Shown piece after piece: positions 1-64,000 of a stretch of DNA of 64,000 nt. The position numbers were made by a program, and so were the translations under genes. Position 1 is the first letter of the stretch, and each line of letters opens with the position of its first letter. The notes beneath the pieces were generated by a model that worked only from the letters and a program-made list of their open reading frames with translations, was not told where the DNA came from and did not search any database. This DNA is from Nordella sp. HKS 07. GTDB taxonomy: Bacteria; Pseudomonadota; Alphaproteobacteria; Rhizobiales; Aestuariivirgaceae. The stretch spans positions 3,924,001-3,988,000 of the forward strand of contig NZ_CP049258.1 in assembly GCF_011046735.1 (NCBI RefSeq). The letters run 5' to 3'.

Positions 1-1
1 A

Positions 2-721
2 CAGCCCATCGCGCTCACCCGGCATCGTCTGCGTTATTTCATCATCGCGGCGGCGATCTCCTACGCCATTCCCAATCTGCTGCTGTTCTCGGCCATTCCG
101 CATCTGGGAGCGGGCTATGCCGGCATCATGTATACGCTCTCGCCGATCGTCACGCTGGTATTGTCGATTCTGCTTGGCGTGCGCCGGCCCAATGCCCTCG
201 GCATTGCCGGAATTGTTGTCGGCTTCATCGGCGCGGTCATGGTGGCGACCACGCGCGGTGTCGCAGATAGGCCGGCGGACATATTCTGGGTCGCGATCGG
301 GCTTCTGATGCCGGTTTGCCTGGCGGCCGGCAATGTCTATCGCAGCTATGACTGGCCGAAAGATACGGGACCGATCCAGCTTGCCGCCGGCAGCCATCTA
401 GCCACCGCGGCGATGCTGATCGCGGGGGCGGTCGGCATGGGCCAGGCCGGCGCCTTCGCGACCCTTTCGGAGGTGCCGTGGCTGGTGGTGTTGCAGGTCC
501 TTTCGGCCGCCGCGATGTTCGCCTTCTATTTTCGCCTGCAGGCGGTCGGCGGCCCGGTCTATCTGAGCCAGATCGGCTATGTGGCGGCGGCGATCGGCCT
601 TGCCACCGGTGTCCTGTTCCTCGGCGAACACTATCAGCTGCTGACCTGGCTCGGCGCGGCCATCATCGTCATGGGCGTGATCATGACGACCAAGGCACAG
701 AGCCAGACCAGCGTTCAATAA
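2..721 (+). CDS. EamA/DMT-family transporter, 5' end cut by window edge
   Basis: The frame is open from the first bases of the window, so the N-terminus lies outside it; the visible part is about 239 residues. It is almost entirely hydrophobic helices separated by short loops, including a helix pair around the stretch [14 protein letters not shown] and a later one ending in GVIMTTKA. This is the look of the C-terminal half of EamA (drug/metabolite transporter superfamily) proteins, which have ten membrane helices in two repeats and export small metabolites. The substrate cannot be told. Its stop overlaps the end of the convergent truA by a few bases. Confidence 0.85.
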
Positions 722-1455
722 TCAACCTGGGTGAGATAGAGACCGGTCGGCGGCGCCACCGGTCCGCAACGGGTGCGGTCGTGCGCGTGAAGAGCGTTTC
801 CGATCTCCTCGACCGGCCATTTGCCTTCGCCGACCAGCTTGAGCGAGCCCACCATCGAGCGAACCTGATGATGCAGGAAGGAGCGCGCCTCGACAAAGAT
901 GTCGATGACGTCACTGTCGCGCGTCACATCGAGGCGGTCGAGCGTCTTGACCGGCGACTGCGCCTGGCAGGAGGAGGCACGGAAGGTGGTGAAGTCGTGC
1001 TTGCCGAGGAGCGCCTGGGCTGCTTCGTGCATGGCCTTGTGATCGAGGGGGACGGGATGCCACCAGGCCTTTCCCTGTTCGAGCGCCAAAGGCGCGGGCC
1101 GGTTGACGATCCGGTAGAGATAGTGCCGGCGTATGGCGCTGAAGCGGGCGTGGAAATTCGGTCCCACTTCCTCGACCGCCAGCACACTCACCGGATGCGG
1201 GCGCAAATGGGCGTTGATGGCATTCCGCAGGATTCGTGTCTGCCAGCTGCGCTCGAGATCGACATGCGCCACCTGTCCTATGGCGTGGACGCCGGCATCG
1301 GTGCGGCCGGCGGCGTGGACTACCGGCCGCTCGCCGCCGGCCAGGACGGAAACGGCGTCCTCGAGAACGCCCTGGACCGTCAGCGCATCGGCCTGCAACT
1401 GCCAGCCGGCGAAAGGTCCGCCGTCATATTCGATGATCATCTTGTAGCGCGCCAT
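715..1455 (-). CDS. truA: tRNA pseudouridine(38-40) synthase TruA
   Basis: A 246-residue protein of the usual TruA length. It opens with the typical [17 protein letters not shown] segment and carries the catalytic-Asp motif GRTDAGVHA, with Asp near residue 53. TruA isomerises uridines 38, 39 and 40 of the tRNA anticodon arm to pseudouridine in the cytoplasm. The ATG lies at a clean boundary and a repeat-rich intergenic region lies upstream. It converges on the DMT transporter with a 7-bp overlap of the two ends, so any terminator must lie inside coding sequence. Confidence 0.97.
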
Positions 1456-1501
1456 GGCACCTTATGCCCGCACGCACCCCCCGGATGAAAGCGATTTCGC
1501 C

Positions 1502-1554
1502 TGGCGCGGGATGCGAAAAAGTGGACACCGGTTTTTCGCAAGAATCCCGCGCCA
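1502..1554. repeat. Hyphomicrobiales-type intergenic palindrome (class 1)
   Basis: Perfect 11-bp outer arms (TGGCGCGGGAT at 1502-1512 and ATCCCGCGCCA at 1544-1554) enclose inner arms CGAAAAA (1514-1520) and TTTTTCG (1532-1538). Palindromes of this design are dispersed between genes in many Rhizobiales genomes. It lies upstream of truA and directly abuts a second palindrome. Confidence 0.8.
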
Positions 1555-1565
1555 ATATAGGAATC

Positions 1566-1613
1566 GATCACGTTTATGAGTTTGGATTGATTCAATCCAA
1601 ACTCATCGTGATC
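1566..1613. repeat. Long intergenic palindrome (class 2)
   Basis: Arms of 15 bp (ATGAGTTTGGATTGA at 1576-1590 and its exact complement at 1592-1606) meet around a single base. They are extended outside by GATCACG (1566-1572) and CGTGATC (1607-1613). Without a proper loop this would cruciform as DNA rather than act as a normal terminator. With the neighbouring class 1 palindrome it forms one composite repeat between truA and the next gene. A short echo (TGATTGATTCAATCC) occurs near 2535. Confidence 0.8.
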
Positions 1614-1646
1614 TAGAGGGCCGTCAAGGTCTGAGGCGATCGTGAC

Positions 1647-1916
1647 CTATTGCCGGGTCTTGTTAAGGGTAAACTCCCCCGCACGGATGCGCTCCGGCAA
1701 CCGTTCCGCCATGCGCGCCACCGGTTCCTCGCCATAGGTGGTGATGAGGTCGGAAAGGGCTGCGAAAATCGCCGCCGTCGCCACGCAATCGGGATCGATG
1801 CCGTCATACACGGCCTCCTCCCAGGCTTCCATGATATAGCGTAGCGCCACATATTTGGGCTCGGTATGCGGCGCGGGGGCCGGTGTCTTCAGAGCTTCTC
1901 TATCCATTCCATCCAC
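1647..1916 (-). CDS. Small conserved-looking hypothetical protein (89 aa)
   Basis: I do not recognise the family. The protein is acidic and alpha-helical in character, with segments such as KYVALRYIMEAWEEA and AAIFAALSDLITTYGEEP, and has no signal peptide or membrane segment. A soluble cytoplasmic protein is likely. It stands alone between the palindromic repeats and the Nudix gene on the same strand as truA. Start and length are plausible and no larger frame competes. Confidence 0.65.
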   Translation of the reverse strand: MDGMDREALKTPAPAPHTEPKYVALRYIMEAWEEAVYDGIDPDCVATAAIFAALSDLITTYGEEPVARMAERLPERIRAGEFTLNKTRQ

Positions 1917-2080
1917 CTTGCAGTTCCCGGAACGCAGGGAAGCGCTTGCGAAGCCGACGCCCGGTACACCGGAGCCGGCGAGCCCACCAACCGAATCAGC
2001 ACGATTTGAAACTTATCAGAGCAATGCGGCCGGACTATTTGATCCTTAGGAAAGGGTTAACGCCGGCGGCTCTTTTTGAA

Positions 2081-2509
2081 TCAAGTCGTTAACATTTGCC
2101 AAGCCTGGCGGATGTAGTCGGCGGTGCCGGGCGTCATGTCGAGCTCGTCGAGGGCGGCCCGTTCCGCCCACTGGATATTCGTCACGTCGTCGCGGGCTTC
2201 CGCCTCGCCATGCAGCCAGTGCCCGGTGAAACAGACGATCAAATAATGGGCGACGGCGCGGCCGGATTCGTCATGCATGATCGCATCGTCGACGTCCACG
2301 AGTTTTACGAGATCGGCGGCGACGCCGGTCTCCTCTGCGAGTTCACGCGCTGCCGCTTCGCGCACCGTCTCGCCGAATTCGAGGCCGCCGCCCGGCAGGC
2401 TCCATTTGCCCTTCCACGGATCCTTGCCGCGCTCGACCAACAGGACCTTGCCGTCCCGCCACACGCAGGCGCTGACACCGATTCGGGGGAGAGGCTTGAG
2501 GTCGCTCAT
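2081..2509 (-). CDS. Nudix hydrolase
   Basis: A 142-residue single-domain protein. The Nudix box runs from about residue 41 to 63: a Gly, then Glu47, then Arg55-Glu56-Leu and Glu59-Glu60-x-Gly-Val, which are the Mg-binding and catalytic positions. Proteins of this size and with the [10 protein letters not shown] context hydrolyse nucleoside diphosphate derivatives (ADP-ribose, NADH or oxidised nucleotides). The exact substrate is not predictable. Cytoplasmic. It is divergent from the DUF3606 gene. Confidence 0.92.
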
Positions 2510-2609
2510 GGTCTATCGTAGCCCTTTGGGCGTGATTGATTCAATCCGGAGTCACTGTAATCTGCTTATGTGAGTCGACGACTTCTCACGTCACAATGGG
2601 GAAGAAACA

Positions 2610-2807
2610 ATGGCTGACAACAAGAAGGCCCGCGGCAAGGCCGATCGCGCGAAGGTGGCGAAAGGCGAAACCTATGAAGTGGCCTATTTCGCCAGAAAGC
2701 ACGGCATCACCGCCGCCGAGACCCGCTCTTTGATCGACAAGGTCGGCAACAGCCGCGACAAGCTCAACAAGGCCGCGGAAAAACTGAAGGCAAAAAAGAA
2801 GAGATAG
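2610..2807 (+). CDS. DUF3606-like small protein
   Basis: A 65-residue, very lysine-rich protein. Its middle (YEVAYFARKHGITAAE, then LIDKVGNSRDKL) matches the pattern of the DUF3606 family, in which a helix-turn-helix-like segment follows a Lys/Asp-rich start. The function of that family is unknown. A purine-rich GGGAAGAA stands a few bases before the ATG. The gene is followed after 13 bp by the convergent MFS transporter. Confidence 0.75.
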   Translation: MADNKKARGKADRAKVAKGETYEVAYFARKHGITAAETRSLIDKVGNSRDKLNKAAEKLKAKKKR

Positions 2808-2820
2808 ACTCCCGCCAGAT

Positions 2821-4041
2821 TCATTCGCACGCAACGTCGATCGACGCCGGGCACAGGTTGCGGCGGCTATCCGCGATGACGCGGTAGCCGAACGCTACGG
2901 CAATGAGGGCGCTGACGCCGGCAGTGACGGAGACCCAGAAGCCGCTGGAGGGACCGAAGGCGTCGACGACGTAGCCCGCGCCGAATGAGCCGACCGCCAT
3001 GCCGATCCCGATGCCGGTCATGGCCCAGGTCATGCCCTCGGTGAGCCTGGCGGCCGGAATGCGCTGCTCAATGAGGCCAAAGGCGGTGATGAAGCTCGGC
3101 GAAACCGCGGCACCCGCGATGAAGAGCGCCAGAGCGAGCGTCGGTATGTCGCTGAGAAAGGGCAGCGGTAGCGCGGTCAGCGCCGCAATCAGAGTGGCGA
3201 CGACGAATTGCTGTGCCAGGCTGGCTTTGAGCTTGAGCACGCCGAAGACGAGGCCCACCACGAGTGAGCCGGCCGCGTAACCGGCAAGGACGAAGCTGGC
3301 CGCGGCGGGTTGCCCGAGCTCCTTGGTCAGTGCGATGACCGCCACTTCCGCCGTGCCCAGAAGTGTACCAAGCGCCAGCAGGACGAAAGTGATGAGCTGC
3401 AGCGGGCGGAAGGAGATCACCGCCGGGCCGACGTTGCGTGTCGCCGCATGGATACGCGGCTCGGTCTTCTTCTGGATCAGAAAGAGGATTGTGCCGATGG
3501 CGAGGAATGCGGTGGCGAAAAGCGGCCCAGCTTCCGGGAACAGCGACACGCTCAGGCCGATCGAGAGCACCGAGCCCGTCATATAGAGTATTTCGTCGGA
3601 GACCGATTCAAAGGCGAATGCCGTTTTGAGCTGGGGCGTATCGCGATAAATCTCCGTCCAGCGCGCGCGGATCATCGCGGGCATGCTCGGCATGAGGCCG
3701 GCGAGTGTCGCGAAGACGAAAAGCAGAGGGCTCGGCCAGCGCCAATAGGTGGCGGCGAGCAGAAGGACGAAGGCCAATACGGCGGCGGTGGTGACGGGTG
3801 CCAGGATTCGGGCTTGGCCGAAGCGGTCCACCAGCCTCGAGATCTGAGGCGATATCAAAGCGTTGGTGAGCGCGAAAACCGCGGAGACGGCGCCCGCCAG
3901 CCAGTATTCGCCATGTGTCTGCGACAGCATCGCGACCAGTCCCATCGGCACCATCGCCATGGGCAGGCGGGCAATGAAGCCGGCCATGGCGAACGCGATC
4001 GTGCCGGGCGCCCGGAAAATGTCGCGATAGGGGGAAAACAA
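2821..4041 (-). CDS. MFS transporter
   Basis: A 406-residue protein with about twelve predicted membrane helices and the MFS loop signature between helices 2 and 3 (RLVDRFGQARI). The length is usual for sugar/drug-efflux MFS members. It is transcribed divergently from a TetR regulator, with an array of palindromic half-sites filling the gap. That arrangement is classic for a repressor controlling an efflux pump, so drug or toxic-metabolite export is the best guess. Substrate unknown. Confidence 0.9.
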   Translation of the reverse strand: MFSPYRDIFRAPGTIAFAMAGFIARLPMAMVPMGLVAMLSQTHGEYWLAGAVSAVFALTNALISPQISRLVDRFGQARILAPVTTAAVLAFVLLLAATYWRWPSPLLFVFATLAGLMPSMPAMIRARWTEIYRDTPQLKTAFAFESVSDEILYMTGSVLSIGLSVSLFPEAGPLFATAFLAIGTILFLIQKKTEPRIHAATRNVGPAVISFRPLQLITFVLLALGTLLGTAEVAVIALTKELGQPAAASFVLAGYAAGSLVVGLVFGVLKLKASLAQQFVVATLIAALTALPLPFLSDIPTLALALFIAGAAVSPSFITAFGLIEQRIPAARLTEGMTWAMTGIGIGMAVGSFGAGYVVDAFGPSSGFWVSVTAGVSALIAVAFGYRVIADSRRNLCPASIDVACE

Positions 4042-4075
4042 GACAATCTCCTGGATTCTAAGGAGCCCGTCATTT

Positions 4076-4146
4076 ACATACGTGGCGTATGTGACTCCAT
4101 ATAGAAATATACCGATCGTATGTCAATTAACATACGAGATGTATGT
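4076..4146. promoter_or_regulatory. Probable TetR operator array between the MFS and TetR genes
   Basis: Two 17-bp palindromes of the same geometry occur: ACATACG-TGG-CGTATGT at 4076-4092 and ACATACG-AGA-TGTATGT at 4130-4146. A third inverted pair (CGTATGT at 4117-4123 and ACATACG at 4130-4136) shares a half-site with the second. The last box ends two bases before the first possible regulator ATG. The pattern suits autoregulation plus control of the efflux gene by the adjacent TetR protein. Confidence 0.85.
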
Positions 4147-4148
4147 GA

Positions 4149-4763
4149 ATGAAGAAGCGCATGGCTCATAAACCCCGGGCGGAGATGATCGCTGAGACGC
4201 GGGCGAAGCTGGTGACGGCGGCTCGCAAGGCCTTCGGCACAGTCGGCTATGCGGAAGCTTCCATGGACGATTTCACCGCCGCCGCCGGCCTGACCCGCGG
4301 CGCGCTCTATCATCATTTCGGCGACAAGAAGGGACTGCTCAAGGCGGTGATCGCCGAGATCGACGGCGAGATGTGGGCGCGCATGAGCGCCGCCACGCGC
4401 AAGGCGCCCTCGCGCTGGCAGGGCTTCGTTGATGAATGCGTGACCTATGTCGAAATGGCGCTCGATCCCGAGATCCAGCGCATCATCCTGCGTGACGGCC
4501 CGGCCGTTCTGGGTGATCCATCGCAATGGCCGACCCAGAATGCCTGCATCCGCAATATGACCGCGACGCTCGAGAAGCTGGTCGAGGAGGGGACGGTCCG
4601 GGTACTCGATCCACAGGCGACAGCGCATCTTCTCAACGGCACGATGCTCTACGCATCGCTCTCGATCGCCAATGCCGAGGATCAGCAGCGGGCATCGCGA
4701 GAGGCGGTGCGCGCTATGACGCTTTTGCTCGACGGTCTCCTTGCAGAACCCAAGGCCTCCTGA
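4149..4763 (+). CDS. TetR-family transcriptional regulator
   Basis: A 204-residue protein. The N-terminal HTH runs from about residue 10 to 60 and contains AASMDDFTAAAGLTRGALYHHFGDKKG, shortened here only by position; the TRGALYHHF recognition helix is diagnostic for TetR. The C-terminal ligand domain is of a common TetR type. The annotated ATG at 4149 has no good ribosome site. An in-frame ATG at 4161 follows GAAGAAG and may be the true start. It probably represses itself and the divergent MFS pump through the palindromes just upstream. Its stop overlaps the SRAP start (TGATG). Confidence 0.92.
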   Translation: MKKRMAHKPRAEMIAETRAKLVTAARKAFGTVGYAEASMDDFTAAAGLTRGALYHHFGDKKGLLKAVIAEIDGEMWARMSAATRKAPSRWQGFVDECVTYVEMALDPEIQRIILRDGPAVLGDPSQWPTQNACIRNMTATLEKLVEEGTVRVLDPQATAHLLNGTMLYASLSIANAEDQQRASREAVRAMTLLLDGLLAEPKAS

Positions 4764-5440
4764 TGTGCAATCTCTACAAGCTCACCGCCAAGCCCGATCA
4801 CTTGCGCGAGCTCCTGCGCTATATCGAGGAGCATGATTTTCCGCCACGCGCCTATGTGTCACCCGGTAGCCCCATTGCCATCATCCGAGCGGAGAGAGAC
4901 AGCGTCCGCCATCCGGCTCTGGTGCGCTGGGGTTTCGTGCCGTCCTGGGCGAAGGAAGTGGCGCCCGGCAAGCCGCTCACCAATGCGCGCGGCGAGACGA
5001 TCCTCGAGAAGGCATCGTTCAAGCACGCGATACGTCGTCGGCGCTGCCTAATTCCGGCGGATGGCTTCTATGAATGGTCGAGACCGGAAGGGCGCAAGCA
5101 GGCTTATCACATCGCGCGCCGCGACGGCGGCCCCTTCGCCTTTGCGGGGATCTGGGAGCACTGGCAGGGCGCCGACGGCAGCGAGCTCGAAACGGCGGCC
5201 ATCGTCACGATGGAAGCCTTGCCGCCGATCGCCCAGCTGCATCACCGCATGCCGGTGATCGTAATGCCGGATCTTCACGAAGCCTGGCTCGCCAATGACA
5301 GGCTTGAGGCGGAGAAAGCCCTGGCACTGGTGAAGGCTAACCCTGACACCACGCTCAGCTTCGAGCCAGTGACGCTCGAACGCCGGGCGCCGGCGCCGAA
5401 ACCTCCGCCGCCGGAGCCGGATCAGATGACGCTGTTTTGA
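4763..5440 (+). CDS. SOS response-associated peptidase (SRAP/YedK/HMCES family)
   Basis: A 225-residue protein beginning MCNLY. Cys2 becomes the N-terminal nucleophile after Met removal and cross-links to abasic sites in single-stranded DNA. Other family marks are present: RWGFVPSWA, NARGET, FYEW and HRMPV. Such proteins shield abasic sites at replication forks. The ATG overlaps the TetR stop, and starting here places Cys at position 2 as the mechanism demands. The frame is open further upstream but that extension would abolish the catalytic terminus. Confidence 0.95.
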   Translation: MCNLYKLTAKPDHLRELLRYIEEHDFPPRAYVSPGSPIAIIRAERDSVRHPALVRWGFVPSWAKEVAPGKPLTNARGETILEKASFKHAIRRRRCLIPADGFYEWSRPEGRKQAYHIARRDGGPFAFAGIWEHWQGADGSELETAAIVTMEALPPIAQLHHRMPVIVMPDLHEAWLANDRLEAEKALALVKANPDTTLSFEPVTLERRAPAPKPPPPEPDQMTLF

Positions 5441-5442
5441 TT

Positions 5443-5820
5443 CTATGCCGGCTCGACCTCAAGGCCCGCGTCGGCGGCATCCTTGAAGCCGCCGAGATTA
5501 TGGACATTCATGTAGCCCATGTCCTTCAGCACCTTGCCAGCGAGCGCCGAGCGCCCGCCCGAGGCGCAATAGAGGATGACCGGGCGATCCTTGCTGAACT
5601 GCGGGTCGTGATAGGGCGTCTCGGCATCGGCGCGGAACTCGATCATGCCGCGCGAGACATGTACCGCACCCTTGAGCTTGCCGCTCTTGGCGACTTCGGT
5701 GCCGTCGCGGACATCGACGAGGAGAGCGCCCTTGGCCACGAGCTTGCGGGCTTCCTCGGCGCTGATCTTCGGGACGGCGTCATTTGCGGCAGCCATGAGC
5801 TGCTTTACGGAAACGGACAT
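5443..5820 (-). CDS. Rhodanese-like domain protein
   Basis: A 125-residue single rhodanese domain. The active-site loop is C84-ASGGRS, and the usual LLVDVRDGTEV segment stands near residue 33. It would move sulfane sulfur between thiols or act as a sulfur carrier partner in the cytoplasm. An AGGAGAGAG ribosome site precedes the ATG at 5820. An 18-residue longer frame exists but lacks such a site. It is convergent with the SRAP gene with a 2-bp gap. Confidence 0.92.
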   Translation of the reverse strand: MSVSVKQLMAAANDAVPKISAEEARKLVAKGALLVDVRDGTEVAKSGKLKGAVHVSRGMIEFRADAETPYHDPQFSKDRPVILYCASGGRSALAGKVLKDMGYMNVHNLGGFKDAADAGLEVEPA

Positions 5821-5966
5821 CACTCTCTCTCCTGATCTGGCGGCGCGTCCTCTGTTCGAGGCGCATAGTGACAAAGTTCCGGTCTATCGTCACCACCTTT
5901 CAGGTGAGTTGCGCGATGACGGCCGCCGTGCATTCGCAATAAGCCGGTGGGTTGTTCGCTTCGGTC

Positions 5967-7058
5967 CTACTGCGCGCCAGTCTGGCCGCGATGCCTGAGG
6001 AAATGGTCGGCGAGCACAATGGCGAGCATCGCTTCGCCCACCGGCACCGCGCGGATGCCGACGCAAGGGTCATGACGTCCGGTGGTCACGATATCGGTGT
6101 TCTCGCCCGTTGCCGTCACCGTCTTGCGCGGCGACAGGATCGACGAGGTCGGCTTCACCGCGAAGCGCACCACGATCTCCTGGCCGGTCGAAATGCCGCC
6201 CAATACGCCGCCCGCGTGATTGGTGCTGAATTCGGGCTTGCCGTGGCGCATCCGCATCTCATCGGCATTCTCCTCGCCGGAAAGCAGAGCGGAGCCGAAG
6301 CCGGCCCCGATCTCGACGCCCTTGACCGCATTGATGCTCATCATTGCCGAGGCGATATCCTGGTCGAGCTTGCCATAGATCGGGGCACCCCAGCCGGGCG
6401 GAACGCCAGTCGCCACCACTTCGATGATAGCGCCGACGGAGGAGCCTCCTTTGCGCACTTTGTCGAGATAGTCCGCCCAGGGTTGGACGACTGACGCGTC
6501 GGGCGTGAAGAAGGGATTGTGGTCGACCTCGTCCCAGTTCCAGTGCGTACGGTCGATCTTATGCGGACCGATCTGGATGAGGGCACCGCGCACGCTCACT
6601 TGCGGAATGATCTTGCGGGCGATGGCGCCGGCCGCAACTCGGGCGGCCGTCTCGCGCGCCGAGGAGCGCCCGCCGCCGCGATAATCGCGCACGCCATATT
6701 TCGTGAGATAGGTGAAGTCGGCGTGGCCGGGACGAAACTTGTCGCGGATCGCCGAATAGTCCTTGGAGCGCTGATCGACATTCTCGATGACAAGGGCGAC
6801 CGGAGCGCCTGTTGTCACCTGGCCACCGCTGCGTTCGTCCTCGAAGACGCCGGAAAGAATTTTCACTTCGTCGGGCTCACGCCGCTGTGTCGTGAAACGC
6901 GATTGGCCAGGCTTGCGCTTGTCGAGATAGGTCTGGATCTCGGCGGCGGTAAGGGGAATGCCGGGCGGACAGCCATCGACCACGCAACCGAGCGCCGGCC
7001 CATGGCTTTCACCAAAAGTGGTCATCCGAAACATATGGCCGAAGGTATTATATGACAT
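5967..7058 (-). CDS. aroC: Chorismate synthase
   Basis: A 363-residue protein of full AroC length, opening [20 protein letters not shown]. It contains the FMN/EPSP-binding signatures [12 protein letters not shown] and [15 protein letters not shown]. It converts 5-enolpyruvylshikimate-3-phosphate to chorismate, the last shared step of aromatic amino-acid synthesis, using reduced FMN without net redox change. It lies downstream of fabI and the histidine phosphatase on the same strand with a 33-bp gap, an order seen in related Rhizobiales. Confidence 0.98.
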
Positions 7059-7091
7059 GAGCCACCTGATTAAGGCGCAACGGCGGTGGCG

Positions 7092-7721
7092 TCAAATGCC
7101 GCCGCCCGCGGGATTGTTTACCAAATGGGCTGCGCTGTCGAACCAGTCGATGCGTCCATCCTGCAGGCGGCAGAAATGGCCCTGCGGGATAGGCATCTTG
7201 ACCATGTCGGCAGGCTTCAGGCTCGAAACGAGACCGATCAGGCAGCGGCCGATGGCGCCATGGGCGACGATGACGGTCGGCCCGTCGAGACGGCCGATCC
7301 ATTGCCTGACGCGCTCGAGTCCTTCCTCATAGCTCTCGCCTTCGGGCGGGCGCCAGCGGAAGCGCTCGGTCAGGTCCTTCGGATAATGCTGACTGGTCTT
7401 GAGGTCCTTGAAGTAATGACCTTCCCAGATGCCGAAGGCGAGCTCGAGCATGGCAGGCTCGATTTCGATCTTTGATTCCGGCAGGTCGAATTCGCGCGAC
7501 AGATGGCCCATGGTCTGGCGCGTGCGCGTCAGCGGACTGGCGACGAAGAGATCCACCTTCGTCTTGCCGAGAAAGCTCTTGAGGCCGCGCGATATGGCGA
7601 CCGCCTGCTGATGGCCCGTATCGTTGAGCGGAATATCGATCTGACCTTGAATACGGCCTTCGAGATTCCAGTCGGTTTCGCCGTGACGGATGAAATAGAT
7701 CGGCGGATTGGGCTCAATCAC
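7092..7721 (-). CDS. Histidine phosphatase family protein
   Basis: A 209-residue protein with the N-terminal phosphohistidine motif FIRHGETDWN (catalytic His13) and a second catalytic His in VIVAHGAIGR. It belongs to the phosphoglycerate-mutase-like superfamily; the substrate cannot be assigned and most such proteins are phosphatases. Its start overlaps the 3' end of fabI by 8 bp, so translational coupling is likely. Confidence 0.92.
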   Translation of the reverse strand: MIEPNPPIYFIRHGETDWNLEGRIQGQIDIPLNDTGHQQAVAISRGLKSFLGKTKVDLFVASPLTRTRQTMGHLSREFDLPESKIEIEPAMLELAFGIWEGHYFKDLKTSQHYPKDLTERFRWRPPEGESYEEGLERVRQWIGRLDGPTVIVAHGAIGRCLIGLVSSLKPADMVKMPIPQGHFCRLQDGRIDWFDSAAHLVNNPAGGGI

Positions 7722-8538
7722 CGTTTTGCGCGACCGTGATGTCGGGGGCTTCGGGATTCTTCATGCCGACGATGTGGTATCCGGCATCGACATGCATGAT
7801 TTCGCCGGTTACGCCGCGCCCGAGTTCCGACAGGAGATAGAGGCCCGAATCGCCGACCTCGTCGATGGTCACCGTGCGGCGCAGCGGCGAGTTATATTCG
7901 TTCCACTTCAGGATATAGCGGAAATCGCCGATGCCGGAGGCGGCAAGCGTCTTGATGGGCCCGGCCGAGATGGCGTTGACGCGGATGTTCTTGGGGCCGA
8001 GATCGGCCGCCATATAACGCACCGAAGCTTCGAGCGCCGCCTTGGCGACCCCCATCACATTGTAATGCGGCATCCATTTCTCCGCCCCGTAATAGGTGAG
8101 GGTGAGGAGGGAACCGCCCTTGCTCATCAGCTTCTCGGCACGCTGCGCGATGGCCGTGAAGCTGTAGCAGGAGATGAACATGGTCTTGGTGAAATTGTCC
8201 GCCGTCGTGTCGACATAGCGGCCGGTCAACTCGTCCTTGTCGGAGAAGGCGATGGCGTGGACAACGAAATCGAGATCGCCCCATGCAGCACCTATGGCCG
8301 CGAAGGTTTCATCGACGGACGCCATATCGGTGACGTCGCAGGGCAGCACAAGCCTGGAGCCGATGCCGGCGGCCAGGGGCTCGACTCGCTTCTTGAGCGC
8401 TTCCCCCTGATAGGTGAAAGCCAGCTCGGCACCGTGGCGCGCGCAGGCCTGAGCGATGCCCCAACCGATTGACCGGTTATTGGCCACACCCATGATAAGG
8501 CCGCGCTTGCCGGCCATTAACCCTTTGGATTCACTCAT
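7714..8538 (-). CDS. fabI: Enoyl-[acyl-carrier-protein] reductase (NADH)
   Basis: A 274-residue short-chain-dehydrogenase fold with FabI features: the atypical nucleotide loop GVANNRSIGWGIA near residues 17-29 and the Tyr159-x6-Lys166 catalytic pair spaced as in FabI. It reduces enoyl-ACP in the last step of each fatty-acid elongation cycle and is the target class of triclosan. First gene of the fabI–phosphatase–aroC run. Confidence 0.97.
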   Translation of the reverse strand: MSESKGLMAGKRGLIMGVANNRSIGWGIAQACARHGAELAFTYQGEALKKRVEPLAAGIGSRLVLPCDVTDMASVDETFAAIGAAWGDLDFVVHAIAFSDKDELTGRYVDTTADNFTKTMFISCYSFTAIAQRAEKLMSKGGSLLTLTYYGAEKWMPHYNVMGVAKAALEASVRYMAADLGPKNIRVNAISAGPIKTLAASGIGDFRYILKWNEYNSPLRRTVTIDEVGDSGLYLLSELGRGVTGEIMHVDAGYHIVGMKNPEAPDITVAQNGD

Positions 8539-8633
8539 GATTCGCCTTGGTTGCGCGTGAGGGGCCGAGGATTCCCCGGCGGCGCGTTTCTGGCACAGAT
8601 GCTCTCAGAGGTCTACCTTTAAAGACATACAAC

Positions 8634-9551
8634 TTATGTTGCGAATTGTGTTGCGAAATAATGGGTGATGGAAGCTCCTTGCGGCTCCTGACGCACCAGG
8701 CCGCGCTCGATCAGGTGCTCGATATGGGCCAGTGTCGAAAGCCCCGCCGCTATGTGGAGGCGAGGGTCGATATCGGCATAATTGGCCTTTACGATTTCCT
8801 CGATGGTTCGGTCCCCGGCCCTGAGCCTCGCCAGTATGGCCTCCTCGCGCATCTTCCGGTGCACCAGGTAGGCTCGGACCAATGATTTCGGCTCGGTGCT
8901 CGGGGGGCCATGAGCCGGGTGGTACAGTTCGTCCTCACGCTGCAGCAGTAGCCTCAGCGAGGCAAGATATTCGCCCATATTGCCGTCGGGCGGCGCAATC
9001 ACGCTCGTCGCCCAGGCCATCACGTGGTCGCCGCAGAATAGCGTCTTCTCCTCCTTGAGCGCGTAGCTCATGTGGTTGGACATGTGACCCGGCGTGAATA
9101 CCCCTTCGAGACTCCAGCCCTTGCCGGCGATAAGCTGGCCATGGGCGAGCTTGATATCGGGGGCGAAATCTCTGTCGATACTGGCATCGAGCCTGGGCAG
9201 TCCGGTATCGGATAGTTCGGAAGGGCTGACCGAACCGTAGCCGACGATTGCCGCCCCCGTCGTCCGTTGGAGACGGTGAGCCAACGGCGAATGGTCGAGG
9301 TGACTATGAGTTACCAAAATGTGACTGACGGACTCCCTCTGCACGGCAGCGAGCAAGGCTGCGAGATGCGCGCCGCTATCGGGTCCAGGATCGATGATCG
9401 CCACTTCACCGCGCCCGACAATGAAGCTTGCCGTGCCTTTAAAGGTAAAGGGGCCTGGATTGTCTGCGATGACGCGACGGACGAGCGGCGACAATGTCAT
9501 GACCTTGCCGGGCGGGACGTCGAAATTGCGATCGAAGCTGAGCGGGGCCAT
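8634..9551 (-). CDS. MBL-fold metallo-hydrolase
   Basis: A 305-residue protein with the di-zinc motif THSHLDHSPL (His82, His84, Asp86, His87), a later GHMSNHMSY and FCGDHVMAW. The C-terminal winged-helix-like tail (IEEIVKANYADIDPRL) is shared with the LACTB2-type branch. Those enzymes are hydrolases or RNases, but the substrate here is open. Cytoplasmic, no signal peptide. It is divergent from bioY. Confidence 0.92.
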   Translation of the reverse strand: MAPLSFDRNFDVPPGKVMTLSPLVRRVIADNPGPFTFKGTASFIVGRGEVAIIDPGPDSGAHLAALLAAVQRESVSHILVTHSHLDHSPLAHRLQRTTGAAIVGYGSVSPSELSDTGLPRLDASIDRDFAPDIKLAHGQLIAGKGWSLEGVFTPGHMSNHMSYALKEEKTLFCGDHVMAWATSVIAPPDGNMGEYLASLRLLLQREDELYHPAHGPPSTEPKSLVRAYLVHRKMREEAILARLRAGDRTIEEIVKANYADIDPRLHIAAGLSTLAHIEHLIERGLVRQEPQGASITHYFATQFAT

Positions 9552-9636
9552 CGAGCCGAAAGAACCGATTGTGAGGCAAACGCATCCGTTTTATATTCCG
9601 CAGCGTTCGCAGGGTTAAACAAAGCAGAGGGCAGAG

Positions 9637-10209
9637 ATGACCACATCGACGACTACACTGGCAAGCCACGTCTGGCAGCTATCCGGATCCTGGAAGAAGC
9701 AGGCGCTTCTCGTCGTGCTGGGCAGCCTCTTCATCGCTGCTTGCGCTCAGGTCACCATCTACCTGCCGCTCGTGCCGGTGACGCTGCAGACCTTCGCCGT
9801 TCTCACTATCGGCGCTGCTTTCGGCATGCGTCTCGGCGCCGCGACAGTGGTGCTCTACCTGATCCAGGGCGCAATCGGTCTGCCGGTCTTCGCCGAGTTC
9901 CGTTCGGGCATTCCCGTTCTGCTCGGACCGACCGGTGGCTATCTCATCGGCTTCGTCCTCGCCGCCGCCGTGGTCGGCTGGTTCGCCGAGCGGGGCTATG
10001 ACCGCCGCGTGCTCACCATGTTCGGCGTAATGATGCTCGGCGCCGCAGTCCTCTATATTCCGGGCCTTCTCTGGCTTGGCCAGATGTTCACCGGCTTCGA
10101 CAAAGTGCTCGAGCTCGGTCTCTATCCCTTCCTCTGGGGCGACATGCTGAAGGCGGCATTGGCCGCGGTGGCGTTCCCGGCTGCCTGGAGTTTCTTCTCC
10201 AAGCGCTGA
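9637..10209 (+). CDS. bioY: Biotin transporter BioY
   Basis: A 190-residue membrane protein with about six helices and the BioY pattern: YLPLVPVTLQTFAVLTIGA near the start and GPTGGYLIGFVLAA in the middle. BioY is the substrate-binding S component for biotin and works alone or with an ECF module; no ecfA/T genes are adjacent. An AGGGCAGAG site precedes the ATG. A clear intrinsic terminator follows, so this is a single-gene unit. Confidence 0.97.
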   Translation: MTTSTTTLASHVWQLSGSWKKQALLVVLGSLFIAACAQVTIYLPLVPVTLQTFAVLTIGAAFGMRLGAATVVLYLIQGAIGLPVFAEFRSGIPVLLGPTGGYLIGFVLAAAVVGWFAERGYDRRVLTMFGVMMLGAAVLYIPGLLWLGQMFTGFDKVLELGLYPFLWGDMLKAALAAVAFPAAWSFFSKR

Positions 10210-10236
10210 CGCAGCACACTGTCGCTGATCGATCGA

Positions 10237-10265
10237 GGCGCGGGGAACATCTCCCGCGCCTTTTT
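10237..10265 (+). terminator. Rho-independent terminator after bioY
   Basis: GGCGCGGG (10237-10244) pairs perfectly with CCCGCGCC (10253-10260) around an 8-base loop, followed directly by five T residues. It lies 28 bp after the bioY stop. Confidence 0.9.
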
Positions 10266-10368
10266 GATATGGTCAGGGCGCAAATCGTGAGTTCCGCGCC
10301 ATTCTCTTTCTAACCTTGTCGAGCGTGGTGTTTTTGAAACGAGAAATAGATCTTCCAAGTTTTCCCTG

Positions 10369-11427
10369 TTAATTCGCTGTATCTGCGCGGCCTTGAACTG
10401 GCGCTTTCGTCGCCGTCACCAGCTTCGATAGGAAGACGGGCTCGGCGCTGACATTCGTGAAACCCGCATCGCCGAAGATCCGGCTCAGATCCTCGCGCAG
10501 ATAGGAAGAATAATAGGGCTCATGAAAGTTCGCCGGAAAGGCCTCGAGCATCGCGTCGACCTCAGGCGTGTCGCCGGTTTGCAGCGAATCCATGAAGACC
10601 AGCAGCCCCCCTGGTTTCAGGACACGCGCGAACTCCTTGGCGATCTCGCGGCGGATGAGCGGCGGTACTTCATGGAAGAGAAAGATCGAGGTGACGATGT
10701 CGAAGGAGGCGTCGGCGAAGGGCAGCGCCTCGGCCGCGGCTTGCTGGAAGCCGATCTTGTAAGGCCGAACGTGGCCGCGGGCCTCGTCGAGATAGGCCTC
10801 CGAGAGATCGCTGGCAGTGACGGCGAGGCGCGGAAAGGCCTCCTTGGCGAAGCGGGCAAAGCGTCCCGTGCCGCAGGCCACATCGAGGAGCGCCATCCGG
10901 CGCTGGTCCTTGTGGCGCAGATGCCGGGCGATCGGCACCAGGCACTGTCGGCGCATGGCATTGGCAGTGCCGGAGAACAGCACCTCGACCTGCGTGTCGT
11001 AGAGCTTCGCTGATTCTTCGGTCAGATAGCCGCCGGTCTGGAAGTGGAAATTCTGCAGGAAATAAGCGGGGAATTTCTCAACGAGTTCGGGCGAGTAGAC
11101 TTCCGCGCTTCCACCTTGCGCCTTTCGCTCGGCGGCGCGCGGCAGATCAGCAAAGTAACGCCGGCTTGCTTCGACGACTTGGTGCAGGTTGCCATCATGA
11201 TCGCGCGGCATCGGGTAATATCCCTTGCCGACATTGGCAAGATCGCGGGCGAAGAGCTCGCCCATTCGGGCGAAGATGTAGTCGCGCCCAGGCCCTCTGC
11301 CGCTGGGCCTATGCTCCTGTGCGGGCCTGGAGTCGCGGAAGCGGCGCGAGGCTATGTAATGCCCCATATACCAGGCGACGCGGGCGCCCTGTCTGCCGGC
11401 ATATTCGAGGCTATGGAGGGGAGTCAT
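10369..11427 (-). CDS. Class I SAM-dependent methyltransferase
   Basis: A 352-residue protein. The catalytic half begins near residue 175 with motif I LLDVACGTGRFARFA; motif II/III segments ASDLSEAYLDEAR and VLKPGGLLVFMDSLQ follow. The N-terminal 170 residues, with a YFLQNFHFQTGGYL segment, form an extra domain I cannot name. The substrate is unknown and a small-molecule or lipid acceptor is possible. Its start overlaps the stop of tlyA by 4 bp, so it is the last gene of the SDR–HDAC–xseB–tlyA run. Confidence 0.88.
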   Translation of the reverse strand: MTPLHSLEYAGRQGARVAWYMGHYIASRRFRDSRPAQEHRPSGRGPGRDYIFARMGELFARDLANVGKGYYPMPRDHDGNLHQVVEASRRYFADLPRAAERKAQGGSAEVYSPELVEKFPAYFLQNFHFQTGGYLTEESAKLYDTQVEVLFSGTANAMRRQCLVPIARHLRHKDQRRMALLDVACGTGRFARFAKEAFPRLAVTASDLSEAYLDEARGHVRPYKIGFQQAAAEALPFADASFDIVTSIFLFHEVPPLIRREIAKEFARVLKPGGLLVFMDSLQTGDTPEVDAMLEAFPANFHEPYYSSYLREDLSRIFGDAGFTNVSAEPVFLSKLVTATKAPVQGRADTAN

Positions 11428-12161
11428 CCGGTCTTCTCCGCCGCGATCAGATATTCGGTATTGCCGCTGCCGCCTTGGAGGGGCGACGGTATCAAGCCTA
11501 TTCGAACCCAGCCCTGGTCCTCAAGCCAAGACGAGATATTGTCGCAAATCCGCTGACGCAACGTCTCGTCCTTCACGATGCCGTCCTTGCCGACCGCCTC
11601 GCGGCCGGCCTCGAATTGCGGCTTGATCAGCGCCACCAGCCTCGCCCCGGCCGTGGCGAGACCGAGCGCCGCCGGCAGTGCGAGTTTCAGCGAAATGAAG
11701 CTCACATCGCAAACGATGAAGTGAAGCGGCGCCTTGACATGATCCGCGGCGAGATCCCGGGCATTGAGGCCTTCCCACAAAGTGACGCGCGGATCGTCGC
11801 GCAAGGACGAAGCAAACTGATCATGGCCGACGTCAATGGCGGTGACATGGGCGGCACCCCGCTCTAGCAGGACTTCGGTAAAGCCGCCGGTCGAGGCACC
11901 AATGTCGAGACAGTTGAGGCCTTGCGGCGAGAGCGCGAAGTGATCGAGCGCGTGCTTGAGCTTGAGGGCCGAGCGCGCCACATATTGGCGCGCTTCGTCC
12001 GCCAGGGTAATGACGGCGTCCGCCGCTATCGGCTGCGCCGGCTTGGTGGCGATCGAGCCGTCGATGCTTACCGTGCCGCGCTTGATCGCATCGCGGGCGC
12101 GGGAGCGCGTGGGATAGAGCCCGCGCGCCACCAGCGCCTCATCGAGCCTCTCCCGGCTCAC
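11424..12161 (-). CDS. tlyA: TlyA family rRNA (cytidine-2'-O)-methyltransferase
   Basis: A 245-residue protein. An S4 RNA-binding domain occupies the first ~60 residues ([20 protein letters not shown]). A FtsJ-like methyltransferase follows, with SAM motif [19 protein letters not shown] and the Lys/Asp/Lys core. TlyA methylates 16S and 23S rRNA ribose positions and affects capreomycin sensitivity. The GTG start overlaps the xseB stop (GTGA). In related genomes dxs usually stands between xseB and tlyA; here it does not. Confidence 0.94.
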
Positions 12162-12406
12162 CCCGCGTCCAGTGGTTCCGTGCCGGAAGGCGTGCCATCC
12201 GCCTTGAGCGTGATCTTCTCGATGCGCGCCTCGGCATCCTTGAGCAGTTTCTCGCAGTGCTTCTTGAGCGCTTCGCCGCGCTCATAGATGGCGATCGAGG
12301 CTTCGAGATCGACCTTGCCGGATTCGAGCTTCTCGACAATATCCTCAAGCTCGGCCAGCGCCGTCTCGAAATTCATGCCCGCGATCGGGCTCTTCTCATT
12401 CGCCAT
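12158..12406 (-). CDS. xseB: Exodeoxyribonuclease VII small subunit
   Basis: About 82 residues, the usual XseB size. The conserved [18 protein letters not shown] segment and following [15 protein letters not shown] coiled helix are diagnostic. It assembles with XseA to degrade single-stranded DNA; xseA is not in the window. The ATG at 12406 is preceded by AGGA at good spacing; the frame extends eight codons further without a site. It overlaps the HDAC-family gene by about 11 bp and tlyA by 4 bp. Confidence 0.94.
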
Positions 12407-13370
12407 CTGCATCGTCCTCATGATCAAATAGTGTCGGCTCGCCGCTGCCCCGGATCAGCGCCTGGACATGGACGGCGACCGAAGCGGCCAGCGCGCGTAT
12501 GTCATAGCCGCCCTCGAGCACCGATACAACGCGGCCCTCGGCATGTTTATCGGCGATGTCCATGAGATTGAGCGTGGCCCAGACGAAATCCTCCTCGGTA
12601 AGATTGAGTCCGCCCAGGGGATCCTGGAGGTGCGCATCGAAGCCCGCCGAGATGACGACGAGGTCGGGTCCGAAGGCGTCGAGGGCGGGCAATATCGCCG
12701 TACTCATGGCGGACCGGAACTGCGGCCCGCCATCGCCATCCTGCAAGGGCGCGTTGAAGATGTTGCCGACGCCGGTTTCCGAGGCGGCACCCGTGCCGGG
12801 ATAAAGAGGCATCTGATGCGTCGAGCCATAAAAGAGATCGCCGTCGGCCCAGAAAATGTCCTGCGTGCCATTGCCGTGATGAACGTCGAAATCGACAACC
12901 GCGACGCGCTCGGCGTCGTAACGCTGGCGGGCATAGAGGGCAGCGATGGCGGCATTGTTGAAGAGGCAGAAGCCCATGGCGCGGCGCGCTTCGGCATGGT
13001 GCCCCGGCGGGCGCATGGCGCAAAAGACATTGTCGGCCTCGCCAGTGAAGACCGCATCAACCCCGGCGACCGCAGCGCCGGCACCTCGTAGCGCGGCCTC
13101 GAGGGTACCGGGCGACATGAAAGTATCCATGTCGATCTGGGCGTAGCCCTGGTCCGGCGAGGTCTCGCGGATCAGGTTCAGATATCCGTCGGGATGGGCG
13201 CGGATGATATCCTCGTCGCGCGCCAAGGGCGCCTGCTTGCGCCGCAATGGTTTGAAATGCGTATGTGAGAGGATCTGATTGATGGCTTTGATGCGGTCGA
13301 CCCGTTCGGGATGGCCTGGCGGGTTCTCATGAGCGAGGCTCGAATGATGGTGCAGCAGCAGGGTCGTCAT
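12396..13370 (-). CDS. Histone deacetylase / acetoin-utilisation family deacetylase
   Basis: A 324-residue protein with the arginase-deacetylase fold. The motif MRPPGHHAE holds the active-site His pair, [13 protein letters not shown] holds the zinc Asp and His, and SAGFDAH gives the second zinc Asp. Bacterial members deacetylate small acetylamines or proteins; the substrate is open. The start overlaps the SDR stop (ATGA). The HDAC–xseB adjacency is typical for Rhizobiales. Confidence 0.94.
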
Positions 13371-14194
13371 GATGTCTGGCTTACGAACAAATCGGGCTGG
13401 AGGTCAACCGAGGCGGAATTGTTGTAGCGATCGAGATCGGTCACACCATGGGCGGCAAGCACCTCGTCATCGATGAGGAAATGCCCGCTGAAATCCACCG
13501 GTTTCGTCAAAATGAGATGAGCGGCATCCGCCATGATCTCGGGTTTGCGCGAGCGCCGCATCATCTCTTCGCCGCCGACGATGTTGCGGATCGCCGCGGT
13601 GGCGATGGTGGTGCGTGGCCACAGCGCATTGACGGCGACGCGCCCGCGATATTCCTCCGCCAGGCCCAAAGTGGCGAGACTCATGGCATATTTCGCCATC
13701 GTATAGGCGAGATGCGGCGCGAACCACGTGGGGTCGAGATTGATCGGCGGCGCCAGGGTGAGGATGTGCGGACGGGCCGATTTGAGGAGATGCGGCAGGC
13801 ACAGCTTCGAGACCAGGAACGTTCCGCGCCCATTGACCGCCTGCATCAGGTCATAGCGCTTCATATCGGTGGCGAGCGTGTCGGTGAGCGCGATGGCGGA
13901 TGCATTGTTCACGCATATATCTATGCCGCCGAAGCGCTTGAGGGTTGCGTCTACCGCAGCCTGGACCTGCGCATCGTCGCGGATATCGGTCTGGATCGGC
14001 AGGGCCTGGCCGCCGGCTGCCTCTATGGCTTCGGCGGCGCTGTGAATGGTGCCATCGAGCTTGGGATGCGGCCTGACTGTCTTGGCGGCGACGGCGATAT
14101 TCGCCCCGTCGCGTGCCGCCCTGAGCGCGATGGCGAGGCCGATGCCGCGCGAAGCGCCGGTGACAAAAAGGGTGAGACCTTTCAGTGACGTCAT
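13367..14194 (-). CDS. SDR-family oxidoreductase (HSDL2-like)
   Basis: A 275-residue short-chain dehydrogenase. The nucleotide motif TGASRGIG is near residue 13, NNAS follows, and the catalytic YTMAKYAMS (Tyr-x3-Lys) is present. An N-terminal insert rich in His and Pro (KTVRPHPKLDGTIHS) is typical of the hydroxysteroid dehydrogenase-like 2 group. Substrate unknown. First gene of a minus-strand run in which all neighbours overlap. Confidence 0.92.
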   Translation of the reverse strand: MTSLKGLTLFVTGASRGIGLAIALRAARDGANIAVAAKTVRPHPKLDGTIHSAAEAIEAAGGQALPIQTDIRDDAQVQAAVDATLKRFGGIDICVNNASAIALTDTLATDMKRYDLMQAVNGRGTFLVSKLCLPHLLKSARPHILTLAPPINLDPTWFAPHLAYTMAKYAMSLATLGLAEEYRGRVAVNALWPRTTIATAAIRNIVGGEEMMRRSRKPEIMADAAHLILTKPVDFSGHFLIDDEVLAAHGVTDLDRYNNSASVDLQPDLFVSQTS

Positions 14195-14222
14195 CCTTCC
14201 TTAGCTGCTATAGAGACCCTCC

Positions 14223-15182
14223 TTGAATTGCAACCGGGAAACTCCTCTGACCCAATCCGTCACCTTGGCCGCCGAGGCTTTGATCGAAGGCAAGCTTGTC
14301 GCCTTCCCGACCGAGACCGTCTATGGGCTCGGTGCCGATGCGACGCAGGACAAGGCCGTCGCCCAGGTCTTCGCCGCCAAGGGCCGGCCGGCCTTCAACC
14401 CGTTGATCGTGCATGTATCGTCGCTTGAGGAGGCCGCGGCGCTGGGCGAGTTCAATGCCGAGGCGAGCGAGCTCGGCCAGCTGTTCTGGCCGGGACCGCT
14501 GACCCTGGTCGTGCCGCGCCGTCAAGGCTGCCCCGTATCGTTGCTCGCTTCGGCGGGCCTAGGCAGTCTTGCCATCAGGGTGCCGAAGCATCCCGTGGCG
14601 CAAGCTTTGCTCAAGGCGGTGCGCCGGCCGGTGGTGGCGCCCAGCGCCAATCCCTCGGGCCGCATCAGCCCGACTACGGCTGCGCATGTGCACGCCGGGC
14701 TCGGCGACAAGGTCAGCGTGATCCTCGATGGTGGACCTTCGGCCATCGGGCTCGAATCGACCATCATCGGCTTCCTTGACGGACGGCCGAGCCTGTTGCG
14801 TCCGGGAGGCCTGGCCCGCGAGGAAATCGAGCGCGCGCTCGGCCACAAGCTTGTCTCGGGCGGAGATTCTAAGGCCCCTTCGGCTCCCGGCCAGTTGGAA
14901 AGCCACTATGCCCCGAAGGCCCATATTCGGCTCGATGCGAAGGCCGCACGGGAGGGAGAGGCTTATCTCGCCTTCGGCGAGGCTCCGGATGCTCGCTACA
15001 ATCTTTCCCCTTCCGGCGATCTGCTGGAAGCGGCCGCCAATCTCTTTCGCCTGCTTCATGAAATCGACGCGACCGGTGTTGCCGCTATCGCCGTGGCGCC
15101 CATACCTCGCCACGGGCTGGGTGAGGCGATGAATGATCGGCTGAGCCGCGCGGCGGCACCTCGCCCAGCGGAGAGCGAATGA
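14223..15182 (+). CDS. sua5: L-threonylcarbamoyladenylate synthase, Sua5 type
   Basis: A 319-residue protein. An N-terminal YrdC domain (FPTETVYGLGADAT, KGRPAFNPL, SANPSGRISPT) is followed by the C-terminal Sua5 domain, so it is the long two-domain form. It makes threonylcarbamoyl-AMP from Thr, bicarbonate and ATP for the tRNA modification t6A. No ATG is available; a TTG at 14223 is the best start and has a weak ribosome site, so the first few residues are uncertain. It overlaps the next gene by 4 bp. Confidence 0.93.
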   Translation: MNCNRETPLTQSVTLAAEALIEGKLVAFPTETVYGLGADATQDKAVAQVFAAKGRPAFNPLIVHVSSLEEAAALGEFNAEASELGQLFWPGPLTLVVPRRQGCPVSLLASAGLGSLAIRVPKHPVAQALLKAVRRPVVAPSANPSGRISPTTAAHVHAGLGDKVSVILDGGPSAIGLESTIIGFLDGRPSLLRPGGLAREEIERALGHKLVSGGDSKAPSAPGQLESHYAPKAHIRLDAKAAREGEAYLAFGEAPDARYNLSPSGDLLEAAANLFRLLHEIDATGVAAIAVAPIPRHGLGEAMNDRLSRAAAPRPAESE

Positions 15183-16594
15183 CGACGAAACCCTCCCTCG
15201 AAACGCTGGCCCGCCTTGCGGCAGTGGTCGGCGACAAATATGCCATCACCGATCCCGCCGCGATGGCCGCCTATATGACGGAATGGCGCGAGATCTGGAT
15301 CGGCAAGTCGCCCTTAGTGCTGCGGCCTGCCTCGACTGAGGAAGTCTCCAGGATATTGGCGATCGCCAATGAGACGGACACCGCAATCGTACCGCAGAGC
15401 GGCAATACCGGCCTCGTCGGCGGGCAGATTCCCTTCGAGACCGGCGATGAGGTGCTGCTGTCGCTCGACCGCATGACGCGCATCCGCAATGTCGATCCGC
15501 TCAACAACAGCATTACCGTCGATGCCGGTGTGACGCTTCAGACGGTCCAGGGCGAGGCGGAAAAGGCCGGACGTTTCTTTCCGTTGAGCCTGGAATCGGA
15601 AGGATCCTGCCGGATCGGCGGGAATCTCTCGACCAATGCCGGCGGCCTCGGTGTCCTCGCCTATGGCAATACCCGCGACCTGTGCCTGGGGCTCGAAGTC
15701 GTTCTCGCCGACGGCCGCATCTGGAACGGCCTGCGCGGTCTGCGCAAGGACAATACCGGTTATGATCTGAAGAACCTTTTTATCGGCGCCGAAGGCACAC
15801 TGGGCGTGATCACCGGCGCGGTGATGAAGCTGTTCCCGCTGCCGAGCGACCACGCCACCGCCTTTGTGGCATTGCCATCGGTCAAGGCGGCGCTCGATCT
15901 GCTGGCGTTGGCGCGGCAAAGAAGCGGCGGCCGGGTGACCGCGATCGAGCTGTTCCCGCGCAACGGCTTCGAGTTCACCATCAAGCATTTCGAGGTGCGC
16001 GATCCGTTCGGCGAGGCCTCGCCCTGGTATGTGCTGATCGAACTGTCGGGGGCGGGCGATCTCGCCACGCTGCTGACGGATATCCTTGGCGAAGCGGCGG
16101 AACAGGGCATCGTGAAGGATGCGACGATCGCCCAGTCGGAGACGCAGCGCAAGGATCTCTGGTTCATCCGCAAAGCCATCGTCGAAGTGCAGAAGCGCGA
16201 GGGCGGCTCGATCAAGCACGACATATCGCTGCCGATTTCCGAGCTGCCCGACTTCGTGGAAGCGGGGCTTGCGGCGATCCGCGCCTTCATGCCTGGGGCG
16301 CGGCCCATGCCTTTCGGCCATGTCGGCGACGGCAATCTGCATTTCAATGTGAGTCAACCGGTCGGCATGGACAAGGCCGCGTTCCTCGCCCAGTGGCAGG
16401 CGATGAACGACGTCGTCTTCGACGTCGTGCTGAAGCATGGTGGCTCGATCAGCGCCGAGCATGGCATTGGCCGGCTGAAGCGCGACATGATGAGCAAGAT
16501 CAAATCGCCTGTCGAACTTCAGATGATGCGCGACGTGAAGAAGATCTTCGATCCCAAGGGCATTCTCAATCCGAACAAGGTGCTGCCGCCGTGA
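15179..16594 (+). CDS. FAD-linked D-2-hydroxyacid dehydrogenase (GlcD/D2HGDH-like)
   Basis: A 471-residue flavoprotein. The N-terminal FAD-binding_4 domain shows VPQSGNTGLVGGQIP and the conserved NLSTNAGGLGVLAYGNTRDL segment. The C-terminal FAD-oxidase domain shows the metal-binding FGHVGDGNLHFN and SAEHGIGRLK. Enzymes of this branch oxidise D-2-hydroxyglutarate, D-lactate or glycolate with transfer of electrons to an acceptor protein. The ATG overlaps the Sua5 stop (ATGA), so the two are co-transcribed, followed by a GNAT. Confidence 0.94.
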   Translation: MTTKPSLETLARLAAVVGDKYAITDPAAMAAYMTEWREIWIGKSPLVLRPASTEEVSRILAIANETDTAIVPQSGNTGLVGGQIPFETGDEVLLSLDRMTRIRNVDPLNNSITVDAGVTLQTVQGEAEKAGRFFPLSLESEGSCRIGGNLSTNAGGLGVLAYGNTRDLCLGLEVVLADGRIWNGLRGLRKDNTGYDLKNLFIGAEGTLGVITGAVMKLFPLPSDHATAFVALPSVKAALDLLALARQRSGGRVTAIELFPRNGFEFTIKHFEVRDPFGEASPWYVLIELSGAGDLATLLTDILGEAAEQGIVKDATIAQSETQRKDLWFIRKAIVEVQKREGGSIKHDISLPISELPDFVEAGLAAIRAFMPGARPMPFGHVGDGNLHFNVSQPVGMDKAAFLAQWQAMNDVVFDVVLKHGGSISAEHGIGRLKRDMMSKIKSPVELQMMRDVKKIFDPKGILNPNKVLPP

Positions 16595-17010
16595 TCGCCT
16601 TCCGTCCGATCGAAGACGGCGAGGTCGAGAGGCTTGTCGAGCTGTGGAAGGCCTGCGATCTGGTCCGACCCTGGAACGATGCGCGCCGCGATATCGATTT
16701 TGCGCGCGGCAAGGCGAATTCCGAAATTCTCATCGGCATTGAAGCCGGTGAGATTGTATCCTCGATTCTGGTGGGCCATGACGGCCATCGCGGCTGGTTC
16801 TATTACCTGTCGGTGGCGCCTGCGCGTCAGGGAAAGGGTCTGGGCCGCGCGACGGTCTCCGCAGCCGAGACCTGGCTCAAGGAACGCGGCGTCTGGTCGG
16901 TCAATCTGATGATCCGCACCGAGAACGCTGCCGTGCGGGACTTCTATGCGGCGCTTGGTTATGACATGCGCGATGTCATCGTGATGGGTAAGCGCGACCT
17001 CGATCGTTAA
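16591..17010 (+). CDS. GNAT-family acetyltransferase (YpeA-like)
   Basis: About 139 residues from a GTG start that overlaps the stop of the upstream gene. The acetyl-CoA loop VAPARQGKGLGRA and the C-terminal NAAVRDFYAALGYDMRDV are typical of GNAT, and the layout resembles YpeA/RimI-like enzymes. The acceptor is unknown. The frame is open far upstream inside the dehydrogenase gene, but the N-terminal FRPIEDGEVERLVELW start fits the family, so 16591 is chosen. Confidence 0.9.
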   Translation: MIAFRPIEDGEVERLVELWKACDLVRPWNDARRDIDFARGKANSEILIGIEAGEIVSSILVGHDGHRGWFYYLSVAPARQGKGLGRATVSAAETWLKERGVWSVNLMIRTENAAVRDFYAALGYDMRDVIVMGKRDLDR

Positions 17011-17131
17011 GATCTCCAATCCGCAACGGCATATGGTATGGTAGGGGCGCGGGGCGGCCTGTCTGCCATTATATGCGTTCGGGATTCAAGCCAAGACTGT
17101 GCAAACGTGCAACTCACGACGGGGAAAGCCG

Positions 17132-17809
17132 ATGTACATTCTCTATGGAGGAGACTTCACCCGCGCACCGCTCGTTCAATGGGTGCTGGAAGAAGGGAAA
17201 ATAGACTACGAGCTCAGAAAGATAGACATACTGAAGGGCGAGCACCGCTCGGCGGATTTCCTTGCCATTAATCCGGCGGGCTTGGTGCCCGTGCTGATCA
17301 CCCCCGAAGGCGACGCGCTCTACGAAGTGGCCGCGTTGATGCTCTACCTGGCCGACCGGCATCAGCTCAAGGATATTTCCCCTCCCTTGACCGATCCGGA
17401 CAGGGGGCTTTTTCTGTCGACGGTTCTCCATATTGCCGGCGAAATACAGCCTGAGATGAAACGCTTCCACTTTCCGCACCGTTTCTCGCTGAGGGCGGAG
17501 GACAATGCCGGCGTTCGGGACCTGGCAAAATCGCTTGTGCTTGGCCGTTTGAGCGTGATGGATACGAGGCTGGCGAAGAGGGGGCCCTATGTCCTGGGAA
17601 CCCGGTTCTCTCTTGCAGATTTCTATTTGAGCTTCTGGATCGCGTATCTCGACCGCGACTATGTGTGCAATGAGTTTCCTGCGATCGCCAAGCTGTACGG
17701 CCTCGTTCGATCACGCCAGAGCACGATCCCCTATCTCGCGGAGACCGAGCGGATGGCAGAGGCCTATGCAGAGATGATAAAAAGGAAACCCGGCGGCGTC
17801 ATCGCCTGA
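17132..17809 (+). CDS. Glutathione S-transferase family protein
   Basis: A 225-residue protein. The thioredoxin-like N-terminal domain (YILYGGDFTRAPLVQWVLEE, then NPAGLVPVLITPEGDALYE with the cis-Pro) and an all-helical C-terminal domain (LGTRFSLADFYLSFW) define a GST. It may conjugate glutathione to electrophiles; no specific substrate is visible. GGGGAA precedes the ATG at 17132; an 11-residue longer frame lacks a site. It stands alone before the urease operon. Confidence 0.9.
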   Translation: MYILYGGDFTRAPLVQWVLEEGKIDYELRKIDILKGEHRSADFLAINPAGLVPVLITPEGDALYEVAALMLYLADRHQLKDISPPLTDPDRGLFLSTVLHIAGEIQPEMKRFHFPHRFSLRAEDNAGVRDLAKSLVLGRLSVMDTRLAKRGPYVLGTRFSLADFYLSFWIAYLDRDYVCNEFPAIAKLYGLVRSRQSTIPYLAETERMAEAYAEMIKRKPGGVIA

Positions 17810-17951
17810 CCGCACATTGCGTGCGCGGCGCCTCAGTGAGTCCATGCTCAATCCGCACTCGGACATTTATCCGCGACGCGATTGTATTGAGCAAGCGCGG
17901 CCTCGTTCGATAGGTGCTTGCGATTTTGCTCCGCTTCGATAGTTTGGACCG

Positions 17952-18782
17952 GTGGAACGTTCATCAGGCACAGCGTCCGCGAGGCTTCAGCGCGTCGAGG
18001 CCGAAGGCAGGCTCGCGGTCAAGCGTGCCGCGCGCGGATCGGTCATTGATCGGCTCTATCAGTCGGGTGCAGCCAAGATCCGGTTTCCGTCGCCCTCGGA
18101 CAAAACCGTTTGCGAAGCGGTTCTGATCAATACCGCCGGAGGGCTGACCGGAGGCGATCGCCTGTACTGGATACTGCATGCCGGCACCGCAACGAAACTC
18201 GTCTGCACGAGCCAGGCCTGCGAACGCATTTATCGGTCGCGGGACAGCGAACCGGCGCGGCTGTCGGTCAGGATCAGCGTCGGCGATAATGCACGGCTGG
18301 ACTGGCTGCCGCAGGAGACGATCCTGTTCGACGGCTGCGCGCTGGAACGCAGCTTCGATGCTGATCTGGCGCCCAGCGCGAGCCTCCTCATCGTCGAAGC
18401 TTTTGTCTTCGGGCGGACCGCAATGGGCGAGATCGTGAACCAGGCGGATGTCAAGGATCGCTGGACGGTCCGCCGTGGAGGACAGCTCGTGTTTGCGGAT
18501 GCGGTGAGATTCACGGGGAATGATGTGGACAATCGTTTGCGGCGTCGCGCGGTCGCAAAGGGGGATCGTGCCTTGGCGACCGTTGCGCTCATCGCGCCCA
18601 ATGCGGAGCGGTATCTGAGCCTGATACGCGAGGAGTTTCCCGATATCGCATGCTCAGCCTTTGCTGGCAAGCTTCTTGCTAGGATGACTGCGACTGGGGC
18701 TCAGGATCTTCGGAGAGTGCTTATTCCTTTGGCCGAAAAACTGTCGAATGGAAATGCATTGCCGAAAGTTTGGGCGGTTTGA
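17952..18782 (+). CDS. ureD: Urease accessory protein UreD
   Basis: A 276-residue protein with the UreD patterns: [38 protein letters not shown] and RRRAVAKGD-like segments. UreD (UreH) binds apo-urease and, with UreF and UreG, guides nickel into the active site. The start is a GTG at 17952. First gene of the ureDABCEFG operon; 142 bp of non-coding DNA upstream should hold the promoter, although I see no convincing consensus there. Confidence 0.95.
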
Positions 18783-18799
18783 TCACAAAAGAGGCGGTC

Positions 18800-19102
18800 G
18801 TGCAGTTGACGCCACGCGAGAAGGACAAGCTTTTGATTGCCATGGCGGCGTCCGTTGCCCGCCGTCGTCTCGAGCGCGGCGTGAAGCTCAATCATCCCGA
18901 GGCCGTGGCCCTCATCACGGATTTCGTAGTCGAAGGCGCGCGTGATGGTCGCAGTGTTGCCGATCTGATGGATGCCGGCGCTCACATCATCACCCGCGAA
19001 CAGGTGATGGGAGGGGTGGCGGAGATGATCGCCGATGTGCAGATAGAGGCGACCTTTCCGGATGGTACCAAGCTCGTCACCGTGCATCAGCCGATCCGAT
19101 GA
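18800..19102 (+). CDS. ureA: Urease subunit gamma
   Basis: Exactly 100 residues starting at the GTG of [12 protein letters not shown], the family's usual length. Conserved [10 protein letters not shown] and [12 protein letters not shown]-type segments are present. It forms the (UreABC)3 holoenzyme with beta and alpha. GAGG stands before the GTG. A longer frame from 18770 would add ten residues not seen in UreA, so it is discounted. Confidence 0.97.
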
Positions 19103-19113
19103 AGGGGGAGACA

Positions 19114-19419
19114 ATGATACCAGGCGAAATCTTCACCGCGACCGGCGATATCGAGCTCAATGCAGGATCCGCCATAGTGATGATCAGGGTGGCCAATAGC
19201 GGCGATCGGCCGGTTCAAGTCGGCTCGCACTATCATTTCCATGAGGTCAATCCGGGTCTCGTCTTCGATCGGGACAAGGCCTATGGCCGCCGCCTCGATA
19301 TTCCAGCCGGTACCGCGATACGCTTCGAGCCTGGCCAGACACGTGACGTGCCTCTGGTCCCGATAACGGGTGCGCGCCGCATATTCGGATTTCGTCAGAA
19401 AATAATGGGAGCTCTCTGA
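19114..19419 (+). CDS. ureB: Urease subunit beta
   Basis: A 101-residue protein opening [16 protein letters not shown], as UreB does, with the conserved [12 protein letters not shown] region. A GGGGGAG ribosome site precedes this ATG; five codons upstream belong to a longer frame that lacks family support. The stop overlaps the ureC ATG (TGATG). Confidence 0.97.
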
Positions 19420-21131
19420 TGCCGGCGCGCATTTCCCGATCATCCTATGCGCAGATGTACGGTCCGACCACTGGCGACCGCGTGCGACTGGCCGATACAG
19501 ATCTCATCATCGAGGTGGAGAAAGATTTCACCTATTATGGCGAAGAGGTGAAATTCGGCGGCGGCAAGGTCATTCGCGACGGTATGGGCCAAAGTCAGCA
19601 GACGCGCAGAGAAGGCGCCGTCGACACGGTGATCACCAATGCTCTCGTTGTCGACCATTGGGGCATCGTCAAAGCCGATGTAGGCTTGAGCGATGGTCGC
19701 ATAAGTGGGATCGGCAAGTCCGGCAATCCCGATACGCAGCCGAATGTTGATATTGTTATCGGGCCGGGAACCGAGGTGATCGCGGGCGAGGGACGCATTC
19801 TCACCGCGGGTGGCATGGATGCGCATATCCATTTCATCTGCCCGCAGCAGATTGAGGAAGCACTGATGTCGGGGATCACCACGATGCTGGGGGGCGGCAC
19901 GGGGCCGGCACATGGCACGCTGGCAACCACCTGCACGCCAGGCGCTTGGCATATCGAGCGGATGCTCCAGGCGGTGGACGGCTCGCCGATGAATATCGGC
20001 ATCTCCGCCAAAGGCAATGCATCGATGCCCGGAGCACTCGTCGAAATGATCTCGGCCGGCGCCTGCGCGCTCAAGCTGCACGAGGACTGGGGCACAACGC
20101 CGGCGGCGATCGATTGCTGCCTCACGGTTGCCGATGAGCACGATGTCCAGGTTATGATCCACACCGACACGCTCAATGAGTCGGGCTTTGTCGAGGACAC
20201 CATTGCCGCCATCGACGGTCGCACCATTCACGCTTTTCACACGGAAGGCGCCGGTGGCGGTCATGCGCCCGATATCATCAAGCTCTGCGGCCTTGCCAAT
20301 GTCATTCCATCCTCGACCAATCCGACCAGGCCTTACACGGTCAACACGGTCGCCGAGCATCTCGATATGCTGATGGTCTGCCATCACCTCGATGCGCGCA
20401 TCTCTGAAGACATCGCTTTCGCTGAAAGCCGTATCCGTAAAGAGACGATCGCGGCGGAAGACATTCTGCATGACATGGGCGCTTTTTCGATCATCTCCTC
20501 CGACAGCCAGGCTATGGGGAGGGTCGGCGAGGTTATCATCCGAACCTGGCAGACCGCGCACAAAATGCGCGTCCAGCGCGGCCGTCTGGCCGATGAGAAC
20601 GGCGATAACGACAATTACCGAGTCAGGCGCTATATCGCAAAATACACGATCAATCCGGCGATCGCGCATGGGATCGCCCGGCATGTGGGTTCCATCGAGG
20701 CGGGCAAACGTGCCGACCTTGTCTTGTGGTCGCCTCCCTTTTTTGGGGTCAAGCCGGACTTGGTGCTCGTCGGCGGCATGATCGCCGCCGCGCCCATGGG
20801 GGATCCCAACGCATCCATACCCACGCCGCAGCCGGTGCATTATCGCCCTATGTTCGGGAGTTTCGGCAGGGCGGCGGCGAGGAGCGCGGTGAACTTCGTC
20901 TCGAAGGCGGCGCTGGGCCAAAGTGTCGGTGAACGCTATGGCTTGGCGAAGAAGCTGATCGCGGTTGACAACACGCGGTACGGGCTAGGCAAATCCGCGA
21001 TGATTCACAATGCGGTCACTCCCCGGATCGAAGTCGATCCCGAGACTTATGAAGTGCGTGCCGACGGCGAGTTGCTGACCTGCGAGCCGGCGCAGGTGCT
21101 GCCTATGACGCAACGCTACTTCCTGTTCTGA
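19419..21131 (+). CDS. ureC: Urease subunit alpha
   Basis: A 570-residue catalytic subunit of standard length. It carries the nickel ligands in MDAHIHF, the carbamylated lysine context [19 protein letters not shown], and the mobile-flap segment [10 protein letters not shown] with its catalytic His. It hydrolyses urea to ammonia and carbamate in the cytoplasm. All visible ligand motifs are intact. Long reading frames on the opposite strand are shadows of its codon bias. Confidence 0.98.
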
Positions 21132-21133
21132 CC

Positions 21134-21580
21134 ATGCGTGCGCTGGAGATCCAAAGACACGGAACATGGGCGGGCCCGCCGTCCGATCGTATCACGCTCG
21201 ATTTTGATGATCGCTGCCGGCGCCGTATTGCCATGAAGAGCGACGGCGGCTTGAGTTTCCTTCTCGATCTCGCGGCGCCACCCTATTTGCGGGAAGGCGA
21301 TGCGGTGGTTCTCGAAGACGGACGTCTGGTCGAAGTCCGGGTCAAGAGCGAAGAGCTTGCCGAGATTCGCGGCCGTGACCCTTGGCATCTGACCACCCTC
21401 GCCTGGCATCTGGGAAACCGGCACCTCGCCGCGCAGATCGAGGCGGATCGCATTCTCATCCGCCACGATCCTGTGGTCGCCCATATGCTGGAGCATCAGG
21501 GCGCCAGGGTGACGCGTGTGCGGGAGCCGTTCAGTCCGGAAGGCGGTGCCTATTTGGCGCATCATGGTCATGAGCACTGA
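21134..21580 (+). CDS. ureE: Urease accessory protein UreE (nickel chaperone)
   Basis: A 148-residue protein with the UreE N-terminal beta-domain and the C-terminal nickel-binding domain (LTTLAWHLGNRHLAAQI, DPVVAHMLEHQGARV). The C-terminus ends in a short His run (AHHGHEH) instead of a long His tail. It delivers nickel to UreG. Two bases separate it from ureC, and ureF begins inside its 3' end. Confidence 0.95.
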   Translation: MRALEIQRHGTWAGPPSDRITLDFDDRCRRRIAMKSDGGLSFLLDLAAPPYLREGDAVVLEDGRLVEVRVKSEELAEIRGRDPWHLTTLAWHLGNRHLAAQIEADRILIRHDPVVAHMLEHQGARVTRVREPFSPEGGAYLAHHGHEH

Positions 21581-22235
21581 AACCCTGACTTTGGTGCGGC
21601 TGATGACGTGGCTGTCGCCTTCATTTCCGATCGGAGCCTTCAGCTATTCGCACGGCCTGGAACAGGCTGTTCATCAGGGCATCATCGCTTCGCGGAATGA
21701 CCTCGCAGAGTGGATCGAGGATATGATCTCGCATGGCAGCCTTTGGAATGACGCCGTGCTGCTCGCTGAAGCCTGGCACGCGACCGTTGACGGCGACTTG
21801 CGGCGGTTGCGTCAGGTCGCGCAGTGGGGCGAGGCGATGGCGGTCAGCGCAGAGCGTCATTTGGAAACCATGGAGCAAGGACGTTCATTCCTCAAGGCGG
21901 CGCGGGCCTGGGGTAATACGCCTGGCGACTGCTCGCAGATGCCCTACCCGGTGGCAGTTGGGGGCGTCGCGGCACGCCTGAAGGCAAGCTTGGAAAATGC
22001 CTGCACAGCGCATCTCCAGGCCTGTGCAGGCAATCTCATCTCGGCCGGAGTGCGCCTCATTCCGCTCGGTCAAACGGAGGGAACGTTGATCATGGCAGGT
22101 CTGGAAGACCTGATCGTAGCTGTTGCAGGTAAGGCGGCCAGGTCCTCGCTGGCCGATCTCGGCAGCGCCACCTTCGCCGTCGACATGGCCTCGATGCGGC
22201 ATGAAATTCTGCCCGTCAGGGTGTTTCGCTCATGA
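21570..22235 (+). CDS. ureF: Urease accessory protein UreF
   Basis: About 221 residues from the ATG at 21570, which overlaps the ureE stop by 11 bp; another ATG two codons earlier is equally possible. The N-terminal [18 protein letters not shown] is the UreF hallmark, followed by an all-helical body and the conserved C-terminal [16 protein letters not shown]. UreF acts as a fidelity factor in the UreDFG activation complex. The stop overlaps the ureG start. Confidence 0.95.
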
Positions 22236-22852
22236 GTCGGATGCACGGACCTTTGCGCGTCGGTATCGGCGGCCCTGTCGGCTCTGGTAAGACGACATTG
22301 ACGGAAAAGCTCTGCAAGGCGATGCGCGCGCGCTGGTCGATCGCCGTCGTCACCAACGACATATACACCAAGGAAGATGCGTTGATCCTCAACCGGCTGC
22401 AGGCGCTGCCGGAGGATCGCATCATGGGGGTCGAGACCGGCGGATGTCCACATACAGCGATCCGTGAGGATGCTTCAATCAATCTCGGGGCGATCGCCGA
22501 GCTCAATCGCCGGCATCCCGATCTCGATGTTATCTTCATAGAATCTGGCGGGGACAATCTGGCGGCGACTTTCTCGCCCGAGCTCGCCGATCTGACGCTC
22601 TACGTCATCAGCGTGTGCCAGGGCGAGAAGATCCCGCGCAAGGGTGGGCCGGCTATCACCCGCTCGGATCTCCTCGTCATCAACAAGATGGATCTCGCTC
22701 CGCATGTCGGAGCCGATCTCGAGATCATGGCGGCGGATACGCGACGCGTGCGTGGTGAGCGGCCCTATGTCTTTACCGATCTCCTGCGCCACAAGGGTGT
22801 GATTGAGATTGTGAGGACAATCGAAGAGTTGGGCGGCATGACGCTGTCATGA
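22232..22852 (+). CDS. ureG: Urease accessory GTPase UreG
   Basis: A 206-residue SIMIBI-class GTPase with P-loop [11 protein letters not shown], the metal-binding Cys-Pro-His motif in [11 protein letters not shown], and the NKxD motif INKMDLAP. It couples GTP hydrolysis to nickel insertion. Last gene of the operon; its end overlaps the convergent LysR gene by 6 bp. Confidence 0.97.
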
Positions 22853-23785
22853 ATCCTGTGACTGACCGCGAAGGGCGAATTCCACCTGGCTGGTCGAGGT
22901 GATCCAATCCATGAACCGCTCGATCAGCGGTTCACCTGCGCGGGCTTCCGGGCAGATGCAGTAATAGCTGCGTGCCGCCTCGATGCCGATGCTGTAGGGG
23001 CGCACGAGGCGCCCCGACTTCAGATAATCCTGCGCCAGGAGATCGCTGACGAGGGCGAGGCCCTTGCCCTCCAAGGCTGCCGCGATCGCCATCATCAAAG
23101 TGCCGAAATAGGCGTTATGCCTGGGAGCGCGGCGGATCCTGGCGGCCGACAGCCAGCGCCGCCACTCAGTGCCGTCATCCTCGTGCAGCAACCATTGGTC
23201 GGTGATGTCGGCGAGGGAGCGCAGACCGTCGGCGGAATTGAGGAGCGCCGGGCTGCAGAGCGGCCGCAATTTGACCGTGGCGATCAGGCGCCAGCCAAAA
23301 CCCTCCTTGGGCGGCGTGCCATAGACGATGGCGACATCGGTCTGCCGCCAATCCACCTGCGCCATGTCCAGCGCCGCCGTCATCTTGAAGGACGAGAGCC
23401 CGAAGCTCTGGCAGAACTCGAACATCAACGAGGACAGCCATGCGACGCCGAGCGCCGGGGGCACGGACAGGCGAAGGCTGTCAGCCTCTTTCAGGTCCGG
23501 ATGCGCCGCAAGCTCGCTCACGCAGCTGCCGATATCGTCGAGCGCGGCGGTAACGGTCCGACGCAGTTCATTCCCACGCGCCGTAAGCCTGATGCGTCGC
23601 CCGTCGCGCTCGAACAGGTCGACGGCGAGCGAGGATTGCAGCTTGCGGAGCTGTTGGCTGACGGCCCCGGGCGTGAGGTTGAGTTCGAGCGCCGCCGCGC
23701 CGACATGGCCAAGGCGTGCGACCGCTTCGAAAGCCCGCAAATAGCCGAGCTCAAGCCTGTTCATGGGATATGTCTGTTTAGTCAT
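22847..23785 (-). CDS. LysR-family transcriptional regulator
   Basis: A 312-residue protein. The N-terminal winged HTH ([20 protein letters not shown], then [10 protein letters not shown]) is followed by a periplasmic-binding-like effector domain; the overall layout is like GcvA-type LysR members. It is divergent from the cysteine hydrolase/GYD pair and most likely activates it. A small palindrome overlaps the start. The ATG at 23785 lacks a clear ribosome site; the in-frame ATG seven codons later is an alternative. Confidence 0.92.
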
Positions 23786-23796
23786 TCTAAATAGAA
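23785..23796. promoter_or_regulatory. Candidate LysR-type operator
   Basis: Inverted repeat TTCTA-AA-TAGAA lies at the LysR start codon, within an AT-rich gap that contrasts with the GC-rich surroundings. It would suit autoregulation plus control of the divergent hydrolase. Short, so only suggestive. Confidence 0.4.
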
Positions 23797-23871
23797 ATTC
23801 AGCAAATCAAATAGTTTGTCAACACGTTGACCCCTCCTTAAGCTCTCGTCCCGTCACTTCAGGGATGAACC

Positions 23872-24540
23872 ATGTCCATCAACGCCAGACCCTTCAATTA
23901 TCCGTATGACGGCAATCTCGACCCCGCCGTTACCGCCTTGCTGGTCATCGATCTGCAGATCGACTTCCTCTCAGCCGATGGTTATTTCGCCCGCAAGGGT
24001 TACGATCCCTCGCCGTTGCGCGCGATCATCCCCAATGTGAACGCTCTCATCGCCGCGGCGCGCGAAGCGGGTTGCACCATCGTGCATACACGCCAAGGCT
24101 ACCGTGCCGATCGGGCCGACATGACGCCTTATGAAGTGTGGCGCCGGCAGCGCGCCGGAATCGACAACACGCAGGTTCTGCTGCGGTCATCGCCCGGCTA
24201 CGAAATCGTCCCCGAGATCGACGTTCAATCCGCAGACATCATCGTCGACAAGACGGCCAACGGCGCGTTCACTTACACCGATCTCGAGCACGTGCTGCGT
24301 GCCCGCGGCATCACCCATTTACTGTTCACCGGCTGCACCACCGATGTCTGCGTGCATACGACACTGCGCGAGGCGCAGGATCGCAATTTCCAGAATCTGC
24401 TGATCGAGGACGCCTGCGCCAGCGGCGATGCCTATGCCCATGAAGCGGCGGTCCATATGGTCACTGTGGAGGACGGCATTTTTGGCGTCGTCGCCAAGAC
24501 TGAGGATGTCATCACCGGTCTGAAGGGCGTACGCCGCTGA
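23872..24540 (+). CDS. Cysteine hydrolase of the isochorismatase family, biuret-hydrolase-like
   Basis: A 222-residue protein. The Asp27 (LLVIDLQIDF), Lys127 (IVDKTANGAF) and Cys160 (TGCTTDVCVHTT) triad is intact. The N-terminal PFNYPYDGNL and the IVHTRQGYRADRADMTP region resemble the rhizobial biuret hydrolase BiuH and its relatives, which split biuret to allophanate and ammonia. RutB-type ureidoacrylate hydrolases are an alternative. It is next to GYD and a divergent LysR, and close to urease, so a role in nitrogen release is likely; substrate assignment is inference. Confidence 0.8.
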   Translation: MSINARPFNYPYDGNLDPAVTALLVIDLQIDFLSADGYFARKGYDPSPLRAIIPNVNALIAAAREAGCTIVHTRQGYRADRADMTPYEVWRRQRAGIDNTQVLLRSSPGYEIVPEIDVQSADIIVDKTANGAFTYTDLEHVLRARGITHLLFTGCTTDVCVHTTLREAQDRNFQNLLIEDACASGDAYAHEAAVHMVTVEDGIFGVVAKTEDVITGLKGVRR

Positions 24541-24560
24541 GGCGGCAACGAGAGAAGTCC

Positions 24561-24863
24561 ATGCCTTATTTCATTTCCCTCATGCGGCTCACCCAGAAGG
24601 GCCTCGATGAGCTTGGTAATTCACCTGAGCGCGGGCGCATCAGCAAGGAGCGCGTCGAAGCCCTCGGCGGCCGTAGCATCTGCCTCTATGCCACGATGGG
24701 GACTTATGACTTCGTGCAGGTCTTCGAGATGCCCGACGAGGCCAGCATGATGCAATATGTGATGACTGCGCGGCGTGATGGCCATGTCGAACCGCTGATT
24801 CTCCCGGCCTTCGACGCGTCCGAATGGTCGGGTATCGTCGACAAACTCAAGCTCGGCAAATAG
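24561..24863 (+). CDS. GYD domain-containing protein
   Basis: A 100-residue ferredoxin-like-fold protein. It starts YFISLMRLTQKGLDELGNSP and carries the ATMGTYDFVQVFEMPDEASM core, which is the GYD family pattern. These proteins are small, possibly dimeric and of unknown function, and are often found near catabolic genes. It is 20 bp after the hydrolase and surely in the same operon. Confidence 0.85.
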   Translation: MPYFISLMRLTQKGLDELGNSPERGRISKERVEALGGRSICLYATMGTYDFVQVFEMPDEASMMQYVMTARRDGHVEPLILPAFDASEWSGIVDKLKLGK

Positions 24864-24936
24864 GAGGGCGGAGGTGCAGGCGCCCGACTGCCTCGTCATC
24901 TCCCGCCGGCAAGAATGAAGACCATACACGCCGCCT

Positions 24937-25404
24937 TCAATTCGACCAAAGGTGGTGAGTGTCCTTGAGTGCCTGTGTAAGCAGGGCAAGCTCTTGCGTT
25001 GTGATTCCATTCCCGGAGAGCGAGTCGGCATGGATGTCGAGAGCGCAGAGTATGACTTGAGATACCTGGCGGCCTTGTTCGGTCAACTCGATGAGACTCG
25101 ATCTCTTGTCCCATTGCGGTCTGGATAGTTTGACATACCCGCCTTCGGTCAGCTTTGTGATGTTGCGGCTAAGGTTCGTTCCTTCAAACTGTCCTAGCGC
25201 CTGAAGCTGCCCGAGAGATACGGGCTTTTCGCTGGCATGACAAAGGATCAGTGCCTGTTCGGCGTTCAAGGCATTGTTTCGGCGGTCATCCGGATAGCGC
25301 CGGTGCAATATCTCAACTGATTGTAGCATCTGAGAAAAATGCATGTTTTTGTGAACGAGATCGATCTCGTCATAATCGCTATTGACCGCGGCAGATGAGT
25401 TCAT
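24937..25404 (-). CDS. MarR-family transcriptional regulator
   Basis: About 155 residues from the ATG at 25404, which has AAAGGAA eight bases upstream. The frame runs 54 codons further without a comparable site, and 155 fits the family. The winged HTH is visible as QLQALGQFEGTNLSRNITKL and the wing as LSRPQWDKRSSLIELTEQG. No obvious partner gene lies next to it: it converges on the GYD gene, and a histidine kinase lies upstream. Confidence 0.85.
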   Translation of the reverse strand: MNSSAAVNSDYDEIDLVHKNMHFSQMLQSVEILHRRYPDDRRNNALNAEQALILCHASEKPVSLGQLQALGQFEGTNLSRNITKLTEGGYVKLSRPQWDKRSSLIELTEQGRQVSQVILCALDIHADSLSGNGITTQELALLTQALKDTHHLWSN

Positions 25405-25623
25405 TCGTCTGTGTTCCTTTCGCAACAGCATGTACCGCGCGAGGTTATAATGCTTCGAAAGGGCAAAGCGGAAAATTGGATAAATGCAATTAACCATGCG
25501 GTATTCGGACAAGTGGCGGGAATCGCTGGCTTCGGGGCGAAGTGCGCGAATACTTTCCTGTTTCAATGATTGTCGCTGTCCGCTTTGAAGGTTAATCCAG
25601 CGGGACCCAATCTGAGTGTCTGG

Positions 25624-26958
25624 TCAATCCATCCCAAGACCGGAATAGGGTGCCGTCAGGTCCCAGATCAAGCCCGAAACATTGCGCTTGATGGAGGCCT
25701 CGCCACGAAGCGCTGACGGGGTGAGCTGTTCGAGCACCCTGGTGCCGAAGCCCCTGGACACAGCGTTGTCGACTCTGGGGCCGCCGGTTTCCTCCCAACG
25801 CAAGCTGAACCGCTGCGCGCCAGGCTCACCATCGAGCCGCCACGTCACGCTGACCTGGCCATGCGGCAGCGAGAAGGATCCATGCTTGGTGGCATTCGTC
25901 GCGAGTTCATGAAAGGCCATGCCGAGATACTGTGCCGCCGTCGACGATAGCCGCACTTGCGGCCCATGCGTGCTGAGCCTGTCCCGCACGCCAAAGTTGT
26001 CGAGATGGGCGATCAGAAGTTCCTGCAGATCGGCGCCGTCCTCCTCGCCGTGGACGAGCAGATCGTGCGAGCGCGATAGCGCGGTGATCCGCGACTGGAT
26101 CAGTGCGTCAAATTCGTCGCGCGACTGAGCTTGCTTGCTGGTCTCGCGGATCACGGCGAGGATGACGGCATATTGATTCTTCACCCGATGCGAGAGTTCC
26201 CGCATCAGCATTGTGATGCGCGCCTCGGCCTTTTTTCTGCGCGTGGTGTCCTGGGTAATGCCGATAAAGTGCCGGCCGTCCTGGTCCACCGAGACGCGGT
26301 GGTTCTCCAGCCAGATCATTTTTCCATCGGGGCGATAGAAGCGATATTCATCACGCGGCGGCGGCGGCTCGCCATCCTTCATGCGTTTGCGCGCTTCGCT
26401 CATGCGTATACGGTCTTCCGGATGCACCATAGACAGGAAGCGCTCGGCCGATGGCGCGTCATTGGCCGGATCGAGGCCGATCAGGCGATAGAAATTGTCG
26501 TCCCAGGTCAATCGCCCATCGGGGGCGATCTCCCAGCTCGCCATATCGGCAGCCTTGAACGCGAGCTCGAGACGCCGCCGCTCGAGCTGCAAGGTTCGCC
26601 GTTCGCGCTCGAGTCGCTGTACTGATTTATCAAGCAGGTTTACGACGAAGAGGATCAGGCTGCAGACAATGACGAAGCCGATCACCGCGGCGATGTCCCA
26701 TAGGAGTGAGTGCGGCGCGGTCTCCGAGGTACTTATGAAATAGACAGCAAGAGCGGTGCAAGCGATCAGGGCGGCAATTCCGGCTCGCCGTCCCCCGACA
26801 AAGGCGCTCAGCAGAACGGCCGGGTAGAGCGTGAGAAATGGCGGCATGCCGGGCAGCGCCAGACGAATGCCAGCAGCGATCACGACGAATGCCGCTGCCG
26901 CCGTGAAACCATAGCCCGGACGCTGCCTCAGCGACGGCAGCCGTCTGTCAATCCACAC
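25624..26958 (-). CDS. PAS-containing HWE-family sensor histidine kinase
   Basis: A 444-residue protein. Residues ~15-110 form four membrane helices of a DUF4118/KdpD-like sensor. A coiled linker and a PAS_3 domain (residues ~130-240, with DPANDAPSAERFLSMVHPED) follow. The kinase domain has the phospho-acceptor His257 in RELSHRVKNQYA, the N-box FHELATNATKHG and the RWEE signature that defines the HWE group common in alphaproteobacteria. HWE kinases feed general-stress or light/redox pathways. No response regulator is adjacent. It follows the caspase-like gene by 59 bp on the same strand. Confidence 0.93.
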   Translation of the reverse strand: MWIDRRLPSLRQRPGYGFTAAAAFVVIAAGIRLALPGMPPFLTLYPAVLLSAFVGGRRAGIAALIACTALAVYFISTSETAPHSLLWDIAAVIGFVIVCSLILFVVNLLDKSVQRLERERRTLQLERRRLELAFKAADMASWEIAPDGRLTWDDNFYRLIGLDPANDAPSAERFLSMVHPEDRIRMSEARKRMKDGEPPPPRDEYRFYRPDGKMIWLENHRVSVDQDGRHFIGITQDTTRRKKAEARITMLMRELSHRVKNQYAVILAVIRETSKQAQSRDEFDALIQSRITALSRSHDLLVHGEEDGADLQELLIAHLDNFGVRDRLSTHGPQVRLSSTAAQYLGMAFHELATNATKHGSFSLPHGQVSVTWRLDGEPGAQRFSLRWEETGGPRVDNAVSRGFGTRVLEQLTPSALRGEASIKRNVSGLIWDLTAPYSGLGMD

Positions 26959-27017
26959 CGCTCTCTCCCTGCTGAGGGAACCATATCACGACGGCAGAGA
27001 AGCGCTATGTCCGAAGC

Positions 27018-30002
27018 TCAGTCGCGAACACCGCCGATCCGGGCCAATGCGTGATCCCTGCTGGCCGTGTAGGTGACCTCGTTCGGCTTCAACGCCACAG
27101 CCCTTTCGATCATCGCAAGGGCGGCTTCATAAGCCTCCTTTGCGCCTTTTCTGTCGCCTTGTTCCTCGAGGACATAACCGCTGTTTATCTCTGCCTTGTA
27201 GATGTCATAGAGGAACTCAGGATTCTCGGGCTCGAGGCCGGACGCCTTTACCGCCTGCTTCTTTGCCGCCTCGAACAGCTTCAACGCATCCTGTGGGAAG
27301 TTCTTCGTATAGGAGTTGGCGACATCCATATACGCTTGATGCAGGTCGCGCAGGCTGTTGGTGTTGTCCGGGAAACGCTTATTGAATGCCTTTGCCGCCT
27401 CGAGTTTCAAATCGTTCTGCGCGAAGAAGCCCTGCCAGTCATTCAGCTTGCTTTTGTCAAATGCCACGCGGCCATGGAAGACGATGACGTCACTCTGATA
27501 GACCTGCTTGTCCGGATGCGCCTCGGCCACTTTGATCGCATAATCCAGGCCGGCTTGATCATAGGTCAGCGCGTTCGCATAGTCCTTGAGCTGGACGTAG
27601 GATCCCGCAAGCTTGGTATGATAGAGGGTAGCGTTGCGTTGCCACTCGACGTTCTCGGGATCGAGGCTCGCGAGCTTGAGCACTGCCTCGTGAGCTTTCT
27701 TGCTGTAGCCAATGGCCGTCACGTCGTCGGGAACGAACTCGTACCAGGTGGCCATCCTTTCATAGGAGGTGACCAGATCCGCGACCCACAGCTTGTTCGT
27801 CGGATCGGCGTTCACCAGTGTCTGGCGAATTTCGTTGGCCGCTTTGTAGGCGGCGAGCGATTTCTCCGCATCCTCCTTGGTTATGAGGTTGTCGCCGAAA
27901 TACGTCGTCTCGCCGATCCTTTCGAGCACGCCGGCAAAACCGCGCTGCCACGCCGTATTCTTGGGATCGGCCGCGATGAGGCGCTTGATGATCGCCGCTG
28001 CCGACTCTAGTGACGTCAAAGCGGGTTTGGCGCCGTCTTCGCTGTATTGCTTGTGGGCCCGGGCCTCATCGAATTGTATGGCGCCCATCGCTTCATAGGC
28101 GCTTGCGAGGTCGAATTGCCGCAAGGCATCGTCCGGCCTGGCATCCGCCAGCTTCCGGGCAAGGTCGAGACTCGCCTGATAGGATTGGAGGGCCTCGGGG
28201 AGCTTCTTGCCTTCCTGCTGGAGCTCACCGATGAGCCGGTGACTGCGCGCCAGCGTAGTCTCCCAATCGTCATTGGCCGCATCGCTCGCAACCAAGCCTT
28301 TCACGATGTCGCGGCTGGCCTCATAGGAGGCCAGTGCCATTTGCGGATTGCCTTGCAGCTTATGCAGGGCGCCGACCTTGAGATAGGCGGCAGCTTCCAG
28401 ACCGCGTGCGGCGCCATCGGCGGGGTGGGCCTGGGCGAGCTTCCTGCGCAAGGAGAGCCCATGTTCATAGGCGGCAAGAGCGCCGTTGGAATCCCCCTGG
28501 TCACGCAGGACATCGCCCAGCTTGAGCGTGCTGAGAGCGAGTTGGTGACTCCAGGTGCGACCATCCGGCTGCGCATCGGCGAGGTGCGTCGCCGCGGCTT
28601 GTCCCGCCTCGAACGCCTTTCGGGCCTTCGCCAGATCGCCGACGGTCACATAAAGGTCGCCCAAGTCATTGAGTGTCTGCAACTGCTGTTCACGCTGCTC
28701 ATCCGGCAATGCTTCGCGACTGACTTCACCATAAAGCGCCGTCGCCTGTTCATAGCTGGCAATGGCGAGGTCATATTTGAGATCGGCACGCGAGGCGCCG
28801 CCGCTGATCGCATGTGTGGTCGCTTCCGACAAAGTGCGCTCGAGGAAATTTGCCTTCAGCGCATCCCGTGAGGTGGAATCGATGGTTGCCGCAGCCGCGA
28901 GCTTGCCGCGCGCCGTGTCGAAGGCACCGAGCGCCAGTTGCTGTTCCGCTTCCTGCCGCAGCTTCGTTACCGCCGGATCGGTCGATGACAGCGTCCGCAT
29001 CTGGTTGCGCGTCGTCACGAAGGCATCGGCCGCATCGGCCAGCTTCCGGGTACGCTGCTCCAATGTCAGGTCCTTCGCGTCCGAGGAGATCAGCGCGCCA
29101 TAAAGCGGCGCCAGCGGCATGTCCTTCTCAAGCGCCAGCCGCTCGATCTCGTCGCGCAGATCCGGCGTGACGTCCGCCATGGCGAGGAGCAGTCTTTCGC
29201 GTTCCGGGAGCTTGTCGGCGGTCGTGGCCGCGAAGAACAGCTTGGGCAGGCCGTTCTCGATATAGGGCAGTTGGTTGCCGCGCGACTGATCATAGACTTC
29301 CTGCTGGACAAGGGTGAGGGCGGAGCGGATCTCCAGACCGTCGGTGCCGAGATATTTGGCAAGCGCCGTGGTGAAGGGCGAGTTGGGGCCCTGGCCGTCG
29401 GAGGCGGTGGCGCCTGGAGCAGCCGAGAAGGCGAAGAGCACGTTTTCAGCGCGGCCCATCCGGCCGAGTCCCGGCCTCACATCGAGTTGCGCCTGCGGCT
29501 CCTCGACCACCATGGCGCCGCGGCTCGTTCCGTCGGCGCTTCCGCCTCCTAAGGGATCATTACGGCAGGCATCAAGCATGATGATGCCGACCTTACCGAT
29601 CTCGGCGACGACGGCGCGGATCTCATCGAGCGGCATGGCCGAGGATCTGAGCGCGTCGACCGTATGCGCCGCGGCATCGGTAGGAAGCAGGAAGTTCTGC
29701 CCCGAGATCTCGACGCCATGGCCGGCGAAGAACACCAGCGCCACGTCGGCGCCTGCCGCATCCTCGCGAAAATCCTCAAGCGCACGGCGCATGCGCTTCA
29801 AGTCGCGGTTCGATTCGAGCGTGACCTCGAAGCCGAGATTCTCGAGAGTCTTTTCGATGCTGAGCGCGTCATTGACCGCATTCGAGAGCGGGCGGATGGT
29901 CTTGTAATCGTCGGCGCCCATGACCAGCGCGACGCGCTTTTCGGCAAGCGCGTGGAGTGGGGTCACGAGAATGAAGAATGCGGTCGCAGTAATGCGCAGC
30001 AC
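27018..30002 (-). CDS. Secreted caspase-like (C14) peptidase with long TPR tail
   Basis: A 994-residue protein from a GTG preceded by GGGAGG. A longer TTG start at 30059 would spoil the signal peptide. Residues 1-20 (LRITATAFFILVTPLHALA) are a signal peptide. The caspase p20 fold follows with catalytic His95 (FFAGHGVE) and Cys146 (IIMLDACRND), so the dyad is intact. From about residue 380 there are many TPR-like helix pairs (LGDLYVTVGDLAKARKAFE and similar) for protein docking. Exported, probably periplasmic. Bacterial caspase homologues cleave after basic or acidic residues; substrate unknown. Confidence 0.9.
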   Translation of the reverse strand: MLRITATAFFILVTPLHALAEKRVALVMGADDYKTIRPLSNAVNDALSIEKTLENLGFEVTLESNRDLKRMRRALEDFREDAAGADVALVFFAGHGVEISGQNFLLPTDAAAHTVDALRSSAMPLDEIRAVVAEIGKVGIIMLDACRNDPLGGGSADGTSRGAMVVEEPQAQLDVRPGLGRMGRAENVLFAFSAAPGATASDGQGPNSPFTTALAKYLGTDGLEIRSALTLVQQEVYDQSRGNQLPYIENGLPKLFFAATTADKLPERERLLLAMADVTPDLRDEIERLALEKDMPLAPLYGALISSDAKDLTLEQRTRKLADAADAFVTTRNQMRTLSSTDPAVTKLRQEAEQQLALGAFDTARGKLAAAATIDSTSRDALKANFLERTLSEATTHAISGGASRADLKYDLAIASYEQATALYGEVSREALPDEQREQQLQTLNDLGDLYVTVGDLAKARKAFEAGQAAATHLADAQPDGRTWSHQLALSTLKLGDVLRDQGDSNGALAAYEHGLSLRRKLAQAHPADGAARGLEAAAYLKVGALHKLQGNPQMALASYEASRDIVKGLVASDAANDDWETTLARSHRLIGELQQEGKKLPEALQSYQASLDLARKLADARPDDALRQFDLASAYEAMGAIQFDEARAHKQYSEDGAKPALTSLESAAAIIKRLIAADPKNTAWQRGFAGVLERIGETTYFGDNLITKEDAEKSLAAYKAANEIRQTLVNADPTNKLWVADLVTSYERMATWYEFVPDDVTAIGYSKKAHEAVLKLASLDPENVEWQRNATLYHTKLAGSYVQLKDYANALTYDQAGLDYAIKVAEAHPDKQVYQSDVIVFHGRVAFDKSKLNDWQGFFAQNDLKLEAAKAFNKRFPDNTNSLRDLHQAYMDVANSYTKNFPQDALKLFEAAKKQAVKASGLEPENPEFLYDIYKAEINSGYVLEEQGDRKGAKEAYEAALAMIERAVALKPNEVTYTASRDHALARIGGVRD

Positions 30003-30116
30003 GAGGAGCCTCCCGGATCTATCGGGCCGCAAGACACCACGCCAATAAGGCGGCCGCAAGCCTGATTTTGTGCTTTCGGATGGCCGGATTTTGACGAAAC
30101 GGCAGTATCGAGGTGT

Positions 30117-30542
30117 CTAGAGTTTGAAGGAGTAGAGCATTGCCGTCTCCGCCCTGCGTCTGAAGCTCTCATAGAAGGCCCGGGCTTCGAGATTTTCCGA
30201 TTCGGTACCAAGCCAGGCTTCGCCGCAGCCAAGCTGCCGGCCAAGAGTGAAGGCGGCCTGCATAAGCCGTGTTGCAACGCCCCGACGACGGGCTGAGGCG
30301 GTGACGCCCACCTCATCGATGAACAGGTCGCCCGGACGGTTTTCCGGATGCTCATAGGACAGGGCGGTCAGTTGCCCGACGATGACGCTCTTCTCGATGG
30401 CGGCGAAGAGATGGTGCCCGGGAAGAGCCAGATATCGGCTGAGCTTGGCACACGCGATTGGATCGTCGAAGACGTCCTCGGCGATATTCTCGAACAGGCC
30501 TTCATCGCCCGGCGCGCAGAGATGACTGGTGATCTCGTCCAT
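30117..30542 (-). CDS. GNAT-family acetyltransferase
   Basis: A 141-residue protein with the acetyl-CoA loop DEVGVTASARRRGVATRLM and a C-terminal NLEARAFYESF segment. The general layout is like the AAC(3)-I aminoglycoside acetyltransferase branch of GNAT, but similarity by eye is not enough to call a resistance function. Small-molecule or protein acetylation is possible. It lies between the caspase-like gene and adhP on the same strand. Confidence 0.8.
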   Translation of the reverse strand: MDEITSHLCAPGDEGLFENIAEDVFDDPIACAKLSRYLALPGHHLFAAIEKSVIVGQLTALSYEHPENRPGDLFIDEVGVTASARRRGVATRLMQAAFTLGRQLGCGEAWLGTESENLEARAFYESFRRRAETAMLYSFKL

Positions 30543-30552
30543 GGGGACGGGC

Positions 30553-31599
30553 TTAGGCCGCCCCCCGGGTCAGATCAAGCACCACGCGGCCGACGATCTT
30601 GCCCTGGCGCATCTCCTCGAGGACCGCATTGACATCGAAGAGGGACGTCGTCCTGATCTTGGCGCGCACGAGGCCATTGGCGGCGAAATCGAGCGCCTCA
30701 TGGAGGTCGGCGCGGGTGCCGACATTCGAGCCGCGGATGGTCAATTCCCAATTGGTGATCGCCGCGATCGAGGTCCGGATCTCATCCGACTTGCCGCCGG
30801 GCAGCCCGATATAGGCGACGGTGCCGGCGGGCCTGAGCATCAGGATCGCCTGCTCGAAGGCCTTGCTCGCCACCGCGGTGACCACCGCGGCATGGGCGCC
30901 GCCGATCTTCGTCTGGATCGCGGCAACGGCGTCTTCCCGCGCTCCGTTGACCAGAACCTCGGCGCCCAGCGACTTGGCGAGTGCGAGCTTGTCCTCCGCG
31001 ACATCGACCGCCGCCACGCGCAATCCCATGGCGCGCGCATATTGAACAGCGATATGGCCGAGGCCGCCAATGCCGAGCACCGCGACCCATTGGCCGGGCC
31101 GGGCGCCGGTGCGCTTCAGGCCGCGATAGGTGGTGACGCCGGCGCAAAGGATCGGCGCCAGCTCGAAGAAATCGGCATCGGCCGGCAGGCGGCCGACATA
31201 GGCGGCGGGTGCCACCATATATTCCGCATAGCCACCGGGCTTCGAATAGCCGGTCGCCTCGCCCGATTTGCAGATCGTCTCCATGCCGGCGAGACAGAAT
31301 TCGCAGGCGCCGCAGGAGGAATACATCCAGGGCACGCCCACCGGATCGCCGGTTTTGAAGCCCGTCACGCCCGGGCCGAGGGCGGCGACATGACCGGCCA
31401 CTTCATGACCGGGAATGAGCGGCAGATTGGGCAACGGCGACCAGTCGCCCTCGATCGCATGCAGATCACTGTGGCACACGCCGCAGGCCTTCACCTTGAT
31501 CAGGATTTCGCCATGGCCAGCCTCGGGGATGGCGACATCTTCGATCGCGAGTCTGTCCTTGATCTTGTGCAGGACTGCCGCTTTCATCGTCTTCGCCAT
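30553..31599 (-). CDS. adhP: Zinc-dependent alcohol dehydrogenase (AdhP type)
   Basis: A 348-residue medium-chain dehydrogenase. Catalytic zinc ligands are in CGVCHSDLHA and GHEVAGHV. The structural zinc is in CGACEFCLAGMETIC, with four Cys. The NAD motif is VLGIGGLGHIAVQYARAMG. It interconverts ethanol or related primary alcohols and aldehydes. GGAGGGG precedes the ATG at 31599; the upstream in-frame extension has no site. It is divergent from a LuxR-type regulator with a palindrome in the gap. Confidence 0.94.
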   Translation of the reverse strand: MAKTMKAAVLHKIKDRLAIEDVAIPEAGHGEILIKVKACGVCHSDLHAIEGDWSPLPNLPLIPGHEVAGHVAALGPGVTGFKTGDPVGVPWMYSSCGACEFCLAGMETICKSGEATGYSKPGGYAEYMVAPAAYVGRLPADADFFELAPILCAGVTTYRGLKRTGARPGQWVAVLGIGGLGHIAVQYARAMGLRVAAVDVAEDKLALAKSLGAEVLVNGAREDAVAAIQTKIGGAHAAVVTAVASKAFEQAILMLRPAGTVAYIGLPGGKSDEIRTSIAAITNWELTIRGSNVGTRADLHEALDFAANGLVRAKIRTTSLFDVNAVLEEMRQGKIVGRVVLDLTRGAA

Positions 31600-31667
31600 G
31601 ATCTGTTCCCCTCCGCTCTGTGTATTGTGAGGAAGCAAACTAGATTTTCCGACCGCCAAGTGACCAT

Positions 31668-31689
31668 ATCCCCAAAGCGATAGGGGGAT
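31668..31689. promoter_or_regulatory. ATCCCC-N10-GGGGAT palindrome between adhP and the LuxR-type gene
   Basis: ATCCCC at 31668-31673 and GGGGAT at 31684-31689 form an inverted repeat midway between divergent genes. A related but differently spaced sequence (TATTCCC-T-GGGGGATA, 32584-32599) lies upstream of the ABC-transporter operon. Probable binding site for the neighbouring LuxR-type regulator; inference from position and symmetry only. Confidence 0.5.
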
Positions 31690-31733
31690 GCGGAAAACCA
31701 AACTGCTATCTCTGGTCGGGAAAGCCAAATACA

Positions 31734-32627
31734 ATGCGCCATCAGAGAGGGGTTCGATTGGTGACAAACCAAGCACCACGCCGCCATTTGCTGCTTGACA
31801 GCTTCAGCCGCAGCGCTGTCGAGCTGACGCAGGCGCTGGAGACCAGCAATTTTGTTCCCGCCCTCCTGGGGGCGGTGCAGCGCATCGTTCATGCCGATTT
31901 CGTCATGGTCTTCGGCTATCGAGGTTCCGATCAGCCAAATCTTCTGGGCGATACGCTCGACCGCGAGCGTCACAGGGTCATCGCCGAGGATTACATCAAC
32001 GGACCCTATCTGCTCGATCCCTTCTATCAGTTGGTCGAGGACGGGCGGCGAGAAGGCTGTTTCCGCCTGCACGACATCGCCCCGGACCGGTTCCGCCAAA
32101 GCGAGTACTATCGCACTCATTACAAGCGCACCGGCATCGGCGAGGAAGTCGGCTTCGTTTTCGACGCCGGCCGCGGCGTCACCGGAGTTACCTCAGTCGC
32201 CCGCTGGAGGTCTTCGCCGGGATTTGCGCGCGACGAGCTCGAACTTCTGCAGACCATCGGGCCGGCGATCGGCGCCTTCTGCAGTCGCCATTGGAGCCGG
32301 ATCAGTCGGGCCACGCTGGTTGCGGACCACGCGGCCAGCGCCAATGCGGTCTCGGCGCTCGAGGATTTTGCCGGTGGCATCCTCTCGGCGCGGGAGCGGC
32401 AGATCATGACCATGATCCTGCAAGGCCATTCTACCCAGTCTCTCGCGCATCACCTCGATATCAGCCCGGGTACGGTGAAGATCCACCGCAAGAACGTGTA
32501 TCGGAAACTCAATATCTCGACCCAGGCCGAGCTTTTTGCCGCATATCTGGCCTTTGTTCAGTCCCGTGGCGATAGCACCGGCCTATTCCCTGGGGGATAT
32601 ACAAAGCGGCGGCCATCTCTCCGATAA
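31734..32627 (+). CDS. LuxR-family transcriptional regulator (GAF/autoinducer-like sensor)
   Basis: A 297-residue protein. The N-terminal ~200 residues look like a GAF-type ligand domain (FVPALLGAVQRIVHADFVMV). The C-terminal LuxR HTH begins at LSARERQIMTMILQGHSTQ and continues with SPGTVKIHRKNVYRKL. A GTG at 31761 after AGAGAGGGG may be the real start. It sits between adhP and a polyamine-type ABC operon and probably controls one or both; no luxI homologue is present. Confidence 0.9.
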   Translation: MRHQRGVRLVTNQAPRRHLLLDSFSRSAVELTQALETSNFVPALLGAVQRIVHADFVMVFGYRGSDQPNLLGDTLDRERHRVIAEDYINGPYLLDPFYQLVEDGRREGCFRLHDIAPDRFRQSEYYRTHYKRTGIGEEVGFVFDAGRGVTGVTSVARWRSSPGFARDELELLQTIGPAIGAFCSRHWSRISRATLVADHAASANAVSALEDFAGGILSARERQIMTMILQGHSTQSLAHHLDISPGTVKIHRKNVYRKLNISTQAELFAAYLAFVQSRGDSTGLFPGGYTKRRPSLR

Positions 32628-32663
32628 TCGGCCACCGCGCTAGAAAACACTTGGGAGGGAAAC

Positions 32664-33845
32664 ATGACGAAAAGCTGGTACAGCGATCTGCCGCAATTCT
32701 ATCAACGCCAGATCAAGGCCGCGGGCCTCGACGAGGCGGGCCTCACCCGTCGCCGCCTGCTGAAGGGCATGGCCGCGAGCGCGGGCGTTACGATGGCCGG
32801 GCTGTCCTCACGCCCATCGCAGGCGGCAAGCCAGATGACCTATATGTGTTGGGAAGGCTACAACGATCGCCGCATTATCGATCCGTTCAACAAGGCGAAT
32901 GACGTCGAGATCGCTTTCGACCTGATCGTCGACAGTCCCGGCGGCTTTGCCAAATTGCAGGCCGGCGCCTCGCGCGAGGTGGACATCGTCTCGAGCGACA
33001 TGCCCTGGATCACCCGCCTGGGGCCTGCAGGTTTGGCGCAGGAACTCAACCCCGACGACTATTCTGATGTCTATGCAACCTTTTACGATCAGTTCAAACC
33101 GCCCTTCGAGCCTTTGATCCATGACGGCAAGACGATCGGCGTCGCCACGCGGTGGGGCTGGGTAGGACCATGCGTCAACACCGACCTCACCAAGCCGGAG
33201 ATCTGGAAGAGCTATGATCCGGTTTTCGACGATGCCAACAAGGGCAAGATCTGCGTGATGGACTGGGGTGATTGGCCGATCCTGCCGATGGCGCTCCATG
33301 CCGGCATCAATCCCTACGAGGAGCTTGACCAGAATGCGCTCGAGGAAGTGCGCAAGGTGCTGCGGGCGATGTTCAAGAACACCCGCACGCTGGTGGCCGA
33401 CCTGACCCAGGCGCAGAAGGGCTTGCTCGACGGCTCGCTGCTTGGCTGCATTGGCGCCGGTTCATATCTGACGTCCGCCGTGCGCAAGCAGGGTCATAAG
33501 AACATCATTGCGGTGGTGCCTGAGCCTAAGAATGGCCTGAAGCAGGGCATCATCTGGGTCGAGGCGACGGCGATCCTCAAGGATACCGATCAGCCGGAGC
33601 TGTCGCAGAAGCTCTTGAAGCATGTCGTCTCCAAGGAGTCCGGGCACATCCTGTCGCTCCTCGATTCCACCTGCAACGTCGTGACCAACAAGGCGGTCGA
33701 GGGACTCTATACGCCGGAGGAGCGCGATATTCTGCAGGTCGACTATATGTGGACGGCCTGGGACAACTCACAGATGCACCGCATCGCGCCGAATATCGAC
33801 GAGATGCTGGCTATCTGGCAGGAGGAACTGGCGGCGGCGCAATAG
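32664..33845 (+). CDS. Tat-exported ABC transporter substrate-binding protein (polyamine type)
   Basis: A 393-residue protein. A twin-arginine signal (TRRRLLKGMAASAG, Arg29-Arg31) indicates folded export by Tat. The mature part follows the PotD/PotF pattern of family 1 solute-binding proteins (YMCWEGYNDRRIIDPFNK near the start). It should bind a polyamine or similar cation in the periplasm. GGGAGGG precedes the ATG. First gene of a four-gene importer. Confidence 0.92.
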   Translation: MTKSWYSDLPQFYQRQIKAAGLDEAGLTRRRLLKGMAASAGVTMAGLSSRPSQAASQMTYMCWEGYNDRRIIDPFNKANDVEIAFDLIVDSPGGFAKLQAGASREVDIVSSDMPWITRLGPAGLAQELNPDDYSDVYATFYDQFKPPFEPLIHDGKTIGVATRWGWVGPCVNTDLTKPEIWKSYDPVFDDANKGKICVMDWGDWPILPMALHAGINPYEELDQNALEEVRKVLRAMFKNTRTLVADLTQAQKGLLDGSLLGCIGAGSYLTSAVRKQGHKNIIAVVPEPKNGLKQGIIWVEATAILKDTDQPELSQKLLKHVVSKESGHILSLLDSTCNVVTNKAVEGLYTPEERDILQVDYMWTAWDNSQMHRIAPNIDEMLAIWQEELAAAQ

Positions 33846-33855
33846 CTCTATCGTC

Positions 33856-34950
<1,095 letters not shown>

Positions 34951-34952
34951 CC

Positions 34953-35825
34953 ATGGCGGAGGAGGTCCCGAGAAGCTGGCGTGACCCGGAGTTGCTGATC
35001 AAGGCTCTTCCGACGGTGATCCTGCAGACGACCTGTTTCTTGGCACCTCTGGTGATGACCTTCCTGCTCACCTTTCAACGCAGCCGGAACTTCCAGCTGC
35101 AATGGAGCTGGGATCTGTGGACATGGACCGACATCTTCTCCAAGCCGCATTACTGGACGATCCTCGGTCATACGATCGTCATGGCGGCCGCCACTGTCGC
35201 GATATGCCTGATCATCGCTTTTCCCATCGCCTATGGGCTCGCCACCCGCTTCAAGCGCTGGGAGAACGAGATCAAGGTGCTCATAACCTTCGCCTTCATT
35301 ACCGACGCGACGCTCAAGATCTATGGCTGGGCGCTGTTCCTCGACAAGAACGGCATGGCCAACTATGCCTTGGGCTCCATCGGCCTGCCGCCCGAGATGG
35401 TCGCCTTTCTCTATACGGACTGGGCGACCTTGCTCGGCATGGTTTATTCGCTGTCCGCCTTCGCGATCTTCACGCTCTATCTCTCGATCAGCAATATCGA
35501 CCGCTCTTTGATCCTGGCCGCCTATGATGCCGGCGCCGGCAAGTTCAGGGCGCATTGGGAGATCACGCTGCCTCTGTGCAAGCCCGGCATCTGGGCCGGC
35601 AGCGTGCTGATATTCCTGCTGAGCGTCGGCGCTTTTCTCGAGCCCAAGGTTCTCGGCGGCGGCAAATCGCCGATGTCGGCGGAACTCATCCGCCAGACCT
35701 TCGAGACCCGGGTGAACTGGCCGCTTGGCGCAGCACTCACCCTTGTGCTGATGGTCGTGTCGGTCTTCATCGTGCTGTTGTTCACCCGGCTGATCGGCCT
35801 CAAACGGGCAGGGCTTGCCGCATGA
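34953..35825 (+). CDS. ABC transporter permease, PotB type
   Basis: A 290-residue inner-membrane protein with about six helices. The EAA-type coupling loop is seen in ILAAYDAGAGKFRAHWEITL. It pairs with the next gene as heteromeric permease. Two bases follow the ATPase stop, and its end overlaps the second permease start (ATGA). Confidence 0.94.
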   Translation: MAEEVPRSWRDPELLIKALPTVILQTTCFLAPLVMTFLLTFQRSRNFQLQWSWDLWTWTDIFSKPHYWTILGHTIVMAAATVAICLIIAFPIAYGLATRFKRWENEIKVLITFAFITDATLKIYGWALFLDKNGMANYALGSIGLPPEMVAFLYTDWATLLGMVYSLSAFAIFTLYLSISNIDRSLILAAYDAGAGKFRAHWEITLPLCKPGIWAGSVLIFLLSVGAFLEPKVLGGGKSPMSAELIRQTFETRVNWPLGAALTLVLMVVSVFIVLLFTRLIGLKRAGLAA

Positions 35826-36619
35826 CCGCCAGGCTTGAGGGCAGGTTCATCGATATCGTGCTGTGGGGCAGTCTCGCCGCTATTCTGATCTTCTTCTATG
35901 TCCCGATCTTTACGTTGATCGCCTTCTCCTTTCAGGAAGGGCGATTCCTGACTTTGCCCTTCGAAGGCATCTCGCTACGCTGGTATGGCGAGTTGTTCCG
36001 CAATGCCAACGCGCTCAATGCCCTATGGAACTCGACGGTGATCGCGGTCGCGACCACGGTGATCGCGACCGCGATCGGCACGATGGCGGCAATCGTCGCT
36101 GTGCGTTACCGGTTCAAAGGCAGGGATGCCTTCCGGCTCCTTGCCGGCGTTCCCCTGGCCTTTCCACAATTGCTTTTGGGCATCGTGCTGCTCTTGTGGT
36201 TCTCGGTTCTGGGACGCGCGCTCGACTTCTCAACGGGTTTCACCACGGCGATCATCGGCCATATTGTCTACATCACGCCCTTCGCCATGGTGATCGTCGC
36301 CGTGCAGGTCTTCAACTTCGATGCGACCGTCGAGGATGCGGCGCGTGACTGTGGCGCCAGCAATTTCGAAGTCTATCGCTATGTCACCATCCCGCTTCTG
36401 TGGCCCGGCATCTTCTCGGCGGCGATATTCGCCTTCCTCCTGAGCTGGGGAAATTTCTATCTGACCTACAGTCTTGCCGGATCGACCCGAACTCTGCCGA
36501 CATTTATTTTTTCGGGCATCGCCATAGGCTCATCGCCGCTTTATCCGGCGATCGCGACAATCGTTTTCATACCCGGAATTCTGCTGGTGATCCTAGCTAA
36601 TCGGTTGCGCCGGACATGA
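35822..36619 (+). CDS. ABC transporter permease, PotC type
   Basis: A 265-residue permease with about six helices and the coupling loop VEDAARDCGASNFEVYRYVT. The ATG at 35822 overlaps the upstream stop; the longer open frame runs inside potB-like sequence and is a shadow. Last gene of the importer, convergent with the beta-lactamase gene after 21 bp. Confidence 0.93.
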   Translation: MTARLEGRFIDIVLWGSLAAILIFFYVPIFTLIAFSFQEGRFLTLPFEGISLRWYGELFRNANALNALWNSTVIAVATTVIATAIGTMAAIVAVRYRFKGRDAFRLLAGVPLAFPQLLLGIVLLLWFSVLGRALDFSTGFTTAIIGHIVYITPFAMVIVAVQVFNFDATVEDAARDCGASNFEVYRYVTIPLLWPGIFSAAIFAFLLSWGNFYLTYSLAGSTRTLPTFIFSGIAIGSSPLYPAIATIVFIPGILLVILANRLRRT

Positions 36620-36640
36620 TGTCGCGCGGTTCGACAGGCG

Positions 36641-37471
36641 TTATTGCTGACGCATAAGCCGGGGCAATTCCTTGAGAAAGACCGCTCTGACTGCAGGTCC
36701 CCGGGGACCTTGTGAAGAGTCATCCTTGCCGACCTCGAGGCGGGCGAAGACGACGCGCTGGCCGCGCTTCTCGGCCCAGCCCACGAACCAGCCGATCGGC
36801 TGCGTGCGGTCGAACTGGCCCTTGCTGTTGCGCAGCCAGATGCTGCCGGTCTTGCCATAGACTCGCCATCCGCCCGGAGCGTCGAAGCCGGGGATGATCT
36901 TGCGCGTCTTGGCGTGGGCTTCCTTGGCCACAGGCAACGCGTATGACAAAAGCCTGTGGATGAACTGTGCCTGCTCGTCAGGAGAGATCACCAGCGACGA
37001 GGCGAGCCAGGCGTGGGTCAGGCCATTGTCCTTGCCCGGGTCGCCCGACACATCCTTGTTGCCGTAATCGAGGGCCGTCACATAGGAGGTGAACTTTTCA
37101 AGGCCCAGGCGACGTGCCACCTCGCGTGAATACCAGAGAACGGAATCGCGCTCCCACGCCATCGGATCGACAGTCTTGCGGTCGCGCTTTGGCGCATCGA
37201 TCCCTTCATGCCAGGTCCAGGCCGGGTCATGGGTGCCTTTCAGGATGCCGGCGTCGAAGCCCATGACCGCGAGAGGAACCTTGAAAGTCGAGGCGGGACT
37301 GAAGCGTTCCGCGCAGATGCCCTCGCGATGGATAGATTTGCCGGACGAGGCATCGAGGATCAGGGTGCAGGCCCTGGGCTTCGGCTCTGCTGTAGCGGCG
37401 CCAGAAACGAATCCGATCCCAACCAGGATAACGATGACGAACAGCCGCGAAGACGTGAGGAAACGAATCAT
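36641..37471 (-). CDS. Class D (OXA-type) beta-lactamase
   Basis: A 276-residue protein with an N-terminal signal peptide ending near AATA, so periplasmic. The class D motifs are Ser61-Thr-Phe-Lys64 (serine nucleophile and the usually carbamylated lysine), Ser110-Val-Leu (the usual S-x-V with Leu in the third place), Tyr136-Gly-Asn and Lys207-Thr-Gly. Trp154 in WLASSLVISP fits the lysine-stabilising Trp. It should open beta-lactam rings. The spectrum cannot be predicted. It abuts the prophage on the left. Confidence 0.93.
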   Translation of the reverse strand: MIRFLTSSRLFVIVILVGIGFVSGAATAEPKPRACTLILDASSGKSIHREGICAERFSPASTFKVPLAVMGFDAGILKGTHDPAWTWHEGIDAPKRDRKTVDPMAWERDSVLWYSREVARRLGLEKFTSYVTALDYGNKDVSGDPGKDNGLTHAWLASSLVISPDEQAQFIHRLLSYALPVAKEAHAKTRKIIPGFDAPGGWRVYGKTGSIWLRNSKGQFDRTQPIGWFVGWAEKRGQRVVFARLEVGKDDSSQGPRGPAVRAVFLKELPRLMRQQ

Positions 37472-37551
37472 TCTTGACCAATAGCACAGGCGGAGTCTGA
37501 TCGTGTTTGCGGGCGGGCAACATACCTATCTTAGGCAACTTTGCTGTCGGT

Positions 37552-37812
37552 TCACTCTCTGCCTCTGTAATTCTCCTCGGCGGCTTCCCGGATCTCGTGC
37601 CAGGTGGCGGGAAAGTCACGCCTGATTTCGGCAAGGACCTCGCGGGCGCGGTGGTCGGTGAAGGCATAAGCCTTGTCATCGGCTCCGATGAAGAAGACAT
37701 CGCAGGCCATGTCGTCCGGAAACGCCTCGTCATGAATGGGGCGGATGCGCACTTCGAGATCGCCGACCACGATATCGCGTTCGCGCAACGGAATATGCGC
37801 CGTGACGATCAT
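37552..37812 (-). CDS. Small early-region prophage protein (86 aa), unknown
   Basis: I do not recognise this acidic protein. It has a beta-rich start (VTAHIPLRERDIVVGDLEVRIRPI) and a helical acidic end (TWHEIREAAEENYRGRE). It overlaps the 65-residue gene upstream by 4 bp, so both are read from the leftward promoter at about 38033-38060. Position opposite the repressor suggests an early regulatory or host-interaction role, without direct evidence. Confidence 0.65.
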   Translation of the reverse strand: MIVTAHIPLRERDIVVGDLEVRIRPIHDEAFPDDMACDVFFIGADDKAYAFTDHRAREVLAEIRRDFPATWHEIREAAEENYRGRE

Positions 37813-38006
37813 CGGGCGGAGGTGTCGGCGAGTCCGCGGGTCAATTCGGCATGGCGCGCCCGATCGGCATCATTCCACCTGTCCTTCATGGTGAGGTCGG
37901 CGAGTTCCCTCTCTGCCGGGCTCGCTTCTGCCCAGGCCTTGGCATAGGCCTCTATGTAAAGCGCGTTGCGGCGCCGGCGGGCTTCGGCTTCGGTGAAGAT
38001 CATCAT
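37809..38006 (-). CDS. Small early-region prophage protein (65 aa), unknown
   Basis: A charged, wholly helical protein (FTEAEARRRRNALYIEAYAKAW and on) with no known domain. AGGAAAGGGA precedes the ATG. First gene of a leftward two-gene unit with a consensus-like promoter upstream that overlaps an operator box shared with the repressor switch. Confidence 0.65.
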   Translation of the reverse strand: MMIFTEAEARRRRNALYIEAYAKAWAEASPAERELADLTMKDRWNDADRARHAELTRGLADTSAR

Positions 38007-38032
38007 GTCGTCCCTTTCCTGACGACAGTCTG

Positions 38033-38072
38033 TCTATACGTTATAGGTGAAAAATGTCAACGCAAAAAACGT
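38033..38072 (-). promoter_or_regulatory. Leftward early promoter with overlapping operator box
   Basis: On the minus strand, TTGACA (38055-38060) and TATAGA (38033-38038) stand 16 bp apart. The box ACGTTTTTTGCGTT (38059-38072, minus) overlaps the -35 edge and matches two boxes at the repressor switch, so the same repressor likely silences this promoter. Confidence 0.7.
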
Positions 38073-38174
38073 ATAAAATTGCGAAACGCTGCCTGCCTGA
38101 CTTGAATTTAGTTCTTGATATGTTCTAAGGAGTTGCGCATGTTGGGTTAGGCTCTCGCGCCTGGGAGGAAGCAA

Positions 38175-38426
38175 ATGAGCATGCAGACTTATTTTGTCGT
38201 TCAGCCTTATCTCGAAACCAAGAGGGGGGCACTTGTCGCATTGCCGCCGATACAAGCCAGGGACGCCGATCACGCACGGCGGCTTGTTTCACGCCAGGCC
38301 GGAGGCGCGGTCGGGGCGGTAGCCTTTTCGCGGCGCGTCGACCCGGAGGCGGGCGACTATGAGGAGGCGATCGTGCTGCTGCGCTGGGGGCGGGTGCCCG
38401 ATGATGAGGATCAGGCCGCGGCCTGA
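38175..38426 (+). CDS. Small prophage protein (83 aa), unknown
   Basis: A small protein starting MSMQTYFVVQPYLETKRG with GGGAGGAAG just before the ATG. The middle (AALPPIQ-like and DADHARRLVSRQAGG) suggests a compact alpha/beta fold. No family recognised. It lies alone between the leftward early unit and the repressor, convergent with the repressor. Confidence 0.65.
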   Translation: MSMQTYFVVQPYLETKRGALVALPPIQARDADHARRLVSRQAGGAVGAVAFSRRVDPEAGDYEEAIVLLRWGRVPDDEDQAAA

Positions 38427-38429
38427 ATT

Positions 38430-39134
38430 TCAGCGCGCGTTCTTTTTCCCCACGATTCGATGGCAGACCGGCCAATCGGCGACCGGCTCCATAAAATCGC
38501 GCGCCGGCTGATATTGCCGCAGTTTCCACTCCCGTGGCGACCAACTGACGAGCGTCTTGATGATCGCCTCTGCCAGTCCATGGGGCGGCACGTGATAGAG
38601 CACGACATCCGTGTCGCGCTCGGGCAGCTTATGCGGGTTGACCCAAGCGATGTCGCCGGGCCGGTAGGCGGGAACCATGGATTCGCCGACGATGAGGATC
38701 CCATAGGGATCCCGGACATGTAGGAGTTCGTCCGGCGCCACCAAATAATCGATGGGCGTGTGATCGATGATGAGATGTCCTGTGCCGCCTTGGGCTGCGG
38801 CAACGATCGGCAGGCGTCGGCTTCCGGTGCTGCCATCGGGTACAATGACAGGTTCTTCCAGGGGGCGGGGCCGAGGATAGAAGGGGTCACCGAGCTCAAG
38901 GATCTCTTCTTCACTCACGGGCGCTTCACCCGATATCGCACGGCCCACGAACAAAGGGATGAGAGCCTTGATGACTTCTGGTGGCAGATAATCCCGGGTG
39001 AATTTCTTCGGGTCCTCATAGTGCTGGTAGCCGGAAGGAGTTTTCAGGCCGAGTGCCATTGCGGCCTCCCTCATGCTCACGCCGGCGCGGTTGCGTAGCG
39101 CCTTCAAGCGCTGAGTGACGTGAATGAATGTCAT
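38430..39134 (-). CDS. Prophage repressor, XRE HTH plus S24 (LexA-like) peptidase
   Basis: A 234-residue protein from the ATG at 39134. The N-terminal HTH (RLKALRNRAGVSMREAAMAL) resembles XRE repressors. The C-terminal S24 domain has the serine in VGESMVPAY (Ser152) with Lys193 in AIIKTLVS as the candidate general base. Such repressors self-cleave after DNA damage and release lytic genes. An extension of 53 codons upstream lacks support. Promoter spacing suggests a leaderless message. Confidence 0.9.
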   Translation of the reverse strand: MTFIHVTQRLKALRNRAGVSMREAAMALGLKTPSGYQHYEDPKKFTRDYLPPEVIKALIPLFVGRAISGEAPVSEEEILELGDPFYPRPRPLEEPVIVPDGSTGSRRLPIVAAAQGGTGHLIIDHTPIDYLVAPDELLHVRDPYGILIVGESMVPAYRPGDIAWVNPHKLPERDTDVVLYHVPPHGLAEAIIKTLVSWSPREWKLRQYQPARDFMEPVADWPVCHRIVGKKNAR

Positions 39135-39137
39135 GTG

Positions 39138-39202
39138 ACGTTTATAGCGTAAATACTGTACGCAATCAACTTGACATTTGTACGTTTTTAGCGTATAAAT
39201 AC
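39138..39202. promoter_or_regulatory. Divergent lysogeny-switch promoters and operators
   Basis: Rightward: TTGACA (39171-39176), 17 bp, TATAAA (39194-39199), with ATG seven bases on. Leftward: TTGATT, 17 bp, TATAAA on the minus strand (39164-39169 and 39141-39146), with the repressor ATG six bases after the -10. Both messages look leaderless. Operator boxes ACGTTTATAGCGTA (39138-39151) and ACGTTTTTAGCGTA (39182-39195) overlap the two promoters. Confidence 0.8.
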
Positions 39203-39206
39203 CTGC

Positions 39207-39638
39207 ATGATCATCTTTCTTTCGGAAGCACTGAATGATCGCAAAACCGCCGCTCGAGTAACGCTCGCGGCGGCAGGGCCGGTCGAGCCGCAACCCTCCC
39301 CAGAGCTGGCTCCCGGCCCGACCCTTTCCAGTTCCGCCCGCAAGACACGGGCACAGTACTTCTCAAGGCGCAAGACGCCGGCCTTGGTGAACCAGGTACG
39401 CACCCTGTATCGGCGCGGAGAACGCTTCTCGGCGATTGCCCGGGCGCTTGCCGTCAATCCCGATACGGTGCGCCGCTGGCTCGACCCGGAATATGAGGAT
39501 CAGCGACGCAGCCGGACACGCCGGACGATACAGGACGAGAATGTGCTCGCGAATGAGGAGGGAATGCTGCCGACGCTTCCCTTTGTTCCCGGCATCACGG
39601 TCTCCGGCCGTTACCGCATGAAGCGGCCGCACCCATAG
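39207..39638 (+). CDS. HTH protein opposite the repressor (Cro-like position)
   Basis: A 143-residue protein. A basic, Pro-rich N-terminus precedes a clear HTH (LYRRGERFSAIARALAVNPD, then TVRRWLDPEY) of the homeodomain-like type used in terminases, recombinases and regulators. It is the first rightward gene, driven by the switch promoter with no room for a ribosome site, so leaderless translation is likely. A regulator like Cro or CII is the natural reading but is inference. Confidence 0.75.
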   Translation: MIIFLSEALNDRKTAARVTLAAAGPVEPQPSPELAPGPTLSSSARKTRAQYFSRRKTPALVNQVRTLYRRGERFSAIARALAVNPDTVRRWLDPEYEDQRRSRTRRTIQDENVLANEEGMLPTLPFVPGITVSGRYRMKRPHP

Positions 39639-39679
39639 CCGATTGATCCCAGTCCCTTCCGAACTTGAAAGGAAAGCCG

Positions 39680-40282
39680 ATGAAAGCCGGACGCAAACGC
39701 AAGCCGGGGCGCCGCTACGCCTCTGGCAACAGGACAAAGGTGGCGCGCCAGGATGAGGCGCGGCGGGTGGCTCTCGAGGCGCGAATGCGCGTATTCGGTG
39801 TCAGTCTCGAAATGGCCGGAAGCGACGCGATGGGCTCGCCTCTAGGACGTCTGTTGCATTGGAATATCATCACCGCGGCGCAGGCCGACGCCGGCTATGA
39901 TTTTGCGCAGACAATCCGGGCTTATCTGGCAGCCAGCGGCGGCCAGCGACCAAGTCAGGGCAGGGCCGGCTTCCTTCCCGCTCAGGGAAGCTCAAATGGT
40001 CAAGGCATGCCAGTAAAGATCCAGGACAAGGCACGCGCCTATATGGAGGCTTTGCACGAGGTCGATCGTCTGGATCCCACATCACCTTCGGCAACCAGTA
40101 TCGTGTGGGATGTCTGCATCTCGGAGAATGATCGCATGCGCAGCCGCGAGCTGGGACTCTTGCGTTCCGGCCTCAATGCCATCTGCCGGATACAACATCG
40201 CGGCATCGTCTCATCGCCGCGACTTAACGCGCATCCCGGCGAAGTGGAATCACTTCGCCAAAAAGGATTCGCGCCAAATTAG
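39680..40282 (+). CDS. Prophage protein (200 aa), unknown
   Basis: From the ATG at 39680 after GAAAGGAAA. A very basic N-terminus (KAGRKRKPGRRYASGNRTK) suggests nucleic-acid binding, and the rest is helical. A segment GRLLHWNIITAAQADAGYDF recalls DNA-binding proteins seen in alphaproteobacterial prophages, but I cannot name a family. Terminase small subunits often have such basic starts; no direct evidence supports that here. Confidence 0.6.
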   Translation: MKAGRKRKPGRRYASGNRTKVARQDEARRVALEARMRVFGVSLEMAGSDAMGSPLGRLLHWNIITAAQADAGYDFAQTIRAYLAASGGQRPSQGRAGFLPAQGSSNGQGMPVKIQDKARAYMEALHEVDRLDPTSPSATSIVWDVCISENDRMRSRELGLLRSGLNAICRIQHRGIVSSPRLNAHPGEVESLRQKGFAPN

Positions 40283-40288
40283 TATCTT

Positions 40289-40336
40289 GGAGCAAATCCC
40301 GATCGCCGAAGTCTTCAACATTGGCGGATTTGCTCC
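40289..40336 (+). other. Hairpin after the 200-residue gene
   Basis: GGAGCAAATCC (40289-40299) and GGATTTGCTCC (40326-40336) form perfect 11-bp arms around a 26-base loop that itself has a GCC/GGC pair. No T-run follows, so it is not a standard intrinsic terminator. First of four hairpins in this stretch. Confidence 0.6.
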
Positions 40337-40385
40337 AGGAGCCACGCAAGCGCATAATATTGCGACCCCCATTGACTCTCTGTGC

Positions 40386-40562
40386 CAAGCCATGAGAGTT
40401 TGGAAATATCAACATGGATCATTGTCCGCCCGGAGCTTCCCAAGCCGCCGGGCGCTTTCTTTCGGCCCACACAGTGTTGACTACATGGGCCGAAGCGTGA
40501 GAGTTGGGAAATATCAAGATGAGAGCATGTGCGCCCGGACGTTACCGTTCCGGGCGTTGTTG
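40386..40562 (+). repeat. Tandem structured repeat, two units 105 bp apart
   Basis: Each unit has the core GAGAGTTNGGAAATATCAA followed by a CGCCCGG/CCGGGCG hairpin (40427-40454 and 40532-40556) and a T-rich tail. A perfect 9-bp hairpin, TTCGGCCCA/TGGGCCGAA (40461-40494), separates them. Each unit opens with a start codon (ATG 40392, GTG 40497) in the same frame. The stretch 40283-40589 has no other gene. It could be a structured RNA leader, tandem attenuators, or a packaging/replication site. Confidence 0.55.
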
Positions 40563-40589
40563 TTATCACTCCAGGCGATGGAGGCGAGC

Positions 40590-40856
40590 ATGCCGAAAAG
40601 AAAACGCGCCGTTGACCTCTTCCGCCACGAACGCCGCAAGATCCGTGAGAGCGGCGTCCTCGAGGCGTTGATCCAATATGTCGAAGGCAAGCGCGACATG
40701 TCGTCAAGCCAGGTTGCCGCAGCCCTTGGACTGCTCATGAAGGCGGTGCCGGATCTGTCGAGCTTCACGCCATTGGTGGCGCATGGCGGGGCGAGGGAAG
40801 AGAGGCTCGACGACGCTTCCGCTATAGATTTCCGCGCTATCGATCCTCGACGTTGA
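40590..40856 (+). CDS. Small prophage protein (88 aa), possible terminase-small-like
   Basis: From the ATG at 40590 after GGAGG. A Lys/Arg-rich start (PKRKRAVDLFRHERRK) precedes a helical part with SSQVAAALGLLMKAVPDL, a pattern seen in phage DNA-packaging small subunits and related proteins. The frame is open far upstream through the repeat region, but that is probably fortuitous. Position just before portal would suit a packaging role. Inference only. Confidence 0.55.
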   Translation: MPKRKRAVDLFRHERRKIRESGVLEALIQYVEGKRDMSSSQVAAALGLLMKAVPDLSSFTPLVAHGGAREERLDDASAIDFRAIDPRR

Positions 40857-40997
40857 TGTCGCGCGCGCCGTCCAGCCGCTGCTCGTCCCAAGCCGCAACA
40901 AGGGCACATGTGGTGGAAAAAATCCGAGACCCCGGCAAGCAACGGATCACTCATCACTTTCCGTGGCATGCAATCCTTCAATGCGGAGAACGCGCAC

Positions 40998-43187
40998 ATG
41001 AATGACTACGAGCCCGCCGACGACGGCGCGGTGTTCCGCGATGCGCGTCCCTGGCAAGAATGCATCGCGGACGCCAGGAAGCACTTTCAGGTCTGGCAGG
41101 ACAAATGTGACAGCATTGACAGCCTCTATGCGGATCTGAAGCGCCTCGCCGACTCAAGCGGCGATCGCGAGTTCCAGATGTTCTGGGCCAATCTGGAAAT
41201 CATGAAGCCGTCGCTATACTCGAGGTCGCCGCGGCCCGCCGTGGCGACCCGCTTCAACGACATGGCGCCGCTCCCCCGCGCCGCCTCCGAAACGCTCGAG
41301 CGGGCGCTCACCGTCAATTTCGAGCTCGAAGACATCAATTCCGTGATGCTGCTCGTCAGGGATGACATGCTCATCAATGGCCGCGGCGTCGCCTGGGTCC
41401 GCTACGAAGACGATATCGACCCGGTCGACGGAGCAAGCATCGAGGCTCCCGCGGAACCACAGAACCAGCGTGTTCCCTATGAACATGTCGACCGTGCCGA
41501 CTTTCTTCATGAGCCCGCGCGCAAGTGGCAGGAGGTGGGCTGGGTGGCGAAGCGCGCCTGGCTGACGCGCGACCAGGGCCTGGCCCGTTTTGGAGACATC
41601 TTCGCCACCGTCGATCTCAAGGAACGCAAGGAAGTCTCGGCTAATGGCGACGGTGCCGATTATCAGGGCGAGCGCAAGGGCGAGGTGTGGGAAATCTGGT
41701 CGAAGACCAGGAATGTCGTCGTTTGGGTAGCGGAGGGGCTCGACGAAGTCTTGGATATTCGCGAGCCGTTCCTCAGGATCGAAGGCTTTTTTCCATGTCC
41801 GAAGCCGGCCTATGCGACATTGGAGCGGCGCAAGCTGATTCCGGTGCCCGATTATTACTTCAGTAGAGATCAGCTCGATGAAATCAACGAGCTGACGGCG
41901 CGCATATCCGCACTTGCCGAATCTCTGCGGATGAAGGGCCTTTATGCCGCGGGCGCCGGCGATCTCGCCGAAGCGGTAGAGACGGCGCTGCGCCAGCAGG
42001 ACAACAATGCCATCCTCGTGCCGGTTGCGAACTTCGCGGCGCTGGGCGGTGCTGCCCTGCGGGACACCATCCTCTGGCTGCCGCTCGCCGAAGTCGCTGC
42101 GACCATCAAGGAGTTGATCTTCCTGCGCCGGCAGATCATCGACGATGCCTATCAGATCACCGGTCTCAGCGACATCATGCGCGGGGCGACGGAACCCGCC
42201 GAGACGGCTACGGCGCAGGAACTGAAAAGCCAGTATGGATCGGTGCGGATCAGGGAGCGCCAGGCCGAACTGGTCCGGTTCGCCCGAGATCTAGTCCGCA
42301 TCGCCGGCGAGATCATGGCGGAGAATTTCACGCCGCAAACATTCGTTGCGATGACGCAGATGAACTTGCCGACAGCGGCGACCCTGCAGCGCCAGGCTCA
42401 AGAGATCACCACGCAGGCCGGTCAGCAGCTGAAGATTCCGCAGGATCAGGCGACGGCAAATGCACCAGAGCAGCTTCAGCAGCTACAAGCAGACGCGCAG
42501 GCCAGGCTGCGGGAACTCGCCGCGACGGTGACGATCGAGCAGGTCGTGGCCCTCTTGCGCGAGCAGCGCATTCGGCCCTTCGTGCTCGAGATCGAGACCG
42601 ACAGCACCATTCAGGTCGATGAAGACAGCGAGAAGCGGCGGCGCACCGAGTTCCTGGCGTCGCTTGCCAGTGTCATCCAGCAGCTGACACCGCTGGTTCA
42701 GACCCAACCAGCGGCAGGACCATTCGCGGCCGAGATGATCAAGTTCGCTGTGGCGCCGTTCCGCGCCGGACGCGCCATGACGGCGGTGATCGACGAGTTT
42801 ACCGACGCGATCCGCACCCAGGCGCAGCAAGCCACGGCGAGCGCGCAGCCGAGTCCCGAGCTGGTCCTGGCGCAAGCCGAGGCGGCCAAGCTCGACTTCG
42901 AGAAGCAGAAGCATGTCGATCAAATGGCGTTGCGCGCGAAGGAGCTCGACCAGACGAATGATCGCGAGATCCGCAAGGCGCGGCTCGAGGGGGACCTCGC
43001 CGGCGACGGGGCCGGGCAGCCGGCGGCCTACTCGATGTCCGAGGTGATAACCCAACTGGCCCAGCAGAACGCCCAAGTTCTCCAGGCCCTGGCGATGATC
43101 GCCCAAGTGCTCGCGGCGCCGAAGACGGTGACGACGCCGGAGGGCCGCATCTACTCGACGCAACCCGCCCTACCTCAGCAGGGATGA
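40998..43187 (+). CDS. Phage portal protein (P22-like)
   Basis: About 729 residues from the ATG at 40998 (GGAG nine bases before); the frame opens earlier at 40908 and that start cannot be excluded. It is the usual size of P22-type portals, with the N-terminal ARKHFQVWQDKCDSI helix, a central DYYFSRDQLDEINELTARI segment and a long Gln/Ala-rich helical C-terminal barrel (EAAKLDFEKQKHVDQMAL). It forms the dodecameric DNA gate of the capsid. Unusually, no large terminase precedes it. Confidence 0.88.
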   Translation: MNDYEPADDGAVFRDARPWQECIADARKHFQVWQDKCDSIDSLYADLKRLADSSGDREFQMFWANLEIMKPSLYSRSPRPAVATRFNDMAPLPRAASETLERALTVNFELEDINSVMLLVRDDMLINGRGVAWVRYEDDIDPVDGASIEAPAEPQNQRVPYEHVDRADFLHEPARKWQEVGWVAKRAWLTRDQGLARFGDIFATVDLKERKEVSANGDGADYQGERKGEVWEIWSKTRNVVVWVAEGLDEVLDIREPFLRIEGFFPCPKPAYATLERRKLIPVPDYYFSRDQLDEINELTARISALAESLRMKGLYAAGAGDLAEAVETALRQQDNNAILVPVANFAALGGAALRDTILWLPLAEVAATIKELIFLRRQIIDDAYQITGLSDIMRGATEPAETATAQELKSQYGSVRIRERQAELVRFARDLVRIAGEIMAENFTPQTFVAMTQMNLPTAATLQRQAQEITTQAGQQLKIPQDQATANAPEQLQQLQADAQARLRELAATVTIEQVVALLREQRIRPFVLEIETDSTIQVDEDSEKRRRTEFLASLASVIQQLTPLVQTQPAAGPFAAEMIKFAVAPFRAGRAMTAVIDEFTDAIRTQAQQATASAQPSPELVLAQAEAAKLDFEKQKHVDQMALRAKELDQTNDREIRKARLEGDLAGDGAGQPAAYSMSEVITQLAQQNAQVLQALAMIAQVLAAPKTVTTPEGRIYSTQPALPQQG

Positions 43188-43194
43188 ACCAACC

Positions 43195-43596
43195 ATGACC
43201 ATGCAATACTCGGTCGCGGTGCGCAATGCGCGCCTAGACGTCGTTGAAACCACGATCGGCGTGAGCCCGGTGCTGGAAATCCGCTCCGGCGCGCCGCCGG
43301 TCAACTGCGCCGCGGCCGATAGCGGGACCGTGCTCGCCACGGTGAACCTTCCATCCGACTGGATGCTGGCGGCTTCCGCCGGTTCGAAGTCCAAATCCGG
43401 CACCTGGCAGGATCTCTCGGCTGACGCCGCGGGCACTGCCGGCCATTTCCGGCTCAAGCAGGGCGGCGCCTGTCATATGCAGGGCACATGTTCCATGACT
43501 GGCGGTGGCGGCGACATGATCCTGGACAATACGAACTTCGCCATCGGTCAGGTCTTCACGGTGGTGAATTTCGCGCTGACGGCGGGGAATCCCTGA
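43195..43596 (+). CDS. Phage structural-type protein (133 aa)
   Basis: A beta-rich protein. It begins TMQYSVAVRNARLDVVETTIG, with a Gly/Ala-rich centre and the end TGGGGDMILDNTNFAIGQVF. I recognise it as a type often placed after portal genes in alphaproteobacterial prophages, of unknown function. It overlaps the next gene by one base (TGATG), and eight bases separate it from portal. Confidence 0.7.
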   Translation: MTMQYSVAVRNARLDVVETTIGVSPVLEIRSGAPPVNCAAADSGTVLATVNLPSDWMLAASAGSKSKSGTWQDLSADAAGTAGHFRLKQGGACHMQGTCSMTGGGGDMILDNTNFAIGQVFTVVNFALTAGNP

Positions 43597-44243
43597 TGGC
43601 GGACGATGTCACTCTTCCTGGCACCGGCGCGGTCATCGTCACTGACGATGTCGGCGGCGGCCGGCAGATCCAGCTGGTCAAGCTTGACGGCGGCGCCAAT
43701 GGCGCATCGGCGCCGGTGGTCTCTGGCGCGCAGGCGAGCGCGAACAGCCTGCCTGTTGTCGGCCCGAACGACGAATTTGTCACGGTGACCGTCGATGTGA
43801 CGCGGCCGGCCGACACCACCGCCTATGCGGTCGACGACTGTATCTCCAACAGCACATCGGCCCCCACGACATTCACCATCTCCAATGCTGCTAAGGCCTC
43901 GGGTGGGTCGGGCCTCATCACCGATATGACCGTCCTCTCCAATAATGATCCGCTTGCCGCGCTGCAGGGAGAGATTTTCCTGTTCGACAGCGCCGTTATT
44001 TCACCAAACGACAACGCCGCCTTTCAAGTTTCGGACGCCGATGCGAGAAAGTGCATCGGCAAGATACCCTTCATGCTGGAGGACATCGGCAACAACGAGT
44101 TCTTCCACGCGCAGGGTATCAATATCGGCTTCACTTGCGTGGGATCCGCCGATCTACGCTTTCTCTTGCGTGCCAAGAACACCTATGTTCCGGCCAGCGG
44201 CGAAGTATTCACTTTTCGCTTGAAGATTCAACGGCTCACTTAG
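43596..44243 (+). CDS. Phage structural-type protein (215 aa)
   Basis: From the ATG at 43596, which overlaps the upstream stop. A beta-sandwich-like, Ala/Gly/Thr-rich protein with FVTVTVDVTRPADTTAYAVD and a C-terminal VGSADLRFLLRAKN segment; such proteins decorate virions or tails. No catalytic motif. Exact role unknown. Confidence 0.7.
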   Translation: MADDVTLPGTGAVIVTDDVGGGRQIQLVKLDGGANGASAPVVSGAQASANSLPVVGPNDEFVTVTVDVTRPADTTAYAVDDCISNSTSAPTTFTISNAAKASGGSGLITDMTVLSNNDPLAALQGEIFLFDSAVISPNDNAAFQVSDADARKCIGKIPFMLEDIGNNEFFHAQGINIGFTCVGSADLRFLLRAKNTYVPASGEVFTFRLKIQRLT

Positions 44244-44254
44244 CGGAGGTGCTC

Positions 44255-44935
44255 ATGTACCTGCGCAATCGCGTGCGGATGACAACACGGAAGAAGCCTC
44301 CGTCACGCATACTCTTCGGCGCGAGTGCTGTTACTGGAACAGACGCCACGTCCTATTCGTTCACGGGCCTTACGGTTGTAACGCCGCCAGACACACATAG
44401 AAATCTCTATGCTTGGATATTCAGCAGTATTGGCAACACAACGCCGGCGCAGACTGAGCCGACCGGGTGTACGATAGGTGGTATTCCCGCCGCACTTGTG
44501 TCGCAGTTTTCTCGCGTAGTCGCAACGTCAAGCTGCTGTGTGGCTCTATTTGCTGCCCGCGTTCCCGGAGGAGCAACGGCTACCGTCGCTCCAACTTTCG
44601 GTTTCACTGTACGACGCTGCGGCTGCATCCTCGCATCGGCCATTGCGCCACGTCTGATGCCGCCCCTATTTGGGCTCCTAACCGCGACAGGACTGGATGA
44701 TATTTTCGGGACGGTGCTGGTTCCGAGTGCAGGCTTCATCAGCATTCATAGCCAGAATATCAATACAGCCAGTTCCGACGTTTTCGCGTTTTCCGGGGCT
44801 GGAACGGCGGAGCAGACTGACGTGTTTGTCGAAGGCGGTACCCGTATAGCGGCGGCAACTCTTGCCTTCAGCGGCGATCTTTCAATTGTCGGAGCCAACG
44901 ACTCAGGCATGGACGCTATATGGATGGGGTGGTGA
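44255..44935 (+). CDS. Phage protein with tail/decoration character (226 aa)
   Basis: From the ATG at 44255 after GCGGAGG. A beta-rich sequence with repeated Ser/Thr/Gly stretches and an unusual Cys cluster (SSCCVALF, then RRCGCILA). Base composition is visibly lower in GC than the genes before it and like the antisense ATP-grasp gene that ends two bases later. Function unknown; it may travel with that enzyme as a cargo pair. Confidence 0.65.
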   Translation: MYLRNRVRMTTRKKPPSRILFGASAVTGTDATSYSFTGLTVVTPPDTHRNLYAWIFSSIGNTTPAQTEPTGCTIGGIPAALVSQFSRVVATSSCCVALFAARVPGGATATVAPTFGFTVRRCGCILASAIAPRLMPPLFGLLTATGLDDIFGTVLVPSAGFISIHSQNINTASSDVFAFSGAGTAEQTDVFVEGGTRIAAATLAFSGDLSIVGANDSGMDAIWMGW

Positions 44936-44937
44936 GG

Positions 44938-45879
44938 CTACACCGCCAGTTTTCGGGTTACCTCTATTAGTGCGTCAGTGATGGTATCAAGCGCCTTGAA
45001 TTGGCTGCCATAGTTAAGTCCATACTTCTGCTGTTGCGCCAGTCCGTAGTCTGAAGAAATGTGCCAGAAGCGGCCGCCGGAGTTAAATTCAAGGGTAAAG
45101 AGTTGGCCAGTTTTTACCTCGCGAATGATGTCGATGCCCATAGCTGGAAGCTGAGGCAATTTGGAGTGAATGCTCTTCGCGAGGTCTATAACCTCTGAGT
45201 CGTAGTTGAGAGTTACGCTGCGATCGACGCTGTTGGCAGCCACTTCCATTTCCGTGTCCTCCGAAGTTGCAAGATCTGGCCTTCTTTCAAGCGCCTTCGA
45301 GACGATAGAATAGATGGGCCGACCAAGAACCGTCATCACCCGGTAAGACGTCACAAACGGACCAGTATCCACATAACGCTGCGCGAGAAGGCTTTGACCG
45401 TGGCGCGGGTCATATTTGGGTAATACTGATGTGTCAGTCCACAAATGAAGATCGGTGGTACGAATTAGACGGACGCCGCGACCTTGTTTGCCCAGGATAG
45501 GCTTGATTACAGTGTAAGGCCCCCATTTGGTCTCATCGATCTGCATGTCGGGCTTAATCACATGTGTTTCGGGGACCAGAGCGCCGACGCGTGACAGAAG
45601 TTGAATCTCTTCGAGCTTATTTAGAGGAGTGGAGATCAGCCTGGCGCCTCTGATCCGAACGCCAGGATGGTCAATATGGACTGCGACGGGCGAGAAGATG
45701 AGGCTCGGCAACTGTGCGGCCTTAGACCAAAAGTCAAACAGCAGTTTCGCCGCGAGCGAGCCAATATGAACCTGGATATCAGGCGCTCGAACGGCGATCA
45801 GCTCGCGGACTGTCAGAAAGTCCGTAAGCTTCTGTTTTTCCGGAACGTGCAGAATAACAAGATTGCGCCTATGCGTCAT
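44938..45879 (-). CDS. ATP-grasp enzyme, antisense within the structural operon
   Basis: A 313-residue protein. An N-terminal Rossmann-like part (NLVILHVPEKQKLTDFLTV) is followed by an ATP-grasp domain: Lys126 (YTVIKP), the glycine loop GKQGRG near 130-135, Arg180, Asp250 (AMGID), and the Mg ligands Glu264 and Asn266 in LEFNSGG. The domain is intact. RimK-like ligases join a carboxylate to an amine via acyl-phosphate. The substrate is unknown. Opposite strand and lower GC than neighbours suggest a cargo (moron) gene. Its start has an AAGAG site. Confidence 0.85.
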   Translation of the reverse strand: MTHRRNLVILHVPEKQKLTDFLTVRELIAVRAPDIQVHIGSLAAKLLFDFWSKAAQLPSLIFSPVAVHIDHPGVRIRGARLISTPLNKLEEIQLLSRVGALVPETHVIKPDMQIDETKWGPYTVIKPILGKQGRGVRLIRTTDLHLWTDTSVLPKYDPRHGQSLLAQRYVDTGPFVTSYRVMTVLGRPIYSIVSKALERRPDLATSEDTEMEVAANSVDRSVTLNYDSEVIDLAKSIHSKLPQLPAMGIDIIREVKTGQLFTLEFNSGGRFWHISSDYGLAQQQKYGLNYGSQFKALDTITDALIEVTRKLAV

Positions 45880-45952
45880 GGCTCTTATTGGGGTTATAGC
45901 GACATGGTTTTAGCTTGTAGCATATCCGCAGCAACGTTTGGATAGTTAAACA

Positions 45953-46456
45953 ATGTCCCTCCTGCTGCTTTTCAACGGCGGTGTCATTGGGCCGGTCGAG
46001 GGAGACCTCGCTGAAGCGGAAGCCAATGACACGCTATCGGCTTCGGCCGTTCTGGAAATCGTCGCGAATGGGGCGACGACGGAGAGTGACGACGTGGCCC
46101 CAGCAGCCGGCGCCGTCGGCCTCGCCGGCTCAGCGACCATTGCTGAGGCGAATGACGTCGCCGCCGCCGCGGCGACGCTGGGCACTGCCGCGCGCCTCGT
46201 GGCCGTGGAAGGTGACGATGATCCATCCGCCGGCGGCGCGCTCGCCATCGTTGCATCCGCGACGTGGGGGAGCAAGGCGACATCATCGACGCCTCGGGCG
46301 CCGTCGGCATTGCCGCCTCCCTGTCGATTGCGGAAGAGGAGGACACGCTTTCCCTATCGGCGCTCATGCCGACCTGGTACTTGCGCCGCGGCGGCGACGA
46401 CGCATGGGTCCAATACGAGTGCCGGCAGCGCGAGTGGGAAGAACAGCTTCGCCTGA
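45953..46456 (+). CDS. Repetitive phage structural protein, 5' part of a frameshifted gene
   Basis: The frame starts MSLLLLFNGGVIG and continues through Ala-rich repeats of the form AEANDxxSAxAxLxI. After about 46262 the repeat pattern stops and the reading turns into Arg/Pro-rich nonsense. The natural continuation lies in the -1 frame from 46264. The change falls at a run of five G (46266-46270); one more G would restore a single ~236-residue protein. A repetitive virion protein is likely. Confidence 0.6.
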   Translation: MSLLLLFNGGVIGPVEGDLAEAEANDTLSASAVLEIVANGATTESDDVAPAAGAVGLAGSATIAEANDVAAAAATLGTAARLVAVEGDDDPSAGGALAIVASATWGSKATSSTPRAPSALPPPCRLRKRRTRFPYRRSCRPGTCAAAATTHGSNTSAGSASGKNSFA

Positions 46457-46662
46457 TCATCGATCGATCCTGGCGCATCGCCAATGGTGAAATCAATCCA
46501 ATCACCTTTGAGCCGATCCCGCCGCCGGATCACAGTGCCGTCGTCGGCGAGTTGATCCATCGGGCCCTGACGCTCGACCAGGCGAGGACAGAGGCTTTCA
46601 TCGCCGAGCAGGAACGTCTGCAGGAAGAGGAAGCGATCGCCATTTTGCTGGTGGCCTCCTAG
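46264..46662 (+). CDS. 3' part of the frameshifted repetitive phage protein
   Basis: Continues the repeat pattern (ASGAVGIAASLSIAEEEDTL) of the upstream frame. It then ends in a globular-to-helical tail: ALMPTWYLRRGGDDAW, a conserved-looking Trp/Tyr-rich block, and a Glu-rich coiled end. A GTG at 46264 is available but has no ribosome site, so independent translation is doubtful. Either a sequencing or mutational indel, or a -1 ribosomal slip on the G run, would join it to the upstream frame. Confidence 0.6.
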   Translation: MGEQGDIIDASGAVGIAASLSIAEEEDTLSLSALMPTWYLRRGGDDAWVQYECRQREWEEQLRLIIDRSWRIANGEINPITFEPIPPPDHSAVVGELIHRALTLDQARTEAFIAEQERLQEEEAIAILLVAS

Positions 46663-46783
46663 AGCGCTTCCCGCGAAAGTTGCTCGACTTTCGCGACAAG
46701 GAAGCGCTCCAGGTTTATGCAATCGAGCCTTTTCATCCCATTTTGATCGAATCCATTGATTCGATCAAAACGGGAAAGGCTCC
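46661..46783. repeat. Host-type palindromic repeat inside the prophage
   Basis: Two hairpins occur. The first has AGAGCGCTTCC (46661-46671) and GGAAGCGCTC (46700-46709) as outer arms with CGCGAAAGT/ACTTTCGCG inside. The second has TTTTGATCGAATC (46741-46753) and GATTCGATCAAAA (46758-46770). The design is that of dispersed Rhizobiales intergenic repeats. It lies between two structural genes and suggests long residence in the host. Confidence 0.7.
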
Positions 46784-46793
46784 AGGAGTGGAC

Positions 46794-47084
46794 ATGACCG
46801 TTATCTTCCGGATTTCGCATGGTTCCCAGCCCGCCTTCAGTAAGCGCTCGATCCTGGGGACGCCGAACGTGATTGTCGACGAGATGCCGCCGACGAAGAA
46901 CATGGCCGACGGCAGATTCTACACCTCGAAGCGAAAGTTTCGCGAGGTGACACGGGCGCACGGCCTGGTCGAGGTTGGCAACGACCCCGCCATGTTCCGC
47001 CGTCGCTCGTCGCCGAAACCCGATCGCGGTTCCGTGAAGGCCGCCGTGCACCGGGCATTCTCCCGCGCCGGACTTGGCGTCTAG
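46794..47084 (+). CDS. Small phage structural-region protein (96 aa)
   Basis: From the ATG at 46794 with CCAGGAG upstream. The longer frame runs back into the palindromic repeat and is an artefact. A basic protein with VIFRISHGSQPAFSKRSI and RKFREVTRAHGLVEVGND. It is found before the scaffold gene; function unknown. Confidence 0.65.
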   Translation: MTVIFRISHGSQPAFSKRSILGTPNVIVDEMPPTKNMADGRFYTSKRKFREVTRAHGLVEVGNDPAMFRRRSSPKPDRGSVKAAVHRAFSRAGLGV

Positions 47085-47110
47085 CTCTCTCTCAGACAGA
47101 GGATATGTTC

Positions 47111-48109
47111 ATGATTGATGATGCCGGAGCGGCGCCCGCCGCAACCGAACCTACGTATTTTCAGAATGATGTCGCCTCCCAGGAGACCGCCGTCGAGCGT
47201 TCGCAAGAGACAGCACGCAGCTCGCTCGATCGTGCCTTCGCCGTGATCGACGCGCAAGAGAACGAGCCTTCCGGATCCGTAGGAAAGAGAGCGCCGGCGG
47301 GCGAGGTCAGTCAGTCGGTGTCCAGCGCCGAGGCGCCGGCGCGCTTCTCGATCGATGCCAGGGCTGTCTGGAACGATGTGCCGGATGCGGTAAAAGGTGA
47401 AGTCGGCCGTGCAATACGTGAGCTCGAGGGTGGGCTCATGCAATATCAGCAGGCCTTCGAGCCGCTGAAACCCTACTTTCAGATGGCTCAGCAATCCGAG
47501 ACCACAATACAAGAGGCTCTCGAGCGATATACCGCACTGGATGGTGCGTTGATTTCCGAGAAGCCCGAGGAGCGCCTGCGCGCGATCGAGAGCGTCCTCG
47601 GCTATGCGGGCGTCACGCCACACGACTATGCCCAGTATATCCTGAACCAGAAGCCCGACGAAGCACAGGCGCGAAGCGATCAGACCATCCGCGCTTTGCG
47701 CCAGGAGCTGGCTGACTTGCGCAATCAGCTGGGTGGCGTCTCCAGATCCATTCAGCAGCGCCACGCGGACGATGCCTTGAGGCAGGTCGAGGCGTTCGCC
47801 GCGGAGAATCCCAGACTGCATGAGTCGGACCTCCAGTTGATGATCGTGCGGCTCCTCGAGACGCAGATGGCCGACACGCTTCAGAGCGCCTACGAAATGG
47901 CGGAGCGGCTCATTCCCGCACCGGTTGCCGGCGCTCCACTTGCCGCCCCGGTGGCGGCAAATCGCAGGGCCGGCGCGGCTCAGACCCGCAACGGCAACTT
48001 GTCTGTAACAGGTGCTCCAGGCTCCGGCTCAAACCCGGCGAAGCGCAAGGCCCCGTCATCCGCCCGGGAAAGTGTCGACAGCGCTTTTACGTCGCTCGGC
48101 CTCGGGTGA
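47111..48109 (+). CDS. Probable scaffolding protein
   Basis: About 332 residues from the ATG at 47111 (GAGG eight bases before; an ATG two codons earlier is too close). Acidic N-terminus, long coiled helices in the middle (SDQTIRALRQELADLRNQLG), and a basic C-terminus rich in Ala and Arg. This charge layout and its place directly before the coat gene are typical of capsid scaffold proteins, which template procapsid assembly and then leave. No sequence motif proves it. Confidence 0.75.
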   Translation: MIDDAGAAPAATEPTYFQNDVASQETAVERSQETARSSLDRAFAVIDAQENEPSGSVGKRAPAGEVSQSVSSAEAPARFSIDARAVWNDVPDAVKGEVGRAIRELEGGLMQYQQAFEPLKPYFQMAQQSETTIQEALERYTALDGALISEKPEERLRAIESVLGYAGVTPHDYAQYILNQKPDEAQARSDQTIRALRQELADLRNQLGGVSRSIQQRHADDALRQVEAFAAENPRLHESDLQLMIVRLLETQMADTLQSAYEMAERLIPAPVAGAPLAAPVAANRRAGAAQTRNGNLSVTGAPGSGSNPAKRKAPSSARESVDSAFTSLGLG

Positions 48110-48140
48110 TCCCCAACATTGCCATTAAGGAGATGTCGCG

Positions 48141-49139
48141 ATGGCACTGAACACCAATGAGCGCCTGCAAGAGGCGTTCTCGCTGGCCTTGGAGGATCGG
48201 TCGCAGGGTTATGCCGACCTTGTGTCGAACTCCAACGCGCTGCTCTTCGTCATGAAGAAGCGCAACCAGTTCAAGACCTTCTCGGGTCCGACGATCCGCG
48301 AGCGTCTGCTCTACAACGAAAGCGGCACCTATACCCGCTATTCCGGCTACGAGTTCCTCAACCCGCAGCCGGCCGAACTCTTCAACGATGCTGAGTTCAC
48401 GCCCAAGCTCGCCGCCGTGTCGGTGACCTTGTCGAACGAGGACATCCTGAAGAACTCAGGGACGAGCCAGCTCAAGGACATCATGGAGGAGCACATCACG
48501 GCGGCCGAGCAGGAGCTCACCGACCGTTTTGTGGAAGACCTCCACAGCAACGGCACCGCCGCCAATCAGATCGGCGGCCTGCAGCTGGTCCTGCCCACGG
48601 TGGTGAACTCCGGCACTTATGGCGGTATCGCCCGGTCGAACGCCATCTGGCAGACTTCGGCCTTCGACGCCAACTCGGCCTTCCCAGGCATCACCCAGGT
48701 CGACAGCACGACGGTGCGGCGGATCTTCGAGAACATCATGATCCAGCGCAGCCGCGGGCCGAAGGGCCCGAACCTGATCCTGTCCTCGCAGGAGCACTAT
48801 ACGGCCTATGCCGGGGCACTCGTGGCAATCCAGCAGGTGACGAATGAGAACGAGCTCGGCGCCCTCGGCTTCACGTCGCTGCGCCTCCACAGCGCCAACA
48901 AGAAGGTCGATGTCGTGCTGGAAGGCGGCATCGGCTCCGCCATGCCCGCCAATACCAGCTACTTCATCGACACCACGGCCTTACGCTTCCGCTATCACCC
49001 GGATCGCAACTTCGTCCGCTTCGGTGGAAAGCAAATGCCCATAAACCAGGACGCCATCGTCCAGCATATCGGCTTCTTCGGCGAGCTGACCATGAACAAC
49101 CCGTTGCACATGGCCAAGCTCTACGATTCGACGCCGTAA
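48141..49139 (+). CDS. Major capsid (coat) protein
   Basis: A 332-residue protein starting ALNTNERLQEAFSLALEDRS. The middle has NESGTYTRYSGYEFL and a long EEHITAAEQELTDRFVEDLH helix followed by PNLILSSQEHYTAYAG and a VRFGGKQMPINQD end, in the style of HK97-fold coats of alphaproteobacterial podoviruses. Strong ribosome site AAGGAG. It is the most highly expressed virion component by position. Fold assignment rests on length, context and general pattern. Confidence 0.85.
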   Translation: MALNTNERLQEAFSLALEDRSQGYADLVSNSNALLFVMKKRNQFKTFSGPTIRERLLYNESGTYTRYSGYEFLNPQPAELFNDAEFTPKLAAVSVTLSNEDILKNSGTSQLKDIMEEHITAAEQELTDRFVEDLHSNGTAANQIGGLQLVLPTVVNSGTYGGIARSNAIWQTSAFDANSAFPGITQVDSTTVRRIFENIMIQRSRGPKGPNLILSSQEHYTAYAGALVAIQQVTNENELGALGFTSLRLHSANKKVDVVLEGGIGSAMPANTSYFIDTTALRFRYHPDRNFVRFGGKQMPINQDAIVQHIGFFGELTMNNPLHMAKLYDSTP

Positions 49140-49156
49140 GAGAGGAGAGCGAACAC

Positions 49157-49447
49157 ATGTCCAACCCCTCCAAGAGCATCAGCCCCACGCTGGGCGTCAA
49201 TCTGGGTGCGATCTATCCGCCCTCCGATCCGCTCTACAACGAGCTGCCGAGCCTCGGCACCGTGGTGCGCGCCAAGAACGGCCGGATGTATGTCCTGGCC
49301 CAGGCCTCGGCCGGCATCGCCGACAATACGACGGTGATCCTGACTGAGCCCGCGATGACCGTCGCTGGCGGTGCCGGCGCCTGGACCACGCGGTCCGGCG
49401 CTCTCAGCACGGGTGACCGTGCCTGGGTCGAGAGCAACGCCATCTAG
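49157..49447 (+). CDS. Small post-capsid protein, possible decoration/head protein
   Basis: A 96-residue, Gly/Ala/Thr-rich beta protein (SISPTLGVNLGAIYPPSD) directly after the coat gene. Small beta-rich proteins at this place often stabilise the capsid shell. No motif recognised. Confidence 0.65.
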   Translation: MSNPSKSISPTLGVNLGAIYPPSDPLYNELPSLGTVVRAKNGRMYVLAQASAGIADNTTVILTEPAMTVAGGAGAWTTRSGALSTGDRAWVESNAI

Positions 49448-49512
49448 ACAGCTACAAGGCGGGGCCCCGGTCCCGCCTTTCTTCCGCACCCTCTCAGAAA
49501 GGAACCTTCACC

Positions 49513-50256
49513 ATGGATGCCTCGAGCACCAAGCATCTGCATATCGAGTTCAAGAACGTCGCCGTCGAGAACCGCACCAAGTCTCTGAAAGAAGGCCGGC
49601 CGATCTTCGACCAGCAGGAACAGGTCCATATCAAGTTCGTCGGCGACACCCGCAAGGAGCTAGTCGCTCCGGCGCATGAGAAGTGCATCCGCGATCCCGC
49701 GACCAATCTGTGGGTGAGCTATGCCCAGCTCTATCACCGCCATTACGAGGCCTTCAAATCGGGCGAGGCCGCGATCGGCGAGGGGACGCCGATTTCCGAG
49801 CTGCCTTTCCTGACCGAAGCGCGCCGCGCCGAGCTCAGGGCGCTCCATATCCATACCGCGGAGGGCCTGGCCCAGCTCGAGGGCGCGAACCTGTCGCGCC
49901 TCGGCATGTTCGGCCGCGAGCTCAAGGAGCAGGCCAAGAACTATATCGAGCGGGCCAAGGAGACGGCGCTCGAAAGCCGGCTGTCGGCTGAGAATGCGGC
50001 GCTCAAGGCGCAGCTCGAGGCTTTGACGCTGCAGGTGCATGCGATGCAGCCTGTCCCGACGCCAGGCCCGATGACACTTCCGGGCGCCGAGCCGGCTGGC
50101 GATGACGAGCAGGCCTCCTCGATCTTCTCAGGCTGGGAAGACAGCGTGCTGCGCGTCTTCATCAAGGAGCGCACCGGCGCCGCGCCAAAGGGCCAGCCCA
50201 GCCATGCCACGCTCGTCCGCCTGGCCGAGGAAGCAAACGCCAAAGAGGCCGCCTGA
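49513..50256 (+). CDS. Phage virion-region protein (247 aa)
   Basis: The N-terminal part is beta-rich (KHLHIEFKNVAVENRTKSL). The central part is a helix-hairpin-like segment (AEGLAQLEGANLSRLGMFG), then a coiled helix (ALESRLSAENAALKAQLEAL) and a conserved C-terminal VFIKERTGAAPKGQPSHATL. AAAGGAA precedes the ATG. It sits between coat and adaptor, so a head or connector role is likely. Function not established. Confidence 0.7.
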   Translation: MDASSTKHLHIEFKNVAVENRTKSLKEGRPIFDQQEQVHIKFVGDTRKELVAPAHEKCIRDPATNLWVSYAQLYHRHYEAFKSGEAAIGEGTPISELPFLTEARRAELRALHIHTAEGLAQLEGANLSRLGMFGRELKEQAKNYIERAKETALESRLSAENAALKAQLEALTLQVHAMQPVPTPGPMTLPGAEPAGDDEQASSIFSGWEDSVLRVFIKERTGAAPKGQPSHATLVRLAEEANAKEAA

Positions 50257-50258
50257 CC

Positions 50259-50954
50259 ATGACTATCCTCACCGCAATTCAGAATGTCTCCGCTGCGATC
50301 GCTCTCAACCGGCCGGAAGCCGTCTTCAGCTCGACCGAGCGCGAGCATTTTGAATTGCAGGTGCTGGCGAACACGGCCGGGCTCTATATCGCCAAGGACT
50401 ACGAGTGGCAGGCGCTCAGGGTCGTCGGCACGCTCACCGGCGACGGCACGAAAACGGCCTTCGACCTGCCGGCGGATTACGACCGCATGCTGAAGGAGGC
50501 CGAGTTCCGTTCCAGCCGCTACATCACGGCGCTGACGCATATCATCGACAGCGATCATTGGCTGGACATGGAAATCCGCCAGTTCAACCAGATCGCCGGC
50601 ATGTGGACGCTCCATGGCGGGCAGATCCATATCCGCCCGGCGCCGGCGGCCGGCGAGGCGGTGAAGTTCTTTTACATGTCGAAGCTCTGGGCCAAGGATG
50701 ACCAGGGCACGCTGAAGGATGGCTTCACCAAGGACAGCGACACCTTCCAGCTCTCCGAAAAGATCCTCGAGCTCTGCATGATCTGGAAGTGGCGGGCGCA
50801 GAAGGGGCTGCCCTATGCGCAGGACCAGGACAACTACGAAGACGCAAAGGAGAAACTGCAGGCTGCTGATAAGGGCTCGCGCATCATCTCGGTCGGCCGC
50901 GCGCGCCGTCTCCGCGGCATGACCTCGACTTATCCAGTCTCGATCGTGCCCTGA
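50259..50954 (+). CDS. Head-tail adaptor protein (P22 gp4-like)
   Basis: A 231-residue protein whose fold signals suit the phage adaptor family: a helical start (LTAIQNVSAAIALNRPEAVF), a central beta region around YDRMLKEAEFRSSRY and a helical end with ILELCMIWKWRAQKGLPYAQ. Such proteins dock onto the portal ring. It starts two bases after the upstream gene and its stop overlaps the next ATG (TGATG). Confidence 0.75.
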   Translation: MTILTAIQNVSAAIALNRPEAVFSSTEREHFELQVLANTAGLYIAKDYEWQALRVVGTLTGDGTKTAFDLPADYDRMLKEAEFRSSRYITALTHIIDSDHWLDMEIRQFNQIAGMWTLHGGQIHIRPAPAAGEAVKFFYMSKLWAKDDQGTLKDGFTKDSDTFQLSEKILELCMIWKWRAQKGLPYAQDQDNYEDAKEKLQAADKGSRIISVGRARRLRGMTSTYPVSIVP

Positions 50955-51003
50955 TGACCAGTTTCCGCCGCCGCTCCATCCCCCTCAGGCGCAGGCCAGA
51001 ACG

Positions 51004-52527
51004 GTGCCGAAGACTTTCCTGGCTCCGGTCCGCGGCTGGGTGCAGTCCGAAAGCCTGGCCGCCGCTCAACCGAATGGCGCCTCACTCCTCGAAAACTTCT
51101 TCCCGACGACGCGCGGCATCCGGCCCCGCGGGGGCTCGCTGCGGCACGCGACCATCGCCGCTGGCGTCAAAAGCCTGATGGTGTGGCGCAGCGGGACATC
51201 CGAGCGACTATTCGCCACCGACGGCACCGCCATCTACAACATCACCAGCCCGGCGAGCGCGACTGTGCAGCCGGCCGCAGATGCGTCAGGCTTGAGCAGC
51301 GGCCTTTTCTCCTCGGTCATGTTTGCCGGCACCGCTGGCGACTTCCTGGTGGCCGTCAATGGCGCCAATGACCGCCGCCTCTATGACGGTGCAGCCTGGA
51401 CCACAGCGCCGGCGATCACCGGGGTGGCGTCATCTTCGCTCTCGCATGTCTGGGTCTTCAAGAATCGGCTGTTCTTCGTCCAGAAGAACACGATGAATGC
51501 CTGGTGCCTGGCTGTCGATGCAATCGGCGGGGCGGCCACCCAGATCTCGCTGTCCGGCGTCTTCAAGAAAGGCGGCTCGCTGCTCTTCGGCGACAGCTGG
51601 TCGGTCGATGCCGGCGACGGCCTCGATGATATCTGTGTCTTCATCAGCTCGCTGGGTGAGGTCGTCGCATTTTCCGGCAGCGATCCCGCTGATCCTGTCA
51701 ATTGGAGCATGGAGGGCCGCTACGATATCGGCCAGCCTCTGGGGCCGAATGCCTACTTGCGCGCCGGTGGTGATCTCATCATTGCGACGACTGATGGTAT
51801 GGTCCCGCTCTCGGCTGCCATGAACAAGGATCCCGCGGCGCTGACCCTCGCTGCGGTCTCCCGCGCGATCGAGGATGAATGGAAGCGCCAAGCCGTGGCG
51901 CGGCAGACATCCCGACAATGGTCTTGCGCGAAGTGGGTCGCCAGAAATATGGCGATCATCGGCTTGCCGACGGTCGGTGCCAGCGAGAAATGCGCTTATG
52001 TCGTCAATCTTCTGACTGGCGCCTGGGCGAAGTATACGGGCTGGGACATCGCGGCCCTGGCGGAAATGGGCAATCTGATCTTCTTCGGCACGCCGGGCGG
52101 CGGCGTCATGATCGCGGAAGCAAGCGGCACCGATGACGGCGAGCCATATTTTTCGACCTATATCGGCCTGTACGAGCACTTGAACAGCCCGGCGGTGAAA
52201 ACCGTAAAAATGGCGCGCTCGACATGGTTGCATCGTAAACCGTTCAAGCCAGCGCTGTCGTTCAGTTTCGATTACGTCCCGAAGCTGCCGGCATATCCGA
52301 ACGCAGCGGCGCATCCCAGCCTCGACGTCTGGGACGTCGGTCTGTGGGATGTAGCCCTCTGGGATGCCGGCATCGCGGAGCAGGTGACCACACGCTGGGT
52401 ATCCGTGTCGGGGCAGGGCTTCGCGGTGGCGCCGGTAATCCAGATTGCCCATTCATATGCCGGACCGCCCGAAGCCGAGTTGGTGTCGATCGATCTTCTC
52501 TATGAGCAGGGCGGGATGGCCGTATGA
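51004..52527 (+). CDS. Tail protein of the P22 gp10 (packaged DNA stabilisation) type
   Basis: A 507-residue, beta-propeller-like protein (FLAPVRGWVQSESLA, NFFPTTRGIRPRGGS, DGTAIYNITSP), typical of the hub protein that plugs the podovirus tail. The frame opens with a GTG at 51004, but coding character reaches further back (PPPLHPPQAQARTVPKTF). The ATG at 50954 overlapping the upstream stop is out of frame by one base. One extra C near 50965 would give a continuous start MTSFPPPLHPPQ, so a small deletion or sequence error is likely. Confidence 0.78.
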   Translation: MPKTFLAPVRGWVQSESLAAAQPNGASLLENFFPTTRGIRPRGGSLRHATIAAGVKSLMVWRSGTSERLFATDGTAIYNITSPASATVQPAADASGLSSGLFSSVMFAGTAGDFLVAVNGANDRRLYDGAAWTTAPAITGVASSSLSHVWVFKNRLFFVQKNTMNAWCLAVDAIGGAATQISLSGVFKKGGSLLFGDSWSVDAGDGLDDICVFISSLGEVVAFSGSDPADPVNWSMEGRYDIGQPLGPNAYLRAGGDLIIATTDGMVPLSAAMNKDPAALTLAAVSRAIEDEWKRQAVARQTSRQWSCAKWVARNMAIIGLPTVGASEKCAYVVNLLTGAWAKYTGWDIAALAEMGNLIFFGTPGGGVMIAEASGTDDGEPYFSTYIGLYEHLNSPAVKTVKMARSTWLHRKPFKPALSFSFDYVPKLPAYPNAAAHPSLDVWDVGLWDVALWDAGIAEQVTTRWVSVSGQGFAVAPVIQIAHSYAGPPEAELVSIDLLYEQGGMAV

Positions 52528-52967
52528 GACCGGTCTATGGGCAGGACGAGGCGGTGGCCAAGCTGGTGGCGAGCCTGATACCGGCCGCCGCTCGCGGTTT
52601 CGGCGACAATTTTACCGCCATGGGTGTCGATCATGGCGGCCTCCTGGTCGGAGGCTTCATCTTCACCAGCTGGTCGCCCAAAACCGGCACCATCGAAATC
52701 AGCTATGCCGGCATCGGCCGTCGCTGGCTGACGCGGCCGGTGCTCTACGCGGCCTTCTCGTATGTGTTCGACGGCGTCGGGTGCCAGATGGCGATCGCTC
52801 AGATGCCGGCGAGGCTGAGGCATGCTGTCCGCATCGCGCGCGCCTATGGCTTTGAGCAGGTGACTATCCCACGCCTCTTCGGGCGTAACGAAGACGGCGT
52901 CATTTCCACGCTCACCGTCGAGGACTGGCGGGCGAACGGATTCCACAAGGAGCACAGACATGGGTAA
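52524..52967 (+). CDS. Phage GNAT-like protein (147 aa)
   Basis: A protein with an acetyltransferase-like layout. The beta strands around GFIFTSWSPKTGTIEISYAG are followed by a Arg-rich helix (PARLRHAVRIARAYGFEQV) that may hold the CoA site. Such GNAT-like proteins are common near podovirus tail genes. Overlaps both neighbours by 4 and 8 bp, so it is translated with them. Confidence 0.7.
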   Translation: MRPVYGQDEAVAKLVASLIPAAARGFGDNFTAMGVDHGGLLVGGFIFTSWSPKTGTIEISYAGIGRRWLTRPVLYAAFSYVFDGVGCQMAIAQMPARLRHAVRIARAYGFEQVTIPRLFGRNEDGVISTLTVEDWRANGFHKEHRHG

Positions 52968-53937
52968 AGGCAAGGCGCCCAAACCGCCTGATATGACGAA
53001 GCTCGCCAACGCGCAGACTTCAGCGAATATAGGCACTGCCCTCACCGAGAGAATGATGAATATGGGCGGTGGCATGGAAACGCCGGACGGCTCGGTGAGC
53101 TATTCGCAGAGCGGCATCTATGATTGGACCGATCCAGTCTCGGGCAAGAAATATTCCATCCCGCTGATGAAGTCGACGACGTCGCTCTCGGCGGCGCAGC
53201 AGGCGATCAAGGACAAGAGCGACTCGGCGAAGCTCACCGCGGCCGGCATCGCCGATACCCTCGGTAGGCAATTTGCCCAGGCCGGCGACTTCGAGAACGA
53301 TATCGATAATCGGATCTACGATATGGGGCTCAAGCGCGTGCAGCCTCGAATGGATGAGGCGCGCCGGCGCGCCGAAACCAATGCCGTTAATCGCGGCATT
53401 CGGCCGGGCTCGGCTGCCTTTGACGTGCTGATGCGCGATGTCGGCCAGCAGGAAAACGATGCTTACACCCAGCTCGCCCTGAACAGCCGTGGGCAGGCGA
53501 TGAATGAGCGCGCGCAGCGTGCTGGCGAGATCGCCGGCTTTCTCGGCATGGGGCAGCCCGCCGCGGCGCCCGTCGCACCGCAATATCAGAGCAATCTGCC
53601 GACGGTCGATCATATTGGCCTTGGGATGCAGAACTATCAGAACCAGCTCGGGGCTTGGCAACAGAAGAACCAAAGCCTCAATCAGGCGCTCGGCGGCATG
53701 TTTGGCATCGCCGGCAACTTCATCAAATATTCGGATCGACGGCTGAAGACCGACATCAATAAGGTCGGCAGGACCGACGACGGCCAGAACATCTATTCAT
53801 ATCGCTATCGCGGCGACAAACGCATGCATCTCGGTCTCATGGCGCAGGAGGTCGAGAAAAAGCATCCCGACGCGGTCGTCGATGTCGGCGGCTACAAAGC
53901 TGTGGATTACAGCAAAGCCCTTCATCTCGGAGCGTAG
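52960..53937 (+). CDS. Virion protein with C-terminal S74 intramolecular chaperone
   Basis: A 325-residue protein. Residues 1-250 are helical and Ala/Gln-rich, with no fibre-like beta-helix. The last ~70 residues are an S74 self-cleaving chaperone domain: Ser258 and Lys263 in YSDRRLKTDI form the catalytic dyad, then HLGLMAQEVEKKHPDAV. Cleavage is expected just before Ser258 after trimer folding. S74 domains normally end long tail fibres, so its place on a short protein is unusual. Confidence 0.88.
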   Translation: MGKGKAPKPPDMTKLANAQTSANIGTALTERMMNMGGGMETPDGSVSYSQSGIYDWTDPVSGKKYSIPLMKSTTSLSAAQQAIKDKSDSAKLTAAGIADTLGRQFAQAGDFENDIDNRIYDMGLKRVQPRMDEARRRAETNAVNRGIRPGSAAFDVLMRDVGQQENDAYTQLALNSRGQAMNERAQRAGEIAGFLGMGQPAAAPVAPQYQSNLPTVDHIGLGMQNYQNQLGAWQQKNQSLNQALGGMFGIAGNFIKYSDRRLKTDINKVGRTDDGQNIYSYRYRGDKRMHLGLMAQEVEKKHPDAVVDVGGYKAVDYSKALHLGA

Positions 53938-53941
53938 GCCC

Positions 53942-54436
53942 ATGGTCGGTTTCATTTTCGGCGGCAACACGGGCATTCACAGCCCGGATGAGCTGGAGCA
54001 GCGCCGCGCCCTGGCGCGCCAGGCCATGGCGCAGTCAGCTGGCCGGGTCCCCCAGAATGTCTGGGAGGGCCTGAACTCGATTGCGGAAGCGATCGGGCAA
54101 CGCGTCGAGCGCAATCGCCTCGACCAGGCGGAGGCGACCGGGCGCGGCGCGGCCACGGACCGCTTCAACGCGCTCTTTGGGCCGAAGGACGCAGCCCCGT
54201 TAGGCACCCCGGGAGTCTCTGGGACTGCGGAGGTCGTGTCGCGGACCGATGGCGCGCCTAACCTCCCGCCTGCCGGTGATGCTCAGCCCGCCGGCTCTGC
54301 TCAGACAGGAGGGGCCACCCTCAACGAACTGTTCCAGGTCTATGCCGATCCCTGGACATCGCCGGAGCAGAAGAGCGTCCTTCTGATGCACATCGAACGG
54401 GAGATGCGGGCAGCCAATCCTGAGCGCCGGCCATAG
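53942..54436 (+). CDS. Phage internal/ejection-type protein (164 aa)
   Basis: From the ATG at 53942, four bases after the S74 gene. The start (HSPDELEQRRALARQAMAQS, then VWEGLNSIAEAIGQRVERNR) is a pattern I associate with internal virion proteins of alphaproteobacterial podoviruses, which are often much longer. The rest is Pro/Ala-rich with a helical end. It may be a shortened ejection protein. Last gene of the structural run before a strand switch. Confidence 0.65.
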   Translation: MVGFIFGGNTGIHSPDELEQRRALARQAMAQSAGRVPQNVWEGLNSIAEAIGQRVERNRLDQAEATGRGAATDRFNALFGPKDAAPLGTPGVSGTAEVVSRTDGAPNLPPAGDAQPAGSAQTGGATLNELFQVYADPWTSPEQKSVLLMHIEREMRAANPERRP

Positions 54437-54461
54437 CTAAAACGAAACGCCGTATAGGCGC

Positions 54462-54851
54462 TTACTTCCGTTTGGATTCGCCGGAGAAGAGTTGCGTCAA
54501 GCCCGCGGCCAGTCGTTGCAGAATATTCGCCGGAACCTGATAGGCGGTCACCACGCCGTCCTTGGTTTCGAGGCTGAGGATCGGATCCCGATAGCCCTTC
54601 GCACCACCGACGCTCAAGGTTTTGACATCGGCGATCTCGCTGTAGAAGTCCGTGTTCGTACCAGCCTTCTGCAGCTTCTCATGCGCTTCGCGGGTTCTGG
54701 CGGTCAGGATGCGGATCAGATGGCCGCTCAAAGACAAAGGTAAATTGAGGGTCGCCAGGCCCGAATCGGCGGTCTCGAAGGTGATGGAAATCATCTTGCC
54801 GTCCATGGCAACCCTTGCCTCGCCAATGCCATTGGGCTCGAAAGCGGTCAT
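54462..54851 (-). CDS. Hypothetical protein (129 aa), antisense after the structural run
   Basis: A soluble beta-rich protein (ISITFETADSGLATLNLPLS) with a helical end rich in Lys. No known domain. Reverse orientation relative to both flanking phage blocks, so it may be cargo or a host fragment. An overlap with other frames is weak, and its codon use looks real. Confidence 0.6.
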   Translation of the reverse strand: MTAFEPNGIGEARVAMDGKMISITFETADSGLATLNLPLSLSGHLIRILTARTREAHEKLQKAGTNTDFYSEIADVKTLSVGGAKGYRDPILSLETKDGVVTAYQVPANILQRLAAGLTQLFSGESKRK

Positions 54852-55059
54852 AATACGTCTCTTCTCGAATGTTTCGACTATACACGCTGGGCAGCTTTCA
54901 CTGCCTTGTCCAAGGTCAGTCTATAGGGGCTCCGGCCTCCCCGCGTCAAAGACTTCAACTGTCATTGTCTTTGCCGAGCCAACTTGGTCCCAGGCCGCGC
55001 TCAGCACATCCAGGCGCCATGTCAACCTTCTCCGGAAGTCCGGCTACAAGAGGTCGTCC

Positions 55060-55173
55060 ATGCCCGGGAACGGATCCGGCATCTATCGTCCGCCCGCCGG
55101 CATATCCGCCGCGCCGAGCGGCCTCATTGTCGGCGTCACCAAGTGGAAACTGATCCTGCGGGTGTTCGAATGA
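55060..55173 (+). CDS. Short ORF like a tail-fibre N-terminus (37 aa)
   Basis: An ATG after AGAGG begins PGNGSGIYRPPAG, the N-terminal signature of podovirus tail fibres, then passes quickly to a C-terminus VTKWKLILRVFE that recurs at 56956-57019 (GVDGTKWKLILRVFE). It looks like a fibre gene with its middle deleted. Its stop overlaps the holin-like ATG. May be a remnant and not a working protein. Confidence 0.5.
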   Translation: MPGNGSGIYRPPAGISAAPSGLIVGVTKWKLILRVFE

Positions 55174-55337
55174 CCACGACAAAGCTCAACTATGCGATCG
55201 CTTTCGCCGCGATCATCAGTCCCGCATGGCTCGACATCCTCAAGGAGGTTTCCCAGATAGCCGCCGCGCTGATGCCGTTCTTCGGCATTGCGCTCGTCAT
55301 CATGCAGATGATCAAGCTCGGGCGAGATAAAAAGTAA
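55116..55337 (+). repeat. Direct duplication, copy A (fibre end plus holin-like gene)
   Basis: About 220 bp here is nearly identical to 56956-57184, 1.84 kb to the right. It holds the last codons of the fibre-like frame and the whole holin-like gene. Copy B differs by a few bases and a frameshift. The 439-residue gene lies between the copies. Confidence 0.85.
55170..55337 (+). CDS. Holin-like small membrane protein
   Basis: A 55-residue protein with a charged start, one clear hydrophobic helix (ALMPFFGIALVIMQMIK) and a second, weaker hydrophobic stretch before it (YAIAFAAIISPAWL), ending in a basic tail. That is the profile of a small class II/III holin, which opens the inner membrane for endolysin. 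Lysis genes occur 2 kb downstream. The annotation is by profile and place only. An intact copy; the second is broken. Confidence 0.65.
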   Translation: MTTTKLNYAIAFAAIISPAWLDILKEVSQIAAALMPFFGIALVIMQMIKLGRDKK

Positions 55338-55352
55338 TCCCCGACAACACGG

Positions 55353-55373
55353 CCTCGCTATCTGCTAGCGAGG
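55353..55373 (+). other. Hairpin after the holin-like gene
   Basis: CCTCGCTA (55353-55360) pairs perfectly with TAGCGAGG (55366-55373) around five bases. No T-run follows, so it is at most a weak terminator or an RNA-stabilising stem. The 202-bp gap to the next gene holds nothing else I can support. Confidence 0.55.
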
Positions 55374-55539
55374 GCGCCGGTGGGCGCTCGCCATAGAACC
55401 ATCTCCCCTGCTCGCAAGGCATTAGGTCGACCCGACGTCGACAGGCGTTTGTCGAGGGGGCATCGGCGCCAATTTTTCTTCACTGCGAAAATGTGGCCGT
55501 CGCCAGTTTCAAACGAAATGATACCAGGAGGTAAATGAC

Positions 55540-56859
55540 ATGCCAAGAAAGATGGATCCGTTGCTCGACAGCTTTGGCACGCTCGCACCATACACGCCGA
55601 CCCTCAGGGAGCGCCTCGCGGAGGCTCTGCGCGCCGCGTTCGGTGAGGAGAAGGCCCACGACCTGGGCATGCTGTGGGACAACTCGCCGCTAAGCGCCGC
55701 CACCGAGGTTTACGATGCCGGGCGCATGGCCGCTAGCGGCAATCTCAAAGGCGCGACGATGACGGCCGCACTTGCTTTGGTCCCCGGCAGGAAGGTCGTC
55801 AAAGAGGCTGCGGAGAAAACCGTGAAGACGGCCGAGAAGCTTGGCGAATTCTTCGATTACAGCCGCCTTGGTGAGTTGTCAAAGCAGCCACAGCATGGAC
55901 TTCTTCGCTATGTGCCACCTCGGGGCGTTCCGCAACGCACCATCGACCTGAGAGCGAATCCGGACGTCAGAAGAGGGATGCTCGAAACGATCGATCGCGG
56001 CCTGAGTATGGGCGGCGCGAACTGGTACAATACCGAACCTCTGCTAGAGAAATTTGTTGAGATCTTAGGGAGGCGCCGAGGCTACGAAGCGTTCCGCAAA
56101 TTCATAGGATATGTCGCCGCGGCATCACCAAAGGCGCGGGTCGCAGAGAGCGTCCGCAATGGGTCGTATTATTACATGCGAGACGTCAGCGGCAAAGGAT
56201 TGCCCATTGTCGGCGAGACGAACCCCCAACCCTATGGAAACCCGTTTCAGCGACGGCACCAGATGAACGCGCATCGGGTGGCGGCGGGAGGCCTGAACCC
56301 ACTTACTCATCCAAAGACTGCGTCGTTCTTGGAGAACCTCTCCGGCAACCCGACGCCTGTAACTATCGACATGCACGCTTTCAAGCTACCCGCCATTCTT
56401 GCTCAGGATCCCCGCTATTTGGTCACAGCGTATAAAACCGGCATCAAGGGCGCCCCCCGACTTAACGTCAGACAGGCAGTCGAAAGCGGCCAAATGCAGA
56501 TGTCCGGGTTGCGTCCGGCACACTGGCAGGCCATTCCGAGGAAAACCGAATATGGCGCTCTGGAAGACTACTACACCGGCTTGGGGCGTGAGTTGGGCAT
56601 GCCGCCGTCGCAGACGCAAGCCTCTGCATGGATCGGCGGCGGTTCGCTTACCGGAGTGGCCAGTGACGGGCTCAAGCCATTCGTCGAGATCGTCCAGGAC
56701 AGAGTGAACAAGACCGCAAAGGCCTATGGCGTCCCACCGGACCAGATCTGGCGCGATTTTATTCGCGGCAAGATCAGCCTCATCGCTCTGGGCGGAGGTG
56801 CAGCGCTGACAATGGGAACGGCCAATCAGTCTCAACCGACGACGGCAGGTCGAGAGTAA
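55540..56859 (+). CDS. 439-residue phage protein between duplicated holin-like copies
   Basis: A strong AGGAGG precedes the ATG. The first ~110 residues are helical and Ala-rich (a possible targeting or virion-packaging part). Residues ~160-310 contain helices around WYNTEPLLEKFVEILGRRRG and SFLENLSGNPTPVTIDMHAF. The latter recalls the helix-hairpin-helix stretch VTID(M/R)HAxR of DNA-glycosylase-like phage proteins (DUF7178-like); this is inference by eye. No membrane segment. It lies inside a segment flanked by direct repeats, so it may be cargo. Confidence 0.7.
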   Translation: MPRKMDPLLDSFGTLAPYTPTLRERLAEALRAAFGEEKAHDLGMLWDNSPLSAATEVYDAGRMAASGNLKGATMTAALALVPGRKVVKEAAEKTVKTAEKLGEFFDYSRLGELSKQPQHGLLRYVPPRGVPQRTIDLRANPDVRRGMLETIDRGLSMGGANWYNTEPLLEKFVEILGRRRGYEAFRKFIGYVAAASPKARVAESVRNGSYYYMRDVSGKGLPIVGETNPQPYGNPFQRRHQMNAHRVAAGGLNPLTHPKTASFLENLSGNPTPVTIDMHAFKLPAILAQDPRYLVTAYKTGIKGAPRLNVRQAVESGQMQMSGLRPAHWQAIPRKTEYGALEDYYTGLGRELGMPPSQTQASAWIGGGSLTGVASDGLKPFVEIVQDRVNKTAKAYGVPPDQIWRDFIRGKISLIALGGGAALTMGTANQSQPTTAGRE

Positions 56860-56955
56860 TCAAGGGGACCTTTAGCGGGGCCAGCAGAACCCGAACAATG
56901 CGGAAAACGCCAATGCCCTCTGCCCCTAGCGCGGCCAGCTGATTTGTTGCCGATT

Positions 56956-57184
56956 GAGCGGTTTCGTCGTCGGCGTCGATGGCACCAAGTGGAAACTGAT
57001 CCTGCGGGTGTTCGAATGACCACGACGAAGCTCAACTATGCGATCGCTTCCCCGCGATCATCAGTCCCGCATGGCTCGACATCCTCAAGGAGGTTTCCCA
57101 GATAGCCGCCGCGCTGATGCCGTTCTTCGGCATTGCGCTCGTCATCATGCAGATGATCAAGCTCGGGCGCAGAGACAAGCCGTA
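56956..57184 (+). repeat. Direct duplication, copy B
   Basis: Matches 55116-55337 closely from GAGCGG to the stop of the holin-like gene. It keeps a 7-bp insert relative to copy A near its start (GTCGATGGCACC against GTCACC) and has lost a base in the holin-like part. Confidence 0.85.
57016..57184 (+). pseudogene. Frameshifted second copy of the holin-like gene
   Basis: The sequence follows the intact copy closely but reads GCTTCCCCGCG where copy A has GCTTTCGCCGCG, one base shorter. The frame then stops after about 29 codons. Restoring the base would give an almost identical 55-residue protein ending in GRRDKP. A decayed duplicate, unless the indel is a sequencing error. Confidence 0.8.
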
Positions 57185-57260
57185 AGGCGAACCGGCCCAC
57201 TCGGTTCCTGCCGCTCGAATCTTAGCAGTCTGAATATTCCACCACAGAAGGAGCATTGTC

Positions 57261-58088
57261 ATGAGAGCCTTCCATTGGCTTGTCGCGGTCGGCTGCGCGC
57301 TCGGCCTGTTGCTACCCGCAACCGAAGCCCGCTTCGTTCGGGCGCAGGAAATCTGGGATCTGACGAAGATGGCCGAGCAGATTGACCAGACCAATGTTGT
57401 CGTCGGAGCCGACGGTGACGGCTTCTGCTCGGGCACGATCATCTCGAAACAGCTCCGTCTCGTGCTCACCGCCTCCCATTGCGTGACGGATCGCGTCACC
57501 CGTGAGACACAGGAATTCGTGGATCCGGTGACCGGCGAGGTCACGAAGAAGACGATCGAGAAGAAACTCGACCTCGAGATCTGGCAGAATGTCACCCGGG
57601 ATTATCAGGTGATTTCATCTCGCCGTTACGTTGCGAAGATCGTCGGCAACGATAGCCAGAACGATGTCGCGCTGCTCCAGATTCTCGATCTCGAATTCAA
57701 GGCCCAGATGGAAGCACCGCTGGCGCCGGATAGCCATCGGCTCATGCGCGGTCAGACCATCTACGTGGTCGGGAACCCGGGCGTCGTGCTCGACAACTCT
57801 GTTACGAAAGGCATCGTTTCCTCGACCGAGCGGACGCTTAACATCGGCGGCAAACTGCTCAAGGTCTTCCAGATCGATGCCGCCTCAATCGGCGGCAATT
57901 CGGGTGGATCGGTGCTGAACGAACGAGGAGAGCTCGTCGGAACGCTTGATGCGGGGTTGCGCGGGTCGGGCATCAACTTCGCTGTGCCGATCTCGGCGAC
58001 GAAGGCCCTGCTACGCCGGAGTGGATTCGCCGGCCTGGCATTTTCCCAGGTAAAGAAGCACGACCGCATCGCGCCGGAGACGCGCTGA
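57261..58088 (+). CDS. Secreted trypsin-like serine protease in the lysis cassette
   Basis: A 275-residue protein with an N-terminal signal peptide (RAFHWLVAVGCALGLLLPA). The chymotrypsin-fold triad is His73 (LTASHC), Asp135 (NDVALL) and Ser214 (GGNSGGSV), all intact. It is exported to the periplasm and resembles trypsin-like proteases of the S1 family. It precedes the amidase with a one-base overlap (TGATG), so it is co-translated with lysis genes. A role in envelope breakdown or in processing is inference. Confidence 0.88.
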   Translation: MRAFHWLVAVGCALGLLLPATEARFVRAQEIWDLTKMAEQIDQTNVVVGADGDGFCSGTIISKQLRLVLTASHCVTDRVTRETQEFVDPVTGEVTKKTIEKKLDLEIWQNVTRDYQVISSRRYVAKIVGNDSQNDVALLQILDLEFKAQMEAPLAPDSHRLMRGQTIYVVGNPGVVLDNSVTKGIVSSTERTLNIGGKLLKVFQIDAASIGGNSGGSVLNERGELVGTLDAGLRGSGINFAVPISATKALLRRSGFAGLAFSQVKKHDRIAPETR

Positions 58089-58807
58089 TGCGGCGCCGCT
58101 CGACAGACTATATCGTGCTGCACTGTTCGGCCACGCCGCCCACCGCCGATATCGGCGTCCTGGAAATCCGCCGCTGGCACAAAGCCAAGGGGTGGAGCGA
58201 CATCGGATATCATTTCGTTATCCGTCGAAACGGAGATATCGAGGAGGGGCGGCCGGCTGGTGACATCGGCAGCCACGTCAAGAACCAAAATGCCATTTCC
58301 GTAGGCCTGTGTCTCATTGGCGGAGTCGACACCAGGCAAAGGCCAAGGAACAATTTCACCGACGAACAATGGTCTGCGCTTCGGCGGCTTCTGGCTGAAC
58401 TTCAGTCGCGTTATCCGCATAGTCTGGTCATCGGCCATCGCGATTTTCCTGATGTCGCCAAAGCATGCCCGTGTTTTGACGCGATCGCGTGGGCGGGGAA
58501 AAATGGATTCCGCGCCGCGCCGCGGTTTCGCCCCGTCTCGGCCTCCGTGCTGCGTGCCATCCGGCGCGAGACCGAGGACGGCGATGAGGCCGACGAGACG
58601 GAAGCAATCGCTAAAACTGGTCCGGGGAAATGGCTGACGGCGATAGCAGGATCCGGCGGCGTCGGTTCTTTGGCCGGCGTCGGCTATGGCATGGACTGGC
58701 TCAGTCTCCTCATCTTCATGCTGGGTCTCACCACCGCCACTTGCGGTGTTCTCCTCGCCATTGGGCATGAGCGACGGGAGAAGCTCTGGGACAGGCTGTT
58801 CGGATGA
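58088..58807 (+). CDS. N-acetylmuramoyl-L-alanine amidase endolysin with C-terminal membrane segments
   Basis: A 239-residue protein of the T7-lysozyme-like amidase_2 type. Zinc ligands are His12 (VLHCSAT), His117 (IGHRDF) and Cys127, and Tyr41 and Lys125 (VAKACPCF) fit the catalytic pair. The end holds two hydrophobic helices (GVGSLAGVGYGMDWL and SLLIFMLGLTTATCGVLLAI), so the enzyme may be membrane-anchored. It cleaves the amide bond between MurNAc and peptide. Confidence 0.92.
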   Translation: MRRRSTDYIVLHCSATPPTADIGVLEIRRWHKAKGWSDIGYHFVIRRNGDIEEGRPAGDIGSHVKNQNAISVGLCLIGGVDTRQRPRNNFTDEQWSALRRLLAELQSRYPHSLVIGHRDFPDVAKACPCFDAIAWAGKNGFRAAPRFRPVSASVLRAIRRETEDGDEADETEAIAKTGPGKWLTAIAGSGGVGSLAGVGYGMDWLSLLIFMLGLTTATCGVLLAIGHERREKLWDRLFG

Positions 58808-59154
58808 TGACGCTTCTCGCCCGCTTGGGGCTGGGTGGCATCGGGCTCAAGAGCCTGGCCGCCCTCATCCTCATCCTATCAGGATTGCTCTTGGCGGCAG
58901 GTCTTGCGGCCAAGCTCTATGTTGCCGGTCTCCATGCCGAGCGGATCAAGTCGCTCGAGGCGACGATCGCTCGGATCAAAGAGGAACTCGTCGCAAATGA
59001 GACCGTAATCCGCCAGGCCGAGATCGAAGCTCGCGCCGCGGAAGCTGAGGAACGCAAGCTAAAGGAACTCATCGATGCGCTTCAGGACGTCAGGTCATGT
59101 CCTCTTACTCGCGAGCATGTTGACGGCCTGCGTCGGATCGACCAGGCCCCCTGA
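58804..59154 (+). CDS. Rz-like inner-membrane spanin
   Basis: A 116-residue protein with one N-terminal membrane helix (AALILILSGLLLAAGLAAK) and a long charged coiled coil (RIKSLEATIARIKEELVANE). This is the i-spanin profile. It overlaps the amidase by 4 bp, and an Rz1-like gene starts inside it in another frame. With its partner it fuses inner and outer membranes at the last step of lysis. Confidence 0.85.
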   Translation: MMTLLARLGLGGIGLKSLAALILILSGLLLAAGLAAKLYVAGLHAERIKSLEATIARIKEELVANETVIRQAEIEARAAEAEERKLKELIDALQDVRSCPLTREHVDGLRRIDQAP

Positions 59155-59335
59155 CATGAGAGTGCCGCTTCCAGATCCCCCGACGAGACTGCAAATGCGT
59201 TGCGACTTTCCGAATGTCGTGGTCGGCCAGGATGCGGTCATGGCTCTTTATCAAAGCCGGGCCGCGCTCAAGACATGCGAGGGCAAGCGTCGCGACTGGC
59301 AGAAGTTTTACCGCTACCTGCGTGAAAAGAGATAG
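59075..59335 (+). CDS. Rz1-like outer-membrane lipoprotein spanin, overlapping Rz
   Basis: An 86-residue protein with a lipoprotein signal whose lipobox is LTAC (cysteine near residue 19), followed by a Pro-rich segment (PDMRVPLPDPPTRLQ). Lipobox and Pro-rich start are the marks of o-spanins. It begins 80 bp before the Rz stop and runs past it, the standard overlapping Rz/Rz1 design. Confidence 0.85.
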   Translation: MRFRTSGHVLLLASMLTACVGSTRPPDMRVPLPDPPTRLQMRCDFPNVVVGQDAVMALYQSRAALKTCEGKRRDWQKFYRYLREKR

Positions 59336-59338
59336 GGC

Positions 59339-59584
59339 ATGCCGAAGAAACTTATACTCACCGAGCGCAATCTAGGTCGCGAACGTGCCGCGGGACAGGC
59401 ATTTCCCGAAGATGGGCTGATCGAGATCGATCCGCGACTCGCACCGCGCCAGTGGCTCTCGACGCTGGTTCATGAGGCGGTGCATATGGCCTTTCCGGAT
59501 GCCGACGAGAAATCGGTCGCCAAGGCTGAAAGGACCATAACCCGCATTCTTTGGCGAGCAGGTCTGCGGCGCATCCATCAATGA
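59339..59584 (+). CDS. Small HExxH zinc-metallopeptidase-like protein (81 aa)
   Basis: A short protein with LVHEAVHMAFPDADEKSV, a canonical HExxH zinc site, preceded by a beta start (PKKLILTERNLGRE). It is smaller than most known peptidases, so it may be a minimal SprT-like or WLM-like domain. It follows Rz1 directly with a GATAGGG site. Last phage-like gene. Confidence 0.7.
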   Translation: MPKKLILTERNLGRERAAGQAFPEDGLIEIDPRLAPRQWLSTLVHEAVHMAFPDADEKSVAKAERTITRILWRAGLRRIHQ

Positions 59585-59670
59585 GCAAGAGCGCGAACCG
59601 GGCGAAATATCCACGCGCTAAAGCGTGGTGGCTTTAGGACGAGTCGCCATCACGTTTTATCATTTTATTT

Positions 59671-59721
59671 GCGCATGATCCTTTCGGAAAACCGCTTCGC
59701 ACTTTTCCGGATCATGCTCTA
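59671..59721. repeat. Rhizobiales-type intergenic palindrome (class 3)
   Basis: GCATGATCC at 59673-59681 with TCGGAAAA pairs with TTTTCCG-GATCATGC at 59703-59717 around a GC-rich loop. This pattern (GCATGATCC...GGATCATGC) is one of the most common dispersed intergenic palindromes of the order. It lies at the right edge of the prophage. Confidence 0.8.
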
Positions 59722-60453
59722 GAAGCCGAGCCAATTCACGATGCGAGTTCCGAGTGGCATATCCTCTTTGGTCCAGACGACGGTATTTTCGTCAGGCTTC
59801 AGGCTCGTAATCTTGCTTTCAGACGCCGTTGAATCTGGCTTCGCCTTCGCTTTCGACGCCGTGGCCTTCGGTGTTTTTGTTTTGGCGGTAACCTTGGGGA
59901 GGGGCGTCTTGGCAGGCTTCGCCTTTACCACCTTCTTGAGGACCGGCTTAGTCTTGGACTTGGCGAGGGGCTTGTTCTCGATCTTTTGGTCCAGTATTTC
60001 GACCTGCGGTGGCGGAGCGGCCGCAGCTACCGGCACGGCCTCGCGGTCGGGCTGCGAAGGCGGAACAGCCGCAGCTGTTGACTCGGGTTGGCGCTCGGGC
60101 TGCGCAGGCGGATCGGCCGCAGCTACTGGTTTGACTGTGTGGCTCGGCCGCGAAGGCGGAACAGCCGCAGCTATGGGTTCGACTTGGCTTTCCGCTCGTT
60201 TGGGTTCGAACCACGGAACATCGGCCGAACCGCGCTCAACGACAGTCGTCTTGTCTGGAGGGACCAAAAGAGGCTGCTTAGGGGCGACGACCGCCTGATT
60301 CTCGGGGCAGCGGTAAACGGTCGTGGCGGCGATGCCCGACTCTATCGAGGGACTCACACATTCGCTATGGGCAGCTGTTATCAAGCCGAAAAGGCCGAAA
60401 CCCACCGCCGCGGAGGATAGCCATAGATGCCTTGCGGGCCTGTCAAGTTTCAC
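59719..60453 (-). CDS. Exported Pro/Ala/Lys-rich protein
   Basis: A 244-residue protein. An N-terminal hydrophobic stretch (AAVGFGLFGLITAAHSEC) is a signal peptide or membrane anchor. The middle carries four degenerate repeats of the form AAAVPPSxP, and the last third is a Lys/Ala/Pro/Thr-rich tail followed by a short globular end (MPLGTRIVNWLGF). Such proteins may span the periplasm; no catalytic domain. Function unknown. Confidence 0.7.
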   Translation of the reverse strand: MKLDRPARHLWLSSAAVGFGLFGLITAAHSECVSPSIESGIAATTVYRCPENQAVVAPKQPLLVPPDKTTVVERGSADVPWFEPKRAESQVEPIAAAVPPSRPSHTVKPVAAADPPAQPERQPESTAAAVPPSQPDREAVPVAAAAPPPQVEILDQKIENKPLAKSKTKPVLKKVVKAKPAKTPLPKVTAKTKTPKATASKAKAKPDSTASESKITSLKPDENTVVWTKEDMPLGTRIVNWLGF

Positions 60454-60896
60454 AGTGTCGAGCCCTCTGCCAGGGAATTCTCGCTGCTCGTCAGTAGGCG
60501 GAAGAATATAATCTTACTAAAACAACGAGAAACTCAAATAAACATCAATCACGGATGCCTCTTTCCATTGGCGCTGTGGCGAAACTTTGGCGCGCAGGCT
60601 TGATGTTCCACTGAATATCTGACAAGCAGTCTAACTGATTCGGGCGGCGGAGATGAGGCAAAACGCGCCGTCATGGCCTTTGGCTGAGGTCGGTGTTGGA
60701 GATGTCGGCCGGTCGTAAAGTGTTCCCGCATCCCAACAATTCGCTATAACGATCTGGCGCGCTGGGAAAAAACGCATGAAACTGAGATGACGGAACTGGC
60801 ATGATCGACGCCCTTCAGGGCGAGGCGATAGGGGCATTCGAAGACGGGAAGGAAGAATCCCCTGATGCATGGGAGCAGATTGAATAACCGGATTGT
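60454..60896. other. 443-bp intergenic region with no supported gene
   Basis: Short frames on the minus strand here lack ribosome sites and sensible composition. An AT-rich patch lies near 60505-60550. No integrase fragment, att copy or hairpin of note is visible. Confidence 0.6.
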
Positions 60897-60973
60897 TGGT
60901 GACCCCGGCACGATTTGAACGCGCAACCCTCAGATTCGAAGTCTGATGCTCTATCCAATTGAGCTACGGGGCC
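60897..60973 (-). tRNA. tRNA-Arg (anticodon TCG)
   Basis: Read on the minus strand, a full cloverleaf can be folded. The acceptor is GGCCCCG with CGGGGTC, the D-arm GCTC...GAGC, the anticodon stem TCAGA/TCTGA with loop CTTCGAA (anticodon TCG), and the T-arm GCGCG-TTCAAAT-CGTGC. The CCA end is encoded. The 3' end faces the prophage. Confidence 0.95.
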
Positions 60974-61099
60974 CCGACCATTGATCTAATCCGCTCACCT
61001 GCTTCCCGCAATGCGGGAGGAACAGGATCAGAATTCTTTTTCAGTTTAATTGATTGATTGGTCGATTAATTATGTGACCGATCACCCGGGGGGGCCGGT

Positions 61100-61417
61100 T
61101 CAGGTATCTTTCCGTCGGTCCTTGAACTGGTCCAAGGCGGCATCGTGGGCGTTGTCGTCGTAGAAGCGGCTGCTGTGGAAGACGGCAGCCATCAATCCGA
61201 CGCCCAGAGCATAAGAAAGCGTCACGCCCAGAATGAGGGCGATCACCCCGCCTGTGCTCAATCCTGTGAACCCACCGAAGAAATAGGTCCCGAGAACTGT
61301 AAAAACGGCGAGCAACACTGTGCCGGCCGCGACCTTCGGGAAATCCAATTGCCCTCTTTCGCGAGCAAGTTGCCGGGAAGGGGAATCGGGAGGCTCCGAG
61401 ATCTTTGTTGTCGCCAT
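61100..61417 (-). CDS. Small membrane protein (105 aa)
   Basis: Two hydrophobic helices (VAAGTVLLAVFTVLGTYFFGG and STGGVIALILGVTLSYALGV, given in part) stand between a charged N-terminus and a polar C-terminus (SSRFYDDNAHDAALDQFKD). No family recognised. Inner-membrane location expected. An upstream gap of 265 bp to the methyltransferase holds nothing I can support. Confidence 0.7.
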   Translation of the reverse strand: MATTKISEPPDSPSRQLARERGQLDFPKVAAGTVLLAVFTVLGTYFFGGFTGLSTGGVIALILGVTLSYALGVGLMAAVFHSSRFYDDNAHDAALDQFKDRRKDT

Positions 61418-61682
61418 GATGGGTAAACCCGTTGCGTGTCCGTTCTTCAGTAAAATGAGTCACGCACGCTTTGGAATCAAGGTGGCGCGACATTCGCCCG
61501 CATCGCGGATTTCGACGCTCTCGACATTTTACGAACAATCACTTCACCGTCAATTTCCGGAGGGAAGTCCGCGCACCACGGAGGTTTGTTACATTTTGCG
61601 ACATCTCTCCCATTGACGGGGCATGCGCGCTCAAGCAAGCAGGCTGGACGTTGGACGGGGCTTTCGGGAAAAAGCAGGATCC

Positions 61683-62573
61683 ATGTTCGGTTTATGGAAG
61701 CGGTATTTGCCGCGTGCGCTCAAGCAACGCGCAATGGTCTACTGGTACGACACTGTGGCGAGGATGAATACAGGTGACGACCTGCTCTTTCTCAATCATG
61801 GCTATTCCGGGCCTGAGCCGGGGTCGCGCATCGTCGACATGCCGCCCGATCTCGAACCTCATCGTTATGCCATTCAGCTCTATGATCTCCTTGCCAGGCT
61901 GAGAAACTGGCACGACAAGGATGGTCTCGAGATCAGCTGCGGTCTTGGCGGCGGCATGATGTATGTGGAACGCAGCTACCGGCCGCGTACGATGACTGGT
62001 CTCGATATTTCGGCGGCGTCGATCGCAGCCTGCCGGCGGCGTTTTGGCGGATCGTCCTTGCGCTTCGAAATCGGTGACGCCCAGGCCATGCCCTTCGCCG
62101 ATCAAAGCTTCGATATCGTGATCAACGTCGAATCCTCGCTCAACTACCCGAATTTCTCGGCCTTCCTGCGCGAAGTGGATCGCGTGCTCAAGCCGGGGGG
62201 ATCGTTTCTGTTTGCCGACTATCGCCGCAGCGACAAGGTCGCGAAGCTCCGCCGGTCGTTGATCGAGATGGCCTACGACATCGAGGTCATCGAGGACATC
62301 ACTCCCGGTATCGTGCGCGGTCTGGAGTTTGGTTTCGAGCGCAAGCGCAATTTGATCGATCGCCATGTTGCCTTGCCGCTGCGCGGCATTGTGCGCGGTT
62401 TTGCCGGACTGTCGGACGGGCGCGATGAGGAGCGCGAGCAGTTCCAGACCGGCGTTAAGAGCTACCTGATGGCCGTCTTGTCCAAGCCTAAAGGCGCTGC
62501 CCCGGTCGGTTCGGCGTTATCGCTGGGCGCTCGTTCGCCCGCGGAAATTCAGGTGGCTGCCGCTCCGACTTGA
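61683..62573 (+). CDS. Class I SAM-dependent methyltransferase
   Basis: A 296-residue protein from the ATG at 61683 after AGGATCC; the longer frame from 61623 lacks a site. SAM motif I is GLEISCGLGGGMMYVE, then MTGLDISAASIAACRRRF, and motif III VLKPGGSFLFADYRRSD. The layout resembles lipid or polyketide methyltransferases of the phthiotriol-dimycocerosate type. Substrate unknown. Confidence 0.88.
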   Translation: MFGLWKRYLPRALKQRAMVYWYDTVARMNTGDDLLFLNHGYSGPEPGSRIVDMPPDLEPHRYAIQLYDLLARLRNWHDKDGLEISCGLGGGMMYVERSYRPRTMTGLDISAASIAACRRRFGGSSLRFEIGDAQAMPFADQSFDIVINVESSLNYPNFSAFLREVDRVLKPGGSFLFADYRRSDKVAKLRRSLIEMAYDIEVIEDITPGIVRGLEFGFERKRNLIDRHVALPLRGIVRGFAGLSDGRDEEREQFQTGVKSYLMAVLSKPKGAAPVGSALSLGARSPAEIQVAAAPT

Positions 62574-62607
62574 GAGGTAATATCAGCCCCCTTGTCATCG
62601 GGGTACC

Positions 62608-63049
62608 ATGATCGAATTCGATCCGGTCGATATGCTTGCGAAACCGCTGCTGGCCTATCTTGCCACCGGCAGCCCGGAGGGGCCGCGTTCTTCTCCAGTC
62701 TGGTTTCTATGGGAGAACGGTACTCTGTGGCTAATCGGAAACGAGGAGGACAGCTTCCCGAAGCGGCTTCGAGCCGAGCCGCGTTGCGCGGTCAGTGTCG
62801 TCGACTTCGATGTGGCGCGCGGCATCCTTCGTCATGTTGGAATCAGAGGCCGTGCCGAAGTTCTCCCCATGGATCATGCCAGACTGTCGGCTGCTGGCGC
62901 GCTATCTGGGGCCTGACCCTGACAAATGGAATCCCTGGTTCAAGATCAATGTCGTGGAACCACTCGATCTGATGATACGGATCGTACCCGAGAGCACGGT
63001 CGCGAGGGATATGTCCTATTTCAGGACGGGTCCTGATCTCGCCAGCTGA
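62608..63049 (+). pseudogene. Pyridoxamine 5'-phosphate oxidase family gene with a frameshift
   Basis: The first frame (from ATG 62608: LLAYLATGSPEGPRSSPVWF, then PRCAVSVVDFDVARG) is a split-barrel flavin-oxidase start. After about 62886 its sense moves to the +1 frame (LLARYLGPDPDKWNPWFKIN and on to 63049). Removing one base near 62886 joins DHARL to RLLARYLGP in one ~146-residue protein. Either a real frameshift or a sequence error. Confidence 0.75.
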
Positions 63050-63187
63050 GGGGCCTCACCGCATTTCTGGAAAATCGTGCTGGGGATCGCCTGTTAACTC
63101 CTGGTCAAAAATTGCGGAGGATAATGCCGTCAGGAACTGATGCGCGCCGCCTTGGCGTCCTTTGACCACTTGTCGCGGGGGTTGACG

Positions 63188-63979
63188 ATGGGGTTTCTGA
63201 AAACACTCTTCGGCACAAAAATGCCGTCACCCGTTCCGGCATCCGTAGTGAACGCCGGTGTGGCGGCTCCGCCATCGCCCGGCACAGCCATCATCGCACC
63301 GGGCTTCGTCGCCTGCAGAGATCGACGCTTTTTTGAGATACTCGAAAGCTATCAGGCCCGTTTGCGCCCACTTCACGACCACGTGACATGGGATGTTGAG
63401 GAAGAGAAGCGCCTGAAGGCATTGCGCGTGGAAGCCTACCAGCTGCGCAATGCCACCGGTTTCCAGCCGCATGACGTCTTTCATCTCTGGCCATATCGCG
63501 CCGTTGATCCTGATCACGTGATCAAGAGTGTGACGCTCAAGGTCGACCTGCCAGGACCATTGCCAGACTATTCGCAAATCCTCCATGTCACGGTCGTCTC
63601 CGACCGTGCGATGAAAGTGATTGCCGGCCTCGAGAAGGGGCGCCACGCATTTTACCCCCTGGATGTCGTTTCGGCTGATGGCGCGGTCTGCCATCGCTAC
63701 CACTTCATGCAGTTCCTGGAGCATACCGATTGCACGGTTCCCGAGCTTGGCGGCTTTCGCAAGGGCATGCGCCAGGACGGCTCGACCTATTGGGTGCGGT
63801 CCTCTGGAGACGACAAGGTGTTCCTTGACATGGAGCGGGTCGGAACGCGTCACTTCTTCCATGACAGACGGGCCAAGTCCGGCTGTTTCATATCGGCCGA
63901 GCTCATGATGAAGCTGGGCGAGTTCCTGCCGCGCGGACTCTATCTGGCTGAGGTAGGAGCGGTGCGCAAGCAAGTTTGA
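63188..63979 (+). CDS. Protein of unknown function (263 aa), weak imm11-like C-terminus
   Basis: From the ATG at 63188 after GGGGG; a longer frame from 63140 lacks a site. An N-terminal Pro/Ala linker is followed by a helical part (FFEILESYQARLRPLHDHV) and a beta-rich half with FISAELMMKLGEFLPRGLYL. The C-terminal pattern faintly recalls DUF1629/imm11 immunity proteins, where a FVSxxLKxxLExxGLxGVxF block is usual. I would not assign immunity on this alone. Confidence 0.65.
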   Translation: MGFLKTLFGTKMPSPVPASVVNAGVAAPPSPGTAIIAPGFVACRDRRFFEILESYQARLRPLHDHVTWDVEEEKRLKALRVEAYQLRNATGFQPHDVFHLWPYRAVDPDHVIKSVTLKVDLPGPLPDYSQILHVTVVSDRAMKVIAGLEKGRHAFYPLDVVSADGAVCHRYHFMQFLEHTDCTVPELGGFRKGMRQDGSTYWVRSSGDDKVFLDMERVGTRHFFHDRRAKSGCFISAELMMKLGEFLPRGLYLAEVGAVRKQV

Positions 63980-64000
63980 GCGGCCCGTTTCTTGGCGGTC

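Follow-up and report, generated by a model that had tools for sequence, protein, structure and literature searches.

An ATP-grasp gene in the late operon of an inherited phage element: a probable amide ligase of the host lineage

Why should a gene for an ATP-grasp enzyme lie on the opposite strand of a phage late operon? The question is raised by a 64,000-nucleotide stretch of the Nordella sp. HKS 07 genome, hereafter the window. The original prediction was that a prophage carries the gene as cargo, and that its product may modify a protein of the virion or of the host. Our analysis points elsewhere. The gene probably encodes an amide ligase of the host lineage. It appears to have entered the late operon, in antisense orientation and as a single gene, of a phage element that is old and inherited. 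The enzyme would act on a host small molecule or short peptide. The features of the locus are collected in Table 1.

Table 1. Features of the phage element and of the ATP-grasp insert, in window coordinates.
Feature	Coordinates	Strand	Basis or remark
Phage element	38430-59584		S24 repressor, head and tail genes, S74 virion protein, protease, amidase, spanin
S24-type repressor	38430..39293	-	profile match
Large terminase remnant, about 60 residues, partly fused to portal ORF	40837..41018	+	
Portal protein	40908..43187	+	phrog_12082, 2.4e-190
Virion structural protein	43195..43596	+	phrog_3758
Gene B, 226 aa, variable-slot gene, Cys-bearing	44255..44935	+	no Pfam or credible PHROGs match
Insert, stop of gene B to start of gene C, 1,017 bp	44936..45952		6 bp in G003 and G001
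ATP-grasp carboxylate-amine ligase (enzyme P0001), 313 aa	44938..45879	-	Pfam, family alignment, predicted fold
Leader of ATP-grasp gene, 73 bp	45880..45952	-	no sigma-70-like promoter by consensus scan
Gene C region (MSLLLLF... start)	45953..46662	+	two overlapping ORFs, 45953-46456 and 46264-46662
Virion structural protein	47105..48109	+	phrog_25516
Major head protein	48141..49139	+	phrog_9953; 85-97% identical in four sister genomes
Tail protein	50259..50954	+	phrog_6013
Large late-operon protein	51004..52527	+	phrog_5107, 'amidase' per PHROGs; no Pfam match
Acyl-CoA N-acyltransferase (PHROGs name)	52524..52967	+	phrog_4470; Pfam gives nothing
Virion protein with S74 chaperone domain	52960..53937	+	phrog_6121, PF13884
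Lysis block: trypsin-like protease, amidase, Rz-like spanin	57261..59335	+	

The gene is intact, as had been claimed. It runs uninterrupted from ATG to TAG and has a predicted ATP-grasp fold. Its place between virion genes also held up: PHROGs names a portal and a structural protein on one side, and a structural and the major head protein on the other. Two bases separate its stop from that of gene B, again as described. The lower GC content was confirmed (0.521 versus 0.610 for the window), and GC3 is 0.576, versus 0.714-0.871 in six other measured genes. The similar composition of gene B was likewise borne out (GC3 of 0.559). A consensus scan of positions 44200-46700 found no sigma-70-like promoter (1.0 expected) and three terminator-like sites (2.4 expected). 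These scans neither show nor exclude expression of the gene. With no promoter found, it may be poorly expressed.

To which family does the product belong? Its relatives were collected by a genome search, in which 62 matches in total led to 45 unique family ORFs at the loci examined. Alignment A1 contains 36 members, P0001 included; nine ORFs of odd length or fragmentary nature were kept out (L037, L008:1489-2793, L016, L018, L022:2446-3501, L027, L028, L029 and L032). The other 35 members are 26-59% identical to P0001 over most of its length, far beyond chance. Alignment A4 holds 25 of a second set of 26 ORFs plus P0001, the fragment L070:3367-4062 being left out. Residue counts and the tree are based on 50 unique sequences from both alignments, with masked letters removed. 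Eight residues are invariant in all 50: G78, K88, K126, G173, R180, D250, E264 and W272. Asn266 is kept in 49 and Ser275 in 46. Thus, the five residues named in the original prediction (Lys126, Arg180, Asp250, Glu264 and Asn266) are conserved, as is Lys88, which it did not name.

The catalytic set of ATP-grasp enzymes comprises a linker lysine, a strand-2 lysine, an aspartate and an ExN motif (PMC4431377). The family has these features in K88, K126, D250, E264 and N266, together with the fold. A conserved arginine marks the ATP-grasp assemblage that makes peptide-like bonds (PMC4431377). R180 lies within a predicted strand (177-184), and its place in the superfamily scheme is our own assignment. 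The invariant W272 is not among the catalytic positions cited above.

The AlphaFold2 model of P0001, built with 26 sequences, has a pLDDT of 91.7 and a pTM of 0.90. Among the 50 Foldseek matches listed from the PDB are Ddl, DcsG, LysX/ArgX, RimK, PsnB and PPIP5K-type inositol-phosphate kinases. E-values of these 50 run from 1.7e-12 to 1.7e-9, with identities of 10-19%, query-normalised TM-scores of 0.42-0.55 and an rmsd of 6.7-11.2 Å. Such low TM-scores and high rmsd values indicate a match to the superfamily, not to any single enzyme. The presence of the PPIP5K-type kinases means that the fold would still allow a kinase reaction. Solved chains gave no phmmer match to P0001 itself. With the 36-member profile, cyanophycin synthases matched best (E of 5e-4) and RimK followed at 0.008. 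Several phage ATP-grasps match among predicted viral proteins, with at most 18% identity in the 50 Foldseek matches listed. A role in defence found no support: none of the 36 members matches a PADLOC-DB model at E of 0.01. By residues and predicted fold, P0001 is an ATP-grasp enzyme of no named subfamily and most likely a ligase.

Among known enzymes, the α-L-glutamate ligases RimK, LysX-ArgX and MptN share with P0001 the ATP-grasp fold, a length of about 300 residues and the same catalytic set. However, P0001 scores 19.8 bits with the Pfam RimK model (cut-off 21) and 21.9 bits with NCBIfam rimK_fam (TIGR00768; cut-off 143.4), which 17 of the 36 members match weakly. Unlike the RimK group, the family has a distinct loop after ExN with the invariant Trp272, and no recurring partner gene. 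With the glutathione synthetase model GSH-S_ATP (PF02955), P0001 exceeds the gathering score (25.4 versus 23 bits), yet just one of the 36 members matches at E of 0.1 or better. In the glutathione synthase model TIGR01380 it reaches 15.9 bits, against an equivalog cut-off of 299.05. Indeed, P0001 reaches the cut-off of no NCBIfam model. Ddl and DcsG are its top Foldseek matches (E of 1.7e-12 and 1.1e-11), but with 10-16% identity and TM-scores of about 0.4-0.5; the Ddl model gives weak matches in two of the 36 members. The NCBIfam model STM4014 weakly matches 24 of the 36 members (best E of 1.4e-5), P0001 not among them, and the term was absent from the literature searched. We recognised no published description of the family among the literature matches listed.

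The R2K clade of phages and bacteria deserves separate mention. It belongs to the ATP-grasp peptide-ligase assemblage, is patchy in its spread and includes some phage members (PMC4431377). For these ligases, a role in modifying proteins of the host has been proposed (PMC4431377, PMC7824862). Hence, the statement that such an enzyme fits no known phage function was too strong. The R2K_3 model gives weak matches in five of the 36 members. However, the R2K clade lacks the linker lysine, which is replaced by a lysine or arginine in the loop after strand 2 (PMC4431377), and Lys88 is present in all 50 sequences of the present family.

The relatives of P0001 are chromosomal genes of Alphaproteobacteria with a patchy spread. 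Matches occur in 33 of 199 genomes, that of HKS 07 included; 14 of these genomes have more than one match, with a maximum of eight. Three of the 33 (G091, G099 and G122) have weak partial matches alone (E of 5e-5 to 5e-4), which may be other ATP-grasps. The HKS 07 genome (7.18 Mb, one contig) has a second copy at 6684717-6685637, 32% identical to P0001. Another collection yielded 18 loci with names, from Aestuariivirga, Taklimakanibacter, Mesorhizobium, Devosia and Parvibaculum, plus bins named at most to Hyphomicrobiales, Rhizobiales, Xanthobacteraceae, Rhodospirillales, Alphaproteobacteria, Pseudomonadota or bacterium. The homologues are therefore chromosomal, which counts against the original prediction, but, being patchy and often multi-copy, they are hardly the plain housekeeping ligases that were to refute it. 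In the midpoint-rooted tree of 50 sequences, P0001 and eight others form a clade of nine, all from the host genus. The nearest relative found is 59% identical.

In several genomes, two or three copies are adjacent to one another, which suggests multi-step ligation. At L058:7974-10952, three members stand in tandem; a sulfotransferase-like gene directly precedes them and amino-acid transporter-like genes follow, these neighbours being named by eye. This neighbourhood is a lead to the substrate.

A family borne by phages was considered and rejected. P0001 has no match in 50,697 phage records, nothing credible in PHROGs and no match in plasmid records. In IMG/VR, one contig alone matches and is identical to the ATP-grasp gene of the window. 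We also examined stretches of 79 other viral contigs that carry a related portal, drawn from the best 80 of 157 such contigs. No copy of the enzyme occurs in these stretches, 40 of which also show the head gene.

Does the family keep a partner? Among 49 loci, the window included, we found no shared neighbour (ORFs of at least 30 aa within 3 kb). The largest recurring group, a membrane-barrel-like protein named by eye, occurs at six of the 49 loci and the next groups at five. The comparison lists the 25 largest groups; it includes some orthologous loci and many whose flanks are short. It is therefore unlikely that a dedicated substrate gene lies near the enzyme, at least one for a protein of 30 residues or more. 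A substrate protein encoded elsewhere, or a short precursor peptide, would be compatible with the missing common neighbour.

The sister genomes of the host genus show how the gene came to its place. By DNA comparison, the site of the element is shared by G003 and G002, as both flanks show, and by G001, as the right flank shows. The G001 contig starts within the left part and the G004 contig inside the portal gene, so this comparison covers three sisters. In G003 and G001, genes B and C are 6 bp apart, versus 1,017 bp in the window, where the gap is filled by the enzyme gene and 73 bp. The same element with 6 bp in two sisters, and with the ATP-grasp gene alone in the longer gap, marks the gene as a lone insertion. 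The gene C homologues of G003 and G001 are single ORFs of 236 aa. By our own reading, genes B and C of G002 overlap if C starts at its GTG, and G004 has different genes at this place. There is no homologue of the enzyme among the ORFs of the element regions examined in the four sisters.

For a transposon as the vehicle, no support was found: positions 44700-46200 hold no direct repeats of at least 12 bp, and the two inverted repeats there (13 and 12 bp) do not flank the insert. Because P0001 falls in a genus-only clade, the inserted gene most likely came from the genus's own pool, although its nearest relative found is 59% identical and its GC content lies below that of the window. At two chromosomal family loci of sister genomes, whose neighbours were sought in five genomes, no clear empty site was found that would mark them, too, as single-gene insertions.

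The product of gene B was a candidate target of the enzyme. Gene B has no match in phage records, and in IMG/VR it matches the identical contig only. Matches occur in three of 199 genomes, its own included, and none at E of 0.001 in the four sisters. The same slot in G003, G001 and G002 holds other proteins of similar size. One of these, from G001, shares a 14-residue BLAST match with gene B at the same position (E of 0.008); the slot proteins of G003, G002 and G004 gave no credible profile match. Such a pattern would suit a virion gene that changes fast or is often replaced. The GC3 of the slot gene is 0.685 in G003, 0.658 in G001, 0.765 in G002 and 0.529 and 0.725 for two G004 candidates. 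Given this spread, composition alone does not tie gene B to the enzyme. A distant relative of gene B in G064, a 229-residue ORF, is followed by a gene with DUF4376, which we take to be a phage domain. There is no ATP-grasp gene within the 1.9 kb examined beside it, and the G064 member of the enzyme family lies on another contig.

A phage moron is a gene absent from related phages, different in composition and equipped with its own promoter and terminator. Could the ATP-grasp gene be one, its product tagging a particle protein, such as the adjacent gene B product, or a host protein during lysogeny? None of the 79 other portal-bearing viral contigs has a copy, and its GC3 stands apart. The opposite-strand position in a late operon and the foreign composition suit this account, as do the R2K-type peptide ligases of other phages (PMC4431377, PMC7824862). 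The near-lack of similarity between gene B, of like GC3, and the sister slot genes leaves room for joint arrival: since gene B lacks sister counterparts, it could have been replaced together with the insert. Co-acquisition of the two as a pair is thus possible, though not favoured. However, the slot is filled in three sister elements that lack the enzyme, which argues against gene B as a dedicated substrate, and the G064 relative has no ATP-grasp gene beside it. The family is chromosomal and free of PADLOC matches in 36 members, and no copy of the enzyme occurs in phage records or in the stretches examined of the 79 contigs. We therefore regard a moron that tags such a protein as improbable. 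With no shared partner at 49 loci either, the suggestion that the enzyme modifies a virion protein has no support beyond position and composition. What stands of the cargo claim is an intact, foreign-looking gene inserted antisense in a late operon.

More plausible, although still a minority prospect, is a passenger without present function: a gene that landed here, is silent and is heading for decay. The empty promoter scan, the antisense orientation and the occurrence of the enzyme in one of the five genus elements compared all fit. Conversely, the gene is full length and its catalytic residues are kept despite 59% identity to the nearest relative found. Intact catalytic residues at this distance imply long selection somewhere, perhaps before the insertion. 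Least credible of these rivals is a peptide maturase of the graspetide type, with a small ribosomal peptide as the precursor that it modifies. PsnB, a graspetide maturase, is among the Foldseek matches of P0001 (13-14% identity), and two NCBIfam peptide-maturase models match two and one of the 36 members weakly (best E of 0.026 and 0.051). However, the 1,017-bp insert is the gene plus 73 bp, with little other room, and no neighbour of at least 30 aa recurs at more than six of the 49 loci.

A captured amide ligase of the host lineage is the reading that we prefer. The family, its conserved residues, the insertion and the absence of phage relatives from the collections searched are direct results. 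We infer the reaction from fold, residues and superfamily analogy; the class of substrate and the expression of the enzyme are likewise inferences. Lys88 and Lys126 would hold ATP, with Mg2+ on Asp250, Glu264 and Asn266. By analogy with the superfamily, a carboxylate would be phosphorylated by ATP, and Arg180 would steady the resulting acyl phosphate. An amine would then attack this intermediate to yield an amide, ADP and phosphate. The family-specific loop after ExN (Gly269, Trp272, Ser275 and Ser276) probably shapes the substrate site. The substrate may be a small molecule or a short peptide in the host cytosol rather than a dedicated protein partner; this is the weakest step. The enzyme would be cargo of the element by place alone. 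The tempting story of a phage-encoded modifier thus needs correction: since the site is almost empty in two of the sister genomes, the enzyme in this phage operon is most likely a captured bacterial gene. The locus also draws attention to a family of likely amide ligases in Hyphomicrobiales that is often multi-copy and has been little described.

What kind of element received the gene? The late operon of a phage is there, as the word prophage implied, but 'inherited phage element' is the better name for the whole. Major head gene orthologues are present in all five host-genus genomes searched, and in nine of 199 genomes overall. The shared site and the head gene in 5/5 genomes amount to vertical inheritance with the host, a feature of gene transfer agents. 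Such agents also package random host DNA, and in the window the element's own terminase is a remnant. In every element pair compared, dN is below dS; for the major head gene, dN is 0.020-0.108 and dS 0.42-0.76. Judged by these rates, the head gene is under purifying selection. Host genes have dS values of 0.51-0.83 (three upstream) and 0.93-1.01 (one downstream). Most element genes equal or exceed the host-gene values, near saturation, and gene B had no counterpart. Since element dS is at or above host dS, the element dates back at least roughly to the species split, or it evolves faster. Among the element ORFs searched, none received the name of an integrase or replication gene; positions 39207-39638 give weak HTH-type matches.

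From these sequence comparisons the element is a domesticated one and possibly particle-forming, and its retention in five of five genus genomes searched makes it a candidate for the latter. An extension of this idea is that it forms a host-domesticated virus-like particle under the S24 repressor. The enzyme, made from the antisense strand during silence of the particle genes, would tag a particle or envelope protein and so alter how the particle acts in this one species. We consider this extension highly unlikely. The phrog_4470 gene, with relatives in G001, G002, G003, G004 and G135, may encode another modifying enzyme, independent of the ATP-grasp insert.

Compared with the window copy, the G002 element (L165) is longer by about 2.4 kb in the part from the portal-side genes to the head gene, and by about 4 kb beyond the head gene. 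Thus, more than one species has gained insertions in this late operon.

The large terminase, a remnant in the window, is full length and in place in G001, G002 and G003 (454 and 451 residues align in G001 and G003, with no stops). A lone full-length copy lies about 415 kb away in the HKS 07 genome (L178:14633-15973, equal to G000:C1:3550633-3551973). It is 86% identical to one of two extra G002 copies and at most 76% identical to the in-place copies. Movement of the terminase within the genome is therefore less likely; by these identities, the lone copy more likely belongs to another remnant. It could serve the element in trans. Beyond the lysis block, by 1.3 kb, is a tRNA-Arg (tcg) gene at 60897-60973, and the corresponding position in G003 and G001 holds similar DNA. 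The tRNA gene is a possible old attachment site.
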